A stretch of DNA of 64,000 bases from an uncultured Poribacteria bacterium (GTDB lineage Bacteria; Poribacteria; WGA-4E; WGA-3G). The stretch spans positions 2,272,217 to 2,336,216 of the forward strand of contig OX639992.1 in the NCBI GenBank assembly GCA_951828515.1, in the 5' to 3' direction. Within the stretch, counting starts at the first letter, position 1. Each line of letters begins with the position of its first letter. Below are positions 1 to 64,000 of this stretch, piece after piece. The notes under the pieces were generated by a model that ran no database searches, was not told the origin of the DNA, and saw only the letters and a program-made list of their open reading frames with translations. Position numbers and translations under genes: made by a program.

Positions 1-131
1 CAAGTGAATTTTCACGCATTGACGCGTGGACCTGTTCACGAGGGCGGGGTTTCATCCCACAACCTAAAGGATGGGGCTTTCACCCCGTTTTCTTCGGTAA
101 GACAAGAGTTTACAAAAACCGATAGGGCACC

Positions 132-166
132 CGCTGAAAGCCGACTGCCGAGAGCCGAAAGTCGCA
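132..166. repeat. Degenerate heptanucleotide repeat tract
   Basis: Reads as successive 7-mers (GCCGACT, GCCGAGA, GCCGAAA, GTCGCAC) just downstream of the LamG gene. The same type of tract recurs in many spacers of the window (14656, 25874, 27070, 45064, 50976, 52081, 58634) and inside two coding regions. Positions 1-131 hold only short GC hairpins and no gene. Confidence 0.6.
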
Positions 167-170
167 CCAC

Positions 171-998
171 TTAGTACCTGATCTTCACGTCTGCCCAAGT
201 AGTTGCCATCTTGTCAGCAGGATCAATCGCTAAGGCTGCAAGCATACCATCCAACATCGTTTCAATATCCGCTTGCTCCAAAGCGACATCGAAAATTACA
301 ACCTCGTCGATAGTCACTGCCCCAAAGCGCGCGCCACCGCAACAGTCATCAAATCCGATATTGACGGGACCGCTATCAGCATCAATAGGATTTTTAGCCA
401 AATCTAATGTGCTGGCTTCTTTTGCATCAATATAGATGACCCACTTACCGGTCTTACTATCAAAAGTGGTCGTGTACATGTGCCATTGGGTAATATCTTT
501 GGGTCCAACATTACCATCATTCCAACCACCGGGTTTATTCCAGCAGCCTCCATTGCAAACCGGCCACGCTACATTTTTTGTGCCTTGGTTGGGATGGATG
601 ATATAGGCATTCCGCTTTTCGACCATCCAACCGTGTTGATTCCAAGTATCATTCGGACTCTTTGCCCAAGCTGAGACCGTGATCGCTTTAGTCGGATTAT
701 CATGCTCGGCGATCCGAACGAAAGCACCTTTACCATCAAATTCAAGTGCTTGCCCAAACTGGCCCTTAACCCATTTCGGTTTACCTTCAAATTCGCCGTC
801 CAGTCCATTTCCGGTGTCATCGGTTGCGATATTTCCTTTGCCCTCATCAAACAGCCACATTCCGACAATGGTACCAGGATCGATCTCGGCAGAGGTGGTG
901 GAGACGAACAAAACACCAACCGCAAAAAGACTGAAACACACAAGGACTACACTCGTGGGTTGCCAAAACTTGCCAGAAAAAATAGTGCGGAAACTCAT
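171..998 (-). CDS. Secreted LamG (concanavalin A-like) domain protein
   Basis: 275 aa. The N-terminus has a basic stretch and a long hydrophobic segment (about residues 16-36) ending near TTSA, a likely signal peptide. The body, about 45-255, reads as a LamG/jelly-roll domain: GMWLFDEGKG, DDTGNGLDGEF, GQFGQALEFDGKG, VSAWAK, WHMYTTTFD, GAVTIDEVVIF. LamG domains usually bind glycans or other ligands; none is identified here. The protein ends in DKMATTWADVKIRY, a tail shared with two other secreted proteins of the window. Start chosen because GGAGG lies 5 nt upstream of the ATG. A TTGACA-N17-TATGAT promoter lies upstream. Confidence 0.85.
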   Translation of the reverse strand: MSFRTIFSGKFWQPTSVVLVCFSLFAVGVLFVSTTSAEIDPGTIVGMWLFDEGKGNIATDDTGNGLDGEFEGKPKWVKGQFGQALEFDGKGAFVRIAEHDNPTKAITVSAWAKSPNDTWNQHGWMVEKRNAYIIHPNQGTKNVAWPVCNGGCWNKPGGWNDGNVGPKDITQWHMYTTTFDSKTGKWVIYIDAKEASTLDLAKNPIDADSGPVNIGFDDCCGGARFGAVTIDEVVIFDVALEQADIETMLDGMLAALAIDPADKMATTWADVKIRY

Positions 999-1115
999 TT
1001 TTACCTCCTGCTCAATATTACAAACTCAAGGACTTTATACACATATCCGTGCGATTCATACGGACACCACAACCGTGCGAAAGCATAAATCGCCGCTAAA
1101 ACATCACATATATCT

Positions 1116-1144
1116 ATCATATCAAATTCATAGGTACATGTCAA
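1116..1144 (-). promoter_or_regulatory. Housekeeping-type promoter for the LamG gene
   Basis: On the minus strand: -35 TTGACA (1139-1144), 17-nt spacer, -10 TATGAT (1116-1121). It reads toward the LamG gene starting at 998, leaving a 5' UTR of roughly 110 nt. Confidence 0.7.
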
Positions 1145-1336
1145 GAAAAAAGCGAAATTTAAGGCAATTTCGCTTTCCGTGAAAAGGTTCCGCGCACACC
1201 TTGATATCACCACCTTCCAGTTCTTCTCTCATACGGAAATTAGGAACTCAATCTGAATGGAGAATCTACGTAGAATATACCGATCCGAAGAGGTCACGTC
1301 GGTTCACGAATGCGAGGTCCTATATTTAAAAAACCG

Positions 1337-1365
1337 TTGACACGAAAGGAATTTTCATCTATAAT
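1337..1365 (+). promoter_or_regulatory. Consensus housekeeping sigma promoter
   Basis: TTGACA (1337-1342), 17-nt spacer, TATAAT (1360-1365): both hexamers match the consensus. It drives the bactofilin-like/BatA gene pair starting at 1405. Confidence 0.85.
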
Positions 1366-1404
1366 GTTATCATACATTCATCTCAATGCGAAGCGTAGGA
1401 AAAC

Positions 1405-2463
1405 ATGAAGGAAATAGGATTTATCTTTTTATTCTTGGTCTTTGGTATCCTGCCCGTTTTTGGACAGATCTCAAATAACACACGGCAAGTTTTAGACTCA
1501 CAACACCCCGACTTCGAACATAGAAAACCAGCGAGAGGTGTTCTTATTGCGCAAGGCGTAACAGCACAGAATTTGGATGTGACTTCTGACGAGTCTACAA
1601 AGCAAAGTGATGTTGCCGATTCGGAAAACGGAGAAACCACTGGAGAAGGACTCGCTCAGTCGGAAAAGGCACGGCGGATATTTAAGATTATAAATGACTA
1701 CGAGTTAGTAGGGGATGAGGTATTAACAACACTCGTTATAATCGCAGCAGACGCACGATTACAAGGGCGCGTAACCGGCAACGCATTGGTAATCGGTGGA
1801 ACTGTCCAACTGTCTCCAGAGGCGAAAGTGAACGGGACGCTACATATTATCGGCGGACAGATTACCGGCAATACACAAGGAGTCGCTAACCTTCAAGTAA
1901 GCAATGACTGGCAGATGGTCCCTTCCGCGGTAAAGATTGTCATGCATCCACATGCTTTTTGGGGGATCAGTAAGCAAGCGAATTTCCGGCTAATACTTAT
2001 CAAGTTCGGATTTCTCCTTTTGATGTATCTGTTGATAGCCGCCGTACTTTCAAAGCCGATAAACGAGGTAAGTGCACTTTTTGCGAGGAGACCTCTCGGC
2101 AGTATATTATTTGGCATCCTGATGTTAGTCATGATACCCTTCTTCTTTACGGTGTTGACAGTGTCAATCATCGGTGTGCCATTCATGCTATTGTCCCTTT
2201 CGCTCTTGGTTCCCTTGGCAATCTGTGGTAAGGCAGCGATCTTTCTAACGCTCGGTAGTACCCTCTTTTCAGGACGATGGAGACCGCTGGCAGTTATATT
2301 TGGTTATATCCTCTACTTCATGGCAACATCTTTGCCCTATATCGACTGGGTAGCATTTCTCATTGTCAATAGTATCGCCATTGGACTCTGCCTGCTAAGC
2401 GGCATCAGTATGATACGTTCGCGAGAACCGCGTAGAAACATTTCTTGGTTGGAAAGAGTGTAG
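1405..2463 (+). CDS. Bactofilin-like secreted/membrane protein
   Basis: 352 aa. Signal peptide about 1-20. A short beta-helical stretch at about 110-155 (QGRVTGNALVIGGTVQLS, VNGTLHIIGGQITGN) resembles the polymer-forming bactofilin repeat. After about residue 195 come four or so hydrophobic segments, giving a membrane-anchored C-terminal half. This architecture is usually annotated polymer-forming cytoskeletal protein; its role here is unknown. It is first in a two-gene unit with the VWA protein, whose ATG lies 6 nt after this stop, so translational coupling is likely. Confidence 0.7.
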   Translation: MKEIGFIFLFLVFGILPVFGQISNNTRQVLDSQHPDFEHRKPARGVLIAQGVTAQNLDVTSDESTKQSDVADSENGETTGEGLAQSEKARRIFKIINDYELVGDEVLTTLVIIAADARLQGRVTGNALVIGGTVQLSPEAKVNGTLHIIGGQITGNTQGVANLQVSNDWQMVPSAVKIVMHPHAFWGISKQANFRLILIKFGFLLLMYLLIAAVLSKPINEVSALFARRPLGSILFGILMLVMIPFFFTVLTVSIIGVPFMLLSLSLLVPLAICGKAAIFLTLGSTLFSGRWRPLAVIFGYILYFMATSLPYIDWVAFLIVNSIAIGLCLLSGISMIRSREPRRNISWLERV

Positions 2464-2468
2464 TCAGC

Positions 2469-3476
2469 ATGCAGTTAGCGTTCCCGCTCTTCCTTAGTTT
2501 GCTCATTGTAGTCCCACTCCTGATATTCGCTTTGCGAGGGTTACGTGAGCAGACAATCGTTCCGGTCATACGTTTTTCTGATTTCAAACACGGGTTTGCC
2601 GCAGGTATTCGTCAGATGCAGGATACATTTTCGGTAAAAGTGCTGCCGATACTGAGAGTGATGAGATTTGTTGTTCTCGTGCTCCTCATTATCTCCCTTG
2701 CCCGTCCACAACTGTCCCAAAGCCGCGAGCATAAATTCACCGAAGGCATTGATATTCTTTTAGTACTCGACATCTCGGAGAGCATGCGGGCAGAGGATTT
2801 TGAAGGATCCAATCGCATCCAAACCGCTAAATTAGTCGTCAACGATTTTCTGACGCACCGCCAAAATGATCGCATCGGTTTAGTCGTTTTTGCCGGTGAA
2901 AGTTTCACGCTCTGCCCTCTCACATCGGATTATTCAGTGTTAGTAGAATTGCTCCGTGATGTAGAGATCGGACAACTGGAGGATGGCACGGCTATCGGGG
3001 ACGCACTTGCAACGGCTACCCATCGGTTACGCGCCTCGAAATCGAAAACGAAGATTGTCATCCTCTTAACCGATGGTGAAAACAACGCGGGTAGCATTGA
3101 ACCCGGAGCAGCGGCTTCCTTTGCACAATCCTTCGAGATTAAGGTCTACACCATCGGTATGGGAAAAGAGGGCGGTGCACGCATTCCATACGCCGATACA
3201 ACCTTTGGCAAACGTTATCGCGAGGTTTTAACCTACCTCGACGAGGATACACTCAAACAGATTGCCAACATAACAGAAGGTCGCTATTTTCGTGCTACAG
3301 ACACGCAATCGCTGAAACAAATCTACGCAGAAATTGACCGTTTTGAAAAGACAAAATTTGAGACGATCAACGTCGTTGCCCACAAGGAGTTAGCGGCATA
3401 TTTTCTTATACCCGCAGTGCTCCTACTGGGAACCGAGATTCTATTGAGCAACACAGTGTTACGGAAAATCCCTTAA
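2469..3476 (+). CDS. BatA-type VWA-domain membrane protein
   Basis: 335 aa from the ATG at 2469, chosen over the ATG at 2445 that overlaps the upstream gene because the hydrophobic N-terminus then begins at once (MQLAFPLFLSLLIVVPLLIF). Topology: two N-terminal membrane helices, a von Willebrand A domain (about 95-285) with an intact MIDAS (DISES; GTAIGDAL for the Thr loop; LLTDGENN for the Asp loop), and one C-terminal helix. This is the layout of BatA proteins of MoxR/Bat operons, but no MoxR ATPase, DUF58 or BatB neighbour is in the window. Function inferred: metal-dependent protein interaction at the outer face of the inner membrane. Confidence 0.85.
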   Translation: MQLAFPLFLSLLIVVPLLIFALRGLREQTIVPVIRFSDFKHGFAAGIRQMQDTFSVKVLPILRVMRFVVLVLLIISLARPQLSQSREHKFTEGIDILLVLDISESMRAEDFEGSNRIQTAKLVVNDFLTHRQNDRIGLVVFAGESFTLCPLTSDYSVLVELLRDVEIGQLEDGTAIGDALATATHRLRASKSKTKIVILLTDGENNAGSIEPGAAASFAQSFEIKVYTIGMGKEGGARIPYADTTFGKRYREVLTYLDEDTLKQIANITEGRYFRATDTQSLKQIYAEIDRFEKTKFETINVVAHKELAAYFLIPAVLLLGTEILLSNTVLRKIP

Positions 3477-3545
3477 TTTTTTGATTATTCCTTTGCTGTG
3501 AAAGCATAGCCCTAAGGAAAATCTAAGAATGGAAAACCAAGCACA

Positions 3546-3634
3546 TAGCTTGGAACGAAGTGGAAAGCGGGTATACGGAGAAGAACCCCAGAACTCCAAA
3601 CCTGCTTGTCCGAACCGCAAGGAAAATTAAAAAT
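3546..3634 (+). repeat. Structured leader repeat, copy A1
   Basis: Divergent copy of the dispersed repeat that ends in CGCAAGG-TAAAATTAAAA; here CCGCAAGGAAAATTAAAAAT immediately precedes ATG 3635. It matches copy A3 over AACGAAGTGGAAAGCGG and TATACGG. The outer GCGG...CCGC pairing is kept. The AAGG lies 12 nt before the start codon and can serve as its ribosome site. Confidence 0.7.
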
Positions 3635-4396
3635 ATGAAAAATATTATCGCATGTAATTTGGGAAGCTACCGACAGTTTCGCGATGGAGCGTACGCCCAC
3701 TTGGCGGAAATCGGTTTGACGAATGTGGAAATCGGTGTACCCACACCTGAATCTGTCGGTGCCCTCCAAACGGAATTGAACGCGCACGGACTCACCGCTA
3801 CCAGTCTGCTTGGCAGTTGTGACGTTCAATCTGAAACCGTCGTATCAGATTTTCAGACGACGCTGGATACCGCTGATAAGATGGGTGTAAAGATCATCTT
3901 TGTCAGTGTACACGCCGGTGACGCTGACATCAATGCCGTCTATGATCGGCTCCGCGCCATCGGCGAAAATGCCGCATCCGCCGACATTAAAGTGTGTTTG
4001 GAAACACACCCAGACCTGGTACATAACGGCGACATCGCCCTCAAAACGATGCAAGCCGTGAATCATCCGAATATCTGTGTCAACTTCGATACTGGAAACG
4101 TTTACTATTACAACCACAATGTAACGGCTGTTACGGAAGTTCAGAAGGTCATCGGACATGTTGGTGCCGTCCACTTGAAGGATACAAATGGTGGCTATCG
4201 AACGTGGAATTTCCCGACACTCGGTGAAGGCGTTGTCGATTTTAAAGCGGTATTCCAGACGTTGAACGATGCGGGTTTCTACGGTCCCTTCACAATGGAA
4301 TTAGAAGGCGTTGAGGGTGAAAATCTCGATGAATCAGGAGCCAAAGCGCGGGTGGTAGGTTCGCTGCAACACCTGAAAGATATTGGAGTAATATAA
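3635..4396 (+). CDS. Sugar phosphate isomerase/epimerase (xylose isomerase-like TIM barrel)
   Basis: 253 aa from ATG 3635. The frame stays open upstream to 3560, but that part lies in a noncoding repeat. AP-endonuclease-2/xylose-isomerase-like TIM barrel: VCLETHPDLVHNG (metal-ligand Glu), VNFDTGNVYYYN (Asp), VHLKDTNGGYRTWNFPTLGEG (His/Asp), FTMELEGVEG (final Glu). Members convert ketoses or inositol derivatives; the substrate cannot be told from sequence. The neighbouring cupin suggests sugar catabolism. Translation probably uses the AAGG supplied by the leader repeat. Confidence 0.8.
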   Translation: MKNIIACNLGSYRQFRDGAYAHLAEIGLTNVEIGVPTPESVGALQTELNAHGLTATSLLGSCDVQSETVVSDFQTTLDTADKMGVKIIFVSVHAGDADINAVYDRLRAIGENAASADIKVCLETHPDLVHNGDIALKTMQAVNHPNICVNFDTGNVYYYNHNVTAVTEVQKVIGHVGAVHLKDTNGGYRTWNFPTLGEGVVDFKAVFQTLNDAGFYGPFTMELEGVEGENLDESGAKARVVGSLQHLKDIGVI

Positions 4397-4463
4397 TCCA
4401 AGTGGCTATGAACAAGATTTTCGCGATACCCGCTTTATTCCGACGCAAGCACGGAGAAGGATT

Positions 4464-4528
4464 TTTGTAGCGTAGGAAACCGTTAGCCTGCATTCTCAGA
4501 GGCACAACCTAACAGATTACGCTACAAA
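4464..4528. repeat. Palindromic repeat, family B copy 1
   Basis: An imperfect palindrome with 11-nt ends TTTGTAGCGTA (4464-4474) and TACGCTACAAA (4518-4528), and inner GTTAG/CTAAC. The right half (CACAACCTAACAGATTACGC) recurs at 9550-9575 and, inverted, at 30541-30567. It sits 43 nt before the cupin start. Confidence 0.7.
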
Positions 4529-4571
4529 CATGACAACTGACGTTAATTTAAGGGACACAGGAGAAACGAAA

Positions 4572-4937
4572 ATGGATACGAATCTTTGTGTTATTCGACT
4601 CAGTGAAGGGGAACGCATCGGCGATGTACTCGGGGAAGTTTTGGATACCCCAGACATGACGACGATCGGGGCATTCGCCGTTTCAAAGGAAAACCCCACC
4701 GAACTTCACTTTCACGACTTCGACGAGTACTGGTATTTCACGGAAGGCATGACGACAGTGACACTCCGAAACGCTGATGGACAGTCTCAGTCCTATCGTA
4801 TTGGTCCCGGGGATTTTGTTGTTACGCCTAAAGGTGTTGAACATGGACATACCCCAGACGATGTTGTTAAAGGGGTACAGTGGGTGAGCGTGATTCCCCC
4901 TGATGCGCGTCGCGGACATTTGCATCGAGAATTATAG
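4572..4937 (+). CDS. Small cupin-domain protein
   Basis: 121 aa from ATG 4572, which has AGGAGA 8 nt upstream; an in-frame ATG at 4530 has no good site. Single cupin barrel with both motifs: HFHDFDEYWYFTEG (metal-binding His-x-His and Glu) and GDFVVTPKGVEHGH (last His). Cupins of this size are often sugar isomerases, dioxygenases or binding proteins; the reaction is not predictable. It ends shortly before the MntA/HepT pair. Confidence 0.75.
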   Translation: MDTNLCVIRLSEGERIGDVLGEVLDTPDMTTIGAFAVSKENPTELHFHDFDEYWYFTEGMTTVTLRNADGQSQSYRIGPGDFVVTPKGVEHGHTPDDVVKGVQWVSVIPPDARRGHLHREL

Positions 4938-4973
4938 ACATATCCCGTTGTGCCGTAGCAAGGAATGCACACT

Positions 4974-5282
4974 ATGAACACAGCAATCCTTACCAAAAGC
5001 GAAATTAAACAAACGCTTCTCAGCCACCAGAACACACTGAGAACCTATGGTGTGAAACGCCTGGGACTCTTCGGATCCTACGTTAAAGACGCTGCTCATA
5101 GCGAGAGCGACATCGATCTCCTTGTAGAACTTGAGGAACTGTCTTTTGACCGGTATATGGAACTCCGTATTTTTCTCGAAGACCTATTTCAAAAGAAGAT
5201 TGACCTCGTCATTGCTGATTCGCTCAAACCACGCTTGCGACCACGCATCGAAAAGGAAATTGAGTATGTCGCAGGACTTTGA
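4974..5282 (+). CDS. mntA: MntA-like nucleotidyltransferase antitoxin
   Basis: 102 aa from ATG 4974 (CAAGGA 9 nt upstream; the ATG at 4965 is too close to it). Minimal nucleotidyltransferase fold with the signature LGLFGSYVKDAA...SESDIDLLVE, i.e. GS followed by the D-x-D metal pair, and a third Asp in KIDLVIA. In characterised pairs MntA AMPylates the HepT toxin at its RX4HXY tyrosine. The stop overlaps the downstream HepT gene by 17 nt, typical of such modules. Confidence 0.85.
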   Translation: MNTAILTKSEIKQTLLSHQNTLRTYGVKRLGLFGSYVKDAAHSESDIDLLVELEELSFDRYMELRIFLEDLFQKKIDLVIADSLKPRLRPRIEKEIEYVAGL

Positions 5283-5610
5283 CATCTATCTTGAGGATAT
5301 ATTAGAAGCAATAGACAGAATTCAAGAATACATACAGGATGTTACACGTGGGACCTTTGAAAGGGATCGGATGCGGGTTGACGCAGTTGTCCGAAACCTT
5401 GAAATCATTGGTGAAGCTGTTAAACAGGTGCCTGATTCCGTTCGAGAAAAGTACCCAAGTGTTGAATGGCGGAAGATTGCTGGGTTGAGAGACATTCTCA
5501 TTCACAAATATTTTGATGTCAACCTTGAGATTGTCTGGGGCGTGGTGCAATCAAATATTCCAATTTTGAAGAAAGAAATCCAACAGATCCTTCAGGAGAA
5601 AAGCGACTAA
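5266..5610 (+). CDS. hepT: HepT-like HEPN ribonuclease toxin (DUF86)
   Basis: 114 aa from ATG 5266. All-helical HEPN/DUF86 protein with the intact catalytic motif RDILIHKY (R-x4-H-x-Y) at about residues 77-84, preceded by NLEIIGEAVKQVP, a typical DUF86 segment. HEPN RNases of this type cleave RNA and are held in check by the cognate MntA. Together with the overlapping upstream gene it forms a complete two-gene toxin-antitoxin module. Confidence 0.85.
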   Translation: MSQDFDIYLEDILEAIDRIQEYIQDVTRGTFERDRMRVDAVVRNLEIIGEAVKQVPDSVREKYPSVEWRKIAGLRDILIHKYFDVNLEIVWGVVQSNIPILKKEIQQILQEKSD

Positions 5611-5645
5611 TTCTATAGTGTGCACTTATCAAGAAAGGTGAAATT

Positions 5646-6548
5646 ATGTCAATACAACCACAACCTTTACCATTGCGACGCTTAGGACGAACAGAATTAG
5701 AGGTTACGTGCCTCGGTATGGGAGGCGCAGGCGTCGGTAGAGGCGATGTTACCGACGATGAAGCGATTGAAGCCGTCCACCGAGCCATCGACTTAGGGAT
5801 AAACTATCTTGACACCGCACCGCTCTACGGTGAGAGTGAGAGACGGGTAGGGCTGGCACTCGCCGACGGTTGGCGTGAGAAGATTTATCTCGCTACGAAG
5901 ATAGGAACGCACCCCGAATGGCGCGGCGATTTTAGTGCATCGGGGACCCGTCGAAGCGTCGAAAATAGCCTGCGTCTACTCGGCACCGATTGTCTCGATG
6001 TCTGCTTAGTGCATGACCCAGACAGCATGGATCCTGTCGTGGCAAAAGACGGTGCATTCGACGAACTCCAACGCATGCGTGAGGAAGGATTGCTTAAGTT
6101 TATCGGACTTGGGGTTCGGCAACACGAATTTCATAAAACCGCCATCGAAACCGGTGTTGTTGATGTCATTCTAACGTATTTGGATTACACACTCTTGAGC
6201 CAAACCGCAAACGATTGGTTGTTACCCTTTGCCACTGAAAACGACATCGGGGTTATCAACGGAAGTCCCATTGCAATGGGGTTGCTTTCAGGGATTGAAC
6301 CGGATGTATCCGCTGAAAGGATGCACTTAGATACTTATGACGCTGAAAAAGCACATCGACTCTATCAGTGGGCAACTGAAAATAACCTGAATGTTCTGAA
6401 TCTCGCGATTCAATTCTGTTTCCGTCAACCTCGTATAGCGATGAGTCTGACAGGTTCCAGGAATGCCACCGAAGTAGAACAGAATTTCGCCGCCGCCACG
6501 ACACCGGTCCCCGACGATGTATGGGAACAACTACAGGTACTTTTGTAA
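5646..6548 (+). CDS. Aldo/keto reductase
   Basis: 300 aa, with AGAAAGG upstream of the ATG. AKR TIM barrel: LGMGGAGVG near the N-terminus; catalytic tetrad candidates in NYLDTAPLYG (Asp and Tyr), ATKIG (Lys) and CLVHDPD (His); NADP-binding region near the end (AMSLTGSRNATEVEQNF). It resembles the L-fucose/D-threo-aldose dehydrogenase group, but the substrate is inferred only at class level. It lies in a run of small sugar-metabolism genes on the plus strand. Confidence 0.85.
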   Translation: MSIQPQPLPLRRLGRTELEVTCLGMGGAGVGRGDVTDDEAIEAVHRAIDLGINYLDTAPLYGESERRVGLALADGWREKIYLATKIGTHPEWRGDFSASGTRRSVENSLRLLGTDCLDVCLVHDPDSMDPVVAKDGAFDELQRMREEGLLKFIGLGVRQHEFHKTAIETGVVDVILTYLDYTLLSQTANDWLLPFATENDIGVINGSPIAMGLLSGIEPDVSAERMHLDTYDAEKAHRLYQWATENNLNVLNLAIQFCFRQPRIAMSLTGSRNATEVEQNFAAATTPVPDDVWEQLQVLL

Positions 6549-6607
6549 GTAACAGGACAGTCAGTTGTCGGTTAAGAAGTGTTCGTCTAACAAAGGGTTA
6601 CTCTTAA

Positions 6608-6711
6608 GATAGCATCAAAACTCGTAGCCCGTAATGTAATGGAGGGCGGGTTTAAGCAACGTACGTTAAAGTCCAAACGCCCGTTATTTACCCGCAAGGT
6701 ATAATTAAAAA
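6608..6711 (+). repeat. Structured leader repeat, copy A2
   Basis: Canonical copy. First helix GCCC/GGGC, then GCGGGT...ACCCGC outer pair, AACG/CGTT, apical CGTT-AAAGTCCA-AACG, and the tail CGCAAGGTATAATTAAAAA, ending exactly at ATG 6712. The upstream segment ATAGCATCAAAA is shared with copy A4. AAGG is 12 nt from the start codon, and a TATAAT string lies within the tail. Confidence 0.85.
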
Positions 6712-7461
6712 ATGAAATACCAAGGAAAGGTTGCATTGGTAACCGGTGCAAGCCGTGGGATAGGAAAGGCGACTGCAATCAAGCTTGCCAGTGAAGGTGC
6801 GACTGTCGCTGTCCACTATTCTCGCGCCGTTGAAAAAGCGGAAGCCGTCTGTGAACAGATTCGTGGGTTGGGGCAGAAAGCAATATCTGTTCAAGCCGAT
6901 ATCGCCGATAGAGATGCTGTGAATAGTATGGTCACGACGGTGATAGAAGAACTTGGGACAATCGAATTGCTTGTAAATAACGCCGGAGATGTCGGCGATA
7001 TGCCGTTTGACGAACTCGCTCCTGAACACTGGGACCGGATTATCGCGATCAACCTAACAGGTCCCTTCAACGTGTTATGGGCAGTCAAACCTGGGATGAT
7101 CACACAACAGTTCGGACGTATCGTTAATGTGTCCTCAATCGCAGCGTTGGCAGTCCGTCCGAATCAATTGCCTTATGCAGCGGCGAAAGCCGGTGTCATC
7201 GCTTTGACGAAATCGTGCTGTGGACCGCTTGCCCCACACAACATCCGCATCAATTCGGTTGCACCGGGAGCGATTGCGACAGATATGTTAGGAGAAGTCT
7301 CGCCAGAGATGGTGGAACACCTTCGGTCTACGACACCCCTCGGCAGGCTCGGTGAACCGGAAGAGATGGCAGATGTGATAGCGTTTCTCTTGAGTGAGGA
7401 ATCGAGTTACATGACAGGTTCGACTGTTATTGCAAGTGGGGGCAGAATTCTCATTCCCTAA
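6712..7461 (+). CDS. Short-chain dehydrogenase/reductase (FabG-like)
   Basis: 249 aa, classical SDR length. Cofactor motif TGASRGIG (11-18), NNAG (89-92), catalytic Ser141/142, and YAAAK with Tyr155 and Lys159. It is closest in style to 3-oxoacyl-ACP reductase or glucose dehydrogenase-type SDRs; with no fatty-acid genes nearby, a sugar or polyol substrate is as likely. The start directly follows leader repeat A2. The 3' end overlaps the convergent downstream gene by 11 nt. Confidence 0.85.
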   Translation: MKYQGKVALVTGASRGIGKATAIKLASEGATVAVHYSRAVEKAEAVCEQIRGLGQKAISVQADIADRDAVNSMVTTVIEELGTIELLVNNAGDVGDMPFDELAPEHWDRIIAINLTGPFNVLWAVKPGMITQQFGRIVNVSSIAALAVRPNQLPYAAAKAGVIALTKSCCGPLAPHNIRINSVAPGAIATDMLGEVSPEMVEHLRSTTPLGRLGEPEEMADVIAFLLSEESSYMTGSTVIASGGRILIP

Positions 7462-8737
7462 CCGCAAGAATTGTGTCGCCGACCTCTAAATCGAACGCAA
7501 CAAAGGTCTGTTGGTTTCCTTCAACGAGAAACGTATCTCTTTGGAAATCACGTCGGGAACGGACTTCGCGAAGGTCCCACCCGTTAACCTGAACATGACG
7601 TATCGGTGCATCAAGAGCCAGTGTAAAGTTTGCTGTCGGGAATTGGGTGGAGAGGTTAACTGGAGTTACGGCAGAACGGCATCTGCCTACTACTATGTCA
7701 GTAAGCTCACGTGCCATCCAGTAGTGACCAATCTCCGAATTTTTCATCCAGAGCGTTTTCGTGCCATCCGGGTCATAATCGTCGAGCCGTGCCTTGACGG
7801 TTTTCAGTATATCAAACCCGCATTTCTCACCGTTGAAATAGAACCCGGGCCAATGTCCCACAAGGACACACGGCAGTTCTTTTTCGAGAATCGGCGGCAA
7901 GCGACCCCCTTGTAAATCTTCTGTAATGAACCGATCAGCATCCCCCAAATCATACCCTGTCCAACCGCCGAACCAGTCACCCGCACATGAAACGATACTG
8001 GCAATCGCAATCCCAGTCTCCTTTTCAGGGTACCAGATAGGAACATCAGGCAGTTCATCATGCTTGAGCCAGAGGAAATAGAACGGGCGCGGGTTGTTAT
8101 TCACATGCTGAGAAGCGGTTAGCACGGCTTTCGCATACGCCGCTTCCTGACGTTTTCCAAAGGCACCCGGACTCGTCACACCCTCACAGGGAATGCCAAC
8201 ATTATCAAGCATTTCCATCGCTGTGATGATGTAGTCCGTGAGTCTATTATCAACGGGCGGATCGACCCATTCTACCTGTTCCCACGCTTCGGTGAGGCTG
8301 AATGTGTCCAGATCAACGACAGCGGTATGTGTGAGCATCTCCGGTGTCAAGTCGAAACTCGGCCAAATCAGTTCCCTGTAGATTCGTAGCCACGCATGAT
8401 ATTCATGTTTTGGAAAATCGGGAAATCCTTCGTCGACGCGTCCGACCCCCGCGGGATAAGGAATGAGGCTAAATTTGCCTTTCACACCGTTTTCCCAACA
8501 CCATTCTGCCCACTCCGCTGCGAAATCTGAGGGGATTGTGGGGGGTATGCTTTTCAGTTGCGCGGCGTTGCCTTCCCAGCGTTCTGGCGGGATACTCGGT
8601 TGGTGTCGCGCTTTCCACGCATGCCGTTGGTGTATCCAGTAGTAGGTAAGATTGACGACCGGACACGAATCGTCAACAATAAGTGACAAAGGGGTTCTTA
8701 ACAATGGGTTACAGACAGTGACATTCAAATTATGCAT
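7451..8737 (-). CDS. Hypothetical protein, possible polysaccharide-deacetylase-like fold
   Basis: 428 aa, no signal peptide. An early SLIVDDSCPVVNL resembles the first motif of NodB-type deacetylases, and FSLIPYPAG and GVTSPGAFG fit later strands of a deformed TIM barrel. The last 80 residues look like a separate beta domain. Clear metal-binding His pairs are not obvious, so family membership is tentative. Its stop overlaps the SDR gene on the other strand. Confidence 0.55.
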   Translation of the reverse strand: MHNLNVTVCNPLLRTPLSLIVDDSCPVVNLTYYWIHQRHAWKARHQPSIPPERWEGNAAQLKSIPPTIPSDFAAEWAEWCWENGVKGKFSLIPYPAGVGRVDEGFPDFPKHEYHAWLRIYRELIWPSFDLTPEMLTHTAVVDLDTFSLTEAWEQVEWVDPPVDNRLTDYIITAMEMLDNVGIPCEGVTSPGAFGKRQEAAYAKAVLTASQHVNNNPRPFYFLWLKHDELPDVPIWYPEKETGIAIASIVSCAGDWFGGWTGYDLGDADRFITEDLQGGRLPPILEKELPCVLVGHWPGFYFNGEKCGFDILKTVKARLDDYDPDGTKTLWMKNSEIGHYWMARELTDIVVGRCRSAVTPVNLSTQFPTANFTLALDAPIRHVQVNGWDLREVRSRRDFQRDTFLVEGNQQTFVAFDLEVGDTILAVRE

Positions 8738-8765
8738 ATATTGAAACAGACAGTAGACCTACGTA

Positions 8766-9017
8766 TCAGATCCGCCTCTCGTATTCGTCATGTGTCCCAA
8801 CCCAAAACCAGATGAAATTCCCGTCTTCTTCACGAGCCAATGCCCTATAACCTCTACTGACGCGTATTGCCCAAAGGTCTCCCACCTTTTTAAAACGGAG
8901 AGAAGGGTGTCTGGGATTTTGCTGAAGGAGTTGAAACTTCTGAGGGACGCGTCTTTGGATAGTGGGCGGTAGTTCGGCGCAAGATTCCCAAAAATCTTCA
9001 TCGAGAATGTGTGCCAT
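8766..9017 (-). CDS. RelE/ParE-like toxin
   Basis: 83 aa. Compact alpha-beta sequence typical of the RelE/ParE superfamily: RRVPQKFQLLQQNPRHPSLR, then KVGDLWAIRVSRGYRALA and FIWFWVGTHDEYERRI (the DLWSIRVxxxYRAI...GxHDEYxR pattern). The ATG lies 1 nt after the stop of the preceding small gene, so the two are translated as a pair. RelE-type members cleave mRNA and ParE-type members poison gyrase; the sequence does not decide. Confidence 0.8.
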   Translation of the reverse strand: MAHILDEDFWESCAELPPTIQRRVPQKFQLLQQNPRHPSLRFKKVGDLWAIRVSRGYRALAREEDGNFIWFWVGTHDEYERRI

Positions 9018-9018
9018 A

Positions 9019-9342
9019 CTACAACAGTTTCTGAAGTTCGTCTACGCTACGGCATTTACCTTCTCGATAGTTTTTAACTGCTTTTTCCGCAAGGCGATCC
9101 AACCGTCCGGCTTTTACATCTTCCTCAAACCGCTTCTCCCACGCTTCTTCTTCGGCAACTAAGGCTTCATGAAGTCTGTTTTCAAGGATTTTCAGTAGTG
9201 CTTGTTCCGTGAATTCCTCGCACTTGACTTTCGGAACATCTGGAATCCACCCAAGCCAATTGGTTCCGTTTTTCTGGATGTGAGCGGTATAGCTCTCCTC
9301 AAAGACCTTGTTATGAATTTCGACCTTCTTTATTTTTTCCAT
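9019..9342 (-). CDS. Putative antitoxin partner of the RelE/ParE-like toxin
   Basis: 107 aa from ATG 9342, which has AGGAGA 6 nt upstream (an ATG at 9360 lacks a site). The N-terminal half (YTAHIQKNGTNWLGWIPDVP) resembles HicB-like or other small antitoxin folds; the C-terminal half is highly charged and helical and probably wraps the toxin. Assignment as antitoxin rests on position: it precedes the toxin by 1 nt on the same strand. Confidence 0.65.
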   Translation of the reverse strand: MEKIKKVEIHNKVFEESYTAHIQKNGTNWLGWIPDVPKVKCEEFTEQALLKILENRLHEALVAEEEAWEKRFEEDVKAGRLDRLAEKAVKNYREGKCRSVDELQKLL

Positions 9343-9511
9343 GTTTATCTCCTTGAGCAAAGCCAGATTCCATTGGAAAGTATCCCAATTTTTTATTGTC
9401 CCTGTAACTTCTAATACTTTTTATCAAACTCACGTTACAGTAACACATCACCAGCAAAACAGCAAGGTAAATTAGAAATTAACAGTGAAATGGATTCATC
9501 ATTCACAGGCG

Positions 9512-9575
9512 TTTTGTAGCGTAGACTGTGCGTCTGCGTCCTGAAATGCACAACCTAACAGATTAGACCATAAAG
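9512..9575. repeat. Palindromic repeat, family B copy 2
   Basis: Starts TTTTGTAGCGTAG and ends CACAACCTAACAGATTAG, the same terminal blocks as the 4464 copy but with a degraded right end. It lies in a 246-nt spacer (9343-9588) otherwise empty of genes, which also holds a stray TIR-like AACTCACGTTA (about 9429-9439). Confidence 0.6.
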
Positions 9576-9588
9576 ATGGCAAGTTGTA

Positions 9589-11070
9589 TTACTTTACCTC
9601 GCTTATCAGGAATGAGACCTGCGCCATAATGAAGAAGAGTAGGTTAAAGAGCACGAGCAAACCGACTTGCGATAACACACTCCGGTAGGAAATCTGCTCC
9701 GCAAATACGGGGACAGCATTCGGATCCACCGGTTTCTGAGATAACCCCTCTCTCACAGGATAGATATGGAGGCTCTCTGGGTCACCTTGGTCTTCTGTTT
9801 TAACGAAATCTATGAACGTCTGTCGGTAACGGCGCGCCTGTTTCACAAAATTCATATAACCAACGATCCCCGTGTTCGCAAGTCCCTCCATTGCATACTG
9901 AAAAGTCGCTATCGGAGAGATTTGGGTGAGATCGCGGGCGAACTGTACCTGATTAAACTGCTGATCGATATGTTCATTAGTGATTTTTGTTTCTGTTCCT
10001 GTCCACGTTGTAAAATATGTTGCCCACTGTAGCGTCGCTGATGGATTTTCAATAGAGGGTGCCTTGTCTAACTTAGATGGTGTCCCTTCTGATCCACCCA
10101 AAAATGATCTACCAAAAGGACGGAATTCATCACCAATTTGATCCAATTGTGCTTTTTTCCGTAATGAGACTTCGTCAACCGACGGAATCGGATTCAGGTT
10201 ACCGACAAAGATACCCAGTAAATTCGGAAAGACAAACGCAAGAAATACCCAAGTCAATAAGAGCCATACTAAACTTGTAATGGCATTTGAGACACGACTT
10301 GAAAAAAACAATCCGATAAAGATAAAAATGGAAACCAGCAGCCCAAAAAGTCCCACCATTCCCAGAATTCTGAGCGAGTTTCCTGAATCAAAGGAAAGAC
10401 TCCCAGAGAGTTGAACAAGCAACAGATTCATCAGAATCCCAATTACAAGTGGCACCATAAGCGTCAAAAACGCGCCGAGGTATTTTCCCAACAACACCTG
10501 ACTGCGCGAGACTGTGTTGGACATTATCAGGCTTAGTGTGCCGCGCATCCGTTCTCCAGCGATAGCATCAAACGTGAACAAGATAGCGAAGAAACTCATG
10601 AGGATACCGATGAAAACCCAGTCAATTTTGACACGACGGGTTGCACCTCCTTCATCAAAACTATTCAACGGATATGTTAATGTCCAGGGTCCTTTCCAGG
10701 CATAAGCTTCAAATTCATCAGATCGAGAACTGCGACTGGCAGATCCGTAAGCTTGCATGATGACGTAACGCGGTATCACCTCATCAGCCGCGTTGGCACA
10801 GAATTTTAAGAGACTGGGACGCTTCGGCATATCCCCGGGTCCCATCACCGCCAATTCCGCTAAACTTTGACCGGCATACAGTTCAATATGAGCCCGTTTT
10901 TGGGCCATCTGTTTATTGTAAGCACTCATCTGCGCTGTGTATCCATCATCCCCATAGCCATATATCAACGCGTTCGCTATCATCAAAAGGGGTAGCAGAA
11001 TTATCATCAAAGCGAACCGTAAAGTCATAAGGTTGTGATGAATCTCTTTCCACGCAATCTGCAAAATCAT
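9589..11070 (-). CDS. ABC-2 type transporter permease
   Basis: 493 aa. N-terminal helix (about 16-40), a long extracytoplasmic loop, then a cluster of membrane segments from about residue 150 on, and a last helix at the C-terminus. The signature cytoplasmic segment AGERMRGTLSLIMSNTVSRSQVLLGKYLG follows the second helix, as in ABC-2/NatB-like permeases with large periplasmic inserts. It is paired with the upstream permease (20-nt gap). No ATP-binding subunit is in the window, so the ATPase must be elsewhere. Confidence 0.8.
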   Translation of the reverse strand: MILQIAWKEIHHNLMTLRFALMIILLPLLMIANALIYGYGDDGYTAQMSAYNKQMAQKRAHIELYAGQSLAELAVMGPGDMPKRPSLLKFCANAADEVIPRYVIMQAYGSASRSSRSDEFEAYAWKGPWTLTYPLNSFDEGGATRRVKIDWVFIGILMSFFAILFTFDAIAGERMRGTLSLIMSNTVSRSQVLLGKYLGAFLTLMVPLVIGILMNLLLVQLSGSLSFDSGNSLRILGMVGLFGLLVSIFIFIGLFFSSRVSNAITSLVWLLLTWVFLAFVFPNLLGIFVGNLNPIPSVDEVSLRKKAQLDQIGDEFRPFGRSFLGGSEGTPSKLDKAPSIENPSATLQWATYFTTWTGTETKITNEHIDQQFNQVQFARDLTQISPIATFQYAMEGLANTGIVGYMNFVKQARRYRQTFIDFVKTEDQGDPESLHIYPVREGLSQKPVDPNAVPVFAEQISYRSVLSQVGLLVLFNLLFFIMAQVSFLISEVK

Positions 11071-11090
11071 TTGACAATCAACTCTCCTTT

Positions 11091-12629
11091 TTAACTTATC
11101 TCATATCGTAGAAAGGATACGTAAGCCACCATGAACAAAACGATATTCCACGCCAACAAGATCAGAATATCCACAGAAGCACGGAAGAAACTTTCCGAGA
11201 GGGAAAGCCGGTGATGTCGGAAAACCGGCAGATCCGTCAAATCCGCAGCACCCTGATCATCGGAAAACCATGCTAGCGAAGAAAACGCCTTCTTATCCTT
11301 CAAATATTCAGCAATTTCACGCTTATAGGCTCTGGAACTTTCAATAAAATCGTTATAACTCTCCCGATCGGTCCCCGCTATTGCACCAACAGCGTAGTGA
11401 TATACGTCTGCGAAGGAGATACGCGAGATCATGTCTGCGAATTTCGCATTCCGCTCTCGCGCTTCTGCAGGTTGTTTGAGAATTTCTTCCGCCCTATCCG
11501 TATAGGCAATCCGAAGTGGTTCCTGATAACTTAAAAATTCCTGGAGAACAGAAACGTCGGCGTACTTGATATTTCCAATGTTATAACTCTCTATAAGAAA
11601 CCATTGCGCAGAGGTGGAGTAAGTCCCAGAAGACCCACCTCTTCTACCTTTTTCATCGCGGTGCCAAGAAACCGTCTTTGTTGGACTATCATACCCCCTC
11701 TTTTTAAGATAGTCGTCGCGTTCTTTTTTGAAATCATCCCAGAGTTGAATCGTTTGTTGAAAAACCTCATTTTCCGATTGCGGCTTATGAGGAGAGAATT
11801 TCGTTACCGCAAAGGTCGCTACGTTCGCATGAACACTTGTCAGAACCACCCAGATAAACATCGACAGGATTAGCGTTGTCGAAGCCTCCTTCGTCCAGAC
11901 AGACAGAAGGAGTCCTAAAAGATACCATGTTGATACATACAGCAACGAGATCCCGAATATCAGGAGGATGTGCGCAATATCGTTTCCATCAAAGGCAGTA
12001 ACTGGAGAAGAAACAGCGATGAGGAGTGCCACAATTAAACTCACCAAAACAATCGGGAACAACGACAGCATTCCACCGAGATATTTTCCCAAAACGACAG
12101 CATCCCTCGGTATCGAATTGGACAACACAAGTTTCAGCGTGCCGTCTTCTCTCTCTCCCGAAATGGTATTGTAAGCAAACAGAATCGCTAAGGCACTGAG
12201 CACAATTTTGAAGACGAAAACCACATCAACGGAGAGGAACATCGCAAGGAAGGGGTTGTCTGCCCCGATCTTCTGAGTTGTTTCACCCCAACCGGGGGAA
12301 CGGCTATCCCGTGTCCAAATCGGCTTGTCAGGCTCAACAACGACAGTATTCACACCAGAGTTTTCCATCCCGATGTTAAAAATGCCGAGCGGGTTCGGCC
12401 TTCTATGCACTCTTTGGCTAATATCCGTGTAGAGTTTCCAATTTTGTGGTCCCGCTTGGGATTCTCTGACAGCAGTATTATACCCCACCAAATGTTTTTC
12501 GTAATCATCCACCTGAACGAAAACAGCGACAGCTGTTGAAAGCAGACACACGACAAACCCAATCATAAATCGGGATGTCAACACATTTGAGACGAATTCG
12601 CGTTGGATAACCAACCAAAGGGTCCGCAT
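11091..12629 (-). CDS. ABC-2 type transporter permease
   Basis: 512 aa, same layout as its downstream partner: one N-terminal helix, a large loop, helices from about 155, SGEREDGTLKLVLSNSIPRDAVVLGKYLG as the ABC-2 signature segment, a second large hydrophilic loop at about 290-450, and a final helix. The two proteins are clearly related and probably form a heterodimer exporting a lipid-linked or protein substrate. The substrate is unknown. First gene of the pair. Confidence 0.8.
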   Translation of the reverse strand: MRTLWLVIQREFVSNVLTSRFMIGFVVCLLSTAVAVFVQVDDYEKHLVGYNTAVRESQAGPQNWKLYTDISQRVHRRPNPLGIFNIGMENSGVNTVVVEPDKPIWTRDSRSPGWGETTQKIGADNPFLAMFLSVDVVFVFKIVLSALAILFAYNTISGEREDGTLKLVLSNSIPRDAVVLGKYLGGMLSLFPIVLVSLIVALLIAVSSPVTAFDGNDIAHILLIFGISLLYVSTWYLLGLLLSVWTKEASTTLILSMFIWVVLTSVHANVATFAVTKFSPHKPQSENEVFQQTIQLWDDFKKERDDYLKKRGYDSPTKTVSWHRDEKGRRGGSSGTYSTSAQWFLIESYNIGNIKYADVSVLQEFLSYQEPLRIAYTDRAEEILKQPAEARERNAKFADMISRISFADVYHYAVGAIAGTDRESYNDFIESSRAYKREIAEYLKDKKAFSSLAWFSDDQGAADLTDLPVFRHHRLSLSESFFRASVDILILLAWNIVLFMVAYVSFLRYEIS

Positions 12630-12691
12630 AAACTTATCCTATCCCATAGTAGTAGGCACGCTCCGTCGTGCCGTAACAATAATGTTGCCCT

Positions 12692-13435
12692 CTACTTGTT
12701 TTTCAGAGATTTATCGAGACGATCCACCTCTTTTTCGAGGAGTGCAATGCCAACACGTTGCAAACTCTCAGGTGTCCCGACATGCCATTTCCCATCTATC
12801 ATACTCACAAACACGAACGCTTCCTGCACCGTGGTTAATCCCCGAAGTGCCCAGTTGGTGTAAGCAACCGGTTCGCCACTTGTCCACTGCCATTCGGTTT
12901 GATTTTCCAGACGCGTCAGTCCAATCAAAAACGGTTCTCGCCCGAATACTTCCACGAGCCACCTCTGCTCTGCTTCGTCGTTAATCGACACAAGATGCGC
13001 CCCTTCAGCAATCGCTTTAGCACGGGCATCCTTCCAAGTCTTACACTGAATCTTTTTGTAAGCGTGTCCATTAGCAGGATTCACCACCCATGCCCCTATT
13101 GGGTTCAAAATCGGCGGGACCGGTGGCGGCATCTGGACATCCTCTGGAACAGGCGGTATCTGTGGGACTGGTGGCGGCACTTGGATATCCTCTGGAAGCG
13201 GTATTGGCGCATCTGGAACAGGTGGAATTGAAGCCTCGCTCAACCGGAACACCAAATCATGACGGCGTTGTTCCTCCCCGATCTTATCGGAAACAGGATG
13301 TCCCTCCATATCAACAACGCGCCCGGAGAGGGTATTCGCGTCTTTTTCAGCACTGCTGGGCAACGGGGTTGCGAGTAAAAGCACCAAAATCCCAACGAGA
13401 ACTACAAGCGGATGTCTGAAGTTTGGAAATTTCAT
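12692..13435 (-). CDS. Secreted C-type lectin-like domain protein
   Basis: 247 aa from ATG 13435 (AAGGTG upstream); the open frame extends to 13513 without support. Signal peptide about 1-29, then a short GRVVDMEGHPVSD segment like a carboxypeptidase-regulatory beta-sandwich strand, a proline-rich linker built of near-duplicated PPPVPxIPPVPEDVQ units (about 65-110), and a C-type-lectin domain: KTWKDARAKA, GAHLVSINDEAEQRWL, FLIGLTR, WQWTSGEPVAYTNWA. Such domains bind carbohydrate or protein. It is 31 nt downstream of a LamG gene and probably co-transcribed with it. Confidence 0.75.
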   Translation of the reverse strand: MKFPNFRHPLVVLVGILVLLLATPLPSSAEKDANTLSGRVVDMEGHPVSDKIGEEQRRHDLVFRLSEASIPPVPDAPIPLPEDIQVPPPVPQIPPVPEDVQMPPPVPPILNPIGAWVVNPANGHAYKKIQCKTWKDARAKAIAEGAHLVSINDEAEQRWLVEVFGREPFLIGLTRLENQTEWQWTSGEPVAYTNWALRGLTTVQEAFVFVSMIDGKWHVGTPESLQRVGIALLEKEVDRLDKSLKNK

Positions 13436-13466
13436 GATTGCTTTCACCTTTTGAAAGATTTTAGTA

Positions 13467-14306
13467 TCAATTCTTCCATACCGAACGCTTGATACTGCCC
13501 CAAGTGGTGGCAATCTTATCTTTGGGTGAAACCACCAAAGCCCCTCTCATTACCGCTTTGATCTCAGATTGCGTCAGGGCGCGTTTCCATAAGCCTACTT
13601 CGTCAATTGAACCGTCCTTGAAGGTATATTGTGGATGGTTCTTGGCACATCCGATGCGCAGGTCCGAATCATTCGTACCGATGAACTCAAAGTCCACCAC
13701 CGCATCATCAGAAATAATTTCGCCATCCATATACATTCTTTTGGTCCTACCATCATAAGTCACAGCAATGTGATGCCACTTCTTATTCACCATCCGTCCC
13801 CAGCTCCAGAAACTCCACGTTATCTCTCTACGCCCATCCGAGATCCCGCCCAAGTGCATTACGACATTTGGATCATCAAAATTCCTTAGAAATCCGGGAT
13901 CTTCGGGATCAGGGAATAGTCCTAAGCCGTAGGACCTCTTCTCCTCACCCAAGATATGACTCCCGTTATCAAACAATTGTCCTGAAACCGTGTCCCAATC
14001 TTCATGATACACCCACGCCATCATTGTTATCTCGCCTTCAATTTTTAGCAGATCGTCCGCGGGGACATGGACGCAAGTATCGTCTTTCGCTGCAGCGGCA
14101 ATATGCATAGCATTCCCATATTTGCCCTTGACAAAATCTATATTTCCAACGACTTCGGCATCAAGGCCGTTGTCAGAATCATCAAGAATCTTCTTACCGT
14201 TCACATTGTCAAAGGTAAAAAACATAACCAGATCTTTATCCAGCCCAGCAGAAACTTGACTCACTGTGAATAGCACAAAAATTAAACAAAATAGTACCCG
14301 TTTCAT
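13467..14306 (-). CDS. Secreted LamG domain protein with ATTWG tail
   Basis: 279 aa from ATG 14306, preceded by GGGGGAG with 5-nt spacing (an ATG at 14336 lacks a site). Signal peptide about 1-20 (MKRVLFCLIFVLFTVSQVSA). LamG domain about 25-250: LVMFFTFDNVNG, DSDNGLDAEVVG, GKYGNAMHI, WHHIAVTYDG, RMYMDGEI, GSIDEVGLWKRAL. It ends SPKDKIATTWGSIKRSVWKN, the shared tail of the window's secreted domain proteins. A TGCAACC-N17-CGACAT site lies about 110 nt upstream, linking it to the proposed ECF regulon. Confidence 0.85.
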   Translation of the reverse strand: MKRVLFCLIFVLFTVSQVSAGLDKDLVMFFTFDNVNGKKILDDSDNGLDAEVVGNIDFVKGKYGNAMHIAAAAKDDTCVHVPADDLLKIEGEITMMAWVYHEDWDTVSGQLFDNGSHILGEEKRSYGLGLFPDPEDPGFLRNFDDPNVVMHLGGISDGRREITWSFWSWGRMVNKKWHHIAVTYDGRTKRMYMDGEIISDDAVVDFEFIGTNDSDLRIGCAKNHPQYTFKDGSIDEVGLWKRALTQSEIKAVMRGALVVSPKDKIATTWGSIKRSVWKN

Positions 14307-14418
14307 TTTTACTCCCCCGATGAATGTGGTTGCCATTTTTTATCTTCTCCTAATTTAACTTGAAAACCGATGGAATCTCAAGGGACAATTTGAAAAATAT
14401 GCATTGCCTTGTGACGTT

Positions 14419-14448
14419 ATGTCGTATTTTAAGGGAGGAAAGGTTGCA
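14419..14448 (-). promoter_or_regulatory. Proposed ECF-sigma promoter upstream of LamG gene
   Basis: Minus strand: TGCAACC (14442-14448), 17-nt spacer, CGACAT (14419-14424). The whole block GTGACGTTATGTCGTATTTT is nearly repeated at 25565-25583, upstream of the sigma-fusion gene. Confidence 0.65.
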
Positions 14449-14483
14449 TAAAATGAATTTTATGCCAATTTTTTTGCTATTTA

Positions 14484-14773
14484 TAACGTGAGTTCCAGAG
14501 CCATTCAATTCTCACAAAACACTTTTGTCGGACGGAAACCTTATAAGCCTGATTTATACGGAACGCCGCATTCTCCTATAAATCCTAATTCTGACAATCA
14601 ACAACCGAGATGCTCCATATACGTTCTTAATCTTTAGATAAACTTACTGTGTCCCTGCTGACGGCTGATTGCTGAAAACTGAATGTCTCTGCGTAAATTC
14701 CATAAAAGCATGGTATAAAGAGAACCCCTTTGATATAATGAGGTAAGCTTAAACCTTTATAGAACTCACGTTA
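14484..14773. mobile_element. Candidate MITE with TA-flanked inverted ends
   Basis: Perfect 10-bp inverted ends ACGTGAGTTC (14486-14495) and GAACTCACGT (14762-14771), each flanked by TA, as left by IS630/mariner-type transposition. The 286-bp interior has no credible gene and includes a heptanucleotide tract (14656-14685). The spacer 14307-14915 otherwise holds only the ECF-type promoter at 14419. Confidence 0.45.
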
Positions 14774-14915
14774 ACTATGGTAAATTTCAGAATGACTTGG
14801 ACATTATGACCCGCGAGTTTTCGGGCACCCACAAGGGGGTTGCCGCTACAAGATTTCTACTTATTTTCATAATTCACCATAAACAACTTGAATTTTCGCG
14901 TCAAAGGAGGCGTGA

Positions 14916-16046
14916 ATGGATACCTTATCTACGCATAACTGTTTCCCGGAAAGCCGTGTGGACGATCTGTTACGATTGGAAGTGCTTCAGGCGTTTGATC
15001 GTACTACGTTTGAGCGCGATGGATACTGGGTATGGGAAGGGATACTGACGGACGCTGCCCGTAAACGGTGGACAGCCAGCTTGCAGAAGTTACAGCAGAT
15101 GAACGATGCGATCCTCATGGATACGGAATGGAGTGCTATCGACTTTGAGGCGCGGGGATTTCCTCCGCCTTTGCCGGAACAAATCACACCGGAGTTTTTG
15201 GCAGCGTGCTGTGGAGGTTCAGAGCAAATGCCGGGTTTCCTCAGAACCGCTGAGTTGCGTCGATATATGCACACCTACGGGCTATTCAGACCGGGAGCCG
15301 CGTTAGTCACACATGGATTCGAGTCGCAAGGCGTTATGCCGGAATACTTCCCTGCTGGATATGACAACTTTATCATGGATGTGACCAGTGCTCATCCGCA
15401 AATGATGGCACTCTTCACGAAACTTTTCGGGGACCGATTCATACTTGACCACTGTTTTATGCTTAACCGGGCGATCGGTTCAAAAGGGCGTCGATGGCAT
15501 GCACATCAGTATCGGGATGGGCAGTATGAAGTTGAGGACCCCATTGGAACTGGAAACGCCCTTACCACTGAATTTCTAAAACGACAGTGTATTCGGACGC
15601 TGTGCTATCCAGAAGGGGCAACCATCGAAGATGGTGGAGAACTTGCAATTATTCCTGGAGCGCATCTCTATCGCATTCCGTACAAATGGAGCACAGAACG
15701 ACCCGATGATGACGCTGCCATGAAAGCAGGGTGGTTGAAGGGTAAGATCCACGCTTTTACAAGGAAACCATTAGAAATTGTACACCTCTCGCTACCGCCC
15801 GGAAGTATGGTGTCCTTTGTCCATCATATGCCGCATTATGTTGGTTATCGAAAGCCGGGGACGACGACTCGGTGGGGACTCCTTATGGCGTATCGAACGC
15901 CCGACCCGGATGCAGAACCGGAAAAGTGGACAAATGGTATTCCCACCGATTGGGTGGAACAGACCGCGGCCCAAGGAAAGCTGTCTGCTGCGGCGCAGCG
16001 TGTGTTTGAGGCTGATAACCCCATCCACAAGCATCTACAGAACTGA
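14916..16046 (+). CDS. Phytanoyl-CoA dioxygenase (PhyH) family protein
   Basis: 376 aa; AGGAGG lies 5 nt before the ATG. Fe(II)/2-oxoglutarate oxygenase fold of the PhyH type: FERDGYWVWEGIL near residue 30, a double-stranded helix with WHAHQYRDGQY (candidate metal ligands) and GELAIIPGAHLYRIPY (distal His), and RWGLLMAYR as the 2-oxoglutarate-binding Arg strand. The usual H-x-D appears as H-A-H, so the iron site may be atypical. PhyH-like enzymes hydroxylate lipids or small metabolites; substrate unknown. Monocistronic. Confidence 0.8.
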   Translation: MDTLSTHNCFPESRVDDLLRLEVLQAFDRTTFERDGYWVWEGILTDAARKRWTASLQKLQQMNDAILMDTEWSAIDFEARGFPPPLPEQITPEFLAACCGGSEQMPGFLRTAELRRYMHTYGLFRPGAALVTHGFESQGVMPEYFPAGYDNFIMDVTSAHPQMMALFTKLFGDRFILDHCFMLNRAIGSKGRRWHAHQYRDGQYEVEDPIGTGNALTTEFLKRQCIRTLCYPEGATIEDGGELAIIPGAHLYRIPYKWSTERPDDDAAMKAGWLKGKIHAFTRKPLEIVHLSLPPGSMVSFVHHMPHYVGYRKPGTTTRWGLLMAYRTPDPDAEPEKWTNGIPTDWVEQTAAQGKLSAAAQRVFEADNPIHKHLQN

Positions 16047-16160
16047 ATCCTTTGGCGATATATGCAGGAGTACAATCTCAGCGACGGGTCGTTGGAGTCG
16101 AATAATTTGGCATAAGCGTGTTAGGGCTATTCAGTTCGCCTGCTAAAATTTACCATAAAA

Positions 16161-19100
16161 TCACCGACTGTTGCCCAACATTCCCAACCAAATCGCACGT
16201 TGCGATTCCGTGCTATCCGCGTCTTTCGTGATGGTAACATCAATAGGACCCGCCTCCAACGGTGGACTTTTAGATGTGTCACCTCCTAACGTGACAGGCA
16301 GGATAATTTCCTCACCCTCTCGCTTAAGAGTCAACTCCACCACATCACCGGCTTCCCAATCTTTGGCAGCCTTTCTGATGTCGTCAAACGTCTTCACCCA
16401 GGTGCCGTTGATGCCGATTAACTCGTCATCATCTTGATACCGCGGGGAACTGTCAATGAATATGCCTCCACTCGGCGTCCCCCCGATCGACTTGATGTGA
16501 AGCATCTCATGGACAATATACCGAAGATTTGGAAGTCTCTCACTATATTCTATATTGACATCCACACCAGCGTCTTTAAGGTATGCCTCTAACGGCAATC
16601 TTTCTGTCCCGGACACATACTTGCGGAAAAACGGCTCAAAATCTTTACCCGCAACCTCAGAGAGAATGCGAATAACATCCTCCATCGTATACGTTTCGCC
16701 GGTGGTCCCGAACTCGCGATACATCTGCTGCATCACATCGTCAAGACTCTTTTGGTTCGCTGTGCGTTTGCGGATGTGCACATCCACTGCGGCGGCGATC
16801 AGGTTCCCGCCTTGGTATACCAGGCTGTTGTTGGCGGATTTGTTTTTCCCTGCCTCGCGTATAGAGAGTTCACCCTGTTGGGACAGATACGCTTCGCAGG
16901 CGCGTTCAAGATTCTTGAGAAAATCGCTTTCAGAAGTAAAACCGAGGCGGACAGAAACGATATTTGAATAGTACTCGGTGAACCCTTCGCTGAACCAATA
17001 TTCCTGCTCACGAAAATTAATCGCTCTGCCGTTCCAGATATGGACAACTTCGTGTCCGACAAGCGGCACCCACAGATGCCTGCTCGCTTTATCTAACGCA
17101 CCCCCGATTAAAACGCTGATGCTGCGTCCAGAAACGCCGCCTTGCGTTTCACCTTTTCCACCATACGGATTCGCAACAAACAGCATCCTACCTTTCGGGG
17201 TACCCCCAAAAATCCTTGAATACTCCTGTAGAAATGCTGCGACGGTGCCTTGCATTTCATCAACAGCGGCTCTAAAACTGCCCCCGATAGCCAATACAAC
17301 CTCGGTGTCATTAGATTTCGCCACCTTTTCGGAATGCGTCCCAAGCACCATATAGGCATATATTAAGTCGTCCTGGCCTGTGATAGCAAAACGGTGCTTT
17401 TCACCTCCGATGCGGGGCCAAGGGGTCGAGACATGCCAACTTTCAGGAACATCGACGCGTAGTTCAATATCGTTCACTTCACCGACAATAAACAGTGCAT
17501 ATCCCGGACAGAAAATGCTATTTTCTTGAACGTAAGGGGCTTCAGACCTGCCTGGCGGCCACTCTCGCTCATCATGATTGAGCAGGACTTTGTAACTTAG
17601 CATCACAGGGGATTCATTCTCTACTTTAACCGCCCATTGCGTTTTACCGAGTTCTACGATGGGTAATTGCACACCATCAGTGTCCGTCGCTGTTAGGTCG
17701 CGAAGATAACCTCCATATCCATCAAGTATCCCTTCAGTCCCAAACTGACTCATGTACAACCCAATCAATTCGCCACCGTCGACTTTCGGAGTTAAAACAC
17801 ATTTAACTTTTGCGACACGCGGTTCATCGGCAGTTATTGTGACTTCATACCTTGCCGATTTAAGTGCCATCGGATTATCGAATTCCTTGGATGTCCCCAA
17901 CTCTCTGGCAACACGACACGTCTCAATCACGGCTTCGGCGCGATAACCGTTTTGCCACTTGTAGGTCCACTGATTACCAACCTCTAAGGGGAAGTATGCA
18001 TCGCCTTTAATGGGGACATTGTATTCAAGCAATTCGGCTTCCGTGACGACACCATTGGCATGTTCATAGCGCATCTTCACAGGGCCAACACCTTTGGCGA
18101 ACCATAAATAGCGCGTGCCGTTTACAAGTGAATTTTTGAGATCAGAGCCTGCAGTGGCATCCGCAAAGACAGTTTTATGCTTGAGGCTCGCTGGAAAAGT
18201 GCCTGCGGAAACTACTACTTGCTCATAACCCGCCAAGGTGGTTTCCACTTGTGTATCCCACTTTCCTTCCTGCGTCCACGTATCTCCGACACCTAAAGGA
18301 AATCTAAACAAATCCGTTGGATAGTGGACAAGATAACTTAGCAACATGTACCTCGGCGAGGGATCGTCCAAACCCATTCCACGGGTACTATAACCTACAG
18401 ACGTCAAAGCCGCATCGGTTTTCCTGAGATCGACGGTGCCCTCTGCCAAATGTCGTCCGCTTTCTGTAGCAGTGTTAGCATTCAAGACGATGTGGCGTTC
18501 GGGTCCATATTGATGCGGGTCAATTTCAATGATCTCCGCGTCCGAGTTCGCCTTGAAAAATGCGACGACATCATCAATCATCTCCGTTTTGATTTCATGC
18601 CCGGTACTCTCGTAAGTAACAAATTGTGCAGGAATACCAAGTTCCCTGTATATCGCCTGGCTCACGCCCCACCGATCCGGCATCATTTTCGCACCAATGA
18701 GATTTTTGACTAACTCGGCATCCACCTCATCGTAAGCATCTCGATACGGAACCGTGTCATTGTCGTCCAAGGCACCCATGTAAATATACTGTGATACTTG
18801 CTTATATGTCGCCTCATCAAAGTCAATACCCGCGATTTCCTTCACATCGGCGATGCCAACTGGATAGCGCATCGTGGTCCCGTTCCACCGATCCGTTGGA
18901 AAGGTCGGAATGCAGTTGATGCCACCCGTTGCGACAGCGCGGACAACCGTCGGGTGCAGAATCGTAAACCGATTTGTAAACGTCCCAGAAGCCGAAAATC
19001 CGTTCATGAAGACTTTCTCATTCATCTTTATATCATTGTGTCGCAGCAGTTTTTGGGCATGCACTATCATTGCGATAAGCTGCAGATTGATCCTCTTGAG

Positions 19101-19826
19101 CTCCCCTTCCTGAATTAGGAGGGTCTCTCTATCCAAAGCATGCGTGTAGAGCGTCCCGCCGGGTCTCGGAAAAACAGGCATGAGCAGTGGAATTTTCAGT
19201 TTTCTTGCGACACTACTGGCAGAACACGTTTCTATTGAGTCCTTTGCATTCCGATCAAGGCTTTTAAAACTGCTACCAACCCCCGTGTTGTTCGGTTCCA
19301 CGAGCAAATAAATCGGCTTGTCTAAATTTACCCCTTGTGGAATGAACAGATAATATGGAAAGTTAAACCCTGCCGTGGGATTTTCAGAAACGCGACAAAG
19401 CAGTTTATCTGAGAGATCAAGACTTTGAACACCTGTTACGTGGACAGGGGTCATATCCACAAAAGTAGGTGTAACTGGCTCAGGACCCTCCGTTGTGAAA
19501 GTAAGTACATATTCTTCTAAGGGAATCCCCGCCATATTTTGGTAACCTTCGTTGCGGCTCAATATGAGTCGATAAATTTTCGATGGTGAGAGGGGTTCAT
19601 TAAACGAAATAACATGGGTTGTGTTGCCATCTTCCCATCGAACATCACCGACTGGAACGCCAAGATACCCAACATCAACACCTCTCATTTTCTCATTGAA
19701 GACAATCCTTATCTCTTTCAGATTCGTTGAAACTTTTTTAGATACGTCGGGAATAGTCCTCTCTACTTTTGGAGGCGTTGTCTCTTGCTGTGTCAAATCG
19801 GCATTTGACGCGCCAATGCTTCTCAT
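16161..19826 (-). CDS. Esterase - M61-like peptidase - PDZ multidomain protein
   Basis: 1221 aa. In order: an SbsA/Big_5-type Ig domain (about 22-110), an alpha/beta-hydrolase (about 125-440, nucleophile elbow GFSASG near 275), two copies of a W/Y-rich domain (FRFPLGVGDTW...; AYFPLEVGNQWTYKW...), an M61-like gluzincin region with HEVVHIWNG (near 923) and WFSEGFTEYY (third ligand Glu near 947), and a PDZ domain (about 1125-1190). The start has AGGAGAAGG upstream. No signal peptide is visible, so location is uncertain. The last roughly 790 residues are paralogous to the sigma-fused protein nearby. Last gene of the minus-strand cluster, 54 nt after the DUF4097-like gene. Confidence 0.75.
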   Translation of the reverse strand: MRSIGASNADLTQQETTPPKVERTIPDVSKKVSTNLKEIRIVFNEKMRGVDVGYLGVPVGDVRWEDGNTTHVISFNEPLSPSKIYRLILSRNEGYQNMAGIPLEEYVLTFTTEGPEPVTPTFVDMTPVHVTGVQSLDLSDKLLCRVSENPTAGFNFPYYLFIPQGVNLDKPIYLLVEPNNTGVGSSFKSLDRNAKDSIETCSASSVARKLKIPLLMPVFPRPGGTLYTHALDRETLLIQEGELKRINLQLIAMIVHAQKLLRHNDIKMNEKVFMNGFSASGTFTNRFTILHPTVVRAVATGGINCIPTFPTDRWNGTTMRYPVGIADVKEIAGIDFDEATYKQVSQYIYMGALDDNDTVPYRDAYDEVDAELVKNLIGAKMMPDRWGVSQAIYRELGIPAQFVTYESTGHEIKTEMIDDVVAFFKANSDAEIIEIDPHQYGPERHIVLNANTATESGRHLAEGTVDLRKTDAALTSVGYSTRGMGLDDPSPRYMLLSYLVHYPTDLFRFPLGVGDTWTQEGKWDTQVETTLAGYEQVVVSAGTFPASLKHKTVFADATAGSDLKNSLVNGTRYLWFAKGVGPVKMRYEHANGVVTEAELLEYNVPIKGDAYFPLEVGNQWTYKWQNGYRAEAVIETCRVARELGTSKEFDNPMALKSARYEVTITADEPRVAKVKCVLTPKVDGGELIGLYMSQFGTEGILDGYGGYLRDLTATDTDGVQLPIVELGKTQWAVKVENESPVMLSYKVLLNHDEREWPPGRSEAPYVQENSIFCPGYALFIVGEVNDIELRVDVPESWHVSTPWPRIGGEKHRFAITGQDDLIYAYMVLGTHSEKVAKSNDTEVVLAIGGSFRAAVDEMQGTVAAFLQEYSRIFGGTPKGRMLFVANPYGGKGETQGGVSGRSISVLIGGALDKASRHLWVPLVGHEVVHIWNGRAINFREQEYWFSEGFTEYYSNIVSVRLGFTSESDFLKNLERACEAYLSQQGELSIREAGKNKSANNSLVYQGGNLIAAAVDVHIRKRTANQKSLDDVMQQMYREFGTTGETYTMEDVIRILSEVAGKDFEPFFRKYVSGTERLPLEAYLKDAGVDVNIEYSERLPNLRYIVHEMLHIKSIGGTPSGGIFIDSSPRYQDDDELIGINGTWVKTFDDIRKAAKDWEAGDVVELTLKREGEEIILPVTLGGDTSKSPPLEAGPIDVTITKDADSTESQRAIWLGMLGNSR

Positions 19827-19880
19827 TTCTTGCCTTCTCCTAACTCAGTTTTCCAATCCAACAAAATGTGCCGAATTAGA

Positions 19881-21206
19881 TTAGCGTCGTCCTTTTTCGC
19901 GTCTATCTTCCATGTTTCTCCTCTTTAGGTGTATTTCCCCCAAAGAGGTCCGAAACTTCAGTAACGGTCCACCACCGTTGAGAGTACCCTTCAACTTATC
20001 TTCTGTCAAAAGACCCTGAACTTGAATGGGAATGTCACTTAAAATGGATCCATTCGTTTCGGCATCTATGTTTACAGCAGTGTTGGAACTGAGCACGACC
20101 TCTATCTTTCCAGGACCCGATGTCCGTAGAGTCCATGGATGCATCGGTTGTGTTGGAATTTCAGCATGGATGTTCCCAATGCCAGACTCTGCCTCTACAC
20201 TACTTTGACACTCTCTTAGTACAACCTTGCCAGGTCCACCTGTCTTGGCAATGACCTTTCCTGTTATCGAACCTAACTCAATATTTCCAATACCAGATTC
20301 TACATCTACATCACTCCGACACTCTCTTAGCACAACCTTGCCAGGTCCACCCGTCTTGGCGATTACCTTTCCTGTTATCGAACCTAACTCAATATTTCCA
20401 ATACCAGATTCTACATTTATATCACTCTGACTCTCTTTTAGCACAACCTTGCCAGGTCCACCCGTCTTGGCGATTACTTTTCCTGTTATCGAACCTAACT
20501 CGATATTCCCAATGCCAGACTCTACATTTATACCATTCTGACATTCTTTTAGCACGATCTTACCAGGTCCACCCGTCTTGGCAATCGCTTTTCCTCTTAC
20601 CAAATCCAACTCGATATTCCCAATGCCAGATTCTAAATCCACATCACTCTGACACCCTTTTAAGGTGATACTACCAGGACCCCCTGTCTTTCCCCAGACG
20701 GCACCTTGGATCTCACCAAGATATAGGTTGCCAATGGAAGTCTCCGCTCTCACAGTACCATCAAGGTTGTCTACGTGAATAGCTCCGGTAGATGTAGTTT
20801 TCAGCACAACGTTAAATTGATATGGCACTGTCGCCTGAAAATGAAGCCGCAATGGGTGCCCGTTTTTCATCCAGTATTGGCGATAGCGTTTGAACTTTCC
20901 TCCAATACGGATATCGGAATTGTTCTGTTCAAACGTTACTTCAAAATCGGTAAGTGCTTTTTGCGCGATACTATCCAATTTTCCTTCAACTTCCCTCGTG
21001 ACGACAATCTCGACCTCATTCTTGTCTGCAGTTTGCACGTTAATCGTGCCAATTTCTGAATCAATCGTTAATTTGCCACCCGGTTTAACATGAAAATTTC
21101 CCATGATGTCCTGCGGGGTATCACGGGCAAAAGCCGCAGTTACTCCGAAAACCAGGTTAATTATCAAAGCGGTAATCCCCACTAAAAGACTGTTCTGATT
21201 TTTCAT
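19881..21206 (-). CDS. Secreted DUF4097-like repeat protein
   Basis: 441 aa. Signal peptide about 1-27. N-terminal segment (GGKLTIDSEIGTINVQTADKNEVEIVVTREV) is typical of DUF4097 putative adhesins. The middle carries five 37-aa units (IGNIELGSITGKVIAKTGGPGKVVL...) predicted to stack as a beta-helix, then a degenerate sixth. DUF4097 proteins often sit beside ECF sigma or anti-sigma genes and may sense the envelope. GGAGG lies 8 nt upstream of the start. An ECF-type promoter site lies at 21299-21328. Confidence 0.75.
   Translation of the reverse strand: MKNQNSLLVGITALIINLVFGVTAAFARDTPQDIMGNFHVKPGGKLTIDSEIGTINVQTADKNEVEIVVTREVEGKLDSIAQKALTDFEVTFEQNNSDIRIGGKFKRYRQYWMKNGHPLRLHFQATVPYQFNVVLKTTSTGAIHVDNLDGTVRAETSIGNLYLGEIQGAVWGKTGGPGSITLKGCQSDVDLESGIGNIELDLVRGKAIAKTGGPGKIVLKECQNGINVESGIGNIELGSITGKVIAKTGGPGKVVLKESQSDINVESGIGNIELGSITGKVIAKTGGPGKVVLRECRSDVDVESGIGNIELGSITGKVIAKTGGPGKVVLRECQSSVEAESGIGNIHAEIPTQPMHPWTLRTSGPGKIEVVLSSNTAVNIDAETNGSILSDIPIQVQGLLTEDKLKGTLNGGGPLLKFRTSLGEIHLKRRNMEDRREKGRR
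20176..20730 (-). repeat. Five tandem 111-bp coding repeats
   Basis: Exact 111-nt spacing of boundaries at 20176, 20287, 20398, 20509 and 20620; the central units are almost identical at DNA level, showing recent expansion by unequal exchange. Each encodes one 37-aa turn set of the DUF4097-like protein. Confidence 0.9.
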
Positions 21207-21298
21207 CTTTCCAACCTCCAGCCCGACGATTCAAAAATCACCGGAGAATGTTAATTGTTTTCATTTCTATCTTCCAAGGCAGACTGCCTCACGACCTT

Positions 21299-21328
21299 AA
21301 GTCGCGTTTTAAGGAAGGAAAGGTTGCA
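21299..21328 (-). promoter_or_regulatory. Proposed ECF-sigma promoter upstream of DUF4097-like gene
   Basis: Minus strand: TGCAACC (21322-21328), 17-nt spacer, CGACTT (21299-21304). Spacer composition (TTTCCTTCCTTAAAACG) matches the sites at 14419 and 25572. Confidence 0.65.
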
Positions 21329-21366
21329 TAAAATGCCCCTTTAGGTAACCTTTCTCATCTGTGGTG

Positions 21367-22236
21367 TTATTGGCCCGCTGAATCGGTGGATTTGATTTCG
21401 TATTGCGTTAGTTCAAGGCTCTTCTCCACTTTTGAATCAGCGGATTTGCGGATAAACTTTACAATCCCAACATTAGGAGCTAACCAGAGCGTTGTTAATT
21501 CTATACCAGAGGTATCTGAGAAAGTTGGCTTTGTCGCGTCCTCTTTTTCCGTTGCCTTTGCATACCAATATTCTATTTTCAAACAGTCTTCAAAAATCCC
21601 CGCGGGGGTCTTTACAGTTTCTTTGGCTGCCACCTTTCCTTTTTCGACCAAAGCAATAGGGATGGACTTCTGATCTCCGCCCGGAATCTGCAAATTGGGA
21701 ATGGGACTTTGGATTTCAAGTTTGAGAGTTATGGATCCGCTGATTTGCGTTGCTGTCCACTTTTTATCAAAAGCCACACGGGTTGGGAGAAAATAGAAAT
21801 CGTCTTTCGCTTCGACCTCAATCTCATAACTGATATCAACACTGGCATCACCAGTTGTCGAGATGCCTTGCTGTTCCTTGATATCCGCATCCATCTCTTT
21901 ACGGAGCCTTGCCTCAAATGCTTTTTCAACTTCATCACCGACAAAGAACGCTATTCCGTCTTTACGGATTTGGTAAAAATTGGGATGAACGTAATGCTCG
22001 TAATCCACCCAATCCTCCAAAGCAGGTTCATAACTGAAGGCGTGATACGTCTCATCCGCAATTGTTTTCACCTCTACAGCACGCCGTGTTAATTTGTCTC
22101 CATTTTGATTTTCGTAAACCCAAAAACTTCCGGGTGTATGTGGGAAATAGTCATTTGATTGTTCGTTGGCTATTATCGTTGCACTGAAGCAAAAAGTGAG
22201 CGATAGACTCAAAATGACACGAAATATTTTCAACAT
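21367..22236 (-). CDS. Secreted protein sharing the W/Y-rich domain of the sigma fusion
   Basis: 289 aa. Signal peptide about 1-23. The mature part begins YFPHTPGSFWVYENQNGDK and later has TPAGIFEDCLKIEYW and TTLWLAPNVGIVKFIRK...LELTQYEI. The same pattern (FP..G..W.Y, AG.F..CLK, LWFA.GVG.VK) occurs in both large multidomain neighbours, so this is a stand-alone secreted version of that domain. Function unknown. GGAGG lies 9 nt before the ATG. Its own ECF-type promoter lies at 22349-22378. Confidence 0.65.
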   Translation of the reverse strand: MLKIFRVILSLSLTFCFSATIIANEQSNDYFPHTPGSFWVYENQNGDKLTRRAVEVKTIADETYHAFSYEPALEDWVDYEHYVHPNFYQIRKDGIAFFVGDEVEKAFEARLRKEMDADIKEQQGISTTGDASVDISYEIEVEAKDDFYFLPTRVAFDKKWTATQISGSITLKLEIQSPIPNLQIPGGDQKSIPIALVEKGKVAAKETVKTPAGIFEDCLKIEYWYAKATEKEDATKPTFSDTSGIELTTLWLAPNVGIVKFIRKSADSKVEKSLELTQYEIKSTDSAGQ

Positions 22237-22348
22237 AATAGGGGTCCTCCAATAGGAAATAACGCAAGTTGCTACTAAAAAATTCTGGACGTTTCAAGAA
22301 GGCATGATACGTTTGTGAGAATAGGTCTTGTGTCTACCCGCGTTATTA

Positions 22349-22378
22349 TAGATACAATTCTATAGAGAAAAGGTTGCA
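22349..22378 (-). promoter_or_regulatory. Proposed ECF-sigma promoter upstream of secreted domain gene
   Basis: Minus strand: TGCAACC (22372-22378), 17-nt spacer, TATCTA (22349-22354). Same -35 and spacing as the others, with a different -10. Confidence 0.55.
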
Positions 22379-22512
22379 TTAATTTCAAGACTCACACAAA
22401 TTTAGCATACAGCACGATATTTCCTTTTTATCCAACCCTTATCCCAACCCAGTTAGTAAATAACAGGCATACAGTATCTTCAGATGCTTCCGGTTTTTGT
22501 CACCATAAAAAA

Positions 22513-25503
22513 TCACTGATCATCGCCCAAAATACCAGCCAAAATGGCGCGCTGTGCGTCCGTGCTATCTGCCCTCTTTGTGATGGTAACGTCAATAGTA
22601 TCCGCCTCCAACGGCGGCTTCTTAGACGTGTCACCTCCTAAGGTGACAGGTCGGGTAACTTCTTCGCCCTCTCTTTCAAGGGTCAACTCCACTACATCAC
22701 CAGATTTCCAATCCCTGGCAACCTTTCTGATGTCTTCAAACGATTTCACCGGCGTGCCGTTGATGGCTATCAGTTGGTCGTCGTTTTGATACTGCGTTGA
22801 ATTGTCGATGAACAGACCTCCACCCGGGGGTCCCCCGATTCCACCAATACCGAGCATTCCATGCACGATATAACCAATACGAGGGAGTCTTTCGCCAAAT
22901 TCTATCTCAGCATTCACACCCGCGTCTTTAAAGTATTCCGCTAAGGGCAATTGTTCCGTTCCTGTCACATATTTGCGGAAGAACGGTTTAAAATCCGCAC
23001 CCGTCATTCGACTCACAATTCTGATGACATCGTTCATTGTATAAGGGACACCGGTGAGACCAAACTTCCGATACATCTGTTTCATCACATCATCTAAACT
23101 GCGCTGATTTTCCGTGAGTGAACGAATCTGCAAGTCCAAAGCGGCAGCAATCAGACTTCCACCGTCGTAGACGAGCTCGCGGTTGGCTGATTTGTCTTCT
23201 CCCGCCTCGTGAATAGAGAGCTGTCCCTGTCGAGAGAGATACGCCTCCCACGTCCGTTCAAGATTTCTGAGAAAATCGGTTTCAGAGACGAGACCGAGAC
23301 GGACCGAGACGACTTCCGAATAGTACTGCGTAAAACCAGCAGAAAACCAGTATTCCTGTTCCTTAAAACTGATGGCACCTGTTCCATACCGGATATCAAT
23401 ATAACTTCCATTCCAGAGATAGCAAACAAGGCGTGCTACCACAGGTAACCAAAAACCCCTGTTGGCTTCATCTAAGGTCTCACCTATCAGCATACTGATA
23501 CTACGTCGGGCCACACCACCGCTCCTGTATTCTTTTTCGCCATAAGGGTTCGCGACACATAAGAGTTGATCTTGTGGAGTGCCACCGAAAATCCGTGAAT
23601 ACATACCGAGCAGTGCCGCAACAGTTCGCTCTATTTCATCCATAGCCCCTTTAAAACGTCCACCGAGCGCAAGCACAATCTTTGCTGTTCCGGTTTCTAC
23701 CAGACGTTCAGAATGCTCGCCGAGCACGAGATACGCATACATCAGGTCGTTCTGATCTTTGCAAACGAAACGATGCCGATTCGGTTCAATCCGTTCCCAA
23801 GGCGTTGAGACCGACCAATTATCAGGCACATCCACACAGAGTTCAACATCGTCTACTTCACCGACAATAAACAGCGCATATCCGGGCCAGAAAACACAGT
23901 CGTCTTGGGCATACGGGGCTTCATCTCGACCCCAATGCCATTCCCGCTCATCATGGTTTAGCAATACTTTGTAACGCAGCGTCACAGGTAATTCATCGCG
24001 TTTATCAACCGCCCACTGCGTTTTGTCAATCTCCTCGATGACCAGTGACTTCCCATTCACATCGGTAACAGTCAAGTCCTGTAGATAATGACCATACCCA
24101 TCGTCCAGCCATTCAGTTCCAAAACGGCTCATGGATAACAGCAACGGTTTTCGCTTCCCATTTGCCTCACCGGTCGCTTTCGGCGTTAGCACACATTCGA
24201 CAGTCGCTAGACGCGGATTATCAGCATCAATCTTAACCTCATACCTTGCCGATGCAAGTTCCATCGGGTTCTCAAGATTTTCCAACCGACGGAAATTCCT
24301 GATGACGCGCCACTCCTCAATAACGGCTTCGTCGCGATACGTGTTATGCCATTTATATGTCCACTGCGTGCCTATCTGTGCGGGGAGATATGCCTTCTCC
24401 TGAAGTGGAATTTCATACTTAATCAATTCGGCTTCGGTGACAACACCATTCGAGTGCTCATAGCGCATCTTCACGAGTCCAACGCCTTTCGCGAACCACA
24501 GATAACGCGTTCCGTTTACAAGAGCGTCTCGCAACTCAGCATCGGCATTCTCAACGATCTCAACGTCAGCGTCCGTGAAAACAGTTTTATGTTTCAGGCA
24601 CACCGAGAAAGTGCCTGCGGATACACTCACTGTTTCACACCCCTCCAAGGTTGCCGTTGCCTGTGATTTCCAAGCACCCTCCTGCTCCCAAGAACTCCCG
24701 ACCACCAAAGGAAATCTAAAGATGTCAATCCCACCGTGGTTAAGATAGTGTAGCAACATGTACATCGGCGACGGATCCCCATCGCTACGTCCTCTTGTAT
24801 AGAATCCAGACGATGTGAAAACCTTATCCGTCCGGTTGAAATTGAAACCGCCTTCTGCTAAATGTTTACCGGTTTCCGTTGCAGCAGTCGTTTGAAAGTC
24901 AATGCGGCGCGGTTCACTTTTTAAGATATTTGTGTCTAAGGTTTCGCGAAGCATTGATTCCTCCGTTTCCAATCGTTTTCGAGCGCGATACAACCGACTT
25001 TTTACCGTATTCAGTGATACATCCAAAAGCACACTCACCTCTTCACAGGTTAAACCTTTGTAATAGTGCAATACCATCACAGAACGTTCATTGACAGGCA
25101 GTTTTTGGAGGAGGCGTTCCACGATTTCACGCAGTCCATCTGTTGATGCTTGTGCCCGTTCTTCGTCAAGATACCGCGCATAGGACACCCTCTCTAATTC
25201 TGCATTCGGCATCGCATCCAGTGACTGCATCGTCATCGGTTTCCGCCGCAACCATTCAATACATTGACGCTTCGCTATTACGTGTAACCAGCCTGAAAAA
25301 CGATTCGGGTCTCTCAAACTTGGAAGCGACTTATAAGCCTGAATGAAGGTATCTTGTGTAATCTCCTGTGCGGCATGGAAATCACCGATCTCACGCCATG
25401 CGAGCGAATGAATCCACTTCCGGTGCTTTTCGACCAGTGTAGTGAAAGCATTTTCATCACCCGACAAGACGCGTTGAATCAGATCAACATCTTCGTTTTT
25501 CAT
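22513..25503 (-). CDS. ECF sigma factor fused to degenerate M61-like peptidase and PDZ domain
   Basis: 996 aa from ATG 25503, which has GGGAGG 6 nt upstream and matches the N-terminus of the other sigma fusion (MKNEDVDLIQ versus MKNDDIQLIQ). Residues 1-190 are an ECF sigma: region 2 (FTTLVEKHRKWIHSLAW, EITQDTFIQAY) and region 4 (VLHYYKGLTCEEVSVLLDV, TVKSRLYRARKRL). The rest is collinear with the esterase/M61/PDZ paralogue downstream, but HEVVH is replaced by ARLVC (near 690) and WFSEGFTEYY by WFSAGFTQYY, removing every zinc ligand. No membrane segment separates the sigma part from the rest, so the pseudo-peptidase is probably a cytoplasmic regulatory domain. It is likely autoregulated through the site at 25572. 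Confidence 0.8.
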   Translation of the reverse strand: MKNEDVDLIQRVLSGDENAFTTLVEKHRKWIHSLAWREIGDFHAAQEITQDTFIQAYKSLPSLRDPNRFSGWLHVIAKRQCIEWLRRKPMTMQSLDAMPNAELERVSYARYLDEERAQASTDGLREIVERLLQKLPVNERSVMVLHYYKGLTCEEVSVLLDVSLNTVKSRLYRARKRLETEESMLRETLDTNILKSEPRRIDFQTTAATETGKHLAEGGFNFNRTDKVFTSSGFYTRGRSDGDPSPMYMLLHYLNHGGIDIFRFPLVVGSSWEQEGAWKSQATATLEGCETVSVSAGTFSVCLKHKTVFTDADVEIVENADAELRDALVNGTRYLWFAKGVGLVKMRYEHSNGVVTEAELIKYEIPLQEKAYLPAQIGTQWTYKWHNTYRDEAVIEEWRVIRNFRRLENLENPMELASARYEVKIDADNPRLATVECVLTPKATGEANGKRKPLLLSMSRFGTEWLDDGYGHYLQDLTVTDVNGKSLVIEEIDKTQWAVDKRDELPVTLRYKVLLNHDEREWHWGRDEAPYAQDDCVFWPGYALFIVGEVDDVELCVDVPDNWSVSTPWERIEPNRHRFVCKDQNDLMYAYLVLGEHSERLVETGTAKIVLALGGRFKGAMDEIERTVAALLGMYSRIFGGTPQDQLLCVANPYGEKEYRSGGVARRSISMLIGETLDEANRGFWLPVVARLVCYLWNGSYIDIRYGTGAISFKEQEYWFSAGFTQYYSEVVSVRLGLVSETDFLRNLERTWEAYLSRQGQLSIHEAGEDKSANRELVYDGGSLIAAALDLQIRSLTENQRSLDDVMKQMYRKFGLTGVPYTMNDVIRIVSRMTGADFKPFFRKYVTGTEQLPLAEYFKDAGVNAEIEFGERLPRIGYIVHGMLGIGGIGGPPGGGLFIDNSTQYQNDDQLIAINGTPVKSFEDIRKVARDWKSGDVVELTLEREGEEVTRPVTLGGDTSKKPPLEADTIDVTITKRADSTDAQRAILAGILGDDQ

Positions 25504-25571
25504 GATCAACCTCCCAGTCATCTGATAGCAAGTTTCAGCTTGCAAGCTTCGCCGAAATGCCTCGTGACGCT

Positions 25572-25601
25572 ATGTCGTATTTTAACGGGGGTAAGGTTGC
25601 A
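25572..25601 (-). promoter_or_regulatory. Proposed autoregulatory ECF promoter of the sigma-fusion gene
   Basis: Minus strand: TGCAACC (25595-25601), 17-nt spacer, CGACAT (25572-25577). The predicted transcript starts about 60 nt before ATG 25503. Confidence 0.65.
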
Positions 25602-26001
25602 TAAAATGTATTTATTTAAAATTTTCATGTTTTGGGGAAAAACAGAGGTATGTATCACAGTCAATGGTACGTTTAACGAAGATTCATGGGAAGGGGCGGC
25701 GGGTATGGCTGATGTAGTCTTTGCATTGGGAGACGTCCATCCCGCCGCGGAGTTCGTCGCAGCTCTGCCAGAGCTACGCATAGAGTTGTGATTTCTTTAT
25801 CGCTATTCGTGGATCCTTTCCTGTATAGGTTAGGAAGAGTATAGCAGGAATCGGCTTATGCGTCAATGTGGAAGGTCAGCGGTTAGCGGTCAGAGGAAGA
25901 GGGCGAGGTTCGGAAACCTCGCCAGCGAGGGAAGGTGAAGAGTTCTCAGTTGTCAGTTCCTATCCCCTGACAAGGGGAATAGGGGACTTTAATGGGACTG
26001 C
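25602..26001. other. Repeat-rich spacer
   Basis: No convincing gene. Holds a heptanucleotide tract (25874-25893) followed at once by the hairpin GGCGAGGTTCGGAAACCTCGCC (25902-25923), whose near-copy is at 27124-27145, again just after a heptamer tract. Confidence 0.5.
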
Positions 26002-26734
26002 CTATAAAATCTTGCTCAATAGCTTCAGTCGTTTCCACCAAGGAATCTTTTTCGCTTTTGTGAAGAGCTTCGCTGCCTTTTCTAAATCGGCTTTTGCGAG
26101 CTTACGAAGCCTTTGGGCATCGATATATCCCGACTGTTTGGCTTTCCTAATTTTCGCATTTGCCTTTGAAATCAGGGTGCAGTAATCTCCTTCTACGGCA
26201 ATTGGTGTCGCTTTCACGCTCAATGATCCGTGTATCAGATTGCGGAGGTATTTCACGGGAACGATGAAAGAGTAATTTAATTCCGCTAATTCTTTCTCAT
26301 ACTCGAACATCCCTATGAAAAAAACGCCCTCACTGCGCCATAGATGTCTAAGACAGGACCTCCATCGCTATCAATACCAACGATTATGGGGAATTTTACG
26401 CCTGCCTGACAAAAATCTCTTGACCTGTGGGGGACTGTTTATTCACTTCTAAGGCGTTTATCAGTCTTTGATAAACCTGCCGAGATGTAAATTGTCTCAT
26501 ACGGTTCAGGCTCGTCCATGTTGCTGAGTCTCAGCGGTGTGCGGGAAGTGTTTACCTGTAGAATCGCCAAATTCCGTCTTGCATCATACGCCACGACGCC
26601 TATGACACCGATATCGTATCTATGAATACAGTTGCGTTTAAAACTGTGTTCTGATCAATCGCGTGTCCCACAGTTGTCATGCAACACAGGAACACGCACA
26701 CGCCTATGAGATACCGTCCGCTTTTACCTCTCAT
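26002..26734 (-). pseudogene. Broken trypsin-like serine protease-type gene
   Basis: Reading from ATG 26734 (AGGAATAGGGA upstream) gives a signal peptide and a short mature part, stopped at 26600. A second frame continues VIGVVAYDARRNLAILQVN, the usual strand around the catalytic Asp of trypsin-like proteases, then stops. A third piece has SDGGPVLDIYGAV, like a damaged GNSGGPVL serine loop. A final open frame (26002-26310, 102 aa) contains LNYSFIVPVKYLRNLI, the typical end of the protease fold, and a basic helical tail. Internal deletions (the catalytic His region is absent) and stops make it non-functional. The family call is by pattern only. Confidence 0.5.
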
Positions 26735-27169
26735 TTTTCCCTATTCCTTTCTGCCTTTTGAGATGGATAGAAAATAAACTCGACGCTTATGGCGTATTGT
26801 TAGCAATTTCCGTGCTGTTTTTTTCAAAGGCGTCTCTACGTGTGGCATACCGCTTGGCGTTCAAGAATGTCGCCCTGAAACATAGGTCTCCACTGCGTTA
26901 CGCACAGGAATCGTTGCTTATGCTCCTATTTTTCTGGTGGGATGGACGCCTGCTCAAGCCGGTGTGTAGTGCGCAGGATTTACAGAAGCTCTGCAAATAT
27001 TACCATAGTTAAGAAGCGTCGGGAATCGGAGTTCCCTCCTACAGAAGAGGTTATTAGCAGGCAGCAATTGGCTGTCAGCGGTCAGTAAGAGTCGCGACTG
27101 GAAAGCCACGCCCACCGAAGAGAGGCGAGGTTCGGAAACCCCGCCGGCGAAATTGGAGCACCTATACTG
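26735..27169. other. Repeat-rich spacer
   Basis: An 84-codon open frame on the plus strand (26758-27012) has no ribosome site and atypical composition. Then come a family D hairpin (27019-27044), a heptamer tract (27070-27088) and the GGCGAGGTTCGG hairpin (27124-27150). No gene is called. Confidence 0.5.
27019..27044. repeat. Family D hairpin repeat
   Basis: GTCGGGAATCGGAGTTCCC then TCCTACA; identical over 26 nt to 38012-38037. Related copies with changed but paired stems are at 36676-36700 (GGGATT/AATCCC) and 58699-58721 (GGGCTT/AAGCCC). Confidence 0.75.
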
Positions 27170-28267
27170 CTAATAATCGGCGATGGAGCCGTCCGCTAAT
27201 CGGCTGTTGGGCCAGGTGAAGCGTCTACCCTCTTCCTGTCCGACTTCAATAACCTTCGCTTCATCGACGGTAACGCCTAAGCCGGGTCCTTCTGGCAGTG
27301 AAACGTAGCCCTCTTCGTCCATCTCCCACGTTTTGTGGGCAACACCGTCTGGAAGGACGTTCTCATAACCCTCGTGGATGAGGAAAAACGGCACGGCAGC
27401 GGATAAGTGAAAACTTGCGGTGAGACCGAGGTAAGACATCGTGCAGTGTGGCGCGATTGGGACGTGATGTGCTTCGGCGAGTGCTGCGACCTTTTTGACC
27501 TGCGTAATGCCGCCACCGTGTCCAACATCGGGTTGAAGGATGTCAATCACTTGCGCTTCGAGGATTTCGCGTACCTCCCATATCGTGCGGTCGCGCTCTC
27601 CGGTGGCGAGCGGGACAGGGACGGATTCCCGGATTTTGCGCATCACTTCAATATTGCCCGGAACCCATGCCTCTTCTAAAAAGAGTAGGTCGTCTGGCTG
27701 CAGATAACTCGCGAATTGTTTAACGATCGGTGGCGGTAGGCAACTATGCGCATCAAACATCACAGCACCATCGGAACCGACTTTCTCCCGCGCATCGCGC
27801 ACGCGCTGGACGAGATCGGCGATTTCATCGGGGGTGCCAGCAAACGGCTGAGAGCCGCCGGGTCCCGTCTTAATCGCTTTCGGACTCGGATACTTCCAAA
27901 TCTTATCGCGGCAGGGGCCCCCGAGTAAGCGATAGACGGGTACGCCCCAGAGTTTCCCTGCTATATCCCACAGTGCCATATCAATGGCGGAGATGGTGTG
28001 CACCATCAATCCGCCGCCCCGGATGTTGCGGTGCGCGCGGAACAGGCGTTGCCAGTGATGCTCAATGCGTGTCGGATTTTCGCCGATAATCAGTTCCGAT
28101 AAGGAACGCGCCAATGCACAGGTGACGGTTGTCTCCATATTGTTGATCTCGCCCCACCCCGTAATACCCATGTTCGTTTCAATTTTGACGTAGGCTTTTA
28201 CACCCATCGGGAAAGCCTCAAGGTTCGTCACTCGAATCTCTGAACCTTTATCTTCATAATCTGCCAT
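27170..28267 (-). CDS. Mandelate racemase/enolase-superfamily sugar-acid dehydratase
   Basis: 365 aa. N-terminal capping domain (WGEINNMETTVTCALA..., RLFRAHRNIRGGG) and a modified TIM barrel with the metal-ligand series VMFDAHS (Asp), LFLEEAW (Glu) and ATGERDRTIWE (Glu), plus the general-acid/base His in PIAPHCTMSYLGL. This is the D-galactonate/mannonate/gluconate dehydratase style of the superfamily; the exact sugar acid cannot be read. It fits the sugar-oxidising theme of the nearby Gfo/Idh and SDR genes. Monocistronic on the minus strand. Confidence 0.85.
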   Translation of the reverse strand: MADYEDKGSEIRVTNLEAFPMGVKAYVKIETNMGITGWGEINNMETTVTCALARSLSELIIGENPTRIEHHWQRLFRAHRNIRGGGLMVHTISAIDMALWDIAGKLWGVPVYRLLGGPCRDKIWKYPSPKAIKTGPGGSQPFAGTPDEIADLVQRVRDAREKVGSDGAVMFDAHSCLPPPIVKQFASYLQPDDLLFLEEAWVPGNIEVMRKIRESVPVPLATGERDRTIWEVREILEAQVIDILQPDVGHGGGITQVKKVAALAEAHHVPIAPHCTMSYLGLTASFHLSAAVPFFLIHEGYENVLPDGVAHKTWEMDEEGYVSLPEGPGLGVTVDEAKVIEVGQEEGRRFTWPNSRLADGSIADY

Positions 28268-28467
28268 CTGATAATGTCCTCTCTTTTGGCGAAGTTTGTT
28301 GAAAAATAAAATGTAATCTACAAATCCATATTACTCATTACAGTTTGCAACGTTTTCAAGGGTTTGTCAAGATTTTAGGGAGATTCCGTTCTTCGACAGG
28401 TTTTGCCAGCAGGATCTTCACAACCCGTCCTTGGGACACTTCAGCAGAATGCTTTCCACTGCAGTTC

Positions 28468-29172
28468 TTAAAATCGTTTCAAGTTTCCCCACACTGTTGC
28501 GAGTTTCACCTGGGGCGTTACTGACAACCTATTCCTATCTGGGATACCCGGTCCTGTGATTTTAAGATTATCAAATCTCGTTGTATAATTGGAAAGACCG
28601 AATCCAATTCTACCCGTTGGAAAATCAGGGAATCCATGCTTAGGTTCTAAAGCTACGGGATCCAAAACTTGTTTCCCGTTTATCCAAAAGGTTAACTGCT
28701 TTTCATGAACGCTCAATTTGAAGATCGTCCATTTTCGCAATTTCAATAAAGGGTAGGGTTTCTCACTATAGACCAAAAATGCTCTTCCATGCAGATCACC
28801 GGAAAAGCAGTCTACCGTTGGTTTTCCAGGGTCCCAAGAGTCACCAACTCTACAGACTACACCCCATGTTCCTTTAATCCGAGCAGCAACAGCAATACTC
28901 CCAGGTCCGTGTTTTTCAAGCGGTTTCACATCAAATTCAATGTCATAATCTTGCCATGTCTCATCTCCAATTGTAAGTAAACGGGTTACGCCCCTATCGC
29001 TTATTGCCTGAAGCTCACCATCAATAATTTCCCAAGTACCAGGAACATCATCGAACATGACTAATTCTTGCCAACCGACGAGTTTCCCATCATCAAAAGT
29101 ATATAGAGATGTTCCTGCCGAGACAGAGAAAGCAAGAAAAAATATCCCTAATCCGATGAGTACTAATTTCAT
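28468..29172 (-). CDS. Secreted DUF1080/LamG-like protein with ATVWG tail
   Basis: 234 aa. Signal peptide about 1-19. Beta-sandwich domain with YTFDDGKLVGWQEL, GTWEIIDGELQAISD, YDIEFDVKPLEK, KLSVHEKQLTFWINGKQV and GRIGFGLSNYTTRFDNLKI, typical of the 3-keto-disaccharide hydrolase (DUF1080) / concanavalin-like group. It ends TPQVKLATVWGNLKRF, the same tail as the two LamG proteins. GGAGG lies 8 nt before the ATG. An ECF-type promoter lies upstream at 29315-29344. Confidence 0.8.
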   Translation of the reverse strand: MKLVLIGLGIFFLAFSVSAGTSLYTFDDGKLVGWQELVMFDDVPGTWEIIDGELQAISDRGVTRLLTIGDETWQDYDIEFDVKPLEKHGPGSIAVAARIKGTWGVVCRVGDSWDPGKPTVDCFSGDLHGRAFLVYSEKPYPLLKLRKWTIFKLSVHEKQLTFWINGKQVLDPVALEPKHGFPDFPTGRIGFGLSNYTTRFDNLKITGPGIPDRNRLSVTPQVKLATVWGNLKRF

Positions 29173-29314
29173 TATAATTTCCTCCAGAAAGTTTCCTAAA
29201 GTTTGTTGAATAGGATTTACGTAACCATCCTTGCCGGAAAAGGTCCCAAACCTCGTCAGTGGCTCGTAATCCGCATGGCTTCATGGAAAAATTGCGTAAG
29301 TCCTTTTATAATTA

Positions 29315-29344
29315 AAGATATTATTTTGAATCGGAAAGGGTGCA
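29315..29344 (-). promoter_or_regulatory. Proposed ECF-sigma promoter upstream of DUF1080-like gene
   Basis: Minus strand: TGCACCC (29338-29344), 17-nt spacer, TATCTT (29315-29320). The rest of the divergent spacer 29173-29473 holds only this and the plus-strand promoter at 29416. Confidence 0.55.
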
Positions 29345-29415
29345 TAACCTTGAGAAAACCACAGAAATTTGAAAATCGATAACCCATGATTAAAAAACCA
29401 AGTGTCTCTTTTTTA

Positions 29416-29444
29416 TTGACCGAAAGCCCAAAAATTGATAAAAT
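29416..29444 (+). promoter_or_regulatory. Housekeeping-type promoter for the Gfo/Idh gene
   Basis: TTGACC (29416-29421), 17-nt spacer, TAAAAT (29439-29444); a GGAGG ribosome site follows at 29460-29464. Confidence 0.75.
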
Positions 29445-29473
29445 CCTTGCTAATATAAAAGGAGGCTAAACAG

Positions 29474-30538
29474 ATGGCAAACCAAACATACCGCGTCGGA
29501 ATCATTGGCTGCGGTGGAATGGGCAGGTCCCACTCCAGAGCATGGACCGCAAATCCGAGGGCAGAAGTCGTCGCCGCAATGGACATCTATGAAGAAGCGG
29601 CACAACGTGTCTCGGACGAATACGATGTCCCGGCTATCTATACCGACGTTGACGAAATGTTGGCAAAAGAGGATTTGGACATCGTCAGTATCACAACATG
29701 GCAGGGACCGCGCGCGGAAGCGACTATTGCAGCGGCGAAAGCAGGCGTGAAGGGCATTTTCGGCGAGAAACCGATGGCGGCTTCACTCGGACAAGCCGAC
29801 GCGATGCTTGCTGCCTGTGAAGAGAACGATGTCAAACTTATCATCGGGCACCAAGGGAGATACGCGCCTGCAAATATAGAGACCCGCAGGCTTGTCGCCG
29901 CTGGAGCGATTGGTGAACCCACGACTGTCCATCACAGTGCCAAAAGGCACGCAGGGCTGTTGAATACAGGCACACACGCAATTGATGGCTGGCGCTTCAT
30001 GCTGTCCGACCCTGAAACATTATGGGTGATTGGACAAACCTCCCGGACGACCGATCGCTGGGAACGCCGCACGATTTGTGAAGACCTCTGTATGGGTTTA
30101 GTCTGCTTTGAAGGCGGAGCACGCGGTATCTACGAAGGCGATCTCCCAGAACCGTCAGTCTCCCACCCCAAAATCGCCGGGACAGAGGGACAAATCCGCA
30201 ATGGACCTGACGGCACACTTCTGCTCCAAAACGGGGACGCAAAGGGCTGGCAAACGATTACACCGCCACCACAAACCAAAAACCAGTATGATGAATTCAT
30301 CGAGTGGATCGAAGGTGAAATCCCTGACCATCGTGGCAGCGGCACTCAGGCGCGCTATACGATCGAAATCATGATGGCTATCTATGAATCCTTGCGTATC
30401 AAGGATGTCGTCAACATACCAATGGAAACCAAGGAACTACCGCTCGAACTCATGGTTAACGATGGCACGTTGCCAGTCCTTGAAGAAGGGCGTTATGACC
30501 TACGGGCACCGTTTGAAGGACAAACGCGGAAACGATAG
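29474..30538 (+). CDS. Gfo/Idh/MocA family oxidoreductase
   Basis: 354 aa. Rossmann motif GIIGCGGMGRSHSRAW (about 9-24), GEKPMAASLGQAD (catalytic Lys of the EKP motif, near 98), and LLNTGTHAIDGWRFML (the G-x-H-x-x-D stretch). NAD(P)-dependent oxidation or reduction of a sugar or inositol; substrate unknown. It has its own promoter and a strong GGAGG. The Rieske/cytochrome b genes follow after 41 nt, across a family B repeat fragment. Confidence 0.85.
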   Translation: MANQTYRVGIIGCGGMGRSHSRAWTANPRAEVVAAMDIYEEAAQRVSDEYDVPAIYTDVDEMLAKEDLDIVSITTWQGPRAEATIAAAKAGVKGIFGEKPMAASLGQADAMLAACEENDVKLIIGHQGRYAPANIETRRLVAAGAIGEPTTVHHSAKRHAGLLNTGTHAIDGWRFMLSDPETLWVIGQTSRTTDRWERRTICEDLCMGLVCFEGGARGIYEGDLPEPSVSHPKIAGTEGQIRNGPDGTLLLQNGDAKGWQTITPPPQTKNQYDEFIEWIEGEIPDHRGSGTQARYTIEIMMAIYESLRIKDVVNIPMETKELPLELMVNDGTLPVLEEGRYDLRAPFEGQTRKR

Positions 30539-30540
30539 TC

Positions 30541-30567
30541 TTTGTAGCATAACCTGTTAGGTTGTGT
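30541..30567. repeat. Palindromic repeat, family B fragment (inverted)
   Basis: TTTGTAGCATAACCTGTTAG continuing GTTGTG is the reverse complement of the right arm of the 4464-4528 copy (one mismatch in the first ten bases). It starts 2 nt after the Gfo/Idh stop and ends just before the Rieske ribosome site. Confidence 0.6.
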
Positions 30568-30579
30568 CTGGAGAAACCG

Positions 30580-31047
30580 ATGGAAAAGCAGAACAGACGC
30601 TCATTCTTAGAAATCGGTACAGCGTTTATCAGTGGGATTATGAGCCTCGCCGCTGGTATCCCGCTTATCGGCTTTGCGATTTCGCCTGCCTTCAAAAAAG
30701 GAGAATCGAAATGGGTGGACCTGGGTCTCGCCGACCGGCTCAAAAACAGCCGTTTTAAAAAAGTGGACTATACCTTCACTGCAAAAGACGGCTGGGTCAA
30801 AGCGACGAAAAAACGTTCTGTCTATGTAACTGACACAGGTAATGGAGGGTGGAACGTCTTTTCGCGAACCTGCTCACACTTGGGTTGCCTTGTTCGATGG
30901 GATGAACAGAAGGAATCTTTTCTCTGTCCGTGTCACGGCGCGGTGTTTGACAAGAACGGAATTGTTGTTGCGGGACCGCCGCCGCGCCCATTGCAGAAAC
31001 TCCAAACGAAAGTCGAAGCCGGCATTCTGTACGTGAAGGAGACGTAA
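30580..31047 (+). CDS. Rieske iron-sulfur subunit of a cytochrome bc-type complex
   Basis: 155 aa from ATG 30580 (GGAGA 6 nt upstream; the TTG at 30562 is unneeded). Single N-terminal membrane anchor (RRSFLEIGTAFISGIMSLAAGIPLIG), then a Rieske domain with both cluster loops, CSHLGC and CPCHG, and the GPPPRPL proline loop. It transfers electrons from quinol to cytochrome c. Its stop codon overlaps the ATG of the cytochrome b gene (TAATG), so the two are coupled. Confidence 0.9.
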   Translation: MEKQNRRSFLEIGTAFISGIMSLAAGIPLIGFAISPAFKKGESKWVDLGLADRLKNSRFKKVDYTFTAKDGWVKATKKRSVYVTDTGNGGWNVFSRTCSHLGCLVRWDEQKESFLCPCHGAVFDKNGIVVAGPPPRPLQKLQTKVEAGILYVKET

Positions 31048-32288
31048 TGCGGCAATTTCTCAACGAACGTCTCCCGCTAACGGAGTTCTCCGCACATCTA
31101 CGCAAACCCTTACCGAAACACATCAATCTGCTTTTCTCACTGGGCAGCTTGGCAATGTTTCTGCTTCTGCTTCAGGCGGCTACGGGTGCTTTCCTGGCGT
31201 TATATTATTCACCCTCACCAGAGCATGCCCACAATGCGGTAACGTATATCAGTGAAGAGGTACCGTTCGGATCATTCGTACGCGGTTTGCACCATTGGGG
31301 TGCGAGTGCGATGGTTATCATCGTTTTTCTGCACTTGCTCCGTGTCGTCATTTACAGTTCATACAAAGCCCCTCGCGAACTGACATGGATCGCTGGTGTT
31401 TTCTTGCTGTTGGTCGTACTCGGCTTCGGATTCACAGGTTACCTCCTGCCGTGGGATGAAAAGGCGTATTGGGCAACGGTTGTCGGTGTCGAAATCTCCA
31501 GTACTGCGCCTGTACTCGGCGATTTCGTAGCGAAGGTTATGCGCGGTGGAACGGAGATAGGTGCCGTGACGCTGACACGATTTTACGCGCTCCACACGAT
31601 CTGGCTGCCGTGGTTGGCTTTCGGTTTGGTTGGTGTGCATCTTCTCCTTGTCCGCTACTACGGTTCTTCAGGCATCCCACAGAACCCTACCGAAGATATG
31701 TCTTCTCAGTCTGTGGAGAGGGGCAAACCGTTCTATCCGGATCAAGTCTTTGAAGACGTTGTCGGTATGCTTATCCTCTTTGTAGTCCTGGCAGCCGTTG
31801 CGCTGTCCATTCCTGTTCCGCTTGAAGGTATCGCCGATCCGACGAACGCAAGTCACGATCCGCGCCCCGAATGGTATTTCCTATTCCTGTTTCAACTCTT
31901 GAAGTATTTCCAAGGTCCCCTTGAAATCGTTGGCACGTTTGTAATCCCGACTGTCGGTATAGTACTCTTGCTTTTCCTTCCGTTTTTAGACAGAAGCGAG
32001 CGTGCTGTCCTCTGGAAACGTCCAGTTGCGTTGACAGTCACGACTGTCTGTGTCGCGGGAATTGCAGGGTTAACGCTCCTCGGTGCAAGTTCTCCTAAAC
32101 TTGAAACAGAGGAAACCCTGCAAGCCATCGAACAGCCCCAAAACACTATGCCTTCGGATACAGAGATGGAAGCGGTTGAAGAAGGGGAGGAAGTCTTTGA
32201 TTTTCAGCTAACGGAAGAAGAAATTGAAGGAACGGAAGAAGAGGAAGAGGTCTTCGATTTTCAACTCACTGAGGAAGAATTGCAATAG
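31047..32288 (+). CDS. Cytochrome b subunit of quinol oxidoreductase with acidic tail
   Basis: 413 aa. The b6-like N-terminal half has the heme-ligand histidines (RGLHHWGASAMVIIVFLHLLR and HTIWLPWLAFGLVGVHLLL) and GYLLPWDEKAYWATVVG; a fused subunit-IV-like half has DPRPEWYFLFLFQLLKY (the PEWY motif of the Qo site). After the last helix comes an unusual acidic tail of about 65 residues in which EEVFDFQLTEEE occurs twice. No cytochrome c gene follows. Together with the Rieske protein it makes the core of a bc/b6f-type complex. Confidence 0.9.
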   Translation: MRQFLNERLPLTEFSAHLRKPLPKHINLLFSLGSLAMFLLLLQAATGAFLALYYSPSPEHAHNAVTYISEEVPFGSFVRGLHHWGASAMVIIVFLHLLRVVIYSSYKAPRELTWIAGVFLLLVVLGFGFTGYLLPWDEKAYWATVVGVEISSTAPVLGDFVAKVMRGGTEIGAVTLTRFYALHTIWLPWLAFGLVGVHLLLVRYYGSSGIPQNPTEDMSSQSVERGKPFYPDQVFEDVVGMLILFVVLAAVALSIPVPLEGIADPTNASHDPRPEWYFLFLFQLLKYFQGPLEIVGTFVIPTVGIVLLLFLPFLDRSERAVLWKRPVALTVTTVCVAGIAGLTLLGASSPKLETEETLQAIEQPQNTMPSDTEMEAVEEGEEVFDFQLTEEEIEGTEEEEEVFDFQLTEEELQ

Positions 32289-32341
32289 TCTGTTTCAAAA
32301 TGACTTACGAAAAACCGCTGTCTTAAAAACAAAGTTGAACC

Positions 32342-32430
32342 GTAAGCCCGTAACGTAGTGGAGGGCGGACATACGGGGAGGCACGTGAAAGCGCAAATTC
32401 ACCCGATCGAACCGCAAGGTAAAATTAAAA
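32342..32430 (+). repeat. Structured leader repeat, copy A3 (at a gene end)
   Basis: First helix GCCC/GGGC, GCGG...CCGC, apical GTGAA-AGCGCAAA-TTCAC, tail CCGCAAGGTAAAATTAAAAC. Unlike the other copies it faces the end of a minus-strand gene: the TAA stop of the TPR lipoprotein (32425-32427) is formed by the repeat's terminal TTAAAA. Confidence 0.8.
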
Positions 32431-33243
32431 CATCTGCTCAGCGGTGCGAATCTCCTCTTCAAGATGTGGGAGTCTCTCAGCACGTTGTAAGAAAATCTCC
32501 AGATAACGACGCATCATGAGCGGATCGCCATTTTTCTGATACGCTTGTGCGAGACGGTAATAAGCTTCTGCATCGCTGTCATCAAGGGTTAAGCCTTTTT
32601 CGTAGGATTGGATAGCGGGCAGGAATTCCCCGTTCTCCTCGTAAGCGAGACCGAGGTTAAAATAGGTATCAGCGTCCCCCTCCTCTATTTCAAGGGCAGC
32701 CTCGTAATTCTGAATAGCATCCTGATACATTTCGCGTTGGAGGTAGGCACCTGCCATATTGTAGTAGGCATCAACAAAGGTCGGTTCTGTTTCAATTGCG
32801 TTCTGAAAGGCGGCGAGAGCCTCCTCAAACTGGTCTGTCATGTCGTAAGCATAGCCGAGATTGTTATAGAAGGCGGGGTTTCCCGGGGATAACTCAAGCG
32901 CAGTGCGGAACGTCTCAATCGCAGGTACAAACAAGCCGAGATCGGTGTAAACCAAACCGAGATTGTTATAGGCGTGATAGTGCTGGTCATCAAGTACAAT
33001 AGCGTTTTGGAAAGCATCCATAGCATTATCATATTCACCCAGTTCACGATAGGCTTTACCGAGTTGAATATACCCTTCCGCATCTGTCGGATTGAGTGCC
33101 TGTCCCATTCTGAGCTTCAACACATCACGTTGAAGTTCTCGTCTTTGTTGCTGGGTCTGATCGGAAGGATTACATCCAAACAGCAAATAGGTTAGAAGCC
33201 CGATTACGATAAAAGGAACGCACGTTAAAGTCCTAAAGCTCAT
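32425..33243 (-). CDS. TPR-repeat lipoprotein
   Basis: 272 aa. Lipoprotein signal peptide with the lipobox LLFGC near residue 24. From about 45 on come six to seven tetratricopeptide units (ALNPTDAEGYIQLGKAYRELGEYDNAMDAF and repeats). TPR lipoproteins act as scaffolds for envelope protein complexes; no partner is evident. Its stop codon lies within leader repeat A3, so the original C-terminus may have been trimmed or extended by that insertion. Confidence 0.85.
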   Translation of the reverse strand: MSFRTLTCVPFIVIGLLTYLLFGCNPSDQTQQQRRELQRDVLKLRMGQALNPTDAEGYIQLGKAYRELGEYDNAMDAFQNAIVLDDQHYHAYNNLGLVYTDLGLFVPAIETFRTALELSPGNPAFYNNLGYAYDMTDQFEEALAAFQNAIETEPTFVDAYYNMAGAYLQREMYQDAIQNYEAALEIEEGDADTYFNLGLAYEENGEFLPAIQSYEKGLTLDDSDAEAYYRLAQAYQKNGDPLMMRRYLEIFLQRAERLPHLEEEIRTAEQMF

Positions 33244-33282
33244 TGTTCCCCCGTAAGGTTTTTCAGCAATTGGGTTTTCCGT

Positions 33283-33385
33283 ATAGCATCAAAAACGTGA
33301 GCCTGCAACAACGGCGCAGGCGGGTTTAAGCAACGCACGTTAAAGTTCCAACGCCCGTTGTTCCTCCGCAAGGTAAAATTAAAAA
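33283..33385 (+). repeat. Structured leader repeat, copy A4
   Basis: First helix GCCTGC/GCAGGC, then GCGG...CCGC, AACG/CGTT, apical CGTT-AAAGTTCC-AACG, tail CGCAAGGTAAAATTAAAAA ending exactly at ATG 33386. Confidence 0.85.
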
Positions 33386-34222
33386 ATGATTATTGATACA
33401 CATACACATTTCTACGATCCAACGCGTCCCGAAGGCGTCCCGTGGCCGAATCCAGATGATGACGTGCTTTACCGAAAAGTTATGCCAGAAGATTTCAAAG
33501 CACTCGCAGTCCCCGAAGGCGCGACAGGCACTGTCGTCGTTGAGGCGAGCAAATGGCTTGAAGACAACCAATGGATTCTGACCCTCGCCGCAGATGAGCC
33601 TTTCATTGTAGGGTTTGTTGGGCATTTAGAACCCGACGACTCAGATTTTGCAGACAATTTGAATCGGTTTTCCGCAAACCCGCTTTTCCGCGGGATACGC
33701 CTCGGTGGCGGACATCTACGCGCAATCGGTGAAGATATATTCTTAACCAATATCGAAAAGTTAGCCGCGAAAGCACTCACTTTGGATCTGCTGATTAACC
33801 CTGAGATGTTATCAACACTGCCGACCTTGGTCGAACATACACCAGAGATGCGCATCGTTATCAACCACATCGCAGGTGCGCGAATATCAGAACAGCCACC
33901 CGATCCGAGTTGGGTTTCCGCAATCCATGAAGTCGCTCGCTACCCAAATATCTATTGCAAAGTGTCTGGACTCGCAGAACACACAGGACAAATCCCCGCG
34001 CCAACGGATGTCGCCTATTACACCCCAACGATAGATGTTTTATGGGATGCCTTTGGCGAGGATAGGCTCATCTACGGGAGCAATTGGCCCGTATCTGAAC
34101 GCTTCGCGCCGTATAAAGTCGTACAACAGATCGTGAACGATTACTTTAGTGCGAAAGGCGATGCAGTCAAGGCGAAATTCTTCTATCAGAACGCCAAGGC
34201 AGCGTATCAGCTATCCGTTTAA
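33386..34222 (+). CDS. Amidohydrolase-2 family metal-dependent hydrolase
   Basis: 278 aa. TIM-barrel amidohydrolase: N-terminal IDTHTHFYDP (H-x-H metal site), VEASKWLEDNQW, GIRLGGGHLR, RIVINHIAGA (His), YCKVSGLAEHTG, and RLIYGSNWPVSE (the terminal Asp position reads Ser-Asn). This is the layout of the 2-pyrone-4,6-dicarboxylate / L-fuconolactone hydrolase group, so a lactonase role in sugar-acid breakdown is plausible. It starts directly after leader repeat A4. Confidence 0.85.
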   Translation: MIIDTHTHFYDPTRPEGVPWPNPDDDVLYRKVMPEDFKALAVPEGATGTVVVEASKWLEDNQWILTLAADEPFIVGFVGHLEPDDSDFADNLNRFSANPLFRGIRLGGGHLRAIGEDIFLTNIEKLAAKALTLDLLINPEMLSTLPTLVEHTPEMRIVINHIAGARISEQPPDPSWVSAIHEVARYPNIYCKVSGLAEHTGQIPAPTDVAYYTPTIDVLWDAFGEDRLIYGSNWPVSERFAPYKVVQQIVNDYFSAKGDAVKAKFFYQNAKAAYQLSV

Positions 34223-34237
34223 ACGTGATTGGAGACA

Positions 34238-34471
34238 CTATACCGAGGCATCTTGTGGTGGGATAGGAGGAGGCTCCGTAAATTTTTCACCACGTGCCTC
34301 CGCCTCCATCCTACGCCGATTCCATTCAGTTAACTCTCGGTAAACTTCCGCTCTACCTTCCGCTTTACCTTCCGCTCTGCCTTCCGCTCTGCCTTCCGCT
34401 CTGGCCTCCACGCTGACCTGGGCTTTAAGCTCTTTCTCTTTTTTCAGAGTATCTCTAATACGTTGAAACAT
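34238..34471 (-). CDS. Small charged protein with RAEG tetrapeptide repeats
   Basis: 77 aa from ATG 34471 (GGGGGT 4 nt upstream). Basic helical start (MFQRIRDTLKKEKELKAQVS) followed by EARAEGRAEGRAEGKAEGRAE, encoded by a 12-bp tandem repeat (about 34349-34411), and a PPPIPP end. The RAEG tail resembles C-termini of Rpn/PD-(D/E)XK transposase-like proteins, but no nuclease part is present. It may be a remnant or a small coiled-coil protein. Function unknown. Confidence 0.5.
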   Translation of the reverse strand: MFQRIRDTLKKEKELKAQVSVEARAEGRAEGRAEGKAEGRAEVYRELTEWNRRRMEAEARGEKFTEPPPIPPQDASV

Positions 34472-34506
34472 TTTGACCCCCAATTGCTCACTACGAAGCA
34501 AGCCAA

Positions 34507-35076
34507 TCATGCCACCCAGCGGATAAACTCGCCTGCGGGTTGTCGTTTCGGTGCGCCGATGTCGGCGGGATACCCGGTGTAGAAGAAACCGATGATGTAT
34601 TCTTGTGACGAATCAATTCCGAGCAACTGATAGGTCTGCTCTTCAAGCGTGATCCTGCCTGTGCTCCATTGCATACCAACCCCAGCATCCCATGCAGCGA
34701 GCTGGACATTCTGCACTGCACAGCAGGCAGCGGCGTAGTCTTCGCGCTGACGTTGCTCATCACCCTCCTGTAGGCATGACACGGCAATAATCGTCGGCTT
34801 GGACATGAATTTCTCGTAAGCCAACTCACCGATTTTGGCAAGATTCTCGGCATCAACGTGGTCGGGTGTATCCTCTATCTTAATTTCGCGATAGCGGTCT
34901 GCGAGAGTTAACTTCGTCTCTTCACCGATGACGGTGAACCGCCACGGCTCTGTGACATGGTGATTCGGTGCCCATATCCCAAAGCTGAAAACCTGCTCGA
35001 TGACATCGTTCGGTACCGGTTCCGGTTTGAACTTGAAAATGGTGCGTCTTGAAAGAATCGCGTCTTTAACATCCAT
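34507..35076 (-). CDS. Nitroreductase family protein
   Basis: 189 aa. FMN-dependent nitroreductase fold: AILSRRTIFKFKPEPVPNDVIEQV (phosphate-binding Arg), FGIWAPNHHVTEPWRFTVIG, and a C-terminal GFFYTGYPADIGAPKRQPAGEFIRW (the usual GY-P...KR pattern). Members reduce nitro compounds, quinones or flavins using NAD(P)H. AAGGAGG lies upstream of the ATG, and a TTGCAA-N17-TATAAT promoter precedes it. Confidence 0.85.
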   Translation of the reverse strand: MDVKDAILSRRTIFKFKPEPVPNDVIEQVFSFGIWAPNHHVTEPWRFTVIGEETKLTLADRYREIKIEDTPDHVDAENLAKIGELAYEKFMSKPTIIAVSCLQEGDEQRQREDYAAACCAVQNVQLAAWDAGVGMQWSTGRITLEEQTYQLLGIDSSQEYIIGFFYTGYPADIGAPKRQPAGEFIRWVA

Positions 35077-35102
35077 ACGTTAGATCCTCCTTATGGGATT
35101 TA

Positions 35103-35131
35103 ATTATACCCTACTGACCAATTAATTGCAA
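35103..35131 (-). promoter_or_regulatory. Housekeeping-type promoter for the nitroreductase gene
   Basis: Minus strand: TTGCAA (35126-35131), 17-nt spacer, TATAAT (35103-35108). It gives a short 5' UTR ending in AAGGAGG. Confidence 0.75.
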
Positions 35132-35165
35132 GATGCCGGTTTTCTCGTAATTCACCAACGCCACA

Positions 35166-36629
35166 CTAAGGTGTTACAGGTCTCACACAGCGAAAACCGA
35201 AGTCATCGTTTGAAAAATTAGGGGGACCGTAGTCAACATAAGAAACTTTTATATCTCGAGCAAACCGACTCCAAGAGCCACCCCGCAATACGCGCGACGA
35301 TTTACGATTAAAAAATCCATTTATAATGTCTGTGACACTATCAGCACCAGCAATCGGATTGCGACCAGGTGAAGTTTTGTAAAAATCGCGGTCAAGCTCA
35401 TCAAGACACCACTCCCAAACATTACCCACCATATCATACAATCCATACCTGTTAGGTGGGTAACTACCAACGGGAGTTGTACCACCAACATTCCTTGCGT
35501 GGTTTGCATTACTGAAATCAATCGAATTACCCCACGGGTACCTTTGACCTGTTAATCCACCACGCGCTGCTTTTTCCCATTCTGCTTGTGTTGGAAGACG
35601 CTTATCTACCCATTTCGCATAAGCCCTTGCAGCATACCAGCTCACATTGGCAACAGGGTGGTCGCCTTTACCAATAGGATAGTTATTTCCATTCCAGTCT
35701 TTCAGGTAATTCCCATCATGATACTTCCAAGGGGTATGATCTTTCTGCCACTGTGGATTGGCATCAACAAACATCTTATATTGTGCATTTGTAACCTCAT
35801 ATACATCCATGTAAAATGCATCAACGTAGACAGTATGTACCCACTTCTCGCCATCAGATGCCTTATCATTGCTCCCCATTTGAAACTCGCCTGCGGGAAC
35901 CAAAACCATGTTAGGATCGGATGGACTCAGAACAATTTGAGTCCTATCAGGGACTTCTATCTTTGGATCATGGGTCAAAACTATATCGGGATCAGATGGC
36001 ATCAAAGGGTTTTCTACCTCCTGAAGTATACCTCCTATCATCCTAAAATGCTTCTTGATTGCTTTTTTGGGGTCATGTAAGGGCTCACCTTTTTTCACCT
36101 CCCGCCTAATATAGGTAATAGACACAGTGTTGCTGTGTGCCTCAGTTAAAGCAACCTCTTTTATATTCGTACGATCTCCTAAACTGACTTCGTCCACACT
36201 TCTGCGTGTTTTTTTATCCACTACATTGAGATCTAAAAAGACACCCGATCCGCCGCCCCAGTCGGCTAAAGGCACAAAAATATAGCGATTACTTTCAACA
36301 GTATCCTGAGGAAAGATGGTGTAACTACTATAAGAAGTGCGCCCATATATTTCATGTTTTTTTGTCAAGACGATTCGATCAGGATGATGAGTTACACCTT
36401 CACCTTCAAAAATCACTTCACTATTTCCTTCTCCGCTTGACCACGTAACAATGAAAGTAATTTTGGTAAGTGCTTCTTGCAGAGGCATTCCCAGTTTAAC
36501 AAAACCTTCGGCAGATTCTTCCACTTGTCCCGTGGCAGGTTGCGACGGAGCAAAAGGTTGTTGTGCATACACAACATGGAAGCTCAAAACGAATATCAGT
36601 AAACAGGTGATTATGTAAAAGGTTTTCAT
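35166..36629 (-). CDS. Secreted formylglycine-generating-enzyme-like (FGE-sulfatase) protein
   Basis: 487 aa from ATG 36629 (GGAGA 5 nt upstream); the longer open frame to 36899 overlaps the prepilin peptidase gene and is not coding. Signal peptide about 1-22. Residues 30-240 form an unassigned beta-rich region. From about 255 comes a SUMF1/FGE domain: MVLVPAGEFQMGS, YEVTNAQYKMFVD, HPVANVSWYAARAYAKWVDKRLPTQAEWEKAARGG, YDMVGNVWEWCLD, RVLRGGSWS, GFRCVRPV. The two active-site cysteines of true FGE are not evident, so it may be a binding or modifying relative rather than a sulfatase activator. Confidence 0.8.
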   Translation of the reverse strand: MKTFYIITCLLIFVLSFHVVYAQQPFAPSQPATGQVEESAEGFVKLGMPLQEALTKITFIVTWSSGEGNSEVIFEGEGVTHHPDRIVLTKKHEIYGRTSYSSYTIFPQDTVESNRYIFVPLADWGGGSGVFLDLNVVDKKTRRSVDEVSLGDRTNIKEVALTEAHSNTVSITYIRREVKKGEPLHDPKKAIKKHFRMIGGILQEVENPLMPSDPDIVLTHDPKIEVPDRTQIVLSPSDPNMVLVPAGEFQMGSNDKASDGEKWVHTVYVDAFYMDVYEVTNAQYKMFVDANPQWQKDHTPWKYHDGNYLKDWNGNNYPIGKGDHPVANVSWYAARAYAKWVDKRLPTQAEWEKAARGGLTGQRYPWGNSIDFSNANHARNVGGTTPVGSYPPNRYGLYDMVGNVWEWCLDELDRDFYKTSPGRNPIAGADSVTDIINGFFNRKSSRVLRGGSWSRFARDIKVSYVDYGPPNFSNDDFGFRCVRPVTP

Positions 36630-36675
36630 ATTTCTCCATTGCATTAGATGACTATGGCACACGGCGTGTGCCTGA

Positions 36676-36700
36676 TCGGGATTACAAATCCCTCCTACAA
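36676..36700. repeat. Family D hairpin repeat
   Basis: TCGGGATTACAAATCCC followed by TCCTACAA; the stem GGGATT/AATCCC differs from the 27019 copy by paired changes. It lies between the prepilin peptidase stop and the FGE-like gene start. Confidence 0.65.
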
Positions 36701-37489
36701 TTAATTCCATCCTACGAATCGCAAGTAGGTACTCCAGAGCGTGTCTCCCCACAGAAGCACAAGCACAGCGGCACCTGCAAGGAAGGGACCATACGGGATA
36801 GGACTCTGACGACTTTTCCGTCCGGAGATAATTAAGGCACTCCCGACGATTGCTCCACTCAGGGCAGAGAAGGCGATCACCATCACGAGTTCGGGCCACG
36901 CACCGAGGAATAATCCGATGAGTGCCATCAACTTGATGTCACCACCACCCATCGCCTTTTTGCGTAAGACCGCGCTCCCAATTACGGCAATCAACCATAA
37001 CATCAGCCCTCCAGCAACGGCACCGATGAAACGTGTGAGCAGATACCAAACATCGGTACGTTGATACGCGATCGCGCAAACGATAACCACACCGAGAATC
37101 AACCCTGTCACGATGATGACATTCGGAATAATATAGTATCTTGCATCAATTACAGAGATCGGCAACAATACAGCGATGAAAGCGAGCGCGAGTAGAAATT
37201 CGAGGGTTACCCCGAAGTGGTAGAACATGAGTAGAAACAGGGCAGCCGTCGCTAACTCAACCAACGGGTATATAACGGAAATTTTCGCCTTACAAGACCG
37301 ACACTTTCCCCACAAAAGCAGATAACTTAGAACGGGGATGTTGTCATAAAAGTTTATCGTTTCCTTACATTCGGGACAAAAAGAGCGACGTGGTGAATGA
37401 ATCGAGAGGTCAGAGAGTGGAATGCGATAGATACATACATTGAGAAAACTGCCGACTGCCAAACCAAAAAGTAAAATAAAGACCCACAT
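36701..37489 (-). CDS. Prepilin peptidase / N-methyltransferase
   Basis: 262 aa, the usual PilD length. The zinc-type N-terminal region has two CxxC pairs (FCPECKETINFYDNIP and CRSCKAKIS); the A24 aspartyl protease part has DARYYIIPN and GGGDIKL, the two catalytic Asp, with seven to eight membrane helices. It cleaves and N-methylates type IV pilins and pseudopilins; a pseudopilin gene lies directly upstream on the same strand. Confidence 0.9.
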   Translation of the reverse strand: MWVFILLFGLAVGSFLNVCIYRIPLSDLSIHSPRRSFCPECKETINFYDNIPVLSYLLLWGKCRSCKAKISVIYPLVELATAALFLLMFYHFGVTLEFLLALAFIAVLLPISVIDARYYIIPNVIIVTGLILGVVIVCAIAYQRTDVWYLLTRFIGAVAGGLMLWLIAVIGSAVLRKKAMGGGDIKLMALIGLFLGAWPELVMVIAFSALSGAIVGSALIISGRKSRQSPIPYGPFLAGAAVLVLLWGDTLWSTYLRFVGWN

Positions 37490-37569
37490 ATTTTTTTATG
37501 GTTTTATAGCTATCGGTTACACGAGGCTTCTGTGAAACGAAAACCTCTTACCGAAAACCGATAACTAAG

Positions 37570-38004
37570 TTACCACCAATACTTTTCGCCGAGGCGCGCG
37601 TCCGCGTGATAGACTCTGCTGATCTCCGCGACACCGCCGATTCGATATTTTTCGGGGACACGCGAGTGATTTTTTGCAATCCCTACCTTATAGGTGTCTT
37701 GATGGAGAACATAATTCCCACCCCAAGGGGTCTTAGGAACAGATTCCAGATAGTTTCCACGCCACCCGTCAACACCGGGATCCTTTACCAAGGCATCTAA
37801 ATTAGTTGGATACCCGCCGGTATGCTTGAAGTACTTCTTAATGGCAACGACGATGGTTTCGACATCTATATCCGCTGTGCCCACTTTTCGATATTCCTGC
37901 CATGGTGGAAAAGAAAGTGCCACAATGACAATGGCTATAATAACAAGGATGATCAACTGAAGTCGAGTCATCCCGTCGCTTTCGTTGATATTTTTCTGTA
38001 GCAT
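37570..38004 (-). CDS. Pseudopilin-like protein (GspG-type)
   Basis: 144 aa from ATG 38004. Short leader ending SDG, cleavage expected at G-M, then the N-terminal helix MTRLQLIILVIIAIVIVALSFP; position +5 is Gln where pilins usually have Glu. The C-terminal domain (IKKYFKHTGGYPTNLDALVKDPG, YLESVPKTPWGGNYVL) is the major-pseudopilin GspG pattern. No ribosome site is clear at this start; the frame opens at 38043 in a family D hairpin. It probably works with the adjacent prepilin peptidase. Confidence 0.75.
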   Translation of the reverse strand: MLQKNINESDGMTRLQLIILVIIAIVIVALSFPPWQEYRKVGTADIDVETIVVAIKKYFKHTGGYPTNLDALVKDPGVDGWRGNYLESVPKTPWGGNYVLHQDTYKVGIAKNHSRVPEKYRIGGVAEISRVYHADARLGEKYWW

Positions 38005-38011
38005 AGTAACA

Positions 38012-38037
38012 GTCGGGAATCGGAGTTCCCTCCTACA
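38012..38037. repeat. Family D hairpin repeat
   Basis: Identical over 26 nt to the copy at 27019-27044. On the minus strand it reads TGTAGGAGGGAACTCC and so brings an AGGAGG string into the leader of the pseudopilin gene, though about 23 nt from the chosen start. Confidence 0.7.
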
Positions 38038-38039
38038 AT

Positions 38040-39467
38040 TCAACTTGCAGAGTTTGGTCGAGAAATGCCATACCGGTTCATTTTTTTGTACAAGTTGCTC
38101 CGCTCAACCTCTAATGCCTCTGCAGTACGACGGATGTTCCATTTATTCTCTTCCAAAGCCGCAAGGATGCACTGCGCCTCGGCAGTGTCCATCATCTTAC
38201 TCAGAGCCATTCCAGGTTTGTAGAGTGGTACCCCCAGAGCAGACTGCAAAGCACCTTGATCCAGTGTCATGCTTGGCGATGGATATGACGCAGTAGGTTG
38301 AGGAATCAAAGACAAAGCCTCAGCGACATCAGGTGCCATCACAACATCTCGATTTACCATAATAAGGAGACGTTCAACGATGTTTTTTAACTCTCGAATA
38401 TTTCCAGGCCAATTGTACCCCTGAAACACAGCATAAGCTCCCGGATCAATGACTTTCGGGGTAGACGCTATATTGAGTTGTAAACGTTCAGCAAAGTATT
38501 TTACTAAGAGCGGAATATCCTCTGTCCGCTCTCGGAGAGGTGGAACAGTAATCGGCACGACATTAAGCCGATAGAACAGATCGCGTCGAAATCGTCCTTT
38601 CTCAATTTCTTCAGGGAGGTGTTTGTTAGTCGCGGCGATAATTCGCACATCGACCGTCCGAATCTGGTTTCCTCCGAGACGTTCGACTTCACCGGTTTCA
38701 ATGACGCGAAGGACCTTTGCCTGTGCCTTTAAACTCATATCCCCAATTTCATCGAGAAAGATAGTTCCGCCGTGAGCGAGTTCAAAGCGTCCCTGTCTGC
38801 GTGAATCTGCGCCAGTGAACGCCCCACGCTCATGTCCAAAGAGTTCACTTTCAATAAGTTCATCGGGTAAAGCGGCGCAGTTGAGCGGGATAAAGGTTTT
38901 CGCGGCACGCCTGCTTTGTCGATGGATCGCATTCGCAACAAGCTGCTTACCAGTACCGTTTTCGCCAGAGATGAGGACACCGAGTTTGCTTCCGGAGACC
39001 CTCGCAATTTGCGAGCGGAGATGCGAAATAACAGCACTCTCACCTACCATTTCGTCCGTGGGTGTAATTTGCGATTTCAGGATCTCATTTTCTTGCGATA
39101 AACGCGATATATCTAAAAACGGCTGAACACTGGAGAGGATTTTATCAATACTAATCGGTTTTGTGATATATCGCTTCGCACCGAGTTCCATTGTTTTAAC
39201 GGCAATTTCGATATCTTGTTGGGCAGACATCATGACCACATTTAACTCAGGGTAGCGTTCACGAAGTTTTACAAGCGTCTGAACACCATCCATCCCATTT
39301 TCCATGCGGATATCCAATAGCACAATATCTACATCGGACTTGATGCACTGTTGCAATGCCTCCTCGCCACTTGCAGCTGTCAGGGCTTGATACCCGCGCA
39401 TTTTGAGTCCTTGGGACAACATCTTAAGCGTATTTTTTTCGTCATCTACAATAAGAATAGTTTCCAT
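38040..39467 (-). CDS. NtrC-family sigma-54 response regulator
   Basis: 475 aa. Receiver domain 1-115 (acidic pair DDE near 8-10, phosphoacceptor Asp52 in LLDIR, Lys in YITKP). AAA+ domain about 140-380: Walker A GENGTGKQ, GAFTGAD loop that contacts sigma-54, Walker B TIFLDEIGDM, arginine-finger region FRRDLFYRLNVV. C-terminal Fis-type HTH (AEALEVERSNLYKKMNRYGI). It is predicted to activate sigma-54 promoters when phosphorylated by the kinase encoded 40 nt upstream. Confidence 0.9.
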   Translation of the reverse strand: METILIVDDEKNTLKMLSQGLKMRGYQALTAASGEEALQQCIKSDVDIVLLDIRMENGMDGVQTLVKLRERYPELNVVMMSAQQDIEIAVKTMELGAKRYITKPISIDKILSSVQPFLDISRLSQENEILKSQITPTDEMVGESAVISHLRSQIARVSGSKLGVLISGENGTGKQLVANAIHRQSRRAAKTFIPLNCAALPDELIESELFGHERGAFTGADSRRQGRFELAHGGTIFLDEIGDMSLKAQAKVLRVIETGEVERLGGNQIRTVDVRIIAATNKHLPEEIEKGRFRRDLFYRLNVVPITVPPLRERTEDIPLLVKYFAERLQLNIASTPKVIDPGAYAVFQGYNWPGNIRELKNIVERLLIMVNRDVVMAPDVAEALSLIPQPTASYPSPSMTLDQGALQSALGVPLYKPGMALSKMMDTAEAQCILAALEENKWNIRRTAEALEVERSNLYKKMNRYGISRPNSAS

Positions 39468-39507
39468 TTTTCTGTCCTAATGCTGAGTGTTTTAAGAGCG
39501 GATAGGC

Positions 39508-41673
39508 TCAGTCTTCGACGACTATCTCCTGATCCTCGGTTTCCAGTTCAGTAACCAAACTCGTGTGTGGTGTTAAGTCTTCAACTGCCGATGTGAATTC
39601 TTCAGAGCGGGCATCTTGATTGTGCGGAAAACGAATAAAGACGGTTGTACCTTCGCCTTCAGTGCTCTGAAAGTCTATCTCGGCACCGTGCTCTGTGACA
39701 ATTCTTCTCACAATTGGCATACCGAGTCCTCTACCATTCACCTCCGACTTGGTGGTGTAGTAAGGTACAAAGAGATTCGTCATAGTTTCCTCGGACATAC
39801 CGTGACCGGTATCTTGGATTTCCAGTGAAACTGTGCCATTAATGGCTTTCGGCTTTCGGCTTTCGGCTTTCAGTGCATGGCGGTTGCTACCGCTTTCATC
39901 TGCCACAAGATCCTCTTGCTGACTGCTATTGGGTGTATGGCGATTGTTATCATCTTCTCCTGTCATAACGTGCTCTGACTGACTGCCGACTGCTGATGGC
40001 TGACTGCCATTTGGTGTGAAACAGGTTTTTACCTTAAGCAATCCACCTTCAGGCATCGCTTCAATTGCATTTTTCAGGAGGTTACCGAGTGCTTGGGCAA
40101 TCTGTTCCGGATCAACTAAAAGTTGCGGAAGCGAAGCTAACTCGGTCTGAACATTAATCTTGGAAATGTTTTCAAGCCAAAACTTCTCAGTAGAATTTTG
40201 TAGTACTGAGTCCACCTGCTCTGAACTCATCAATACACCTTCATTTTCTGGTTCAAGATCCGGTATGTGTCTGCCGGTGTACAGCGTCAGCACAGATCTC
40301 ACAATGTCATTCAACTGGCTCCATTTCCGCTGCGGCTTCGGCATCCGAGCGAATTGATGGAACTCGTCAATGAGTTTTCCGATCCGATCGACCTCTTCAA
40401 TGACTGTATCCGTACATTCACTGAATATTTGCTCAAAAACTTCAGGGTTAGATTTCGCCTGCTGCAGGTTTTCAACGGAGAGTCGAATCGGGAAGAGCGG
40501 GTTTTTGACTTCATGTGCCACTTGTCGCGCGGCATCTCTCCAAGTCGCTGCACGCTCTGCCGCCATACGTTCCTCCAAGCTCTGCTTCAGGTCCTGCGCC
40601 ATTTGGTTGAACCCCTCGGCAAGCTGTCCCACCTCATTACGTGATTGGATTTTAACGCGATGATCGAGATCACCCGCCGCAATGTGACCTACCCCTTCGC
40701 GTAGGACTGCGATAGGGCGGGTAATCCGACGACTAATGATATAACTGATGAGATAAACTAACGCGAGTCCACCGATACCACTCAAAAGCAGCGTGATCGT
40801 AAGTTGTTGCTGCCATCTCATTTGACGTTCATGCGAATAGGCGACGACTAAGCCAACAGAAGGGGTCTCGCGCGGCGTCGCGAAGGGTGAATTGAAAGGA
40901 GTTATCCGAAAAGCGGTAAAAGCGTACCCACCGGCCTCTTCCGTTCCCTGTAAAAAGATTTTTCGCTCCGGGAGCCAACTCGGAAGTGATTTAAACCATC
41001 CCCTTTGCGCTGTCTGAGAGGCGTAATTTAATGGTAGCCAATCCTCCGCCGCTGTCGCCCTCGGTTCGGTGTCAAAGGATGTTGTCTCCGACCTTTGGGA
41101 CATTCCTACAAGAAAAATCGGATGCTCATCTGATTGGATGCTCGTTTGGGTCGTCTCTAACCATGTCTGCAAGAGGTAACCACCTGTCACAAATCCCCAC
41201 TCACCGGCTTCCGTTACCTGAACCACATATTGTAATCCCAGATCCCGCTGTTCGGGGATACTTCTGAGTTGTATATGTCGCTCTTCATCGTCCAATGAAT
41301 TATATGTTCGTACCCTTTGTCCTACCCTTGTGTCGGGATATAAAAGTCTTCCATCCGCGGTACCATACTCTAAGAGATCAAAATCCGGTGCTGGTAGATA
41401 AGTGAATGGCGACTGACTTTCTATGACGCGGTGCAACCTCACGTCAACAGCTGTCGCGTGGACTTCTTTCTGAACTTTATTGAGTAACTTTTGATAATTG
41501 TTTGAAATTTGCGCTTGAACCCTCTCAACATAAGTATCAATCTCCCTTTTAAAAGCAAGCCGAATTAGGAAACTGGTACTCCCAAAGACAACGCCAAACA
41601 TGACAAGGAAGACGAAGCCGTAAGCGATAAATATTTTATCATGGAATCGTAAACCGGAGAGTCTATTCCTCAT
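39508..41673 (-). CDS. NtrB/NtrY-type membrane sensor histidine kinase
   Basis: 721 aa. Helix at about 14-38, a periplasmic sensor region about 40-290, helix 291-314, HAMP about 315-367, HisKA with His387 (AHEVKNPLFPIRLSVENL), and HATPase with EQIAQALGNLLKNAIEAMPEGG (N box), DTGHGM (G1), GRGLGMPIVRRIV (G2) and GTTVFIRFP. Between the N box and G1 there is an extra stretch of about 58 residues (39841-40016) made of degenerate heptanucleotide repeats translated in frame. Pairs with the NtrC-type regulator downstream. Confidence 0.85.
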   Translation of the reverse strand: MRNRLSGLRFHDKIFIAYGFVFLVMFGVVFGSTSFLIRLAFKREIDTYVERVQAQISNNYQKLLNKVQKEVHATAVDVRLHRVIESQSPFTYLPAPDFDLLEYGTADGRLLYPDTRVGQRVRTYNSLDDEERHIQLRSIPEQRDLGLQYVVQVTEAGEWGFVTGGYLLQTWLETTQTSIQSDEHPIFLVGMSQRSETTSFDTEPRATAAEDWLPLNYASQTAQRGWFKSLPSWLPERKIFLQGTEEAGGYAFTAFRITPFNSPFATPRETPSVGLVVAYSHERQMRWQQQLTITLLLSGIGGLALVYLISYIISRRITRPIAVLREGVGHIAAGDLDHRVKIQSRNEVGQLAEGFNQMAQDLKQSLEERMAAERAATWRDAARQVAHEVKNPLFPIRLSVENLQQAKSNPEVFEQIFSECTDTVIEEVDRIGKLIDEFHQFARMPKPQRKWSQLNDIVRSVLTLYTGRHIPDLEPENEGVLMSSEQVDSVLQNSTEKFWLENISKINVQTELASLPQLLVDPEQIAQALGNLLKNAIEAMPEGGLLKVKTCFTPNGSQPSAVGSQSEHVMTGEDDNNRHTPNSSQQEDLVADESGSNRHALKAESRKPKAINGTVSLEIQDTGHGMSEETMTNLFVPYYTTKSEVNGRGLGMPIVRRIVTEHGAEIDFQSTEGEGTTVFIRFPHNQDARSEEFTSAVEDLTPHTSLVTELETEDQEIVVED
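39842..40012 (-). repeat. Heptanucleotide repeat insertion inside the kinase gene
   Basis: Four GGCTTTC units in a row (39844-39871) and then GACTGCC/GCTGATG-type units. The length keeps the reading frame and translates to low-complexity Ser/Gln/Asn-rich sequence (KAESRKPKAI, GSQPSAVGSQS) between two beta strands of the ATPase domain. Confidence 0.75.
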
Positions 41674-41758
41674 GTTTCTACTGATAATAGTTGTCAGAGA
41701 AAACGGTTATCAGTCACAAGAGACGTTAAGCGTATCGCCCACTTCTTGTAACCGATAA

Positions 41759-43255
41759 CTATTCTTCTGGAGACGCTAAAAAAGATTGGAAATTCCGTTT
41801 ATAGCCTTCAACACCATCCTGCAGGTATGTTAACTCACTCCCGCCATCATTGTCAAGATGTAACCCTTGGAGCCGACCTTTTACGGCAATAGTGTCCATT
41901 AAGAGGCGCATCAACTGGCAAACAGACTGAACGTCCCGCTTCGGTAGGGTGAGCGTTGCATTAGGGACCCCCATTTCACTGACGTCTAAAGCCGTCCCGC
42001 GATACGAAGCAGTTTGCATGTGCGTTATGGATAAACCCTCAAACCCGGTTAATTTGCTGTCCATTCCAGTCTTTCTCGGCAGTAGCAAATCTGGACCCAG
42101 TGCCTCCCAATGGATAAATAAAACAACCTTATCCTTGGGACCGGCGATAATACCGTTGAGAATAGAGTGATTGCTCGTGGGCCCTTTCGCATTTATGACA
42201 TTAGCTCCACCGCCGCGCTCCTGAATAGACTCTGTATAAAGTTGGACAAACCATTCGCCAAGGCAACTACTGTCAGCATAATTGTAAAAAACAATATTTA
42301 AACTATGGTCCCTTGGGCATTGCTCCCCTATAAACATACCACCCCTATGGGGTTCTATTGACCGCTGGTCGCTGACGGCTTCTTCACTGACTGCTGACGG
42401 CTGACCGCTGACGACTTCTTCAGAGAGATGAATCCATCGCGCCAATTGATAGGCACTGTTATCCTGATGATTATAAGCGCGATTAAAGTCTTCGTGAGCC
42501 TGATTCACACCTTCGACAGCGGCACGAATTCGGGTATCCGGAGTTTCACCTTTTCCTGCTGTTGCCGCAAGAAAGAATAATCCGACCGGAGAGAAAGCTG
42601 AAAATCGTCCGCCAACCCCATCAGGAACAGGAAGCAGTGTATCCGCGTAGAAAGGTGATTGCTGATGCATGCGGAAGAGCACACTGTCGGTGGTTAACCC
42701 AGTAGTGGCGAGGACTTGTTGCCGCCAGTTGACATCACCAAGCGCATCACGGATAACCATCAACGCAGCCATAGTTTCGGTGGTTGTTCCGGATTTGCTA
42801 ATGACATTGAAAAGCGTCCTATCAAGAAGATTCCTCGCCTTGAGCATTTCAAGTAAGCCGGTAAGTTTGCGTGGATCGAAGGTATCACCCGTAAAATAGA
42901 CTTCGGGGGCACCACCGCGTTCTTCAATCGACAGCAAGTTATGATAGGGATGGTTGAAAGAATCGTGAAAGACGCGGGCACTCAGGTCGGAACCACCAAC
43001 CCCAATGGTGACTAACACCGAAAACGCCTCACGTGCGCGTGTGGCTAACGCCGCAACTTGGGCAATATCCTCGGTCTGGAGATGACTCCGGGTCCACGCA
43101 CGGAGCCCACATTCCAACTCGGCAAGTGGTGCTTCTGTTTCACGTTGAAATAGAAGGTGAATCCCTTGCAAAGCGGTATCAACCTTTTGTTGTGCCGCCT
43201 GTGGAAACGAACCGACTGCTCCATCGTCAACTAAGAAACGTAACTTACTGTCCAA
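41759..43255 (-). CDS. pgi: Glucose-6-phosphate isomerase
   Basis: 498 aa. SIS-domain sugar isomerase: VTIGVGGSDLSARVF, NVISKSGTTTETMAALM (phosphate-binding Ser/Thr loop), GGRFSAFSPVGLFFLAATAG, and GPTSNHSILNGIIAG. It converts glucose-6-P to fructose-6-P. The start is TTG, directly abutting leader repeat A5 at the spacing at which other copies have ATG. An insertion at 42360-42420 (heptamer repeats) adds about 20 Ser/Val-rich residues in frame. A mannose-6-P-isomerase-type cupin lies upstream. Confidence 0.85.
   Translation of the reverse strand: MDSKLRFLVDDGAVGSFPQAAQQKVDTALQGIHLLFQRETEAPLAELECGLRAWTRSHLQTEDIAQVAALATRAREAFSVLVTIGVGGSDLSARVFHDSFNHPYHNLLSIEERGGAPEVYFTGDTFDPRKLTGLLEMLKARNLLDRTLFNVISKSGTTTETMAALMVIRDALGDVNWRQQVLATTGLTTDSVLFRMHQQSPFYADTLLPVPDGVGGRFSAFSPVGLFFLAATAGKGETPDTRIRAAVEGVNQAHEDFNRAYNHQDNSAYQLARWIHLSEEVVSGQPSAVSEEAVSDQRSIEPHRGGMFIGEQCPRDHSLNIVFYNYADSSCLGEWFVQLYTESIQERGGGANVINAKGPTSNHSILNGIIAGPKDKVVLFIHWEALGPDLLLPRKTGMDSKLTGFEGLSITHMQTASYRGTALDVSEMGVPNATLTLPKRDVQSVCQLMRLLMDTIAVKGRLQGLHLDNDGGSELTYLQDGVEGYKRNFQSFLASPEE
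42360..42420 (-). repeat. Heptanucleotide repeat insertion inside pgi
   Basis: Units GCTGACG, GCTGACC and variants; on the coding strand they read VVSGQPSAVSEEAVSDQRS. It lies between helices, before GGMFIGEQCPRDHS, and keeps the frame. Confidence 0.75.
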
Positions 43256-43370
43256 TTTTTAATTATACCTTGCGGATAGGTAACGACGTTTGTAACATGA
43301 CGCTTTTCGCGTTCGAGTCGCCTGCGCCGTTGTTGCAGGCTACGCGATTTGGACTCATGTTTAACCGATA
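43256..43370 (-). repeat. Structured leader repeat, copy A5 (minus strand)
   Basis: Reads on the minus strand: GTAGCCTGCAACAACGGCGC with helix GCCTGC/GCAGGC identical to copy A4, an apical CGC-GAAAA-GCG, and the tail CCGCAAGGTATAATTAAAAA followed at once by the TTG start of pgi. Confidence 0.8.
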
Positions 43371-43432
43371 ACTGACCAGAAAACTGCTTGTGATGAAAGG
43401 GAGAGCGGCCCAGGAGTCCATCAATTAAAAAC

Positions 43433-43798
43433 CTACATTCTGCCATACTTGTCTGAAAGACGAACGATATCTTCTTCGTCAAAGTGACCAAACGCAATTT
43501 CGAGGATTCGATAGTCGTTAGATTCCCCGATGAGCTGATGTTTAGCCCCTTGTGGAATAAACACCGGTTCCATAAGGGCGGGACGCTGAATAGTGCCATC
43601 AAGGTTTATACAGGCACCCTCATCAAGTGGAATCCACAACTCACTTCGATGGTGATGGTATTGATAACTCACCTGCTCGCCTGCCCGAATTTCCAAAATT
43701 TTGACGGTAACAGGTTGATTGAGAACGTATTGTATAAAACGACCCCAAGGCTTTTCAGTTGTCACAATTTCCTGAAGCTCTTTCGGGCATAAAGGCAT
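43433..43798 (-). CDS. Mannose-6-phosphate isomerase-type cupin
   Basis: 121 aa from ATG 43798 (GGAGA 7 nt upstream). Single cupin of the type II mannose-6-P isomerase / GDP-mannose pyrophosphorylase C-terminal family: KPWGRFIQYV, GEQVSYQYHHHRSELWIPL (metal-binding His cluster), PVFIPQGAKHQL (last His). Probably interconverts mannose-6-P and fructose-6-P or binds a related sugar. It lies upstream of pgi on the same strand, separated by repeat A5. Confidence 0.75.
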   Translation of the reverse strand: MPLCPKELQEIVTTEKPWGRFIQYVLNQPVTVKILEIRAGEQVSYQYHHHRSELWIPLDEGACINLDGTIQRPALMEPVFIPQGAKHQLIGESNDYRILEIAFGHFDEEDIVRLSDKYGRM

Positions 43799-43933
43799 GA
43801 TTAAATTCTCCGAATTGTGGGGCAGATTCGTCAAAACAGCGTAAGGCAGAGATAGAAAAATGCTTACAAAAACTCAATAGTAGTGTATCATACAAATAGT
43901 CTGGCGTCAACTCAAAAGAGGCACACACTCAAA

Positions 43934-44062
43934 CATAGCCTAAACCGCGTAGTCCGTATTGTCCCGCAAGCCCACACGCGGCTTGCGCAAGGAGGACGGA
44001 TTCTTAGAGAAAAATGTCAAGTTCCACTCCCACGTCATTTGACCGCAAGGTAAATTTAAAAA
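43934..44062 (+). repeat. Structured leader repeat, copy A6
   Basis: Begins ATAGCCTAAACCGCGTAGTCC; helix GTCC/GGAC encloses an extra perfect hairpin CGCAAGCC/GGCTTGCG; then AAATG/CATTT and the tail ACCGCAAGGTAAATTTAAAAA. No in-frame ATG follows it; the only in-frame ATG of the serine hydrolase (44014) lies within the repeat. Confidence 0.75.
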
Positions 44063-45093
44063 ACCTTATTGAGAATAGTATCGCCGAAAAGGTGTTTCCC
44101 GGTGCTGTCGCCTGTATCCTTACTGATAAAGAGGTACTTTACCACGAAGCGTTTGGTCACCGATGTGTGAAACCGAAAAGGCTACCGATGCTGCACACGA
44201 CGGTATTCGATTTAGCATCGCTGACGAAACCGATCGTCGTAGGAACACTTTGCATGCAACTCGTTGAGAGAGGCAAACTCTCTTTGGATTCCGCCATAGA
44301 GAAATACCTATCGGAGTTTCGACAGACAGGAGTGACGCTTAAACATCTGCTAACACATACCTCAGGACTGCCTGCCTGGTTACCTGTCTACCTGCGGGCA
44401 CCATCACAAGAGGATGTAATTTCCTACCTTGGAGGGGTACCACTGGAATCTCAACCGGGGAAAAAAGCCGTGTATAGTTGCTTAGGGTATATCGTGTTAG
44501 GAGCACTCCTTGAAAGCGTAACAGCACAATCGCTGGATAAATTGGCACACGATCAGATTTTCGCGCCGCTCGGTATGGAACGGACGCGGTTCAACCCACC
44601 ACAAGCATGGCGTGAGCAGTGTGCAGCCACCGAGGACTCCAACAGTTTTGAACGCCGGATGGTGAACTACGAACGCTACGATTGGCGAGAAGGTGTGATC
44701 GTCGGGCAGGTCCACGATGAGAACGCGCATTTCCTCGGCGGCGTTTCTGGCAATGCAGGACTCTTCTCTACATCAACAGATCTCGGTAACTTCTGCCGAA
44801 CGCTGATGCACAACGGTGGCGAACTGTTACGTCCGGAGAGCCTCTGTACGATGCAACACGTCGCTTCAGCAGAAGGGGAACGCCGGGGCATTGGTTGGGC
44901 TGTGACAGATGATGGCTGTCTTTACCACACCGGATTCACTGGCACTTCAATACGAATCTGTTTAAAAAGAAAACTTGCAGCGATTCTGTTGACAAATCGG
45001 GTGCATCCCAATGCCGATCGGCGGGGTATTATCGAATTCCGAAAAATCTTTCACTCGATAGCCTTCAGTAGTCAGCCGTCGGCAGTCGGCTAA
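44014..45093 (+). CDS. Beta-lactamase-family serine hydrolase
   Basis: 359 aa as drawn. Class C beta-lactamase/esterase fold: SLTK (Ser-x-x-Lys, near residue 69) in DLASLTKPIV, LTHTSGLPAW, YSCLGYIVLG where the usual Tyr-x-Asn reads Tyr-Ser-Cys, and HTGFTG (His-x-Gly). Beside a muramidase gene, a muropeptide or ester substrate is likely. The start is uncertain: ATG 44014 lies in repeat A6 and lacks a ribosome site. The 3' end runs into a heptamer tract, giving the tail SSQPSAVG. Confidence 0.75.
   Translation: MSSSTPTSFDRKVNLKNLIENSIAEKVFPGAVACILTDKEVLYHEAFGHRCVKPKRLPMLHTTVFDLASLTKPIVVGTLCMQLVERGKLSLDSAIEKYLSEFRQTGVTLKHLLTHTSGLPAWLPVYLRAPSQEDVISYLGGVPLESQPGKKAVYSCLGYIVLGALLESVTAQSLDKLAHDQIFAPLGMERTRFNPPQAWREQCAATEDSNSFERRMVNYERYDWREGVIVGQVHDENAHFLGGVSGNAGLFSTSTDLGNFCRTLMHNGGELLRPESLCTMQHVASAEGERRGIGWAVTDDGCLYHTGFTGTSIRICLKRKLAAILLTNRVHPNADRRGIIEFRKIFHSIAFSSQPSAVG
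45064..45092 (+). repeat. Heptanucleotide repeat forming the end of the serine hydrolase gene
   Basis: AGTCAGCCGTCGGCAGTCGG encodes the last residues SQPSAVG and the stop, so the natural C-terminus was probably replaced. Confidence 0.6.
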
Positions 45094-45160
45094 AAGACTG
45101 GAATGGGAAGGGGAAAAGAGGGAAAAGAGGGTATCCATCCTGCCATCCCAACACTAAAAA

Positions 45161-46360
45161 ATGTTTTCCACAGCACAACAGCAAAAAGTTAAATTAGGAT
45201 TGAACGTTCTGCTCACAGAGAAACGCGACTGGATTCAAGGGAAATCAATCGGTCTGATTACAAACCACACGGGCGTTGATGCCACTCTACGGAGCAATTA
45301 CCAACTCTTAGCGGAGATGCCATCCTGTCGACTTTCTGCGATCTTTTCTCCAGAGCACGGGTTCTGGGGCGCGGTCCAAGACGGTATCACTGTCAATAAT
45401 CTTGATGTCTCGGACGAAAACTTATCGCAGTCGCATCTCGCAAGCGTCCCGGTTTATAGCCTATACGGACAATCGGTCCGTCCGACAGCGAACCAACTTG
45501 AAGGCATTGATTTGCTCATCTACGATATGCAAGATGTCGGCGCGCGTTACTATACTTATATTTCGACGCTCCTGCATGCAATGGAAGCCGCCAGTGACCA
45601 TAGCATCGAGTTCGTCGTCGCAGATCGACCGAATCCGATTACTGGCAATGCCGTGGAGGGACCGATATTGGTGCGTGGGTGTGAATCGTTCGTCGGTATA
45701 CATACGATGCCCATCCGTTATGGATTAACAATCGGTGAATTGGCAACATTGTTGAAGGTAGAGTGTGTGCCAGCGTGCCGTTTAAAGGTTGCATGGATGC
45801 ACGGATACGAACGCGGAATGTGGTACGATGAGACTGGTTTGCAGTGGGTGCCACCGTCCCCCAATATGCCGACACTCACAACCGCAGTCCTTTATCCCGG
45901 CTTATGTTTATTCGAAGGCACAAATATGAGCGAGGGTAGAGGAACGACGAAGCCTTTTGAATACATCGGCGCGCCTTGGTGCAACGGTGAAAGATGGGCT
46001 AAAACACTAAATGCATTGGGTCTACCCGGTGTTCTGTTCCGCCCAGTCGTTTTTACACCTGCCCCAGTCGCTGAAAGCACAAAGCACGCGAAACAGACAT
46101 GTGGTGGCGTTGCAATTCACATTACCGATAGAGGACACTTCCTTCCGGTAGAAACAGTTATCCACATGTTATCCACTTTAAGCACTGAATACAGAGACGA
46201 TTTTGCGTTCCGACCCACACACTTTGATCGATTAGCAGGAAACAACTGGCTCCGAGATGCATTGTTAAATGGAGAGTCGTTAGACGAGATCCAGGCACGG
46301 TGGACTGAAGAACTTCAGGTATGGTGTGAAAATACAACGCAGTATCACACCTATACTTAG
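45161..46360 (+). CDS. namZ: NamZ-like exo-beta-N-acetylmuramidase (DUF1343)
   Basis: 399 aa, usual DUF1343 length. Signature segments: GKSIGLITNHTGVD near the start, AIFSPEHGFWG, SLYGQSVRPTANQLEGIDLLIYDMQDVGARYYTYISTL, FVVADRPNPITGNAVEGPIL, FVGIHTMPIRYGLTIGEL, and LCLFEGTNMSEGRGTTKPFEYIGAPW. Characterised DUF1343 members remove non-reducing MurNAc from peptidoglycan chains. No signal peptide is visible, which suggests cytoplasmic recycling. It lies between the serine hydrolase and AnmK on the same strand. Confidence 0.85.
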   Translation: MFSTAQQQKVKLGLNVLLTEKRDWIQGKSIGLITNHTGVDATLRSNYQLLAEMPSCRLSAIFSPEHGFWGAVQDGITVNNLDVSDENLSQSHLASVPVYSLYGQSVRPTANQLEGIDLLIYDMQDVGARYYTYISTLLHAMEAASDHSIEFVVADRPNPITGNAVEGPILVRGCESFVGIHTMPIRYGLTIGELATLLKVECVPACRLKVAWMHGYERGMWYDETGLQWVPPSPNMPTLTTAVLYPGLCLFEGTNMSEGRGTTKPFEYIGAPWCNGERWAKTLNALGLPGVLFRPVVFTPAPVAESTKHAKQTCGGVAIHITDRGHFLPVETVIHMLSTLSTEYRDDFAFRPTHFDRLAGNNWLRDALLNGESLDEIQARWTEELQVWCENTTQYHTYT

Positions 46361-46521
46361 AAAAACGGAACTCGGTAGTCCGTAATGAAATTAGGTTCTC
46401 CTTAAATGGCATAATTTTGCTTCGCAGCGAGAATGCTTTACATTTGGAGGGCGGATTTACGGAACGCTCGTGAAAGTCGAAATTCACGGTGTTCCTCCGC
46501 AAGGTAAGATTAAAAAATTTT
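46360..46521 (+). repeat. Structured leader repeat, copy A7, interrupted by another hairpin repeat
   Basis: CCGTAATG...GGAGGGCGGATTTACGG, then GGAAC/GTTCC, apical GTGAA-AGTCGAAA-TTCAC, tail CCGCAAGGTAAGATTAAAAA, and ATG at 46522. Between CCGTAATG and GGAGGGCGG, where other copies have 4 nt, about 60 nt containing a TTAAATGGCATAATTT family C remnant is inserted. Confidence 0.75.
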
Positions 46522-47708
46522 ATGAACTTCTCAAAAAAAATAAGAAATATGTGATCGGTCTGATGTCTGGCACCTCTGTCGATGGTATTGATGCAGCCGT
46601 TGTTGAAATTACGGGGCATAGTTTAGAAACGACAGTAGACTTGATCGCTTTTGAGACGTTTCCCTTTCCACCCGATGTGCCACAACGTATCCTCGCCCTC
46701 TGCCAACCCGATACGAGCCGCGTCGACGACATCTGTGAGATGAATTTTTACATTGGACATCTTTTCGCGGAGGCTGTCAAACATATCCTACAAGAAAATG
46801 GAATACACGCCAGCGACATTGACCTCATCGGCTCACACGGTCAGACGATTCACCACCTCCCTGGAGACCCAAACACCGATTGTAAGGATTCCCGCTATCC
46901 ATCAACATTGCAGATTGGCGAGCCTGCGGTCATCGCACACGAAACCGGTATTCCCACTATCGCTGACTTTCGGGTGGCAGATATGGCAGCAGGCGGTCAG
47001 GGCGCGCCGTTAGTATCATATCCAGACTATTTGCTGTTCCATGACAGCCTTAAAACAGTAGGACTCCTGAACATCGGGGGGATCGCGAACCTTACAGTGC
47101 TCCCCGCAAACGGATCGTTCGATTCGGTTTCCGCAGCAGACACAGGACCGGGAAATATGTGTGTTGACGCAGTCGTGAGCGAGATAACGGATGGAAAAGA
47201 ACGTTATGACAAAGCTGGACAACGCGCCGCGCAGGGGACCCCTTACCAACCTCTCATTGACGAATGGTTAAAGCATCCCTTTTTCCAAATGACACCCCCG
47301 AAGACGACAGGACGCGAGATGTTCGGACACACCTTCGCAATGGAATGTTTGGCGGCATGCCGTAAACACAGTCTCGTGGATAACGACTGTATTGCCACTT
47401 TGACCGAATTGACAGTCCAGACGGTTGCCCTTTACATTTCGCAATTTGTGGCGGAACAGAACCCAATAGATATACTCTATGTGAGCGGCGGTGGGGTACA
47501 CAATCAAACAATAATGCAAGGGCTTAACGAAGCATTAGTAGATACAGCCGTTGAACCCGTGGATAACTCAGGCATCTCAGCGGATGCTAAGGAGTCGATA
47601 GCATTCGCAATCCTCGCGAATGAATCCCTTCACGGACAGACTGGAAACCTGCCTTCCGCGACAGGCGCGTCTGTGCGGAAAATTCTTGGTAAGTTCGTAT
47701 GTCCATGA
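46470..47708 (+). CDS. anmK: Anhydro-N-acetylmuramic acid kinase
   Basis: Hexokinase-like fold: VIGLMSGTSVDGIDAAVVE (phosphate loop), IGSHGQTIHHLPG, ADFRVADMAAGGQGAPLVSYPDYLLF (catalytic Asp), LNIGGIANLTVLP, DTGPGNMCVD, YVSGGGVHNQTIMQGL. It phosphorylates and opens 1,6-anhydroMurNAc to MurNAc-6-P. The drawn start is a GTG within repeat A7. A better one is ATG 46522, directly after the repeat, but that frame shifts at a run of eight A (46533-46540): one more A would give MNFSKKNKKYVIGLMSG. Slippage or an indel is implied. Confidence 0.85.
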   Translation: MKVEIHGVPPQGKIKKFYELLKKNKKYVIGLMSGTSVDGIDAAVVEITGHSLETTVDLIAFETFPFPPDVPQRILALCQPDTSRVDDICEMNFYIGHLFAEAVKHILQENGIHASDIDLIGSHGQTIHHLPGDPNTDCKDSRYPSTLQIGEPAVIAHETGIPTIADFRVADMAAGGQGAPLVSYPDYLLFHDSLKTVGLLNIGGIANLTVLPANGSFDSVSAADTGPGNMCVDAVVSEITDGKERYDKAGQRAAQGTPYQPLIDEWLKHPFFQMTPPKTTGREMFGHTFAMECLAACRKHSLVDNDCIATLTELTVQTVALYISQFVAEQNPIDILYVSGGGVHNQTIMQGLNEALVDTAVEPVDNSGISADAKESIAFAILANESLHGQTGNLPSATGASVRKILGKFVCP

Positions 47709-47808
47709 TTTAAGAGCCTATAGCCGTCGCCAATCAACCTTAGAAAACTTTACAGACTTTACAACTTTTTCCTCCTTTTGTCCATTTCGTAACTCTTTTG
47801 CGGAATTA

Positions 47809-47838
47809 TGCACCCGTTTCACGCCTAAATAGCGTCAC
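47809..47838 (+). promoter_or_regulatory. Proposed autoregulatory ECF promoter of the sigma-WD40 gene
   Basis: TGCACCC (47809-47815), 17-nt spacer, CGTCAC (47833-47838). Transcription would begin at about 47845, which supports ATG 47887 rather than 47848 as the translation start. Confidence 0.6.
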
Positions 47839-47886
47839 CAGATATAAATGCCTAATGATGAAACCCTCTCTTCTTGGAGGCAACTC

Positions 47887-50800
47887 ATGAAAAACGACGA
47901 TATTCAACTCATCCAACGCGCCCTGGCAGGCGACGATGATGCCTTCTCCGCTCTTGTGAGAAAATACCAAAAGCAGGTTCACGCACTCGCGTGGCGGAAG
48001 ATCGGGGACTTCCACATCGCAGAGGAGATTACGCAGGACACGTTCCTGAATGCATACAAGAGACTCGCAACACTGAAGAAACCGCAGCGGTTTGCAAGTT
48101 GGCTTTATGTGATCGCCGCAAACCGATGCAGTTCGTGGCTCCGCAAAAAACGGTTGTGGACGCAGTCACTGGAGCAATTGGAGGAAACGGACAACGAACA
48201 GGTACAAAAAGCAACGTATTCTGGGTATGTCATTGAGGAAAACGAGCGCACAGCCGTAGATGCCCAACGTGATGTGGTCAAAAAATTGCTCGCGAAACTC
48301 CAAGAGAGTGAACGCACGGTTATCACGCTCCACTATTTCGGTGAGATGTCGTGTACAGAGATTGGCGCGTTTTTAGGCGTATCCGCAAACACGATCAAGA
48401 GTCGGCTTCGTCGCGCACAGCAGCGTTTAAAGAAGGAGGAACCGATGATAAGAGAGGCTTTAGAGAACTTCAAAATCACACCGAACCTCACGGAGAATAT
48501 CATGCTGGAAATCGCTCGCATTAAACCTGTTGCACCGTCCAGCGGTAAACCTCTCATACCATGGGCAATTGCAACTTCCACAATAGCAGTGGTCTTGCTA
48601 ATGTTAGGCATTGGAAACCATCAATACTTAGGACGTTTCCAAAAGCCATACAATTTCGATGCGACTTCAGAGATGACGATTGAGCTCATTGAGGCACCGA
48701 TTGTGCTGAATCTCGCGTCCAAAACGGATAAGCGAACACAACTTGGAAATCCAAACGCGCCCAATAAGAGCAGGACACCCGAACGGAAACCTAATGATAC
48801 CCCAGCTTTATATGCCGAAGCACAAACGGATGCAACCCTCGAAGATTATGCAAAATGGGAACTACCAAAAGAGGCAAAGGCGCGTCTGGGAAAGGGCGGA
48901 ATCAATGTGCTTCAATTCTCACCTGACGGCACTCAGATCGCAGTGGGCAGTAATATTGGGGTGTGGCTTTATGATGTGGAGACAGGCAAAGAAATATCAC
49001 TGTTTGCAGGAATGTGCCAAGCACTTGCATTTTCACCCGATGGACGTTACCTTGCCAACGGCGGCGGAAGGTACACAACGGACGAAATTCAAGTGTGGGA
49101 TACAACTACTGGGCACAAAGTGCCACTCGTTGATGCCCCTACTTCTGCCGCAGCATTGCAGTTTTCCTCAGATAGCAAAAGGCTAATTAGTTTGAGTAGT
49201 TTACATTTACAGAAGACAATTAGCAGATTAAATATTGAAACTGGAAAGGTAGATGTGACGACGCTCAAAGCAGGAAACAGGGTTATTTCTGGCGTTTACG
49301 CGTTCACATTTGACAAGATCGCAATTGGAGGTTGGGGCGGAAAGATTCAGTTGTGGGACATAATGACCGGCAAAAAGTTATTCACCCTCGGAGGGCATGC
49401 AGATTTACCTACCCAACCATTTCCTTCACGCCTGCCTTCTTCACCTCTACAGTATCAGAAACAAGTCTTAGTGTTGGCATTTTCACCTGATGGTACAATG
49501 CTCGCAAGTGGAGGTAAGGATAATACAGTCCGATTATGGAATAGTGCCAGTGATAGCGAACCAACTGTGCTTCAAAAACATACAGGTTGGACAAACGTGT
49601 TAGCATTCTCTCCTGACGGAAAGGTACTTGCCAGTGGGAGTACCGATAAGACGGTCCTGTTGTGGGATACCACCACTGCCGAACTGCTCGCTACCCTTTC
49701 AGGTCATATCAATGGTATTACTGCTTTCGCATTTTCACCCGATGGCTCAATGCTCGCAAGTGGAAGTACGGACGGCACGATCCGGTTCTGGAATATCAAG
49801 ACGGGAGATGTCCTCGCTCCTCGTATCACCGGACATACGGAGTGGGTAAAAGGAGTGACTTTCTCCAAAGATAGTTCCACACTTGTCAGTGTGGAGTTCA
49901 ATGGAAGCATCAATTTTTGGGATGTGAAGACATCACAAAGAACCGATCGCCAAAGTGCTGGACACCGAGATTGGTTAGCGACTTTAGCGTTTTCACCGGA
50001 TAGAACACAGCTCGCAAGCGTTGGCGCGGAAAGTAACATGGTCGTAGGATTCGGTCGCGTGATAAAGCCTGATCCTTTAATTCGTTTGATTGATGTAAGC
50101 ACCGGACGCGAGATGGCAACATTGAAGGATAAGCCCGGGGTCTCAAATCTGGTATTTTCGCCTGATGGCAAAACAGTAGCCTTCAGCAATCACGGTGAAA
50201 TTCGTTTGTGGAGTACAGAGGCAGGGACTGTTCTTAATACATCGCCCTCGGATCCGAAGAACAATTTGCCTGAGAGGTTGGAGCCTGAAATCAGTGCCTT
50301 GGTATTCTCACCCGATGGCAAGAAATTAGTCAGTGGAACCATGGACGGAAATATTCAGATGTGGGACACTGAGACTGGAATTGGCTTAGTTTCTCTCACA
50401 GAGCAAGATCCAGACAATGTAAAGTATGGGGTGAAAGAAGCCGCAGATGCGGATCCTGACGCAACCGTAGTGACAACCACGTCTGCTGACGCAACCGTGG
50501 TAAGAACCGCAACGTATCGGGAACCTATCACAGTGTTGGCATTCTCTCTAAATGGCAAACGACTTGCCGCGGGAAGTCAGAAGCAGATTCGGTTGTGGAA
50601 CATGGGAACCGGAAATTGGGGAAAAGGCATCACTTCAATTGGTGGGCATAAAAACGGCAGGGAAGTTTTTCACGGTTCTGAGGCACTGGTGTTTTCGCCA
50701 GATAATACGACGCTTATTAATGGCGATGGAAACGGCAGACTCCAGCTGTGGGACATAGCAACAGGAGATGAACTGACCACTTTCGATGGACACACAGGAC

Positions 50801-50922
50801 AAGTAGAAACGTTACAATTTTCGCCTGACGGCAACACACTCGTCAGTGCAGCACAAGACGGCACAATTCTCTTATGGGACTGGAGCGAAATCCTCAACGG
50901 TTTGCCTGTGATAAATGAATAA
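47887..50922 (+). CDS. Membrane-tethered ECF sigma factor with 14-blade WD40 domain
   Basis: 1011 aa from ATG 47887 (TTGGAGG 6 nt upstream; the frame is open from 47848). Residues 1-90: sigma region 2 (FSALVRKYQKQVHALAW, EITQDTFLNAYKRL, RFASWLYVIAANR). About 130-185: region 4 (TLHYFGEMSCTEIGAFLGVSANTIKSRLRRAQQRL). Residues 223-243: one hydrophobic helix (LIPWAIATSTIAVVLLMLGIG). From about 335 to the end are fourteen WD40-type units (VLAFSPDGxxLASGSxDxTxxLWD), enough for two seven-blade propellers, placed outside the inner membrane if the helix spans it. A covalently linked sensor-sigma protein; no anti-sigma gene is adjacent. Confidence 0.85.
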   Translation: MKNDDIQLIQRALAGDDDAFSALVRKYQKQVHALAWRKIGDFHIAEEITQDTFLNAYKRLATLKKPQRFASWLYVIAANRCSSWLRKKRLWTQSLEQLEETDNEQVQKATYSGYVIEENERTAVDAQRDVVKKLLAKLQESERTVITLHYFGEMSCTEIGAFLGVSANTIKSRLRRAQQRLKKEEPMIREALENFKITPNLTENIMLEIARIKPVAPSSGKPLIPWAIATSTIAVVLLMLGIGNHQYLGRFQKPYNFDATSEMTIELIEAPIVLNLASKTDKRTQLGNPNAPNKSRTPERKPNDTPALYAEAQTDATLEDYAKWELPKEAKARLGKGGINVLQFSPDGTQIAVGSNIGVWLYDVETGKEISLFAGMCQALAFSPDGRYLANGGGRYTTDEIQVWDTTTGHKVPLVDAPTSAAALQFSSDSKRLISLSSLHLQKTISRLNIETGKVDVTTLKAGNRVISGVYAFTFDKIAIGGWGGKIQLWDIMTGKKLFTLGGHADLPTQPFPSRLPSSPLQYQKQVLVLAFSPDGTMLASGGKDNTVRLWNSASDSEPTVLQKHTGWTNVLAFSPDGKVLASGSTDKTVLLWDTTTAELLATLSGHINGITAFAFSPDGSMLASGSTDGTIRFWNIKTGDVLAPRITGHTEWVKGVTFSKDSSTLVSVEFNGSINFWDVKTSQRTDRQSAGHRDWLATLAFSPDRTQLASVGAESNMVVGFGRVIKPDPLIRLIDVSTGREMATLKDKPGVSNLVFSPDGKTVAFSNHGEIRLWSTEAGTVLNTSPSDPKNNLPERLEPEISALVFSPDGKKLVSGTMDGNIQMWDTETGIGLVSLTEQDPDNVKYGVKEAADADPDATVVTTTSADATVVRTATYREPITVLAFSLNGKRLAAGSQKQIRLWNMGTGNWGKGITSIGGHKNGREVFHGSEALVFSPDNTTLINGDGNGRLQLWDIATGDELTTFDGHTGQVETLQFSPDGNTLVSAAQDGTILLWDWSEILNGLPVINE

Positions 50923-50975
50923 TAACATTCATCTGCTACCGATTGCTAAACCAACGAAACGGAAACCATCCTCGA

Positions 50976-51001
50976 CCGCCGATTGCTGATAGCTGACTGC
51001 C
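50976..51001. repeat. Heptanucleotide repeat tract
   Basis: GATTGCTGATAGCTGACTGC, units GCTGATA, GCTGACT, GCCACTT, directly at the stop of the PorV-like gene. Confidence 0.55.
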
Positions 51002-51003
51002 AC

Positions 51004-52074
51004 TTAAAACCGAATCCTGAGGGATATACGATGGCTTCCGCCTAACGCTGGATGGTTCCCAAATGCGTAATCTAATCCTGCTCCTGCTCCTGTGACGAAC
51101 CGGAGGTTCAATCCAACCCCCGCTGTCAAGTGGCGCACACTCTCAAGACTCCCGCTACGCTCCGCCATTCCAATCCGTAAGGCAAGCAGGTCAAAGAGCG
51201 TCCACTCGGCACCCGCATGTAACTCAACGGGACTTCCCTGTGGTGCTTCTACATCAGATTTAGCTCCTGAGCCACCCCGATTTTGGACGTAGGTATCCAG
51301 TGCGAGGATGAGTGTGCTTCGGAAGATAGGAAGCGAGTGTACGGTGGCAACACCGATTTTCAGATGTGGTAGTATCGTTTCAGTGTGAGACGTAAGATCC
51401 GCCGATGGAGGTGGTGTATTCCAATAGAGTTTTGTCGTAAAGATATCGCTCGCCTGCAACCCGAGTATGAGTTGATGGGACTTTTCTGGGTTTGTCATTG
51501 CGACAAGACCCATGTCGGCACCGCCGCCGATGGCATTCGTGCTTCGATATCCACTCATATAAAGGAGTTTGAGCGTTCCACCCAGCTGTAAATGAATACC
51601 ACGAAAAGTTGGCAGTCTCCAGCCCTGAGAGAAGAGAAAAGCGTTATCGGTATTGTTAAAAGACCCAACTACCTCTGGACGGTTTGTAGGCCCGACAGGA
51701 CGGCTGACCACGGGTAGACTGGTTATAGGAATATCGTCAACACCGACGCGGAGCCAACTGACACCGATTGCGCCTCGCTTCTTCAATGGATGGATGTAGC
51801 TAACAAAATCGTAAGCGTCCTCCCCATTGAGCGTAGAGTGCATGAAGCTGACTTCATATCGAGTGAGCTGTCCCAATCCAGCAGGATTCCAATACGGTGC
51901 ATAAGCATTGTCGCTCAGAGCGGTCCCCGCACCACCCATAGCAAGTGCACGGGCTCCAACCCCAAGTGTTAGAAAATCAGCAGTGTATCTCGCATCAACA
52001 GATTGGAACGTGCCCACACAGAGCATAATTACAGTCACAATGAAGCAGAACTTACTTTTTTTAGGATATTTCAT
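51004..52074 (-). CDS. PorV/PorQ-family outer membrane protein
   Basis: 356 aa. Signal peptide about 1-28. The mature start YTADFLTLGVGARALAMGGAGTALSDNAYAPYWNPAGLG is the hallmark of the PorV/PorQ (UPF0164) family, followed by alternating strands of a 14-stranded OmpL/FadL-like barrel and a C-terminal aromatic-x-Phe strand ending SLRIRF. In type IX secretion PorV shuttles cargo to the PorU sortase. It lies 102 nt downstream of a PorU-like gene on the same strand. Confidence 0.85.
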   Translation of the reverse strand: MKYPKKSKFCFIVTVIMLCVGTFQSVDARYTADFLTLGVGARALAMGGAGTALSDNAYAPYWNPAGLGQLTRYEVSFMHSTLNGEDAYDFVSYIHPLKKRGAIGVSWLRVGVDDIPITSLPVVSRPVGPTNRPEVVGSFNNTDNAFLFSQGWRLPTFRGIHLQLGGTLKLLYMSGYRSTNAIGGGADMGLVAMTNPEKSHQLILGLQASDIFTTKLYWNTPPPSADLTSHTETILPHLKIGVATVHSLPIFRSTLILALDTYVQNRGGSGAKSDVEAPQGSPVELHAGAEWTLFDLLALRIGMAERSGSLESVRHLTAGVGLNLRFVTGAGAGLDYAFGNHPALGGSHRISLRIRF

Positions 52075-52080
52075 TTTTTA

Positions 52081-52176
52081 GGTTATCGGTTATCAGCTAT
52101 TGGCTGTCAGTAAAGAGGTTATACGCATGTGGCTACCTCTTGTAACTGATGGCTGACTGACGACTGCTGATTGCTA
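52081..52176. repeat. Heptanucleotide repeat tracts between PorU-like and PorV-like genes
   Basis: Two blocks, GGTTATCGGTTATCAGCTAT... (52081-52115) and ACTGATGGCTGACTGACGAC... (52142-52176), fill nearly the whole spacer. Confidence 0.6.
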
Positions 52177-55100
52177 TTAACGCAATTTCATCATCTTTAG
52201 TATTTCGGTTATATCTTTTTCACCGTCGCGCTGGACCCGGAGTTTAGCATAGTAAACGCCATTTGCAACCTCAACCCCATCAGCATCTCTGCCATCCCAT
52301 TCCACCATAAGAAATCCAGGAGTCGCTGGGAGAGAAAGTTCCCGGATGAGTCGTCCACTCAGGGTATAAATTTTCACAATGAGCGAATCAGCAGGTGCTG
52401 TTAATTCACAGGTGAGCGTTGTTTTTCGCGGAAAAGGATTTGGATAGTTGAGAAACGACAGCAGTTGCAAAGCGTCATGGACTCGAAATGTGATCTGTTT
52501 TGTATCCGTATTTCCATGCACATCGCTCGCAGTTAGGCGAACCTCATATTCCCGCGGCTCAAGCTCCGGAGACGGATACGTCAACACGAGTTGATTTGAG
52601 CCGGGATGATGTGTCACCTGATACGCCTCTGGATCGATATGTTCATATTCGCCGAACGCGTCTCCAATTTCCAACGACAGCGGACGGGTGAGGTAATCAA
52701 GACCACTCGGGTCAGTTAATGTTGCCCCGATGAGCGGTTCCGAATCTGTTGCGTCCCCCGGAACGAAGTGCTGTTGATTACCAATGGTGAGCTGTATATC
52801 TGGTGGCACAGTATCATCAGTATACAACAGCGTAATCGGTCCGAGTCGATCCGTTGTAGCCCGAATGGTACCGACGGGTCGGGTTTGAAACCGAAATCTA
52901 TCACCGGGAGTAAAGGAACGTTCACCATGTGTAAGTTGAAAACGCAAGCCGTAAGGCTCATAAGAGAAAGGTTCTCCGACTGTTCCACGTAGTGGTTGAT
53001 TCCCATTAGCTTGGGAACGCAAAATACCCGTTCTCTCGCCTTCTACCTGAAATTCAGTATCGGTAAGGAAGAAGATAATCCACTTATCTTCGGGCATGTC
53101 GGTGTCGGGTGGAAGTTCAATGTAACTGAGGGTCCCGGTGCCTTGATTGGTGTCCCTGAATCCAGATGCATACCAACGCTGCTGTTGTTGATTAGTATCG
53201 AAATCGGAGTCAACATCCACAGGTTGTGAAAGGGCAGTTATGTTGAATGTCAGAACATCTCCGAACACCAAAGGTTTTTCAAAATCAAATTCCACATTAA
53301 GCGAGAAGCCGTGTCTAAAATTAGGGAGGTCTGTACTAAAGTTTGCAAGTTGTTCCGCTGATGAAATAACTTCCAATGGTGCGAGTGTCCGCGTATCATC
53401 TACCGTAGGGGCGAGGAAAAGCCGATAGGTTTGAGGACCTGTAAAAACAAGGACGTATTTGCCGGTTCGCGCGCCCTCGGGGTGGAGACGGACATCGCGA
53501 AGTGCACTTTCCCCAATATTTTCTTCACTCACATTTGTTGCATGTATGCGTTGCTGTAACGCACCCGTAGTGTCGGTGAGTTGTTGTGAAGGGAGCCTCG
53601 TCCAAGTTCCGAGTGTCGAGTTAAATATATAGATACCCAACTCCCGCGCACGAGATGCGACAGCAGTGTTAATTGTATCTGAAACCCCCAATTCATTGGG
53701 TTCATCTTCTAAAGAGGTCTCCTCGGCTTCCAGACCGCCTAACAATTCCCGCGTGAGTTGTGTTCTGAGCGCACTGAGGTCGAAGTTCAAATCGATCGCC
53801 ACTGGCGCGGCAAGTTTAATCGAGTTATCAGTTATTGATTCTTGACTTTCAGTTAAAACGTTCTTGGCACTGCCAGCAGATAACTGATCGCCTACAATAA
53901 TTTCATAGCCATGGACAGCACCCCCAGGAAGCGGCGCGCGCTTGGACATTCCTGCGGGGGCGGATATTGCAGAAGTATCGAGGGAACCCGTCTCTACAGT
54001 CGCAAACTTTCGTTCATCTAAGGAACGGACTGCCAACACTGCCGTTTTTTGGAAGCCACCCGGCGGAACAGTGATGACGCAGTTCCTGTCCAAACTGGTA
54101 ATCTGACCTGAAGAAACCTTTTCGACCACACCGATATCGACAAAAAGTCGTCGGTAAGAGATATTATCTTCCTCATCGTTTTCAAGGACATTCCCCGGCT
54201 GATCCGCTTCAGTTTCAGTTACATCTATATAGACAAATATGTCATGTGTGCCGAGAGGCAGCGGGTCTTTCAGATTTAAAATAGCGGTTGCAATTGGAAG
54301 TGTATTCAGCGGATCGGGTTCATAAACATCCTTCCCTTTATCAGAGTTCACCAACGGCGTGCGTTGCACCCAGTCGTTGGGTCGGATGCGGGTAGTACCG
54401 AGGAGATTTACATCGTCGTCAACAAGCGTGTCATCATCAACATCCGGATTGCCACCGAAAAAAGCAACTTCAATAGCGGTATTTTCGATTGGGTTTTTCC
54501 CGCCTTCCCCTTCTACCTGTACATCCGCCGAGAGGTACCACTGATCCGTTTTGGTGTTGTAGCCGTACCCAATCCTATTCGTTCTGTCAACCTTTACAAT
54601 CGAAAGATTAGGATATACGTAAGGATAATACTGAAGTCTTTGACTTGTAACCGTATTGTTATCCGTATCCGTGACCTGAATGTCATACCGGATAGCGGAA
54701 CCGTCGGTAGGTGCGCTTAGAGGCTCAGGCACTGTCCACCACCCGTCTTCTGTCTTCGGATGCTCTGCCGGAACAAGTTCGACCTTCTCCCATTCTCTAC
54801 TCTGTGGGTTGCGCCAGTCCAAGAGGACAAGGAACAGTTGTTCTTTTTCATCGGAGACCTGAACAGAGATGCGGAACTTGTCTTCACCGACTAATTCGGG
54901 TTTAATGTCGAGAATTTTTGGGATATTGACGGTAAACCCGTCGCCACCAACAGCAACAGTCGTGTCACTTTGTGCATAATACTCGACATGGGCATCACCA
55001 CTGGCAATATTCTTCGGGACGGAGAAAGTTGCCGCAGGATAGGCACCGCGGTTAACAGCGAGTGTTTTTGTCAGAATCACATCTCCGGTATAGTATCTAA

Positions 55101-58100
55101 CCGGACCCGCAACACCTTGGGCAATGGCTGTTTTTCCAGGAAATAGTGCTTTAACAATGAGTGTTCCGTTAAAAGCGGTATTAGGAACAAAACGTTTCGT
55201 TCGGGTCGCTGGATCGTAAGTGGCAGTTTGTACTTGCCCTGCAGCAATTTGAAGGGTATCCCCGGGCGCAACTGTTTTCGTCTCAATCGTAGGCTGAATT
55301 TCACCATTAGCGATCGCGATTTGCAAGGCAGGATCCCCGAAAAGGGTATATTCCATCATAATATCAATCTGACTCGTGCCTTCTGTCATTAAAAGTTCAA
55401 CCTTTGAGTCAAAACTCAAAGGACCGAGTTGTCGGATGTTCCGTTTAAAGAGCATGTCGAAAATGATACGATTGAGTGCATCGTTTCCGCTGCCATAGGT
55501 GAGTCGGGTAGCACTCAACATGCCGATGATACCACCTCTCTCTTTGCGTAACAATTTCTCTGCCATACTCGGTTCACCGGGCTTATCGAAGTAGCCATTG
55601 TAACAACTGAGGACCAACATGAAAGGAACCTTTGTGGTTTCCTCAACTTGGTCAACGGAGGCATTATCAAAGATCGCCTCGTGCGCCCAAACGATTCTAC
55701 CGCCGTGTCCGGCATATTGCGCGAGTACAGCCCCCTCCCCAAGTGCCTCAATGATTTTATCTTTTGCGACACGTTGTGGCAAGAGTCCGGGGTAATCCGC
55801 CGGATGCGCCTCTACTTGGTCGATAACATCTTCAAGGAACACCTCAACCGTTTCGTATCCAAGACGGGTGTGATCTTTCGCTATTTCGTCAAGACTTTTC
55901 TTGAAGATAAAGTCTCCAGAGTTACTAACCTCGTCGTCAGCAACAGAAATAATTCTTCTTCGCCAGTCCCCGTTAGGTGGTGCTTGCTCATAAGCGATAA
56001 TCTTGTCAACAACCGCATCAGACTGGTCTACGGTCTCAACACTGAGTCTGCCGATATAGAAATCGGTGAATTCATCGTGTCCGGAGACAGTCGCGTACCA
56101 ATGGTCTGCCGCGGTCCGTCCGAAGGAATCGGTTCGAATATAATGGGTAGGGATATATCCAGTCAGTTCAGGCGGTTCAGCATAGATGTCTGTGTCAACG
56201 CCACGAAAATCGAAGGTGCCATCACCAAAAAGGACGACATACGTCAGTGCCGGTGAGGTCCAAGACTGATACGCATGCTTTAGAAACGCCTTAATAGCGT
56301 TCGGGCTAACACCCCCATCACCAAATGTATTGTAAATATCATCGGTTGTAACAACTTTCGTACGGTATCCGCCACCACCAGGAGTCGCTCGCCATGCCGC
56401 CAATCGTTGTGCTGCAGGTAGGAAACTCGGGTGTGTCACAATTAGATAATCAACACCGTGCACGCCAGTCGCTAAGTCTGTAGGTGCGACGATATCAATG
56501 TGATGCGGCTGACGCAATGCTGTATCGGAAACAGCGATAAATTGTGTGCTTCGGGTATCAAGCACTTGGAAAAGGGCATTATATGAATTAGAACGTGCCG
56601 TATTTGACTCCACATTCACACCTTGCATCCGAGCGGTGAGATGCGTACCATCCGTCTCAAAGATGTGTACGCCCGGGTCACGGAACGCCTCAATTTTATA
56701 TTGAAGCTTACGCCCTCCGGGGAGCTGCTTCTGGGAGTTCGTATCGGTAGTGGGTGATCTGAACCATAATTCGTCAGCAACCGCTCGGAAAAGGCGGGTA
56801 TATTCGACAGAAAAACGGTTGAGATAAATATGATATGGGTAGCGGGTGGTATCCTCATCAACGTTGCTGTCAACTCTGGCTAAGGACAACACATTTTGTT
56901 CGCCTTCGACGCTGTCCTTGAGCGTATCCCAAGTGCGCAAAGTACGTCCAATAGTGAGTGTGTCTTGCTGTTCCCACTTAGCGAAGTCAATCCGAACCCC
57001 ATTGATAGCGACCAAGACCTCATGTGATACCGGTGTACCACCCTGCAAATCAACAGAGATACGTGGCGGATCGAAACTTTTTGCAACATCATAAAGCGGA
57101 AATTCGAGACGCATCTCGGCGGAATCGCCCCCATTCTTGATACCATCCCAGTACCAGAAATCCAAGGCATCGAACCAACCGTGCTTGTCACCCGGCGAAA
57201 CACTCTCGGTATGAACAAATTCGAGGTTACTCGTCAGGTAATCCTCTTCAAAATTCACTTTGGAGCGGAAGGTGGGAACCTGTGTCGCTGTTTGGTCTGT
57301 GGGACTGGCGGTAATCTGCGGTACCCGTGTGGAAATGCGACCGCTATTGTCGAGTATGAGCCAATAGACGTTCCAACGGCTATATTGATTCTTTGGCTTA
57401 TGACCCAGGAAGAAGATAGCATCATTCGGGTCAAAACTGCCATCCGCCGCCCCACTGATGTAAACAGGAATATCTCTATTTCCTTGTGTGAGTCGAAGTC
57501 TCGCCGGATGTGTACCAATGAGATCTACACCCCACTCGTTCTGCAGAGATGCCGCCGTCACTGCATAGATCCCTGTCTCTTGGATAAATAACTTATAGCG
57601 TGTTTCATCGCCTCCATTGGGAATGAGTGTCGGTGCTGCAGGTGCCAGTGGACGGGGTGCGCGGAAGCGAGCGGCTTGTTCAGCATTGAAAAGTTGGTGT
57701 GAGAAGGTACGCTCAAAAGCTTCCGATTCTGGAACAGATTGGCTATGAGCGAAAAGGCTTTCTGGTGACTCTTGCTGACGACTATTTGTATAAGAGAAAC
57801 GAATGTTCACTGTGAATCGTGAATACAAACGCAGTTGGCGAGTGTTCGGCAGATATTGCACCGGATATAGTGCCAATGCGATGACACGTTGACTACGAAT
57901 ATAGCCTTCACGTACGATCCGGGCAAGAGGTTGTCCTGGGTATGAACGGTTTCTGGCAAACGAGCCATTTTCCTTTGAATACGCGCTCCCACTTTCCGAC
58001 CAGCGTTGCGAAGCTGAATGCTGTGAATTAAGTTCGTGTATATCGAAAACGGGGACTGGAGCGAGGCGAATACCAGCACGCGTCTCAGCAGACGCAGCTG

Positions 58101-58413
58101 AGACATCAACTGCTTCAATTGTGGCTGCCGCCGGTATACCTAACATGAGGCGCGTGACAGGAACTTTCGGATTTCCGGGTTCGTCGGTGAAGTGACAGTC
58201 AGTATAACGCGCCTCTTGGTAGCGGATATTATCTCGGATCGCCTCGGATATAGTCAGTTCTGGCAAGGTGAATTGAAGGGTGATTCCGTCTGTCGATGTC
58301 GTTTGGGTAATCTCTGCGAAGGAATCGAGGGGACACCCCAGCAAAAACACCCCTCCTACAAAGGTGAGAATGTGGATGCCCAGTATAATACCAAATTGTG
58401 CCTTAAATGGCAC
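52177..58413 (-). CDS. PorU-like C25 (gingipain-type) peptidase, giant secreted protein
   Basis: About 2078 aa from a GTG at 58413 that opens a clean signal peptide (FGIILGIHILTFVGGVFLLG); AAGG lies 12 nt before it. The frame is open to 58515 but runs through repeat DNA. The order is a propeptide-like region, then a C25 peptidase (about 640-1060) with YVVLFGDGTFDF, catalytic His in QYAGHGG (near 899) and Cys in LVLSCYNGYFD (near 934), and YTLFGDPALQI. Beta-sandwich and CARDB-like domains follow, then a terminal FlgD/T9SS-type segment (FLNYPNPFPRKTTLTCEL, VYYAKLRV). PorU acts as the type IX sortase at the cell surface. Confidence 0.8.
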   Translation of the reverse strand: MPFKAQFGIILGIHILTFVGGVFLLGCPLDSFAEITQTTSTDGITLQFTLPELTISEAIRDNIRYQEARYTDCHFTDEPGNPKVPVTRLMLGIPAAATIEAVDVSAASAETRAGIRLAPVPVFDIHELNSQHSASQRWSESGSAYSKENGSFARNRSYPGQPLARIVREGYIRSQRVIALALYPVQYLPNTRQLRLYSRFTVNIRFSYTNSRQQESPESLFAHSQSVPESEAFERTFSHQLFNAEQAARFRAPRPLAPAAPTLIPNGGDETRYKLFIQETGIYAVTAASLQNEWGVDLIGTHPARLRLTQGNRDIPVYISGAADGSFDPNDAIFFLGHKPKNQYSRWNVYWLILDNSGRISTRVPQITASPTDQTATQVPTFRSKVNFEEDYLTSNLEFVHTESVSPGDKHGWFDALDFWYWDGIKNGGDSAEMRLEFPLYDVAKSFDPPRISVDLQGGTPVSHEVLVAINGVRIDFAKWEQQDTLTIGRTLRTWDTLKDSVEGEQNVLSLARVDSNVDEDTTRYPYHIYLNRFSVEYTRLFRAVADELWFRSPTTDTNSQKQLPGGRKLQYKIEAFRDPGVHIFETDGTHLTARMQGVNVESNTARSNSYNALFQVLDTRSTQFIAVSDTALRQPHHIDIVAPTDLATGVHGVDYLIVTHPSFLPAAQRLAAWRATPGGGGYRTKVVTTDDIYNTFGDGGVSPNAIKAFLKHAYQSWTSPALTYVVLFGDGTFDFRGVDTDIYAEPPELTGYIPTHYIRTDSFGRTAADHWYATVSGHDEFTDFYIGRLSVETVDQSDAVVDKIIAYEQAPPNGDWRRRIISVADDEVSNSGDFIFKKSLDEIAKDHTRLGYETVEVFLEDVIDQVEAHPADYPGLLPQRVAKDKIIEALGEGAVLAQYAGHGGRIVWAHEAIFDNASVDQVEETTKVPFMLVLSCYNGYFDKPGEPSMAEKLLRKERGGIIGMLSATRLTYGSGNDALNRIIFDMLFKRNIRQLGPLSFDSKVELLMTEGTSQIDIMMEYTLFGDPALQIAIANGEIQPTIETKTVAPGDTLQIAAGQVQTATYDPATRTKRFVPNTAFNGTLIVKALFPGKTAIAQGVAGPVRYYTGDVILTKTLAVNRGAYPAATFSVPKNIASGDAHVEYYAQSDTTVAVGGDGFTVNIPKILDIKPELVGEDKFRISVQVSDEKEQLFLVLLDWRNPQSREWEKVELVPAEHPKTEDGWWTVPEPLSAPTDGSAIRYDIQVTDTDNNTVTSQRLQYYPYVYPNLSIVKVDRTNRIGYGYNTKTDQWYLSADVQVEGEGGKNPIENTAIEVAFFGGNPDVDDDTLVDDDVNLLGTTRIRPNDWVQRTPLVNSDKGKDVYEPDPLNTLPIATAILNLKDPLPLGTHDIFVYIDVTETEADQPGNVLENDEEDNISYRRLFVDIGVVEKVSSGQITSLDRNCVITVPPGGFQKTAVLAVRSLDERKFATVETGSLDTSAISAPAGMSKRAPLPGGAVHGYEIIVGDQLSAGSAKNVLTESQESITDNSIKLAAPVAIDLNFDLSALRTQLTRELLGGLEAEETSLEDEPNELGVSDTINTAVASRARELGIYIFNSTLGTWTRLPSQQLTDTTGALQQRIHATNVSEENIGESALRDVRLHPEGARTGKYVLVFTGPQTYRLFLAPTVDDTRTLAPLEVISSAEQLANFSTDLPNFRHGFSLNVEFDFEKPLVFGDVLTFNITALSQPVDVDSDFDTNQQQQRWYASGFRDTNQGTGTLSYIELPPDTDMPEDKWIIFFLTDTEFQVEGERTGILRSQANGNQPLRGTVGEPFSYEPYGLRFQLTHGERSFTPGDRFRFQTRPVGTIRATTDRLGPITLLYTDDTVPPDIQLTIGNQQHFVPGDATDSEPLIGATLTDPSGLDYLTRPLSLEIGDAFGEYEHIDPEAYQVTHHPGSNQLVLTYPSPELEPREYEVRLTASDVHGNTDTKQITFRVHDALQLLSFLNYPNPFPRKTTLTCELTAPADSLIVKIYTLSGRLIRELSLPATPGFLMVEWDGRDADGVEVANGVYYAKLRVQRDGEKDITEILKMMKLR

Positions 58414-58419
58414 AATTTG
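58392..58419. repeat. Family C hairpin repeat
   Basis: Perfect 11-bp stem CAAATTGTGCC / GGCACAATTTG with a 6-nt loop. It overlaps the proposed GTG start of the PorU-like gene. Relatives are at 63970-63995 (AATTATGCC/GGCATAATT, a paired G-C to A-T change), 62877-62902 and 46400-46418. Confidence 0.75.
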
Positions 58420-58515
58420 TCTTTGCCTTACATTCCTGAATAAGGTATACACAGGTTTGTGCCTCGTTCCTATCTGTTTTAAGAATAGCATTGAGTTTTC
58501 AGTTTTCAGAAGCAT

Positions 58516-58822
58516 AGCGTTCAGCAGTCAGTACGATTTTTCTACGAAAACCTTCAGTCTTCAGTTAAGAGGTGTTTTTGCTTGATGTTTTGCTTGGATG
58601 TTTTTTTAGATTTCCTTCGTTTAGCAAGTTCTCTTGTAACTGATAACTGATAACTGATAACTCTGACCCTGACAACTATTCCTCCGATATCTTGAATTCG
58701 GGCTTACAAAGCCCTCCCACACACTTGCATTATAAGTGTTATGTGAAGTTCATATCCTTCACTTTTTAAAATATTTTTTAATTCTACGGAATGTAAGGGA
58801 GCACAGCACGGGAGCCGATAGT
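58516..58822. other. Repeat-filled spacer
   Basis: No gene. Heptamer tracts at 58491-58560 and 58634-58662 (three ACTGATA units in a row) and a family D hairpin at 58699-58721 (CGGGCTTACAAAGCCC then TCCCACA). Confidence 0.6.
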
Positions 58823-59803
58823 TTAAAAAACCTTCAAAATGATTTTACCGAAATTGCGGTTGGCTTCCATATACGCATGTGCCTGCTGTACTTGCGCCAA
58901 TGGGAAAACGGTGTCAATGATGGGGTGGATCTTGCCGCTCTCCAATTCGGGTAACCAGCGATCCATAAAGCGTTGTGTGACACCGATTTTTTCGTCAATA
59001 GATCGAGTCCGTAAGACGGAGCCTATCAGTTGGAGCCTGTTGCGCATCATTGTGTTGAGATTAATTTCTGTGGCTGAACCGCCGATTAATCCGAGTTGTA
59101 AAAGCCTGCCCTTTGTTTTAAGCACGGAAAGATTCCGTTCAAGATAAGGGGCTCCGATAAAGTCCACAACAACATCTACACCTTGTCCATCTGTCAAACG
59201 TAGAATCTCGGCAACAAAGTCGCTTTCTTTGTAGTTGATGCCTTCTACTGCCCCCAGTGCCTTACAATTTTCAATTTTCTCCGAGGTCCCCGCAGTGACA
59301 AAAACTTTGGCACCGGCATGATGCGAGATTTGGACGCCAGCACTGCCGACCCCACTGCCTCCGGCATGAATCAGGATCGTCTCACCAGCTGATAATCTGC
59401 CCAAGGTAAAAATGTTATCACTTGCGGTAAAAAATACTTCAGGCACCGCGGCGGCTTGTTCAAAAGTCCACTCGTCGGGCATCGGCATTGCCATACGATA
59501 ATCAATAACGGCTTGCTCCGCATAACCGCCACCGCCAACAAGCCCAAAAACGCGATCCCCTTTCGCTATTCCTTTTACAGCGTCACCCATCGCTGAAACG
59601 GTGCCAGCGATCTCTAAACCGAGGACCTCAGAGTCACCCGGTGGTGGTGGATATCCGCCGCGTCGTTGAATCATATCGGCTCGGTTTAAAGCAGTGGCGT
59701 GGACATCCACTAAGAGTTGTGTTTCTGTTGGATTCGGTGATGGGACTTCGCCTAATTGCAGGACTTCCGGTCCGCCATCGCCTGTTCTAATAATGGCTTT
59801 CAC
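58823..59803 (-). CDS. Zinc-independent quinone oxidoreductase (MDR family)
   Basis: 326 aa. GroES-like N-terminal domain (ATALNRADMIQRRGGYPPPPG, the QOR/PIG3 signature) and a Rossmann domain with ILIHAGGSGVGSAGVQISHHAGAKVFVTAGT. The zinc-binding residues of alcohol dehydrogenases are absent, as in NADPH:quinone oxidoreductases. C-terminal MEANRNFGKIILKV is typical of the PIG3-like group. Monocistronic. Confidence 0.85.
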   Translation of the reverse strand: MKAIIRTGDGGPEVLQLGEVPSPNPTETQLLVDVHATALNRADMIQRRGGYPPPPGDSEVLGLEIAGTVSAMGDAVKGIAKGDRVFGLVGGGGYAEQAVIDYRMAMPMPDEWTFEQAAAVPEVFFTASDNIFTLGRLSAGETILIHAGGSGVGSAGVQISHHAGAKVFVTAGTSEKIENCKALGAVEGINYKESDFVAEILRLTDGQGVDVVVDFIGAPYLERNLSVLKTKGRLLQLGLIGGSATEINLNTMMRNRLQLIGSVLRTRSIDEKIGVTQRFMDRWLPELESGKIHPIIDTVFPLAQVQQAHAYMEANRNFGKIILKVF

Positions 59804-60124
59804 TGTTCTGACTCCGTTTTTTCTTTTAATATTTCACCTAATTTTAACACATTTGGTAAGGTTATACCAACTTTAAAGGCAGATTTCAGATTCTCGATTA
59901 TATTCAAGGGAATTGTCGGTTTTGGAATCCCAATCCTTTAGATTTGGGAGGCAAAACCGCCCTCTTGGAAAGGTTCAAAGCGTTCATTTTTTCCTTGACC
60001 CTTGGTCCAAAATTGTGGTATAATGAAAGGATCAGGTTGGAAACCGACAGTGTTTAGCATTACCGCTTGGTGATGTGTCTGCCTCCCACTCAACAGGGGA
60101 TAAATACCTGATACCTGATAGACC
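59804..60124. other. Left end and leader of an IS605-type element
   Basis: No gene. It holds the left-end hairpin (59929-59948), a promoter (59995-60024) and an untranslated leader ending CCTGATACCTGATAGACC before the tnpB start. Confidence 0.6.
59995..60024 (+). promoter_or_regulatory. Housekeeping-type promoter of tnpB
   Basis: TTGACC (59995-60000), 18-nt spacer, TATAAT (60019-60024). Confidence 0.7.
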
Positions 60125-61231
60125 ATGAGATTAACATTTATATATCCTATTTATCCGACCCAGGAACAAGAAACAACATTAGAAAGATGGCTTGACCACT
60201 TGTGTGACCTTCAGAATTCTGCTCGCCACGATAGACTGGTTGCGTATGAGACGGAAGGTGCTTTTGTGTCGCTTTCTGACCAGCAGACCCTTCTCACCGC
60301 AGCGCGTGAGAAATATGATGACTTCCGCGAAGTTCCCCAAGATTTTCAGAACCATGCCCTCCGCAGAAACGATAAAGCGTTTACTGCCTTCCGTAAACGT
60401 TGTAAAGAAAACGCTGAGAAAAAAGGGTATCCTCGCCATAAAAAGCGTGTGCGTTCTCTAACATGGAGCCTCCGAAAATATACCAAAGTCGTTTGTAAAA
60501 AGACGAAAGACCCTGACAAACAGACGATACGCGTCCGTGAGAATCCAATAATAGAAACCGATTTTAGACACAATCGCTTAAAAGTGCCGAAGTTAGGTGG
60601 TGAAACAGAGGACAACCCGCGGTGGTATCGTCAAGCAGAAGGCTTGCTCCGAAAACACTCCAAAGACTTCTCTCGAAAGAAAAAAGGGAGCCAGCGTTGG
60701 CAGAAACAAAAACACAAACTCGCTTTACACCATGAGCGAACAACAAACAAACGCAAAGACTTTATTGGAAAGCTCGTTTACAAACTTTACCACCATCAGA
60801 AAAATAATGTGTTGGTCGCCGAGAATCTAAACACCTCCAACATGGTAAAGAACAAACACCTCAGCAAGAGCATTTCGGATGCGTCTTGGAGCACCTTCTT
60901 TGAGTGGTGTGCGAGTATAGCCGAAAGAGACGGCTTGCACTTCCACCAAGTTGACCCCAAGAATACCTCGCAAACTTGCTCGGCTTGTGGTGAGAAATCG
61001 CAAAAGAAACTCTCTCTTGCGATACGAACCTTTAACTGCCAGTTTTGTGGCACGTCTTTAGACCGAGACCACAACGCTGCATTAAACATACTTTTTAGGG
61101 CGGCTTGCGCCCGTCGTGGAGAGCGTTGGGTTACCGACCTCACTGAAGCGAGAAACACGAACGAAGCACGAGACACGGGCTTGCAAAACGCAAAACAGTT
61201 ATTGCTTTTTGCTACAAGCCCAAGTCTTTAG
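60125..61231 (+). CDS. tnpB: TnpB (OrfB) with RuvC-I segment missing
   Basis: 368 aa. N-terminal wedge/REC part (MRLTFIYPIYPTQEQETTLERWLDHL, HALRRNDKAFTAFRKR, KGYPRHKK). Then KVPKLGG runs straight into ENPRWYRQAEGLL-like sequence (here ETEDNPRWYRQAEGLL): the 60-70 residues that normally follow, including the RuvC-I aspartate (GIDLG motif), are absent. RuvC-II (LVAENLNTSNM), the zinc finger (CSAC and CQFC) and RuvC-III (DRDHNAALNIL) are kept. TnpB is an RNA-guided nuclease; without the first Asp it is predicted not to cut. Confidence 0.8.
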   Translation: MRLTFIYPIYPTQEQETTLERWLDHLCDLQNSARHDRLVAYETEGAFVSLSDQQTLLTAAREKYDDFREVPQDFQNHALRRNDKAFTAFRKRCKENAEKKGYPRHKKRVRSLTWSLRKYTKVVCKKTKDPDKQTIRVRENPIIETDFRHNRLKVPKLGGETEDNPRWYRQAEGLLRKHSKDFSRKKKGSQRWQKQKHKLALHHERTTNKRKDFIGKLVYKLYHHQKNNVLVAENLNTSNMVKNKHLSKSISDASWSTFFEWCASIAERDGLHFHQVDPKNTSQTCSACGEKSQKKLSLAIRTFNCQFCGTSLDRDHNAALNILFRAACARRGERWVTDLTEARNTNEARDTGLQNAKQLLLFATSPSL

Positions 61232-61306
61232 GCTTGGGTACATTGACCGTCTAAAGGAATTGAATGTCCGAAAGAACAAAAAACTATACAAGAAGGGGAA
61301 GAAGAT

Positions 61307-61789
61307 ATGGGAAAAAGGAATGTCAGAAGCCCAAAGAAAACTGCGAACCGCCGATTCAACCCAGTAAAAGCGAAGTTAGAATCTATAAACGAATGTTTTG
61401 ACCAATTACGAAATGGGTTGCCAGCGGATCAAGAAGAATATATTGAGGGAGATAGGATTACACACTCTTATGTTAAAAGTTGCTTCCTTATGATCATTCA
61501 ACGCGCTGTGGACATCAACAATGTTATTATCGAATTTAGTGGACAGACACCGCCACAACAAAAGCACCACAGTTTTCGTGCCTTACATCAAAGTGGTGCC
61601 ATCAATAGAGAAACCATGGATTTTTTCACGAGGGCTTTAGAGTGCTATGAGAAAATAGCGAATCCTTACCAAGAACTCGCTCCTTCAGAACTCTATGATA
61701 CCGCCCTCCAACTTTTGGAGTACGGTGAAGCCTATATCCACCAACTCGAGAATTTCTTCTTGAATCTTTCACCTTCATCCATAAAATAG
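61307..61789 (+). CDS. HepT-like (DUF86) protein with degenerate RNase motif
   Basis: 160 aa; AGGGGAAGAAG precedes the ATG. Helical protein with the DUF86 pattern YVKSCFLMIIQRAVDINNVIIEFSG...FRALHQSGAINRETMDFF...LYDTALQLLEYGEAYIHQLENFF. Where active HepT has R-N/D-x3-H-x-Y, this one reads YEKIANPYQELA, so the ribonuclease residues are gone. No MntA partner is adjacent; an IS605-type element lies just upstream and could have replaced it. Confidence 0.65.
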   Translation: MGKRNVRSPKKTANRRFNPVKAKLESINECFDQLRNGLPADQEEYIEGDRITHSYVKSCFLMIIQRAVDINNVIIEFSGQTPPQQKHHSFRALHQSGAINRETMDFFTRALECYEKIANPYQELAPSELYDTALQLLEYGEAYIHQLENFFLNLSPSSIK

Positions 61790-61813
61790 GCGCGGTCATA
61801 AACCGCGCCTATT
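61785..61813. terminator. Bidirectional terminator-like hairpin
   Basis: 12-bp perfect stem AATAGGCGCGGT / ACCGCGCCTATT with a 5-nt loop, between two convergent genes; the HepT-like stop codon lies in its left arm. There is no long T run, so the strength is uncertain. Confidence 0.7.
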
Positions 61814-61849
61814 CTACAGATGCTTGAACATAAACCGTATCTATCCGCC

Positions 61850-62632
61850 TTAGTTAAACTCAACAATACCGCCTGTCCCCTTGAGCACCATGTCCGGTTT
61901 AAGTAGAATTTGCTCTTCCGATTCTAACTTTAACCCTGTTGGATAGAGAATATAAGCGATTCTGAGCGGGAGATATTTACCTAAATCGGCAAGTCTATCC
62001 ATACGGCTCTTAAATATTTGCTGTTCGCTCTGCTGGGTCTGATAGGCGTACCAATACTTGAGATACGAGCGGATACGGTTATTGAAAATGATCTCTGAAG
62101 AGTTAGCATTGATGACTTTGACCCGGGTACGACCAATAATAGTCAGGCGAGTGCGAATATAGGTGGATGTCCCGGAAATTCCGCCTTGTCTGCCCTGTTT
62201 CATAAGAAGTTGGTTGTAATCCTGATCGGTCATCTTCGGTTCTTCCACCCTTCCGATGATGACCATATCAGTGCCGAGTTCTTGTCCGAGTTTCGCTGCT
62301 AAAGCAGGGTCTGCGTAGACTTGCTCCGGCGTTAAGTCTAACTCCGCGAGTTTATCTGCAACCGGTCTAATTTTGCTTGAGATGTCATAAACCCACTCTG
62401 CCTCTTTGAATATAAGCTCCAGACGGGTTGCGAGATTCACGCCAATTCGTCCAGCTAACTTGCCAACGTCTTCTGCCGTCCCTGTTTCAGCAAAGAATGG
62501 GACAATTGCAATGCGCTTTGCATCGCTAATCGGGGGTGGGGTATCAATGTCAACTTCACCATCGCCACCAAAACAGCCCACCATCGCAATGCAGAGAAGC
62601 GGAATAAAGAAAAGTGTAAAGAAACGTATCAC
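61850..62632 (-). CDS. Lipoprotein, CsgG/LpoB-like envelope protein
   Basis: 260 aa from GTG 62632, which has GGAGG 9 nt upstream and opens directly onto the lipoprotein signal peptide (VIRFFTLFFIPLLCIAMVGC); the frame is open further to 62752. The mature part: AKRIAIVPFFAETG, LAGRIGVNLATRLE, LAAKLGQELGTDMVIIGRVEEP, resembling CsgG/TolB-N/LpoB-type alpha-beta domains that recruit envelope complexes. Function not determined. Confidence 0.7.
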   Translation of the reverse strand: MIRFFTLFFIPLLCIAMVGCFGGDGEVDIDTPPPISDAKRIAIVPFFAETGTAEDVGKLAGRIGVNLATRLELIFKEAEWVYDISSKIRPVADKLAELDLTPEQVYADPALAAKLGQELGTDMVIIGRVEEPKMTDQDYNQLLMKQGRQGGISGTSTYIRTRLTIIGRTRVKVINANSSEIIFNNRIRSYLKYWYAYQTQQSEQQIFKSRMDRLADLGKYLPLRIAYILYPTGLKLESEEQILLKPDMVLKGTGGIVEFN

Positions 62633-62959
62633 TGAAGTGTGCCTCCTATAATTTTGGGCGTAACTTGAAAGCCAAATTTTGTAGATTGGGTCAGAATCCT
62701 GTCTCCCATCCCAACCTATAAGCCGCGAGACTTCTGATGCGATTGCGTCCACTTAAAATCTCGTTGGCATATTCGATGTCTTGGGTTTCTTCGATCTTTC
62801 GGTTTCCTGATGATCAGGTTTATAAACCTGTTTCATCATAGGCGCGATTAAGCGATCGCACCCACATATTGGAAACCAAACTGTGCCATCAAAGCACAAT
62901 TTATCTTTGCCCTACATTTTCTAACAACATACCATAAATTACAGAAATAAGTCAAGCAT
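62633..62959. other. Spacer with hairpins
   Basis: No gene. Contains CAGGTTTATAAACCTG (about 62815-62830) and a degraded family C hairpin near 62877-62902. Confidence 0.5.
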
Positions 62960-63922
62960 TTATCCAATAGCTAACGCTCGAACTTCTCCAAATTCGTGGT
63001 CAAGTTTCGTCCATGAATTGCCAGAATCTGTACTACGGTACAATTGTCCACTCACGCTGCAAGCGATAAGAAGATCGCTAAATTGCGGATTGTGAGCAAA
63101 ACACCAGATTGTGCTATTTGCTGTTCTACCGATATCGGCTCGGTTCCACGTCTTCCCAGCATCAAGCGTCGAGAAGATACCGCCCTGATCACCCGGAGGA
63201 CCGTTCCCAGCACCGATAAAGACCCGACCCGCGTTGCCATTGAGGAAAAACGCGGCACGACAGTAGGGCCATGGATAGTGTGCCTTGACATTTAATGGCG
63301 TCCACTGTTGCCCCATGTCTGTAGTTACACAAACATCATTGTTTGTCGCAGCGATGATAGTTTTAGGTGAACCCGGGACCACACAGAGCCCGTGGATATC
63401 AAGGCTGCTGAGACCCTCACTGCGCTCAACCCATGTCTCACCGCCATCTGTACTCAGGTGCATTCCATCAATTTCAACCCCAGCATAGAGCGTTTGCGAA
63501 TCTTCGGGATCAACCACAAAGGTTGTGACGCGCGGGATAATCGGAACACCTTCGCATTCTTGTGCGAGATCAGCGTTGAGTTGCTTCCAGTTATTACCGC
63601 CATCAGTGGATTTGAAAAGCGCAGAAGGACACGTACCCGCGTAGAGTGTGTTCGGTGTCTTTCGATCAATAGCGATCGCCCAAACCTCCGACTCATCCAT
63701 CGGACTTGAGAGACGATGCCATGATTCAGCAGCATTGTCTGATCGGAAGATACCTTTCTCAGTCCCAGCATAGAGGATGTCTGAATTACTTGGGTTAACC
63801 GCTATCGCGCGAACATCGGCTTCTGGAAAAAGCGCATTACTCGCCCGACGCCATGTGTCTCCGTTGTCAGTACTGCGCCAGACGCTTTGTCCAATGGTTC
63901 CGGCATAAAGTGTAGGTTTCAT
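62960..63922 (-). CDS. BNR/Ycf48-like beta-propeller protein
   Basis: 320 aa. Six or so BNR/Asp-box repeats: SVWRSTDNGDTWRRAS, GIFRSDNAAESWHRLS, ALFKSTDGGNNWKQLN, MHLSTDGGETWVERS, GIFSTLDAGKTWNRAD, QLYRSTDSGNSWTKLD. This is the S-x-D-x-G-x-x-W Asp box of sialidase/VPS10/Ycf48 propellers. No sialidase catalytic Arg triad or signal peptide is evident, so it is a propeller of unknown role. Monocistronic. Confidence 0.8.
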   Translation of the reverse strand: MKPTLYAGTIGQSVWRSTDNGDTWRRASNALFPEADVRAIAVNPSNSDILYAGTEKGIFRSDNAAESWHRLSSPMDESEVWAIAIDRKTPNTLYAGTCPSALFKSTDGGNNWKQLNADLAQECEGVPIIPRVTTFVVDPEDSQTLYAGVEIDGMHLSTDGGETWVERSEGLSSLDIHGLCVVPGSPKTIIAATNNDVCVTTDMGQQWTPLNVKAHYPWPYCRAAFFLNGNAGRVFIGAGNGPPGDQGGIFSTLDAGKTWNRADIGRTANSTIWCFAHNPQFSDLLIACSVSGQLYRSTDSGNSWTKLDHEFGEVRALAIG

Positions 63923-63969
63923 TTTTTACTGTGGCCTCCTAAGTTGCCTTCCGAATGTAAAGCAAAAAC

Positions 63970-63995
63970 AAATTATGCCATTTAAGGCATAATTT
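63970..63995. repeat. Family C hairpin repeat
   Basis: AAATTATGCC / GGCATAATTT, 10-bp perfect stem, 6-nt loop ATTTAA. Related to 58392-58419 with a compensated G-C to A-T change. Confidence 0.7.
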
Positions 63996-64000
63996 CATTT

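Follow-up and report, generated by a model that had tools for sequence, protein, structure and literature searches.

In a 64,000-nucleotide stretch of DNA from an uncultured Poribacteria bacterium (analysed as a whole and called the window here), one gene encodes an ECF sigma factor followed by a DUF3108-like region, an M61 peptidase module devoid of its HExxH motif and a putative PDZ domain. On balance, we favour the view that this protein, P0001, is a soluble, autoregulated sigma switch in which the attached, catalytically dead DUF3108-like/M61/PDZ module is regulatory. The fusion, the clade-wide loss of HExxH, the constraint on the remainder and the copies of the promoter are read directly from the DNA; we infer, as the best explanation of the dead module, that it senses or binds something for the sigma factor.

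The gene is a single unbroken reading frame of 996 residues (22513–25503, minus strand; table 1) with a soluble product. The initial annotation, which joined an ECF sigma factor to a peptidase module here, had the frame, strand and coordinates right. Four matches of P0001 pass the Pfam gathering cut-offs: sigma regions 2 and 4, M61_N and M61, the last at residues 715–762 (1.4e-06). The two sigma regions, together with PDB relatives SigW, RpoE and SigH, place the N-terminal domain among the ECF factors, and descent of the peptidase part from the M61 superfamily is evident from both peptidase matches, a profile match to PDB 4fgm (7.2e-22) and the structural comparison described below. A PDZ domain had also been called; a match is present at residues 906–954, but it scores below the cut-off. 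P0001 has no signal peptide and, as first noted, no membrane helix, its highest 19-residue mean hydropathy being 1.08 versus 2.1 in a helix-bearing fusion (L113). The transmembrane helix that follows the sigma domain in factors of the ECF52/ECF243 kind is therefore missing from P0001 and found only in a separate fusion (L113/L114), and Pfam detects none of the SnoaL, TPR or WD40 domains that mark ECF41, ECF42 and ECF57 factors.

Table 1. Features of the sigma fusion locus, with window coordinates.
Feature	Coordinates	Strand	Basis or remark
P0001, ECF sigma factor–DUF3108-like–pseudo-M61 peptidase–PDZ fusion, 996 aa	22513..25503	(-)	~30 orthologues
ECF sigma domain of P0001, regions 2 + 4, residues 1–185	24949..25503	(-)	Pfam Sigma70_r2 2.3e-15, Sigma70_r4_2 5.1e-16
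DUF3108-like region of P0001, residues 199–360	24424..24909	(-)	weak Pfam PF21347, below cut-off
Peptidase_M61_N of P0001, residues 464–588	23740..24114	(-)	Pfam 3.3e-09
Pseudo-M61 catalytic region of P0001, residues ~601–870	22894..23703	(-)	alignment, dN/dS 0.16, Foldseek to 4fgm/8j9c/7xyo
Lost HExxH site, RLVCY, residues 691–695	23419..23433	(-)	multiple alignments
Lost third zinc ligand, E to A at residue 722 (WFSAGF)	23338..23340	(-)	multiple alignments
PDZ domain of P0001 (candidate), residues 906–954	22642..22788	(-)	Pfam PDZ_2 E 0.00049, below cut-off
Predicted ECF promoter of sigma gene, TGCAACCTTACCCCCGTTAAAATACGAC	25574..25601	(-)	conserved before nearly all orthologues
Secreted DUF3108-like protein, directly downstream of sigma gene	21367..22236	(-)	ORF, Pfam, neighbour families
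Predicted ECF promoter, operon holding live M61 peptidase	21301..21328	(-)	motif search
Secreted repeat protein, DUF4097-like by eye	19881..21206	(-)	ORF; no Pfam match
Unfused M61 peptidase with HEVVH...E intact; no other live M61 in this genome	16161..19826	(-)	60% identical to P0001 over 820 aa
Predicted ECF promoter, LamG/ABC-2 permease block	14421..14448	(-)	motif search
LamG (concanavalin-like) secreted protein	13467..14336	(-)	Pfam Laminin_G_3 2.3e-19
ABC-2 permease family gene, family F1, conserved near most orthologues	11091..12629	(-)	ORF clustering

The unfused paralogue keeps HEVVH and WFSEGFTEYY, as the initial annotation claimed. Its pairing of HEVVH with ARLVC in P0001 was right about the replacement and one residue out in register: multiple alignment sets VARLVCYLW of P0001 opposite the live VGHEVVHIW, so that the true counterpart is RLVCY, with H to R, the catalytic E to L and H to Y. 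With alanine at position 722 in place of the third Glu, P0001 lacks the hallmarks of an active M61 glycyl aminopeptidase. The claim that all three metal ligands are gone holds for P0001 and most of its relatives but not for two subclades (L079/L080/L137 and L086/L095/L096/L098/L100), which retain the third Glu; HExxH, absent from every dead-clade member, is thus the part that all have lost. The flanks are as well conserved as first supposed: GG662–663, W685, W697, QEYW716–719, GF723–724, Y727, Y779 and GG781–782 are invariant around the lost ligands, and F720 is nearly so; QEYW, GF, Y779 and the glycine pairs do not vary between dead and live sequences. The residues that took over at the zinc site, on the other hand, differ from one subclade to the next, RLVCY being the version of the group that includes P0001, and none is conserved. 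To judge from these alignments, any ligand therefore probably sits elsewhere than in the former metal pocket. We consider it very unlikely that enzymatic activity persists via relocated residues or another metal site. Such activity would account for the invariance of Tyr779, a catalytic-type residue, and of the substrate-side GG motif, as well as for the third Glu in two subclades, but HExxH is missing in every member and no new conserved residue has appeared in its place.

The dead module is nonetheless under purifying selection about as strong as that on its live paralogues, as judged from substitution rates. Over 21 close pairs, median dN/dS along the fusion was 0.088 (sigma), 0.145, 0.176, 0.164 (dead catalytic region) and 0.161 (PDZ region), compared with 0.18–0.22 for the live unfused paralogues; the dead catalytic region, at 0.164, compares with 0.182 in live paralogues. 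An AlphaFold2 model (alignment of 40 sequences) gave a mean pLDDT of 79 and a pTM of 0.60, the latter too modest for the arrangement of sigma domain and extension to be read from it. The best PDB matches of the model in Foldseek were the M61 structures 4fgm, 8j9c and 7xyo (E 3.5e-29 to 5.6e-22), with 4fgm scoring 3.5e-29 and a TM-score by target of 0.71. The earlier suggestion of a pseudo-enzyme that has kept its fold is therefore supported by both the Foldseek matches and a dN/dS of 0.16. These values also disfavour the idea that the peptidase part is the decaying passenger of an accidental gene fusion. Active-site substitutions do differ among subclades, as they would once catalytic constraint was gone, but medians of 0.14–0.18 across the module lie near those of live paralogues and the reading frame is intact in approximately 30 genomes of two genera, which leaves a passenger as the least credible of the alternatives considered here.

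A search of 85 genomes of Candidatus Poribacteria (sponge symbionts) yielded approximately 30 complete sigma fusions that have no membrane helix; they come from two genera, and all lack HExxH. The dead motif recurs in 33 genomes, as 30 fused sequences and three fragments, and is present in the single-contig assemblies G081 and G083; a frameshift or assembly error, which the initial annotation had named as a possible undoing of its reading, is thereby excluded. The three apparently unfused dead copies (L083, L099 and L109) were treated as fragments: two start at a contig end (L099 and L109), and in the genome of the third the sigma half lies at the end of another contig. A tblastn search against plasmids returned weak partial matches only. 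In an M61 tree built without the motif columns, the 33 dead sequences form a single clade (SH-aLRT 99), so that the motif needs to have changed only once, and their sister group consists of twelve unfused M61 copies with an intact HExxH and no signal peptide. The window's genome has exactly two M61 genes, one dead and one live, both inside the window. The live copy has an extra N-terminal part (a Big_5 match and, by eye, an esterase-like stretch) and no signal peptide as read here.

Fusion to a sigma factor does not in itself go along with ligand loss. The initial annotation had proposed this comparison and held that an intact HExxH in a sigma-fused homologue would tell against its reading; L113 and L114, from two genomes, are such homologues, with HEIFH and SEGFTEYY intact and a membrane helix between sigma domain and peptidase. 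In the sigma-domain tree, the L113 sigma falls in one clade (support 98) and the dead-fusion sigma in a different one (99), which identifies L113/L114 as an independent fusion and rules out one ancestral sigma–helix–M61 fusion as the source of all other forms. The loss of HExxH is restricted to the fusion without a membrane helix: the membrane-anchored fusion stayed live, as did unfused M61 copies of every kind (cytosolic, membrane-anchored and lipoprotein-like), though with one event of each kind, soluble and membrane-anchored, the cause of the loss is not statistically separable. Live membrane-anchored copies were observed at L105:10510–13155, L102:11982–14603 and L112:8115–10775, of which at least L105 and L102 have an N-terminus resembling the post-sigma linker and membrane helix of other fusions, much as loss of a sigma domain would leave behind. 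The L102 genome, G082, has both a dead fusion and a live M61.

An element of ECF-type promoter layout, GCAACCTT-N15-CGAC, is conserved 5′ of the sigma fusion gene, and in the form TTTATGCAACCTT-N15-CGAC it is found upstream of nearly all orthologues. Its two parts, an AAC-type −35 and a CG(A/T)C-type −10, are those of an autoregulated ECF promoter, which this sigma factor presumably recognizes. A looser pattern, TGCAACCTTN{12,18}CGAC, has four sites in the 5.85-Mb genome, three of them inside the window, where 0.03 were expected from shuffled windows; it also gave two reversed-control matches in this genome. The stricter TGCAACCTTN{7,11}AAAANNCGAC recovered the same four sites with no reversed match, and across the 85 Poribacteria genomes it matched 55 times, again with none reversed. 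This strict motif is present in 31 of the 33 genomes with the fusion and in one of the 52 without (Fisher p approx. 1e-19, which is not an independent-sample probability because the genomes are related), and 50 of its 52 unique sites lie 13–191 bp before an ORF. A search relaxed to three mismatches gave no clear excess, with four matches against 1.64 expected.

Since the motif was derived from sites before the sigma gene, the telling evidence is in the other sites. The four in this genome precede the sigma gene itself, the gene at 19881–21206 (followed by the live M61), the LamG gene at 13467–14336 (followed by an ABC-2 permease) and, from a site at G000:C1:2546610–2546637, an ABC-2 permease elsewhere (L215). 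In relatives, strict-motif sites stand before live M61s, ABC-2 permeases, an ABC ATPase, LamG proteins and a sigma–DUF3108-like protein. The DUF3108-like module is also joined alone to sigma in other genomes: L194:7407–8651 and L195:361–1608 encode short soluble proteins of this kind (415–418 aa, no M61 part) whose sigma domain groups with the dead-fusion clade and whose promoter is of the same type, which suggests that switching in this paralogue may not require the pseudopeptidase.

Gene order is in line with these sites, with the sigma fusion followed by live M61 copies and/or secreted proteins, and ABC-2 permeases further along in most loci long enough to show them (one member of permease family F1 scores 1.7e-30 with PF12679). 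The fusion gene runs into the beginning of a live M61 gene in all 11 tandem loci examined (overlap TGATG or similar), which suggests coupled translation. This arrangement would suit a dead module that acts as a partner or scaffold, assembling with the live unfused M61 of the same operon into a mixed complex and coupling sigma availability to the enzyme in the manner of enzyme–pseudoenzyme pairs, and it is consistent with such a partnership that the live copies form the sister clade and likewise lack signal peptides. However, in twelve of the fusion genomes, including the single-contig G081, the dead copy is the only detectable M61, so the function kept there needs no live partner, and in the window's genome the live copy lies approximately 2.7 kb downstream behind its own predicted promoter. 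An obligate partnership is weakened by the twelve genomes, and we consider the mixed complex in general unlikely.

The reading that we prefer, a sigma switch with a sensing or binding module, could work as follows. The sigma domain itself would recognize the GCAACCTT-N15-CGAC promoter, and the dead cleft and/or the PDZ domain would bind a peptide or protein in the cytosol. Binding would change the grip of the extension on sigma regions 2 and 4 and thereby switch the sigma factor on or off, as in ECF41-type C-terminal extensions. The predicted output is a set of genes for envelope transport and protein handling, which encode secreted proteins, ABC-2 transporters and, in genomes that have them, live M61s. 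A simpler arrangement would be a passive anti-sigma plug in the cytosol that binds no ligand and is cleared away by a housekeeping protease (Clp or Lon) or by the live M61. There are precedents in the accessible part of a review of non-canonical ECF factors, in which fused anti-sigma extensions are released by proteolysis in IutY and ECF243, and proposed to be so in ECF52 (PMC8999054), and no separate anti-sigma gene is recognizable among the annotated neighbour families of the fusion. But an 800-aa, three-part, enzyme-derived module constrained throughout is more than a plug requires, and there is no membrane helix for regulated intramembrane proteolysis; we think the plug improbable, though we rank it above the mixed complex.

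The window's genome is rich in other sigma fusions. It contains approximately 40 close sigma-domain paralogues (L031–L067), in most of which the sigma domain leads into a membrane helix and then a large C-terminal part (WD40, leucine-rich repeats, redoxin or others), and one such protein, with a sigma domain, membrane helix and WD40 propeller, is encoded in the window at 47848–50919(+). A promoter common to all of these paralogues was considered and rejected, as only L061, L054 and L066 have a GCAAC(C)TT-like −35, and there the −10 reads CGTC. A single 1366-aa frame at L068:467–4564(+) (G000:C1 ~2919966–2924063) combines sigma-70 regions 2 and 4 with a full FtsZ (Tubulin, FtsZ_C) and DNA polymerase III alpha domains (PHP, DNA_pol3_alpha, finger), in a genome that also has an FtsZ frame of normal length (426 aa). 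Sigma is joined to a truncated FtsZ GTPase domain at L069:968–2257(-), and to a complete three-domain DNA polymerase III beta clamp at L059:799–2526(-), alongside two more beta clamps of normal length in the same genome.

More tentatively, Poribacteria may build one-protein switches by joining an ECF sigma factor to a spare protein of the same kind as those in the pathway under its control. The dead M61 would then bind a substrate of the live M61 or of the ABC-2 system without cutting it, and report it straight to RNA polymerase. We regard this as a possibility to be ranked ahead of the plug, and well below the switch reading itself; if true, the sigma fusions to FtsZ, the beta clamp and redoxin in the same genome would be further cases. 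Although the host bacteria are represented solely by metagenome-assembled genomes, the system comes with built-in controls, namely live unfused sisters, an independent live fusion, genomes with the dead copy only, and a very specific predicted promoter with few targets, and these make the role of the pseudopeptidase for the transcription factor directly testable with purified parts.

Attached regulatory domains are known among ECF factors; no dead metallopeptidase in such a position turned up in the literature searched, and neither did accounts of ECF sigma factors in Poribacteria, of M61 peptidases with a PDZ domain, or of TAF2 as catalytically inactive. The accessible part of the review describes SnoaL, TPR, WD40, cysteine-rich and membrane extensions and has no mention of a peptidase-derived one; like the factors described there, P0001 carries, behind sigma regions 2 and 4, an attached domain that is presumed to stand in for the anti-sigma factor, and it differs in that its extension, of approximately 800 aa, is a dead M61 with DUF3108-like and PDZ parts (PMC8999054). 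With the M61 glycyl aminopeptidases (4fgm, 8j9c/8j9d and 7xyo), it shares M61_N, the catalytic-domain fold and the C-terminal PDZ, but it lacks HExxH and the third Glu, carries a sigma factor and has no signal peptide or membrane helix. TAF2 of eukaryotic TFIID is not known to be catalytic. It offers a parallel in its M1-type, aminopeptidase-like fold within a transcription initiation factor (PMC4309443). TAF2 is, however, eukaryotic and part of a large complex with no sigma factor, and no evolutionary link is shown. CspC of Clostridioides difficile belongs to a different protease family from M61. It is similar in being a dead soluble protease thought to detect a signal (PMC6636752). CspC acts in spore germination and is not a transcription factor, unlike P0001. 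The principle of a disabled enzyme as a sensor is already known from BlaR1 and MecR1, in which a disabled enzyme homologue is the sensor and induces the genes of that enzyme; BlaR1 is a membrane protein whose live metalloprotease removes a repressor. By analogy, the logic may be the same here, with a disabled relative of an enzyme sensing a ligand and inducing genes that deal with it, but in P0001 the dead enzyme is joined directly to the sigma factor.
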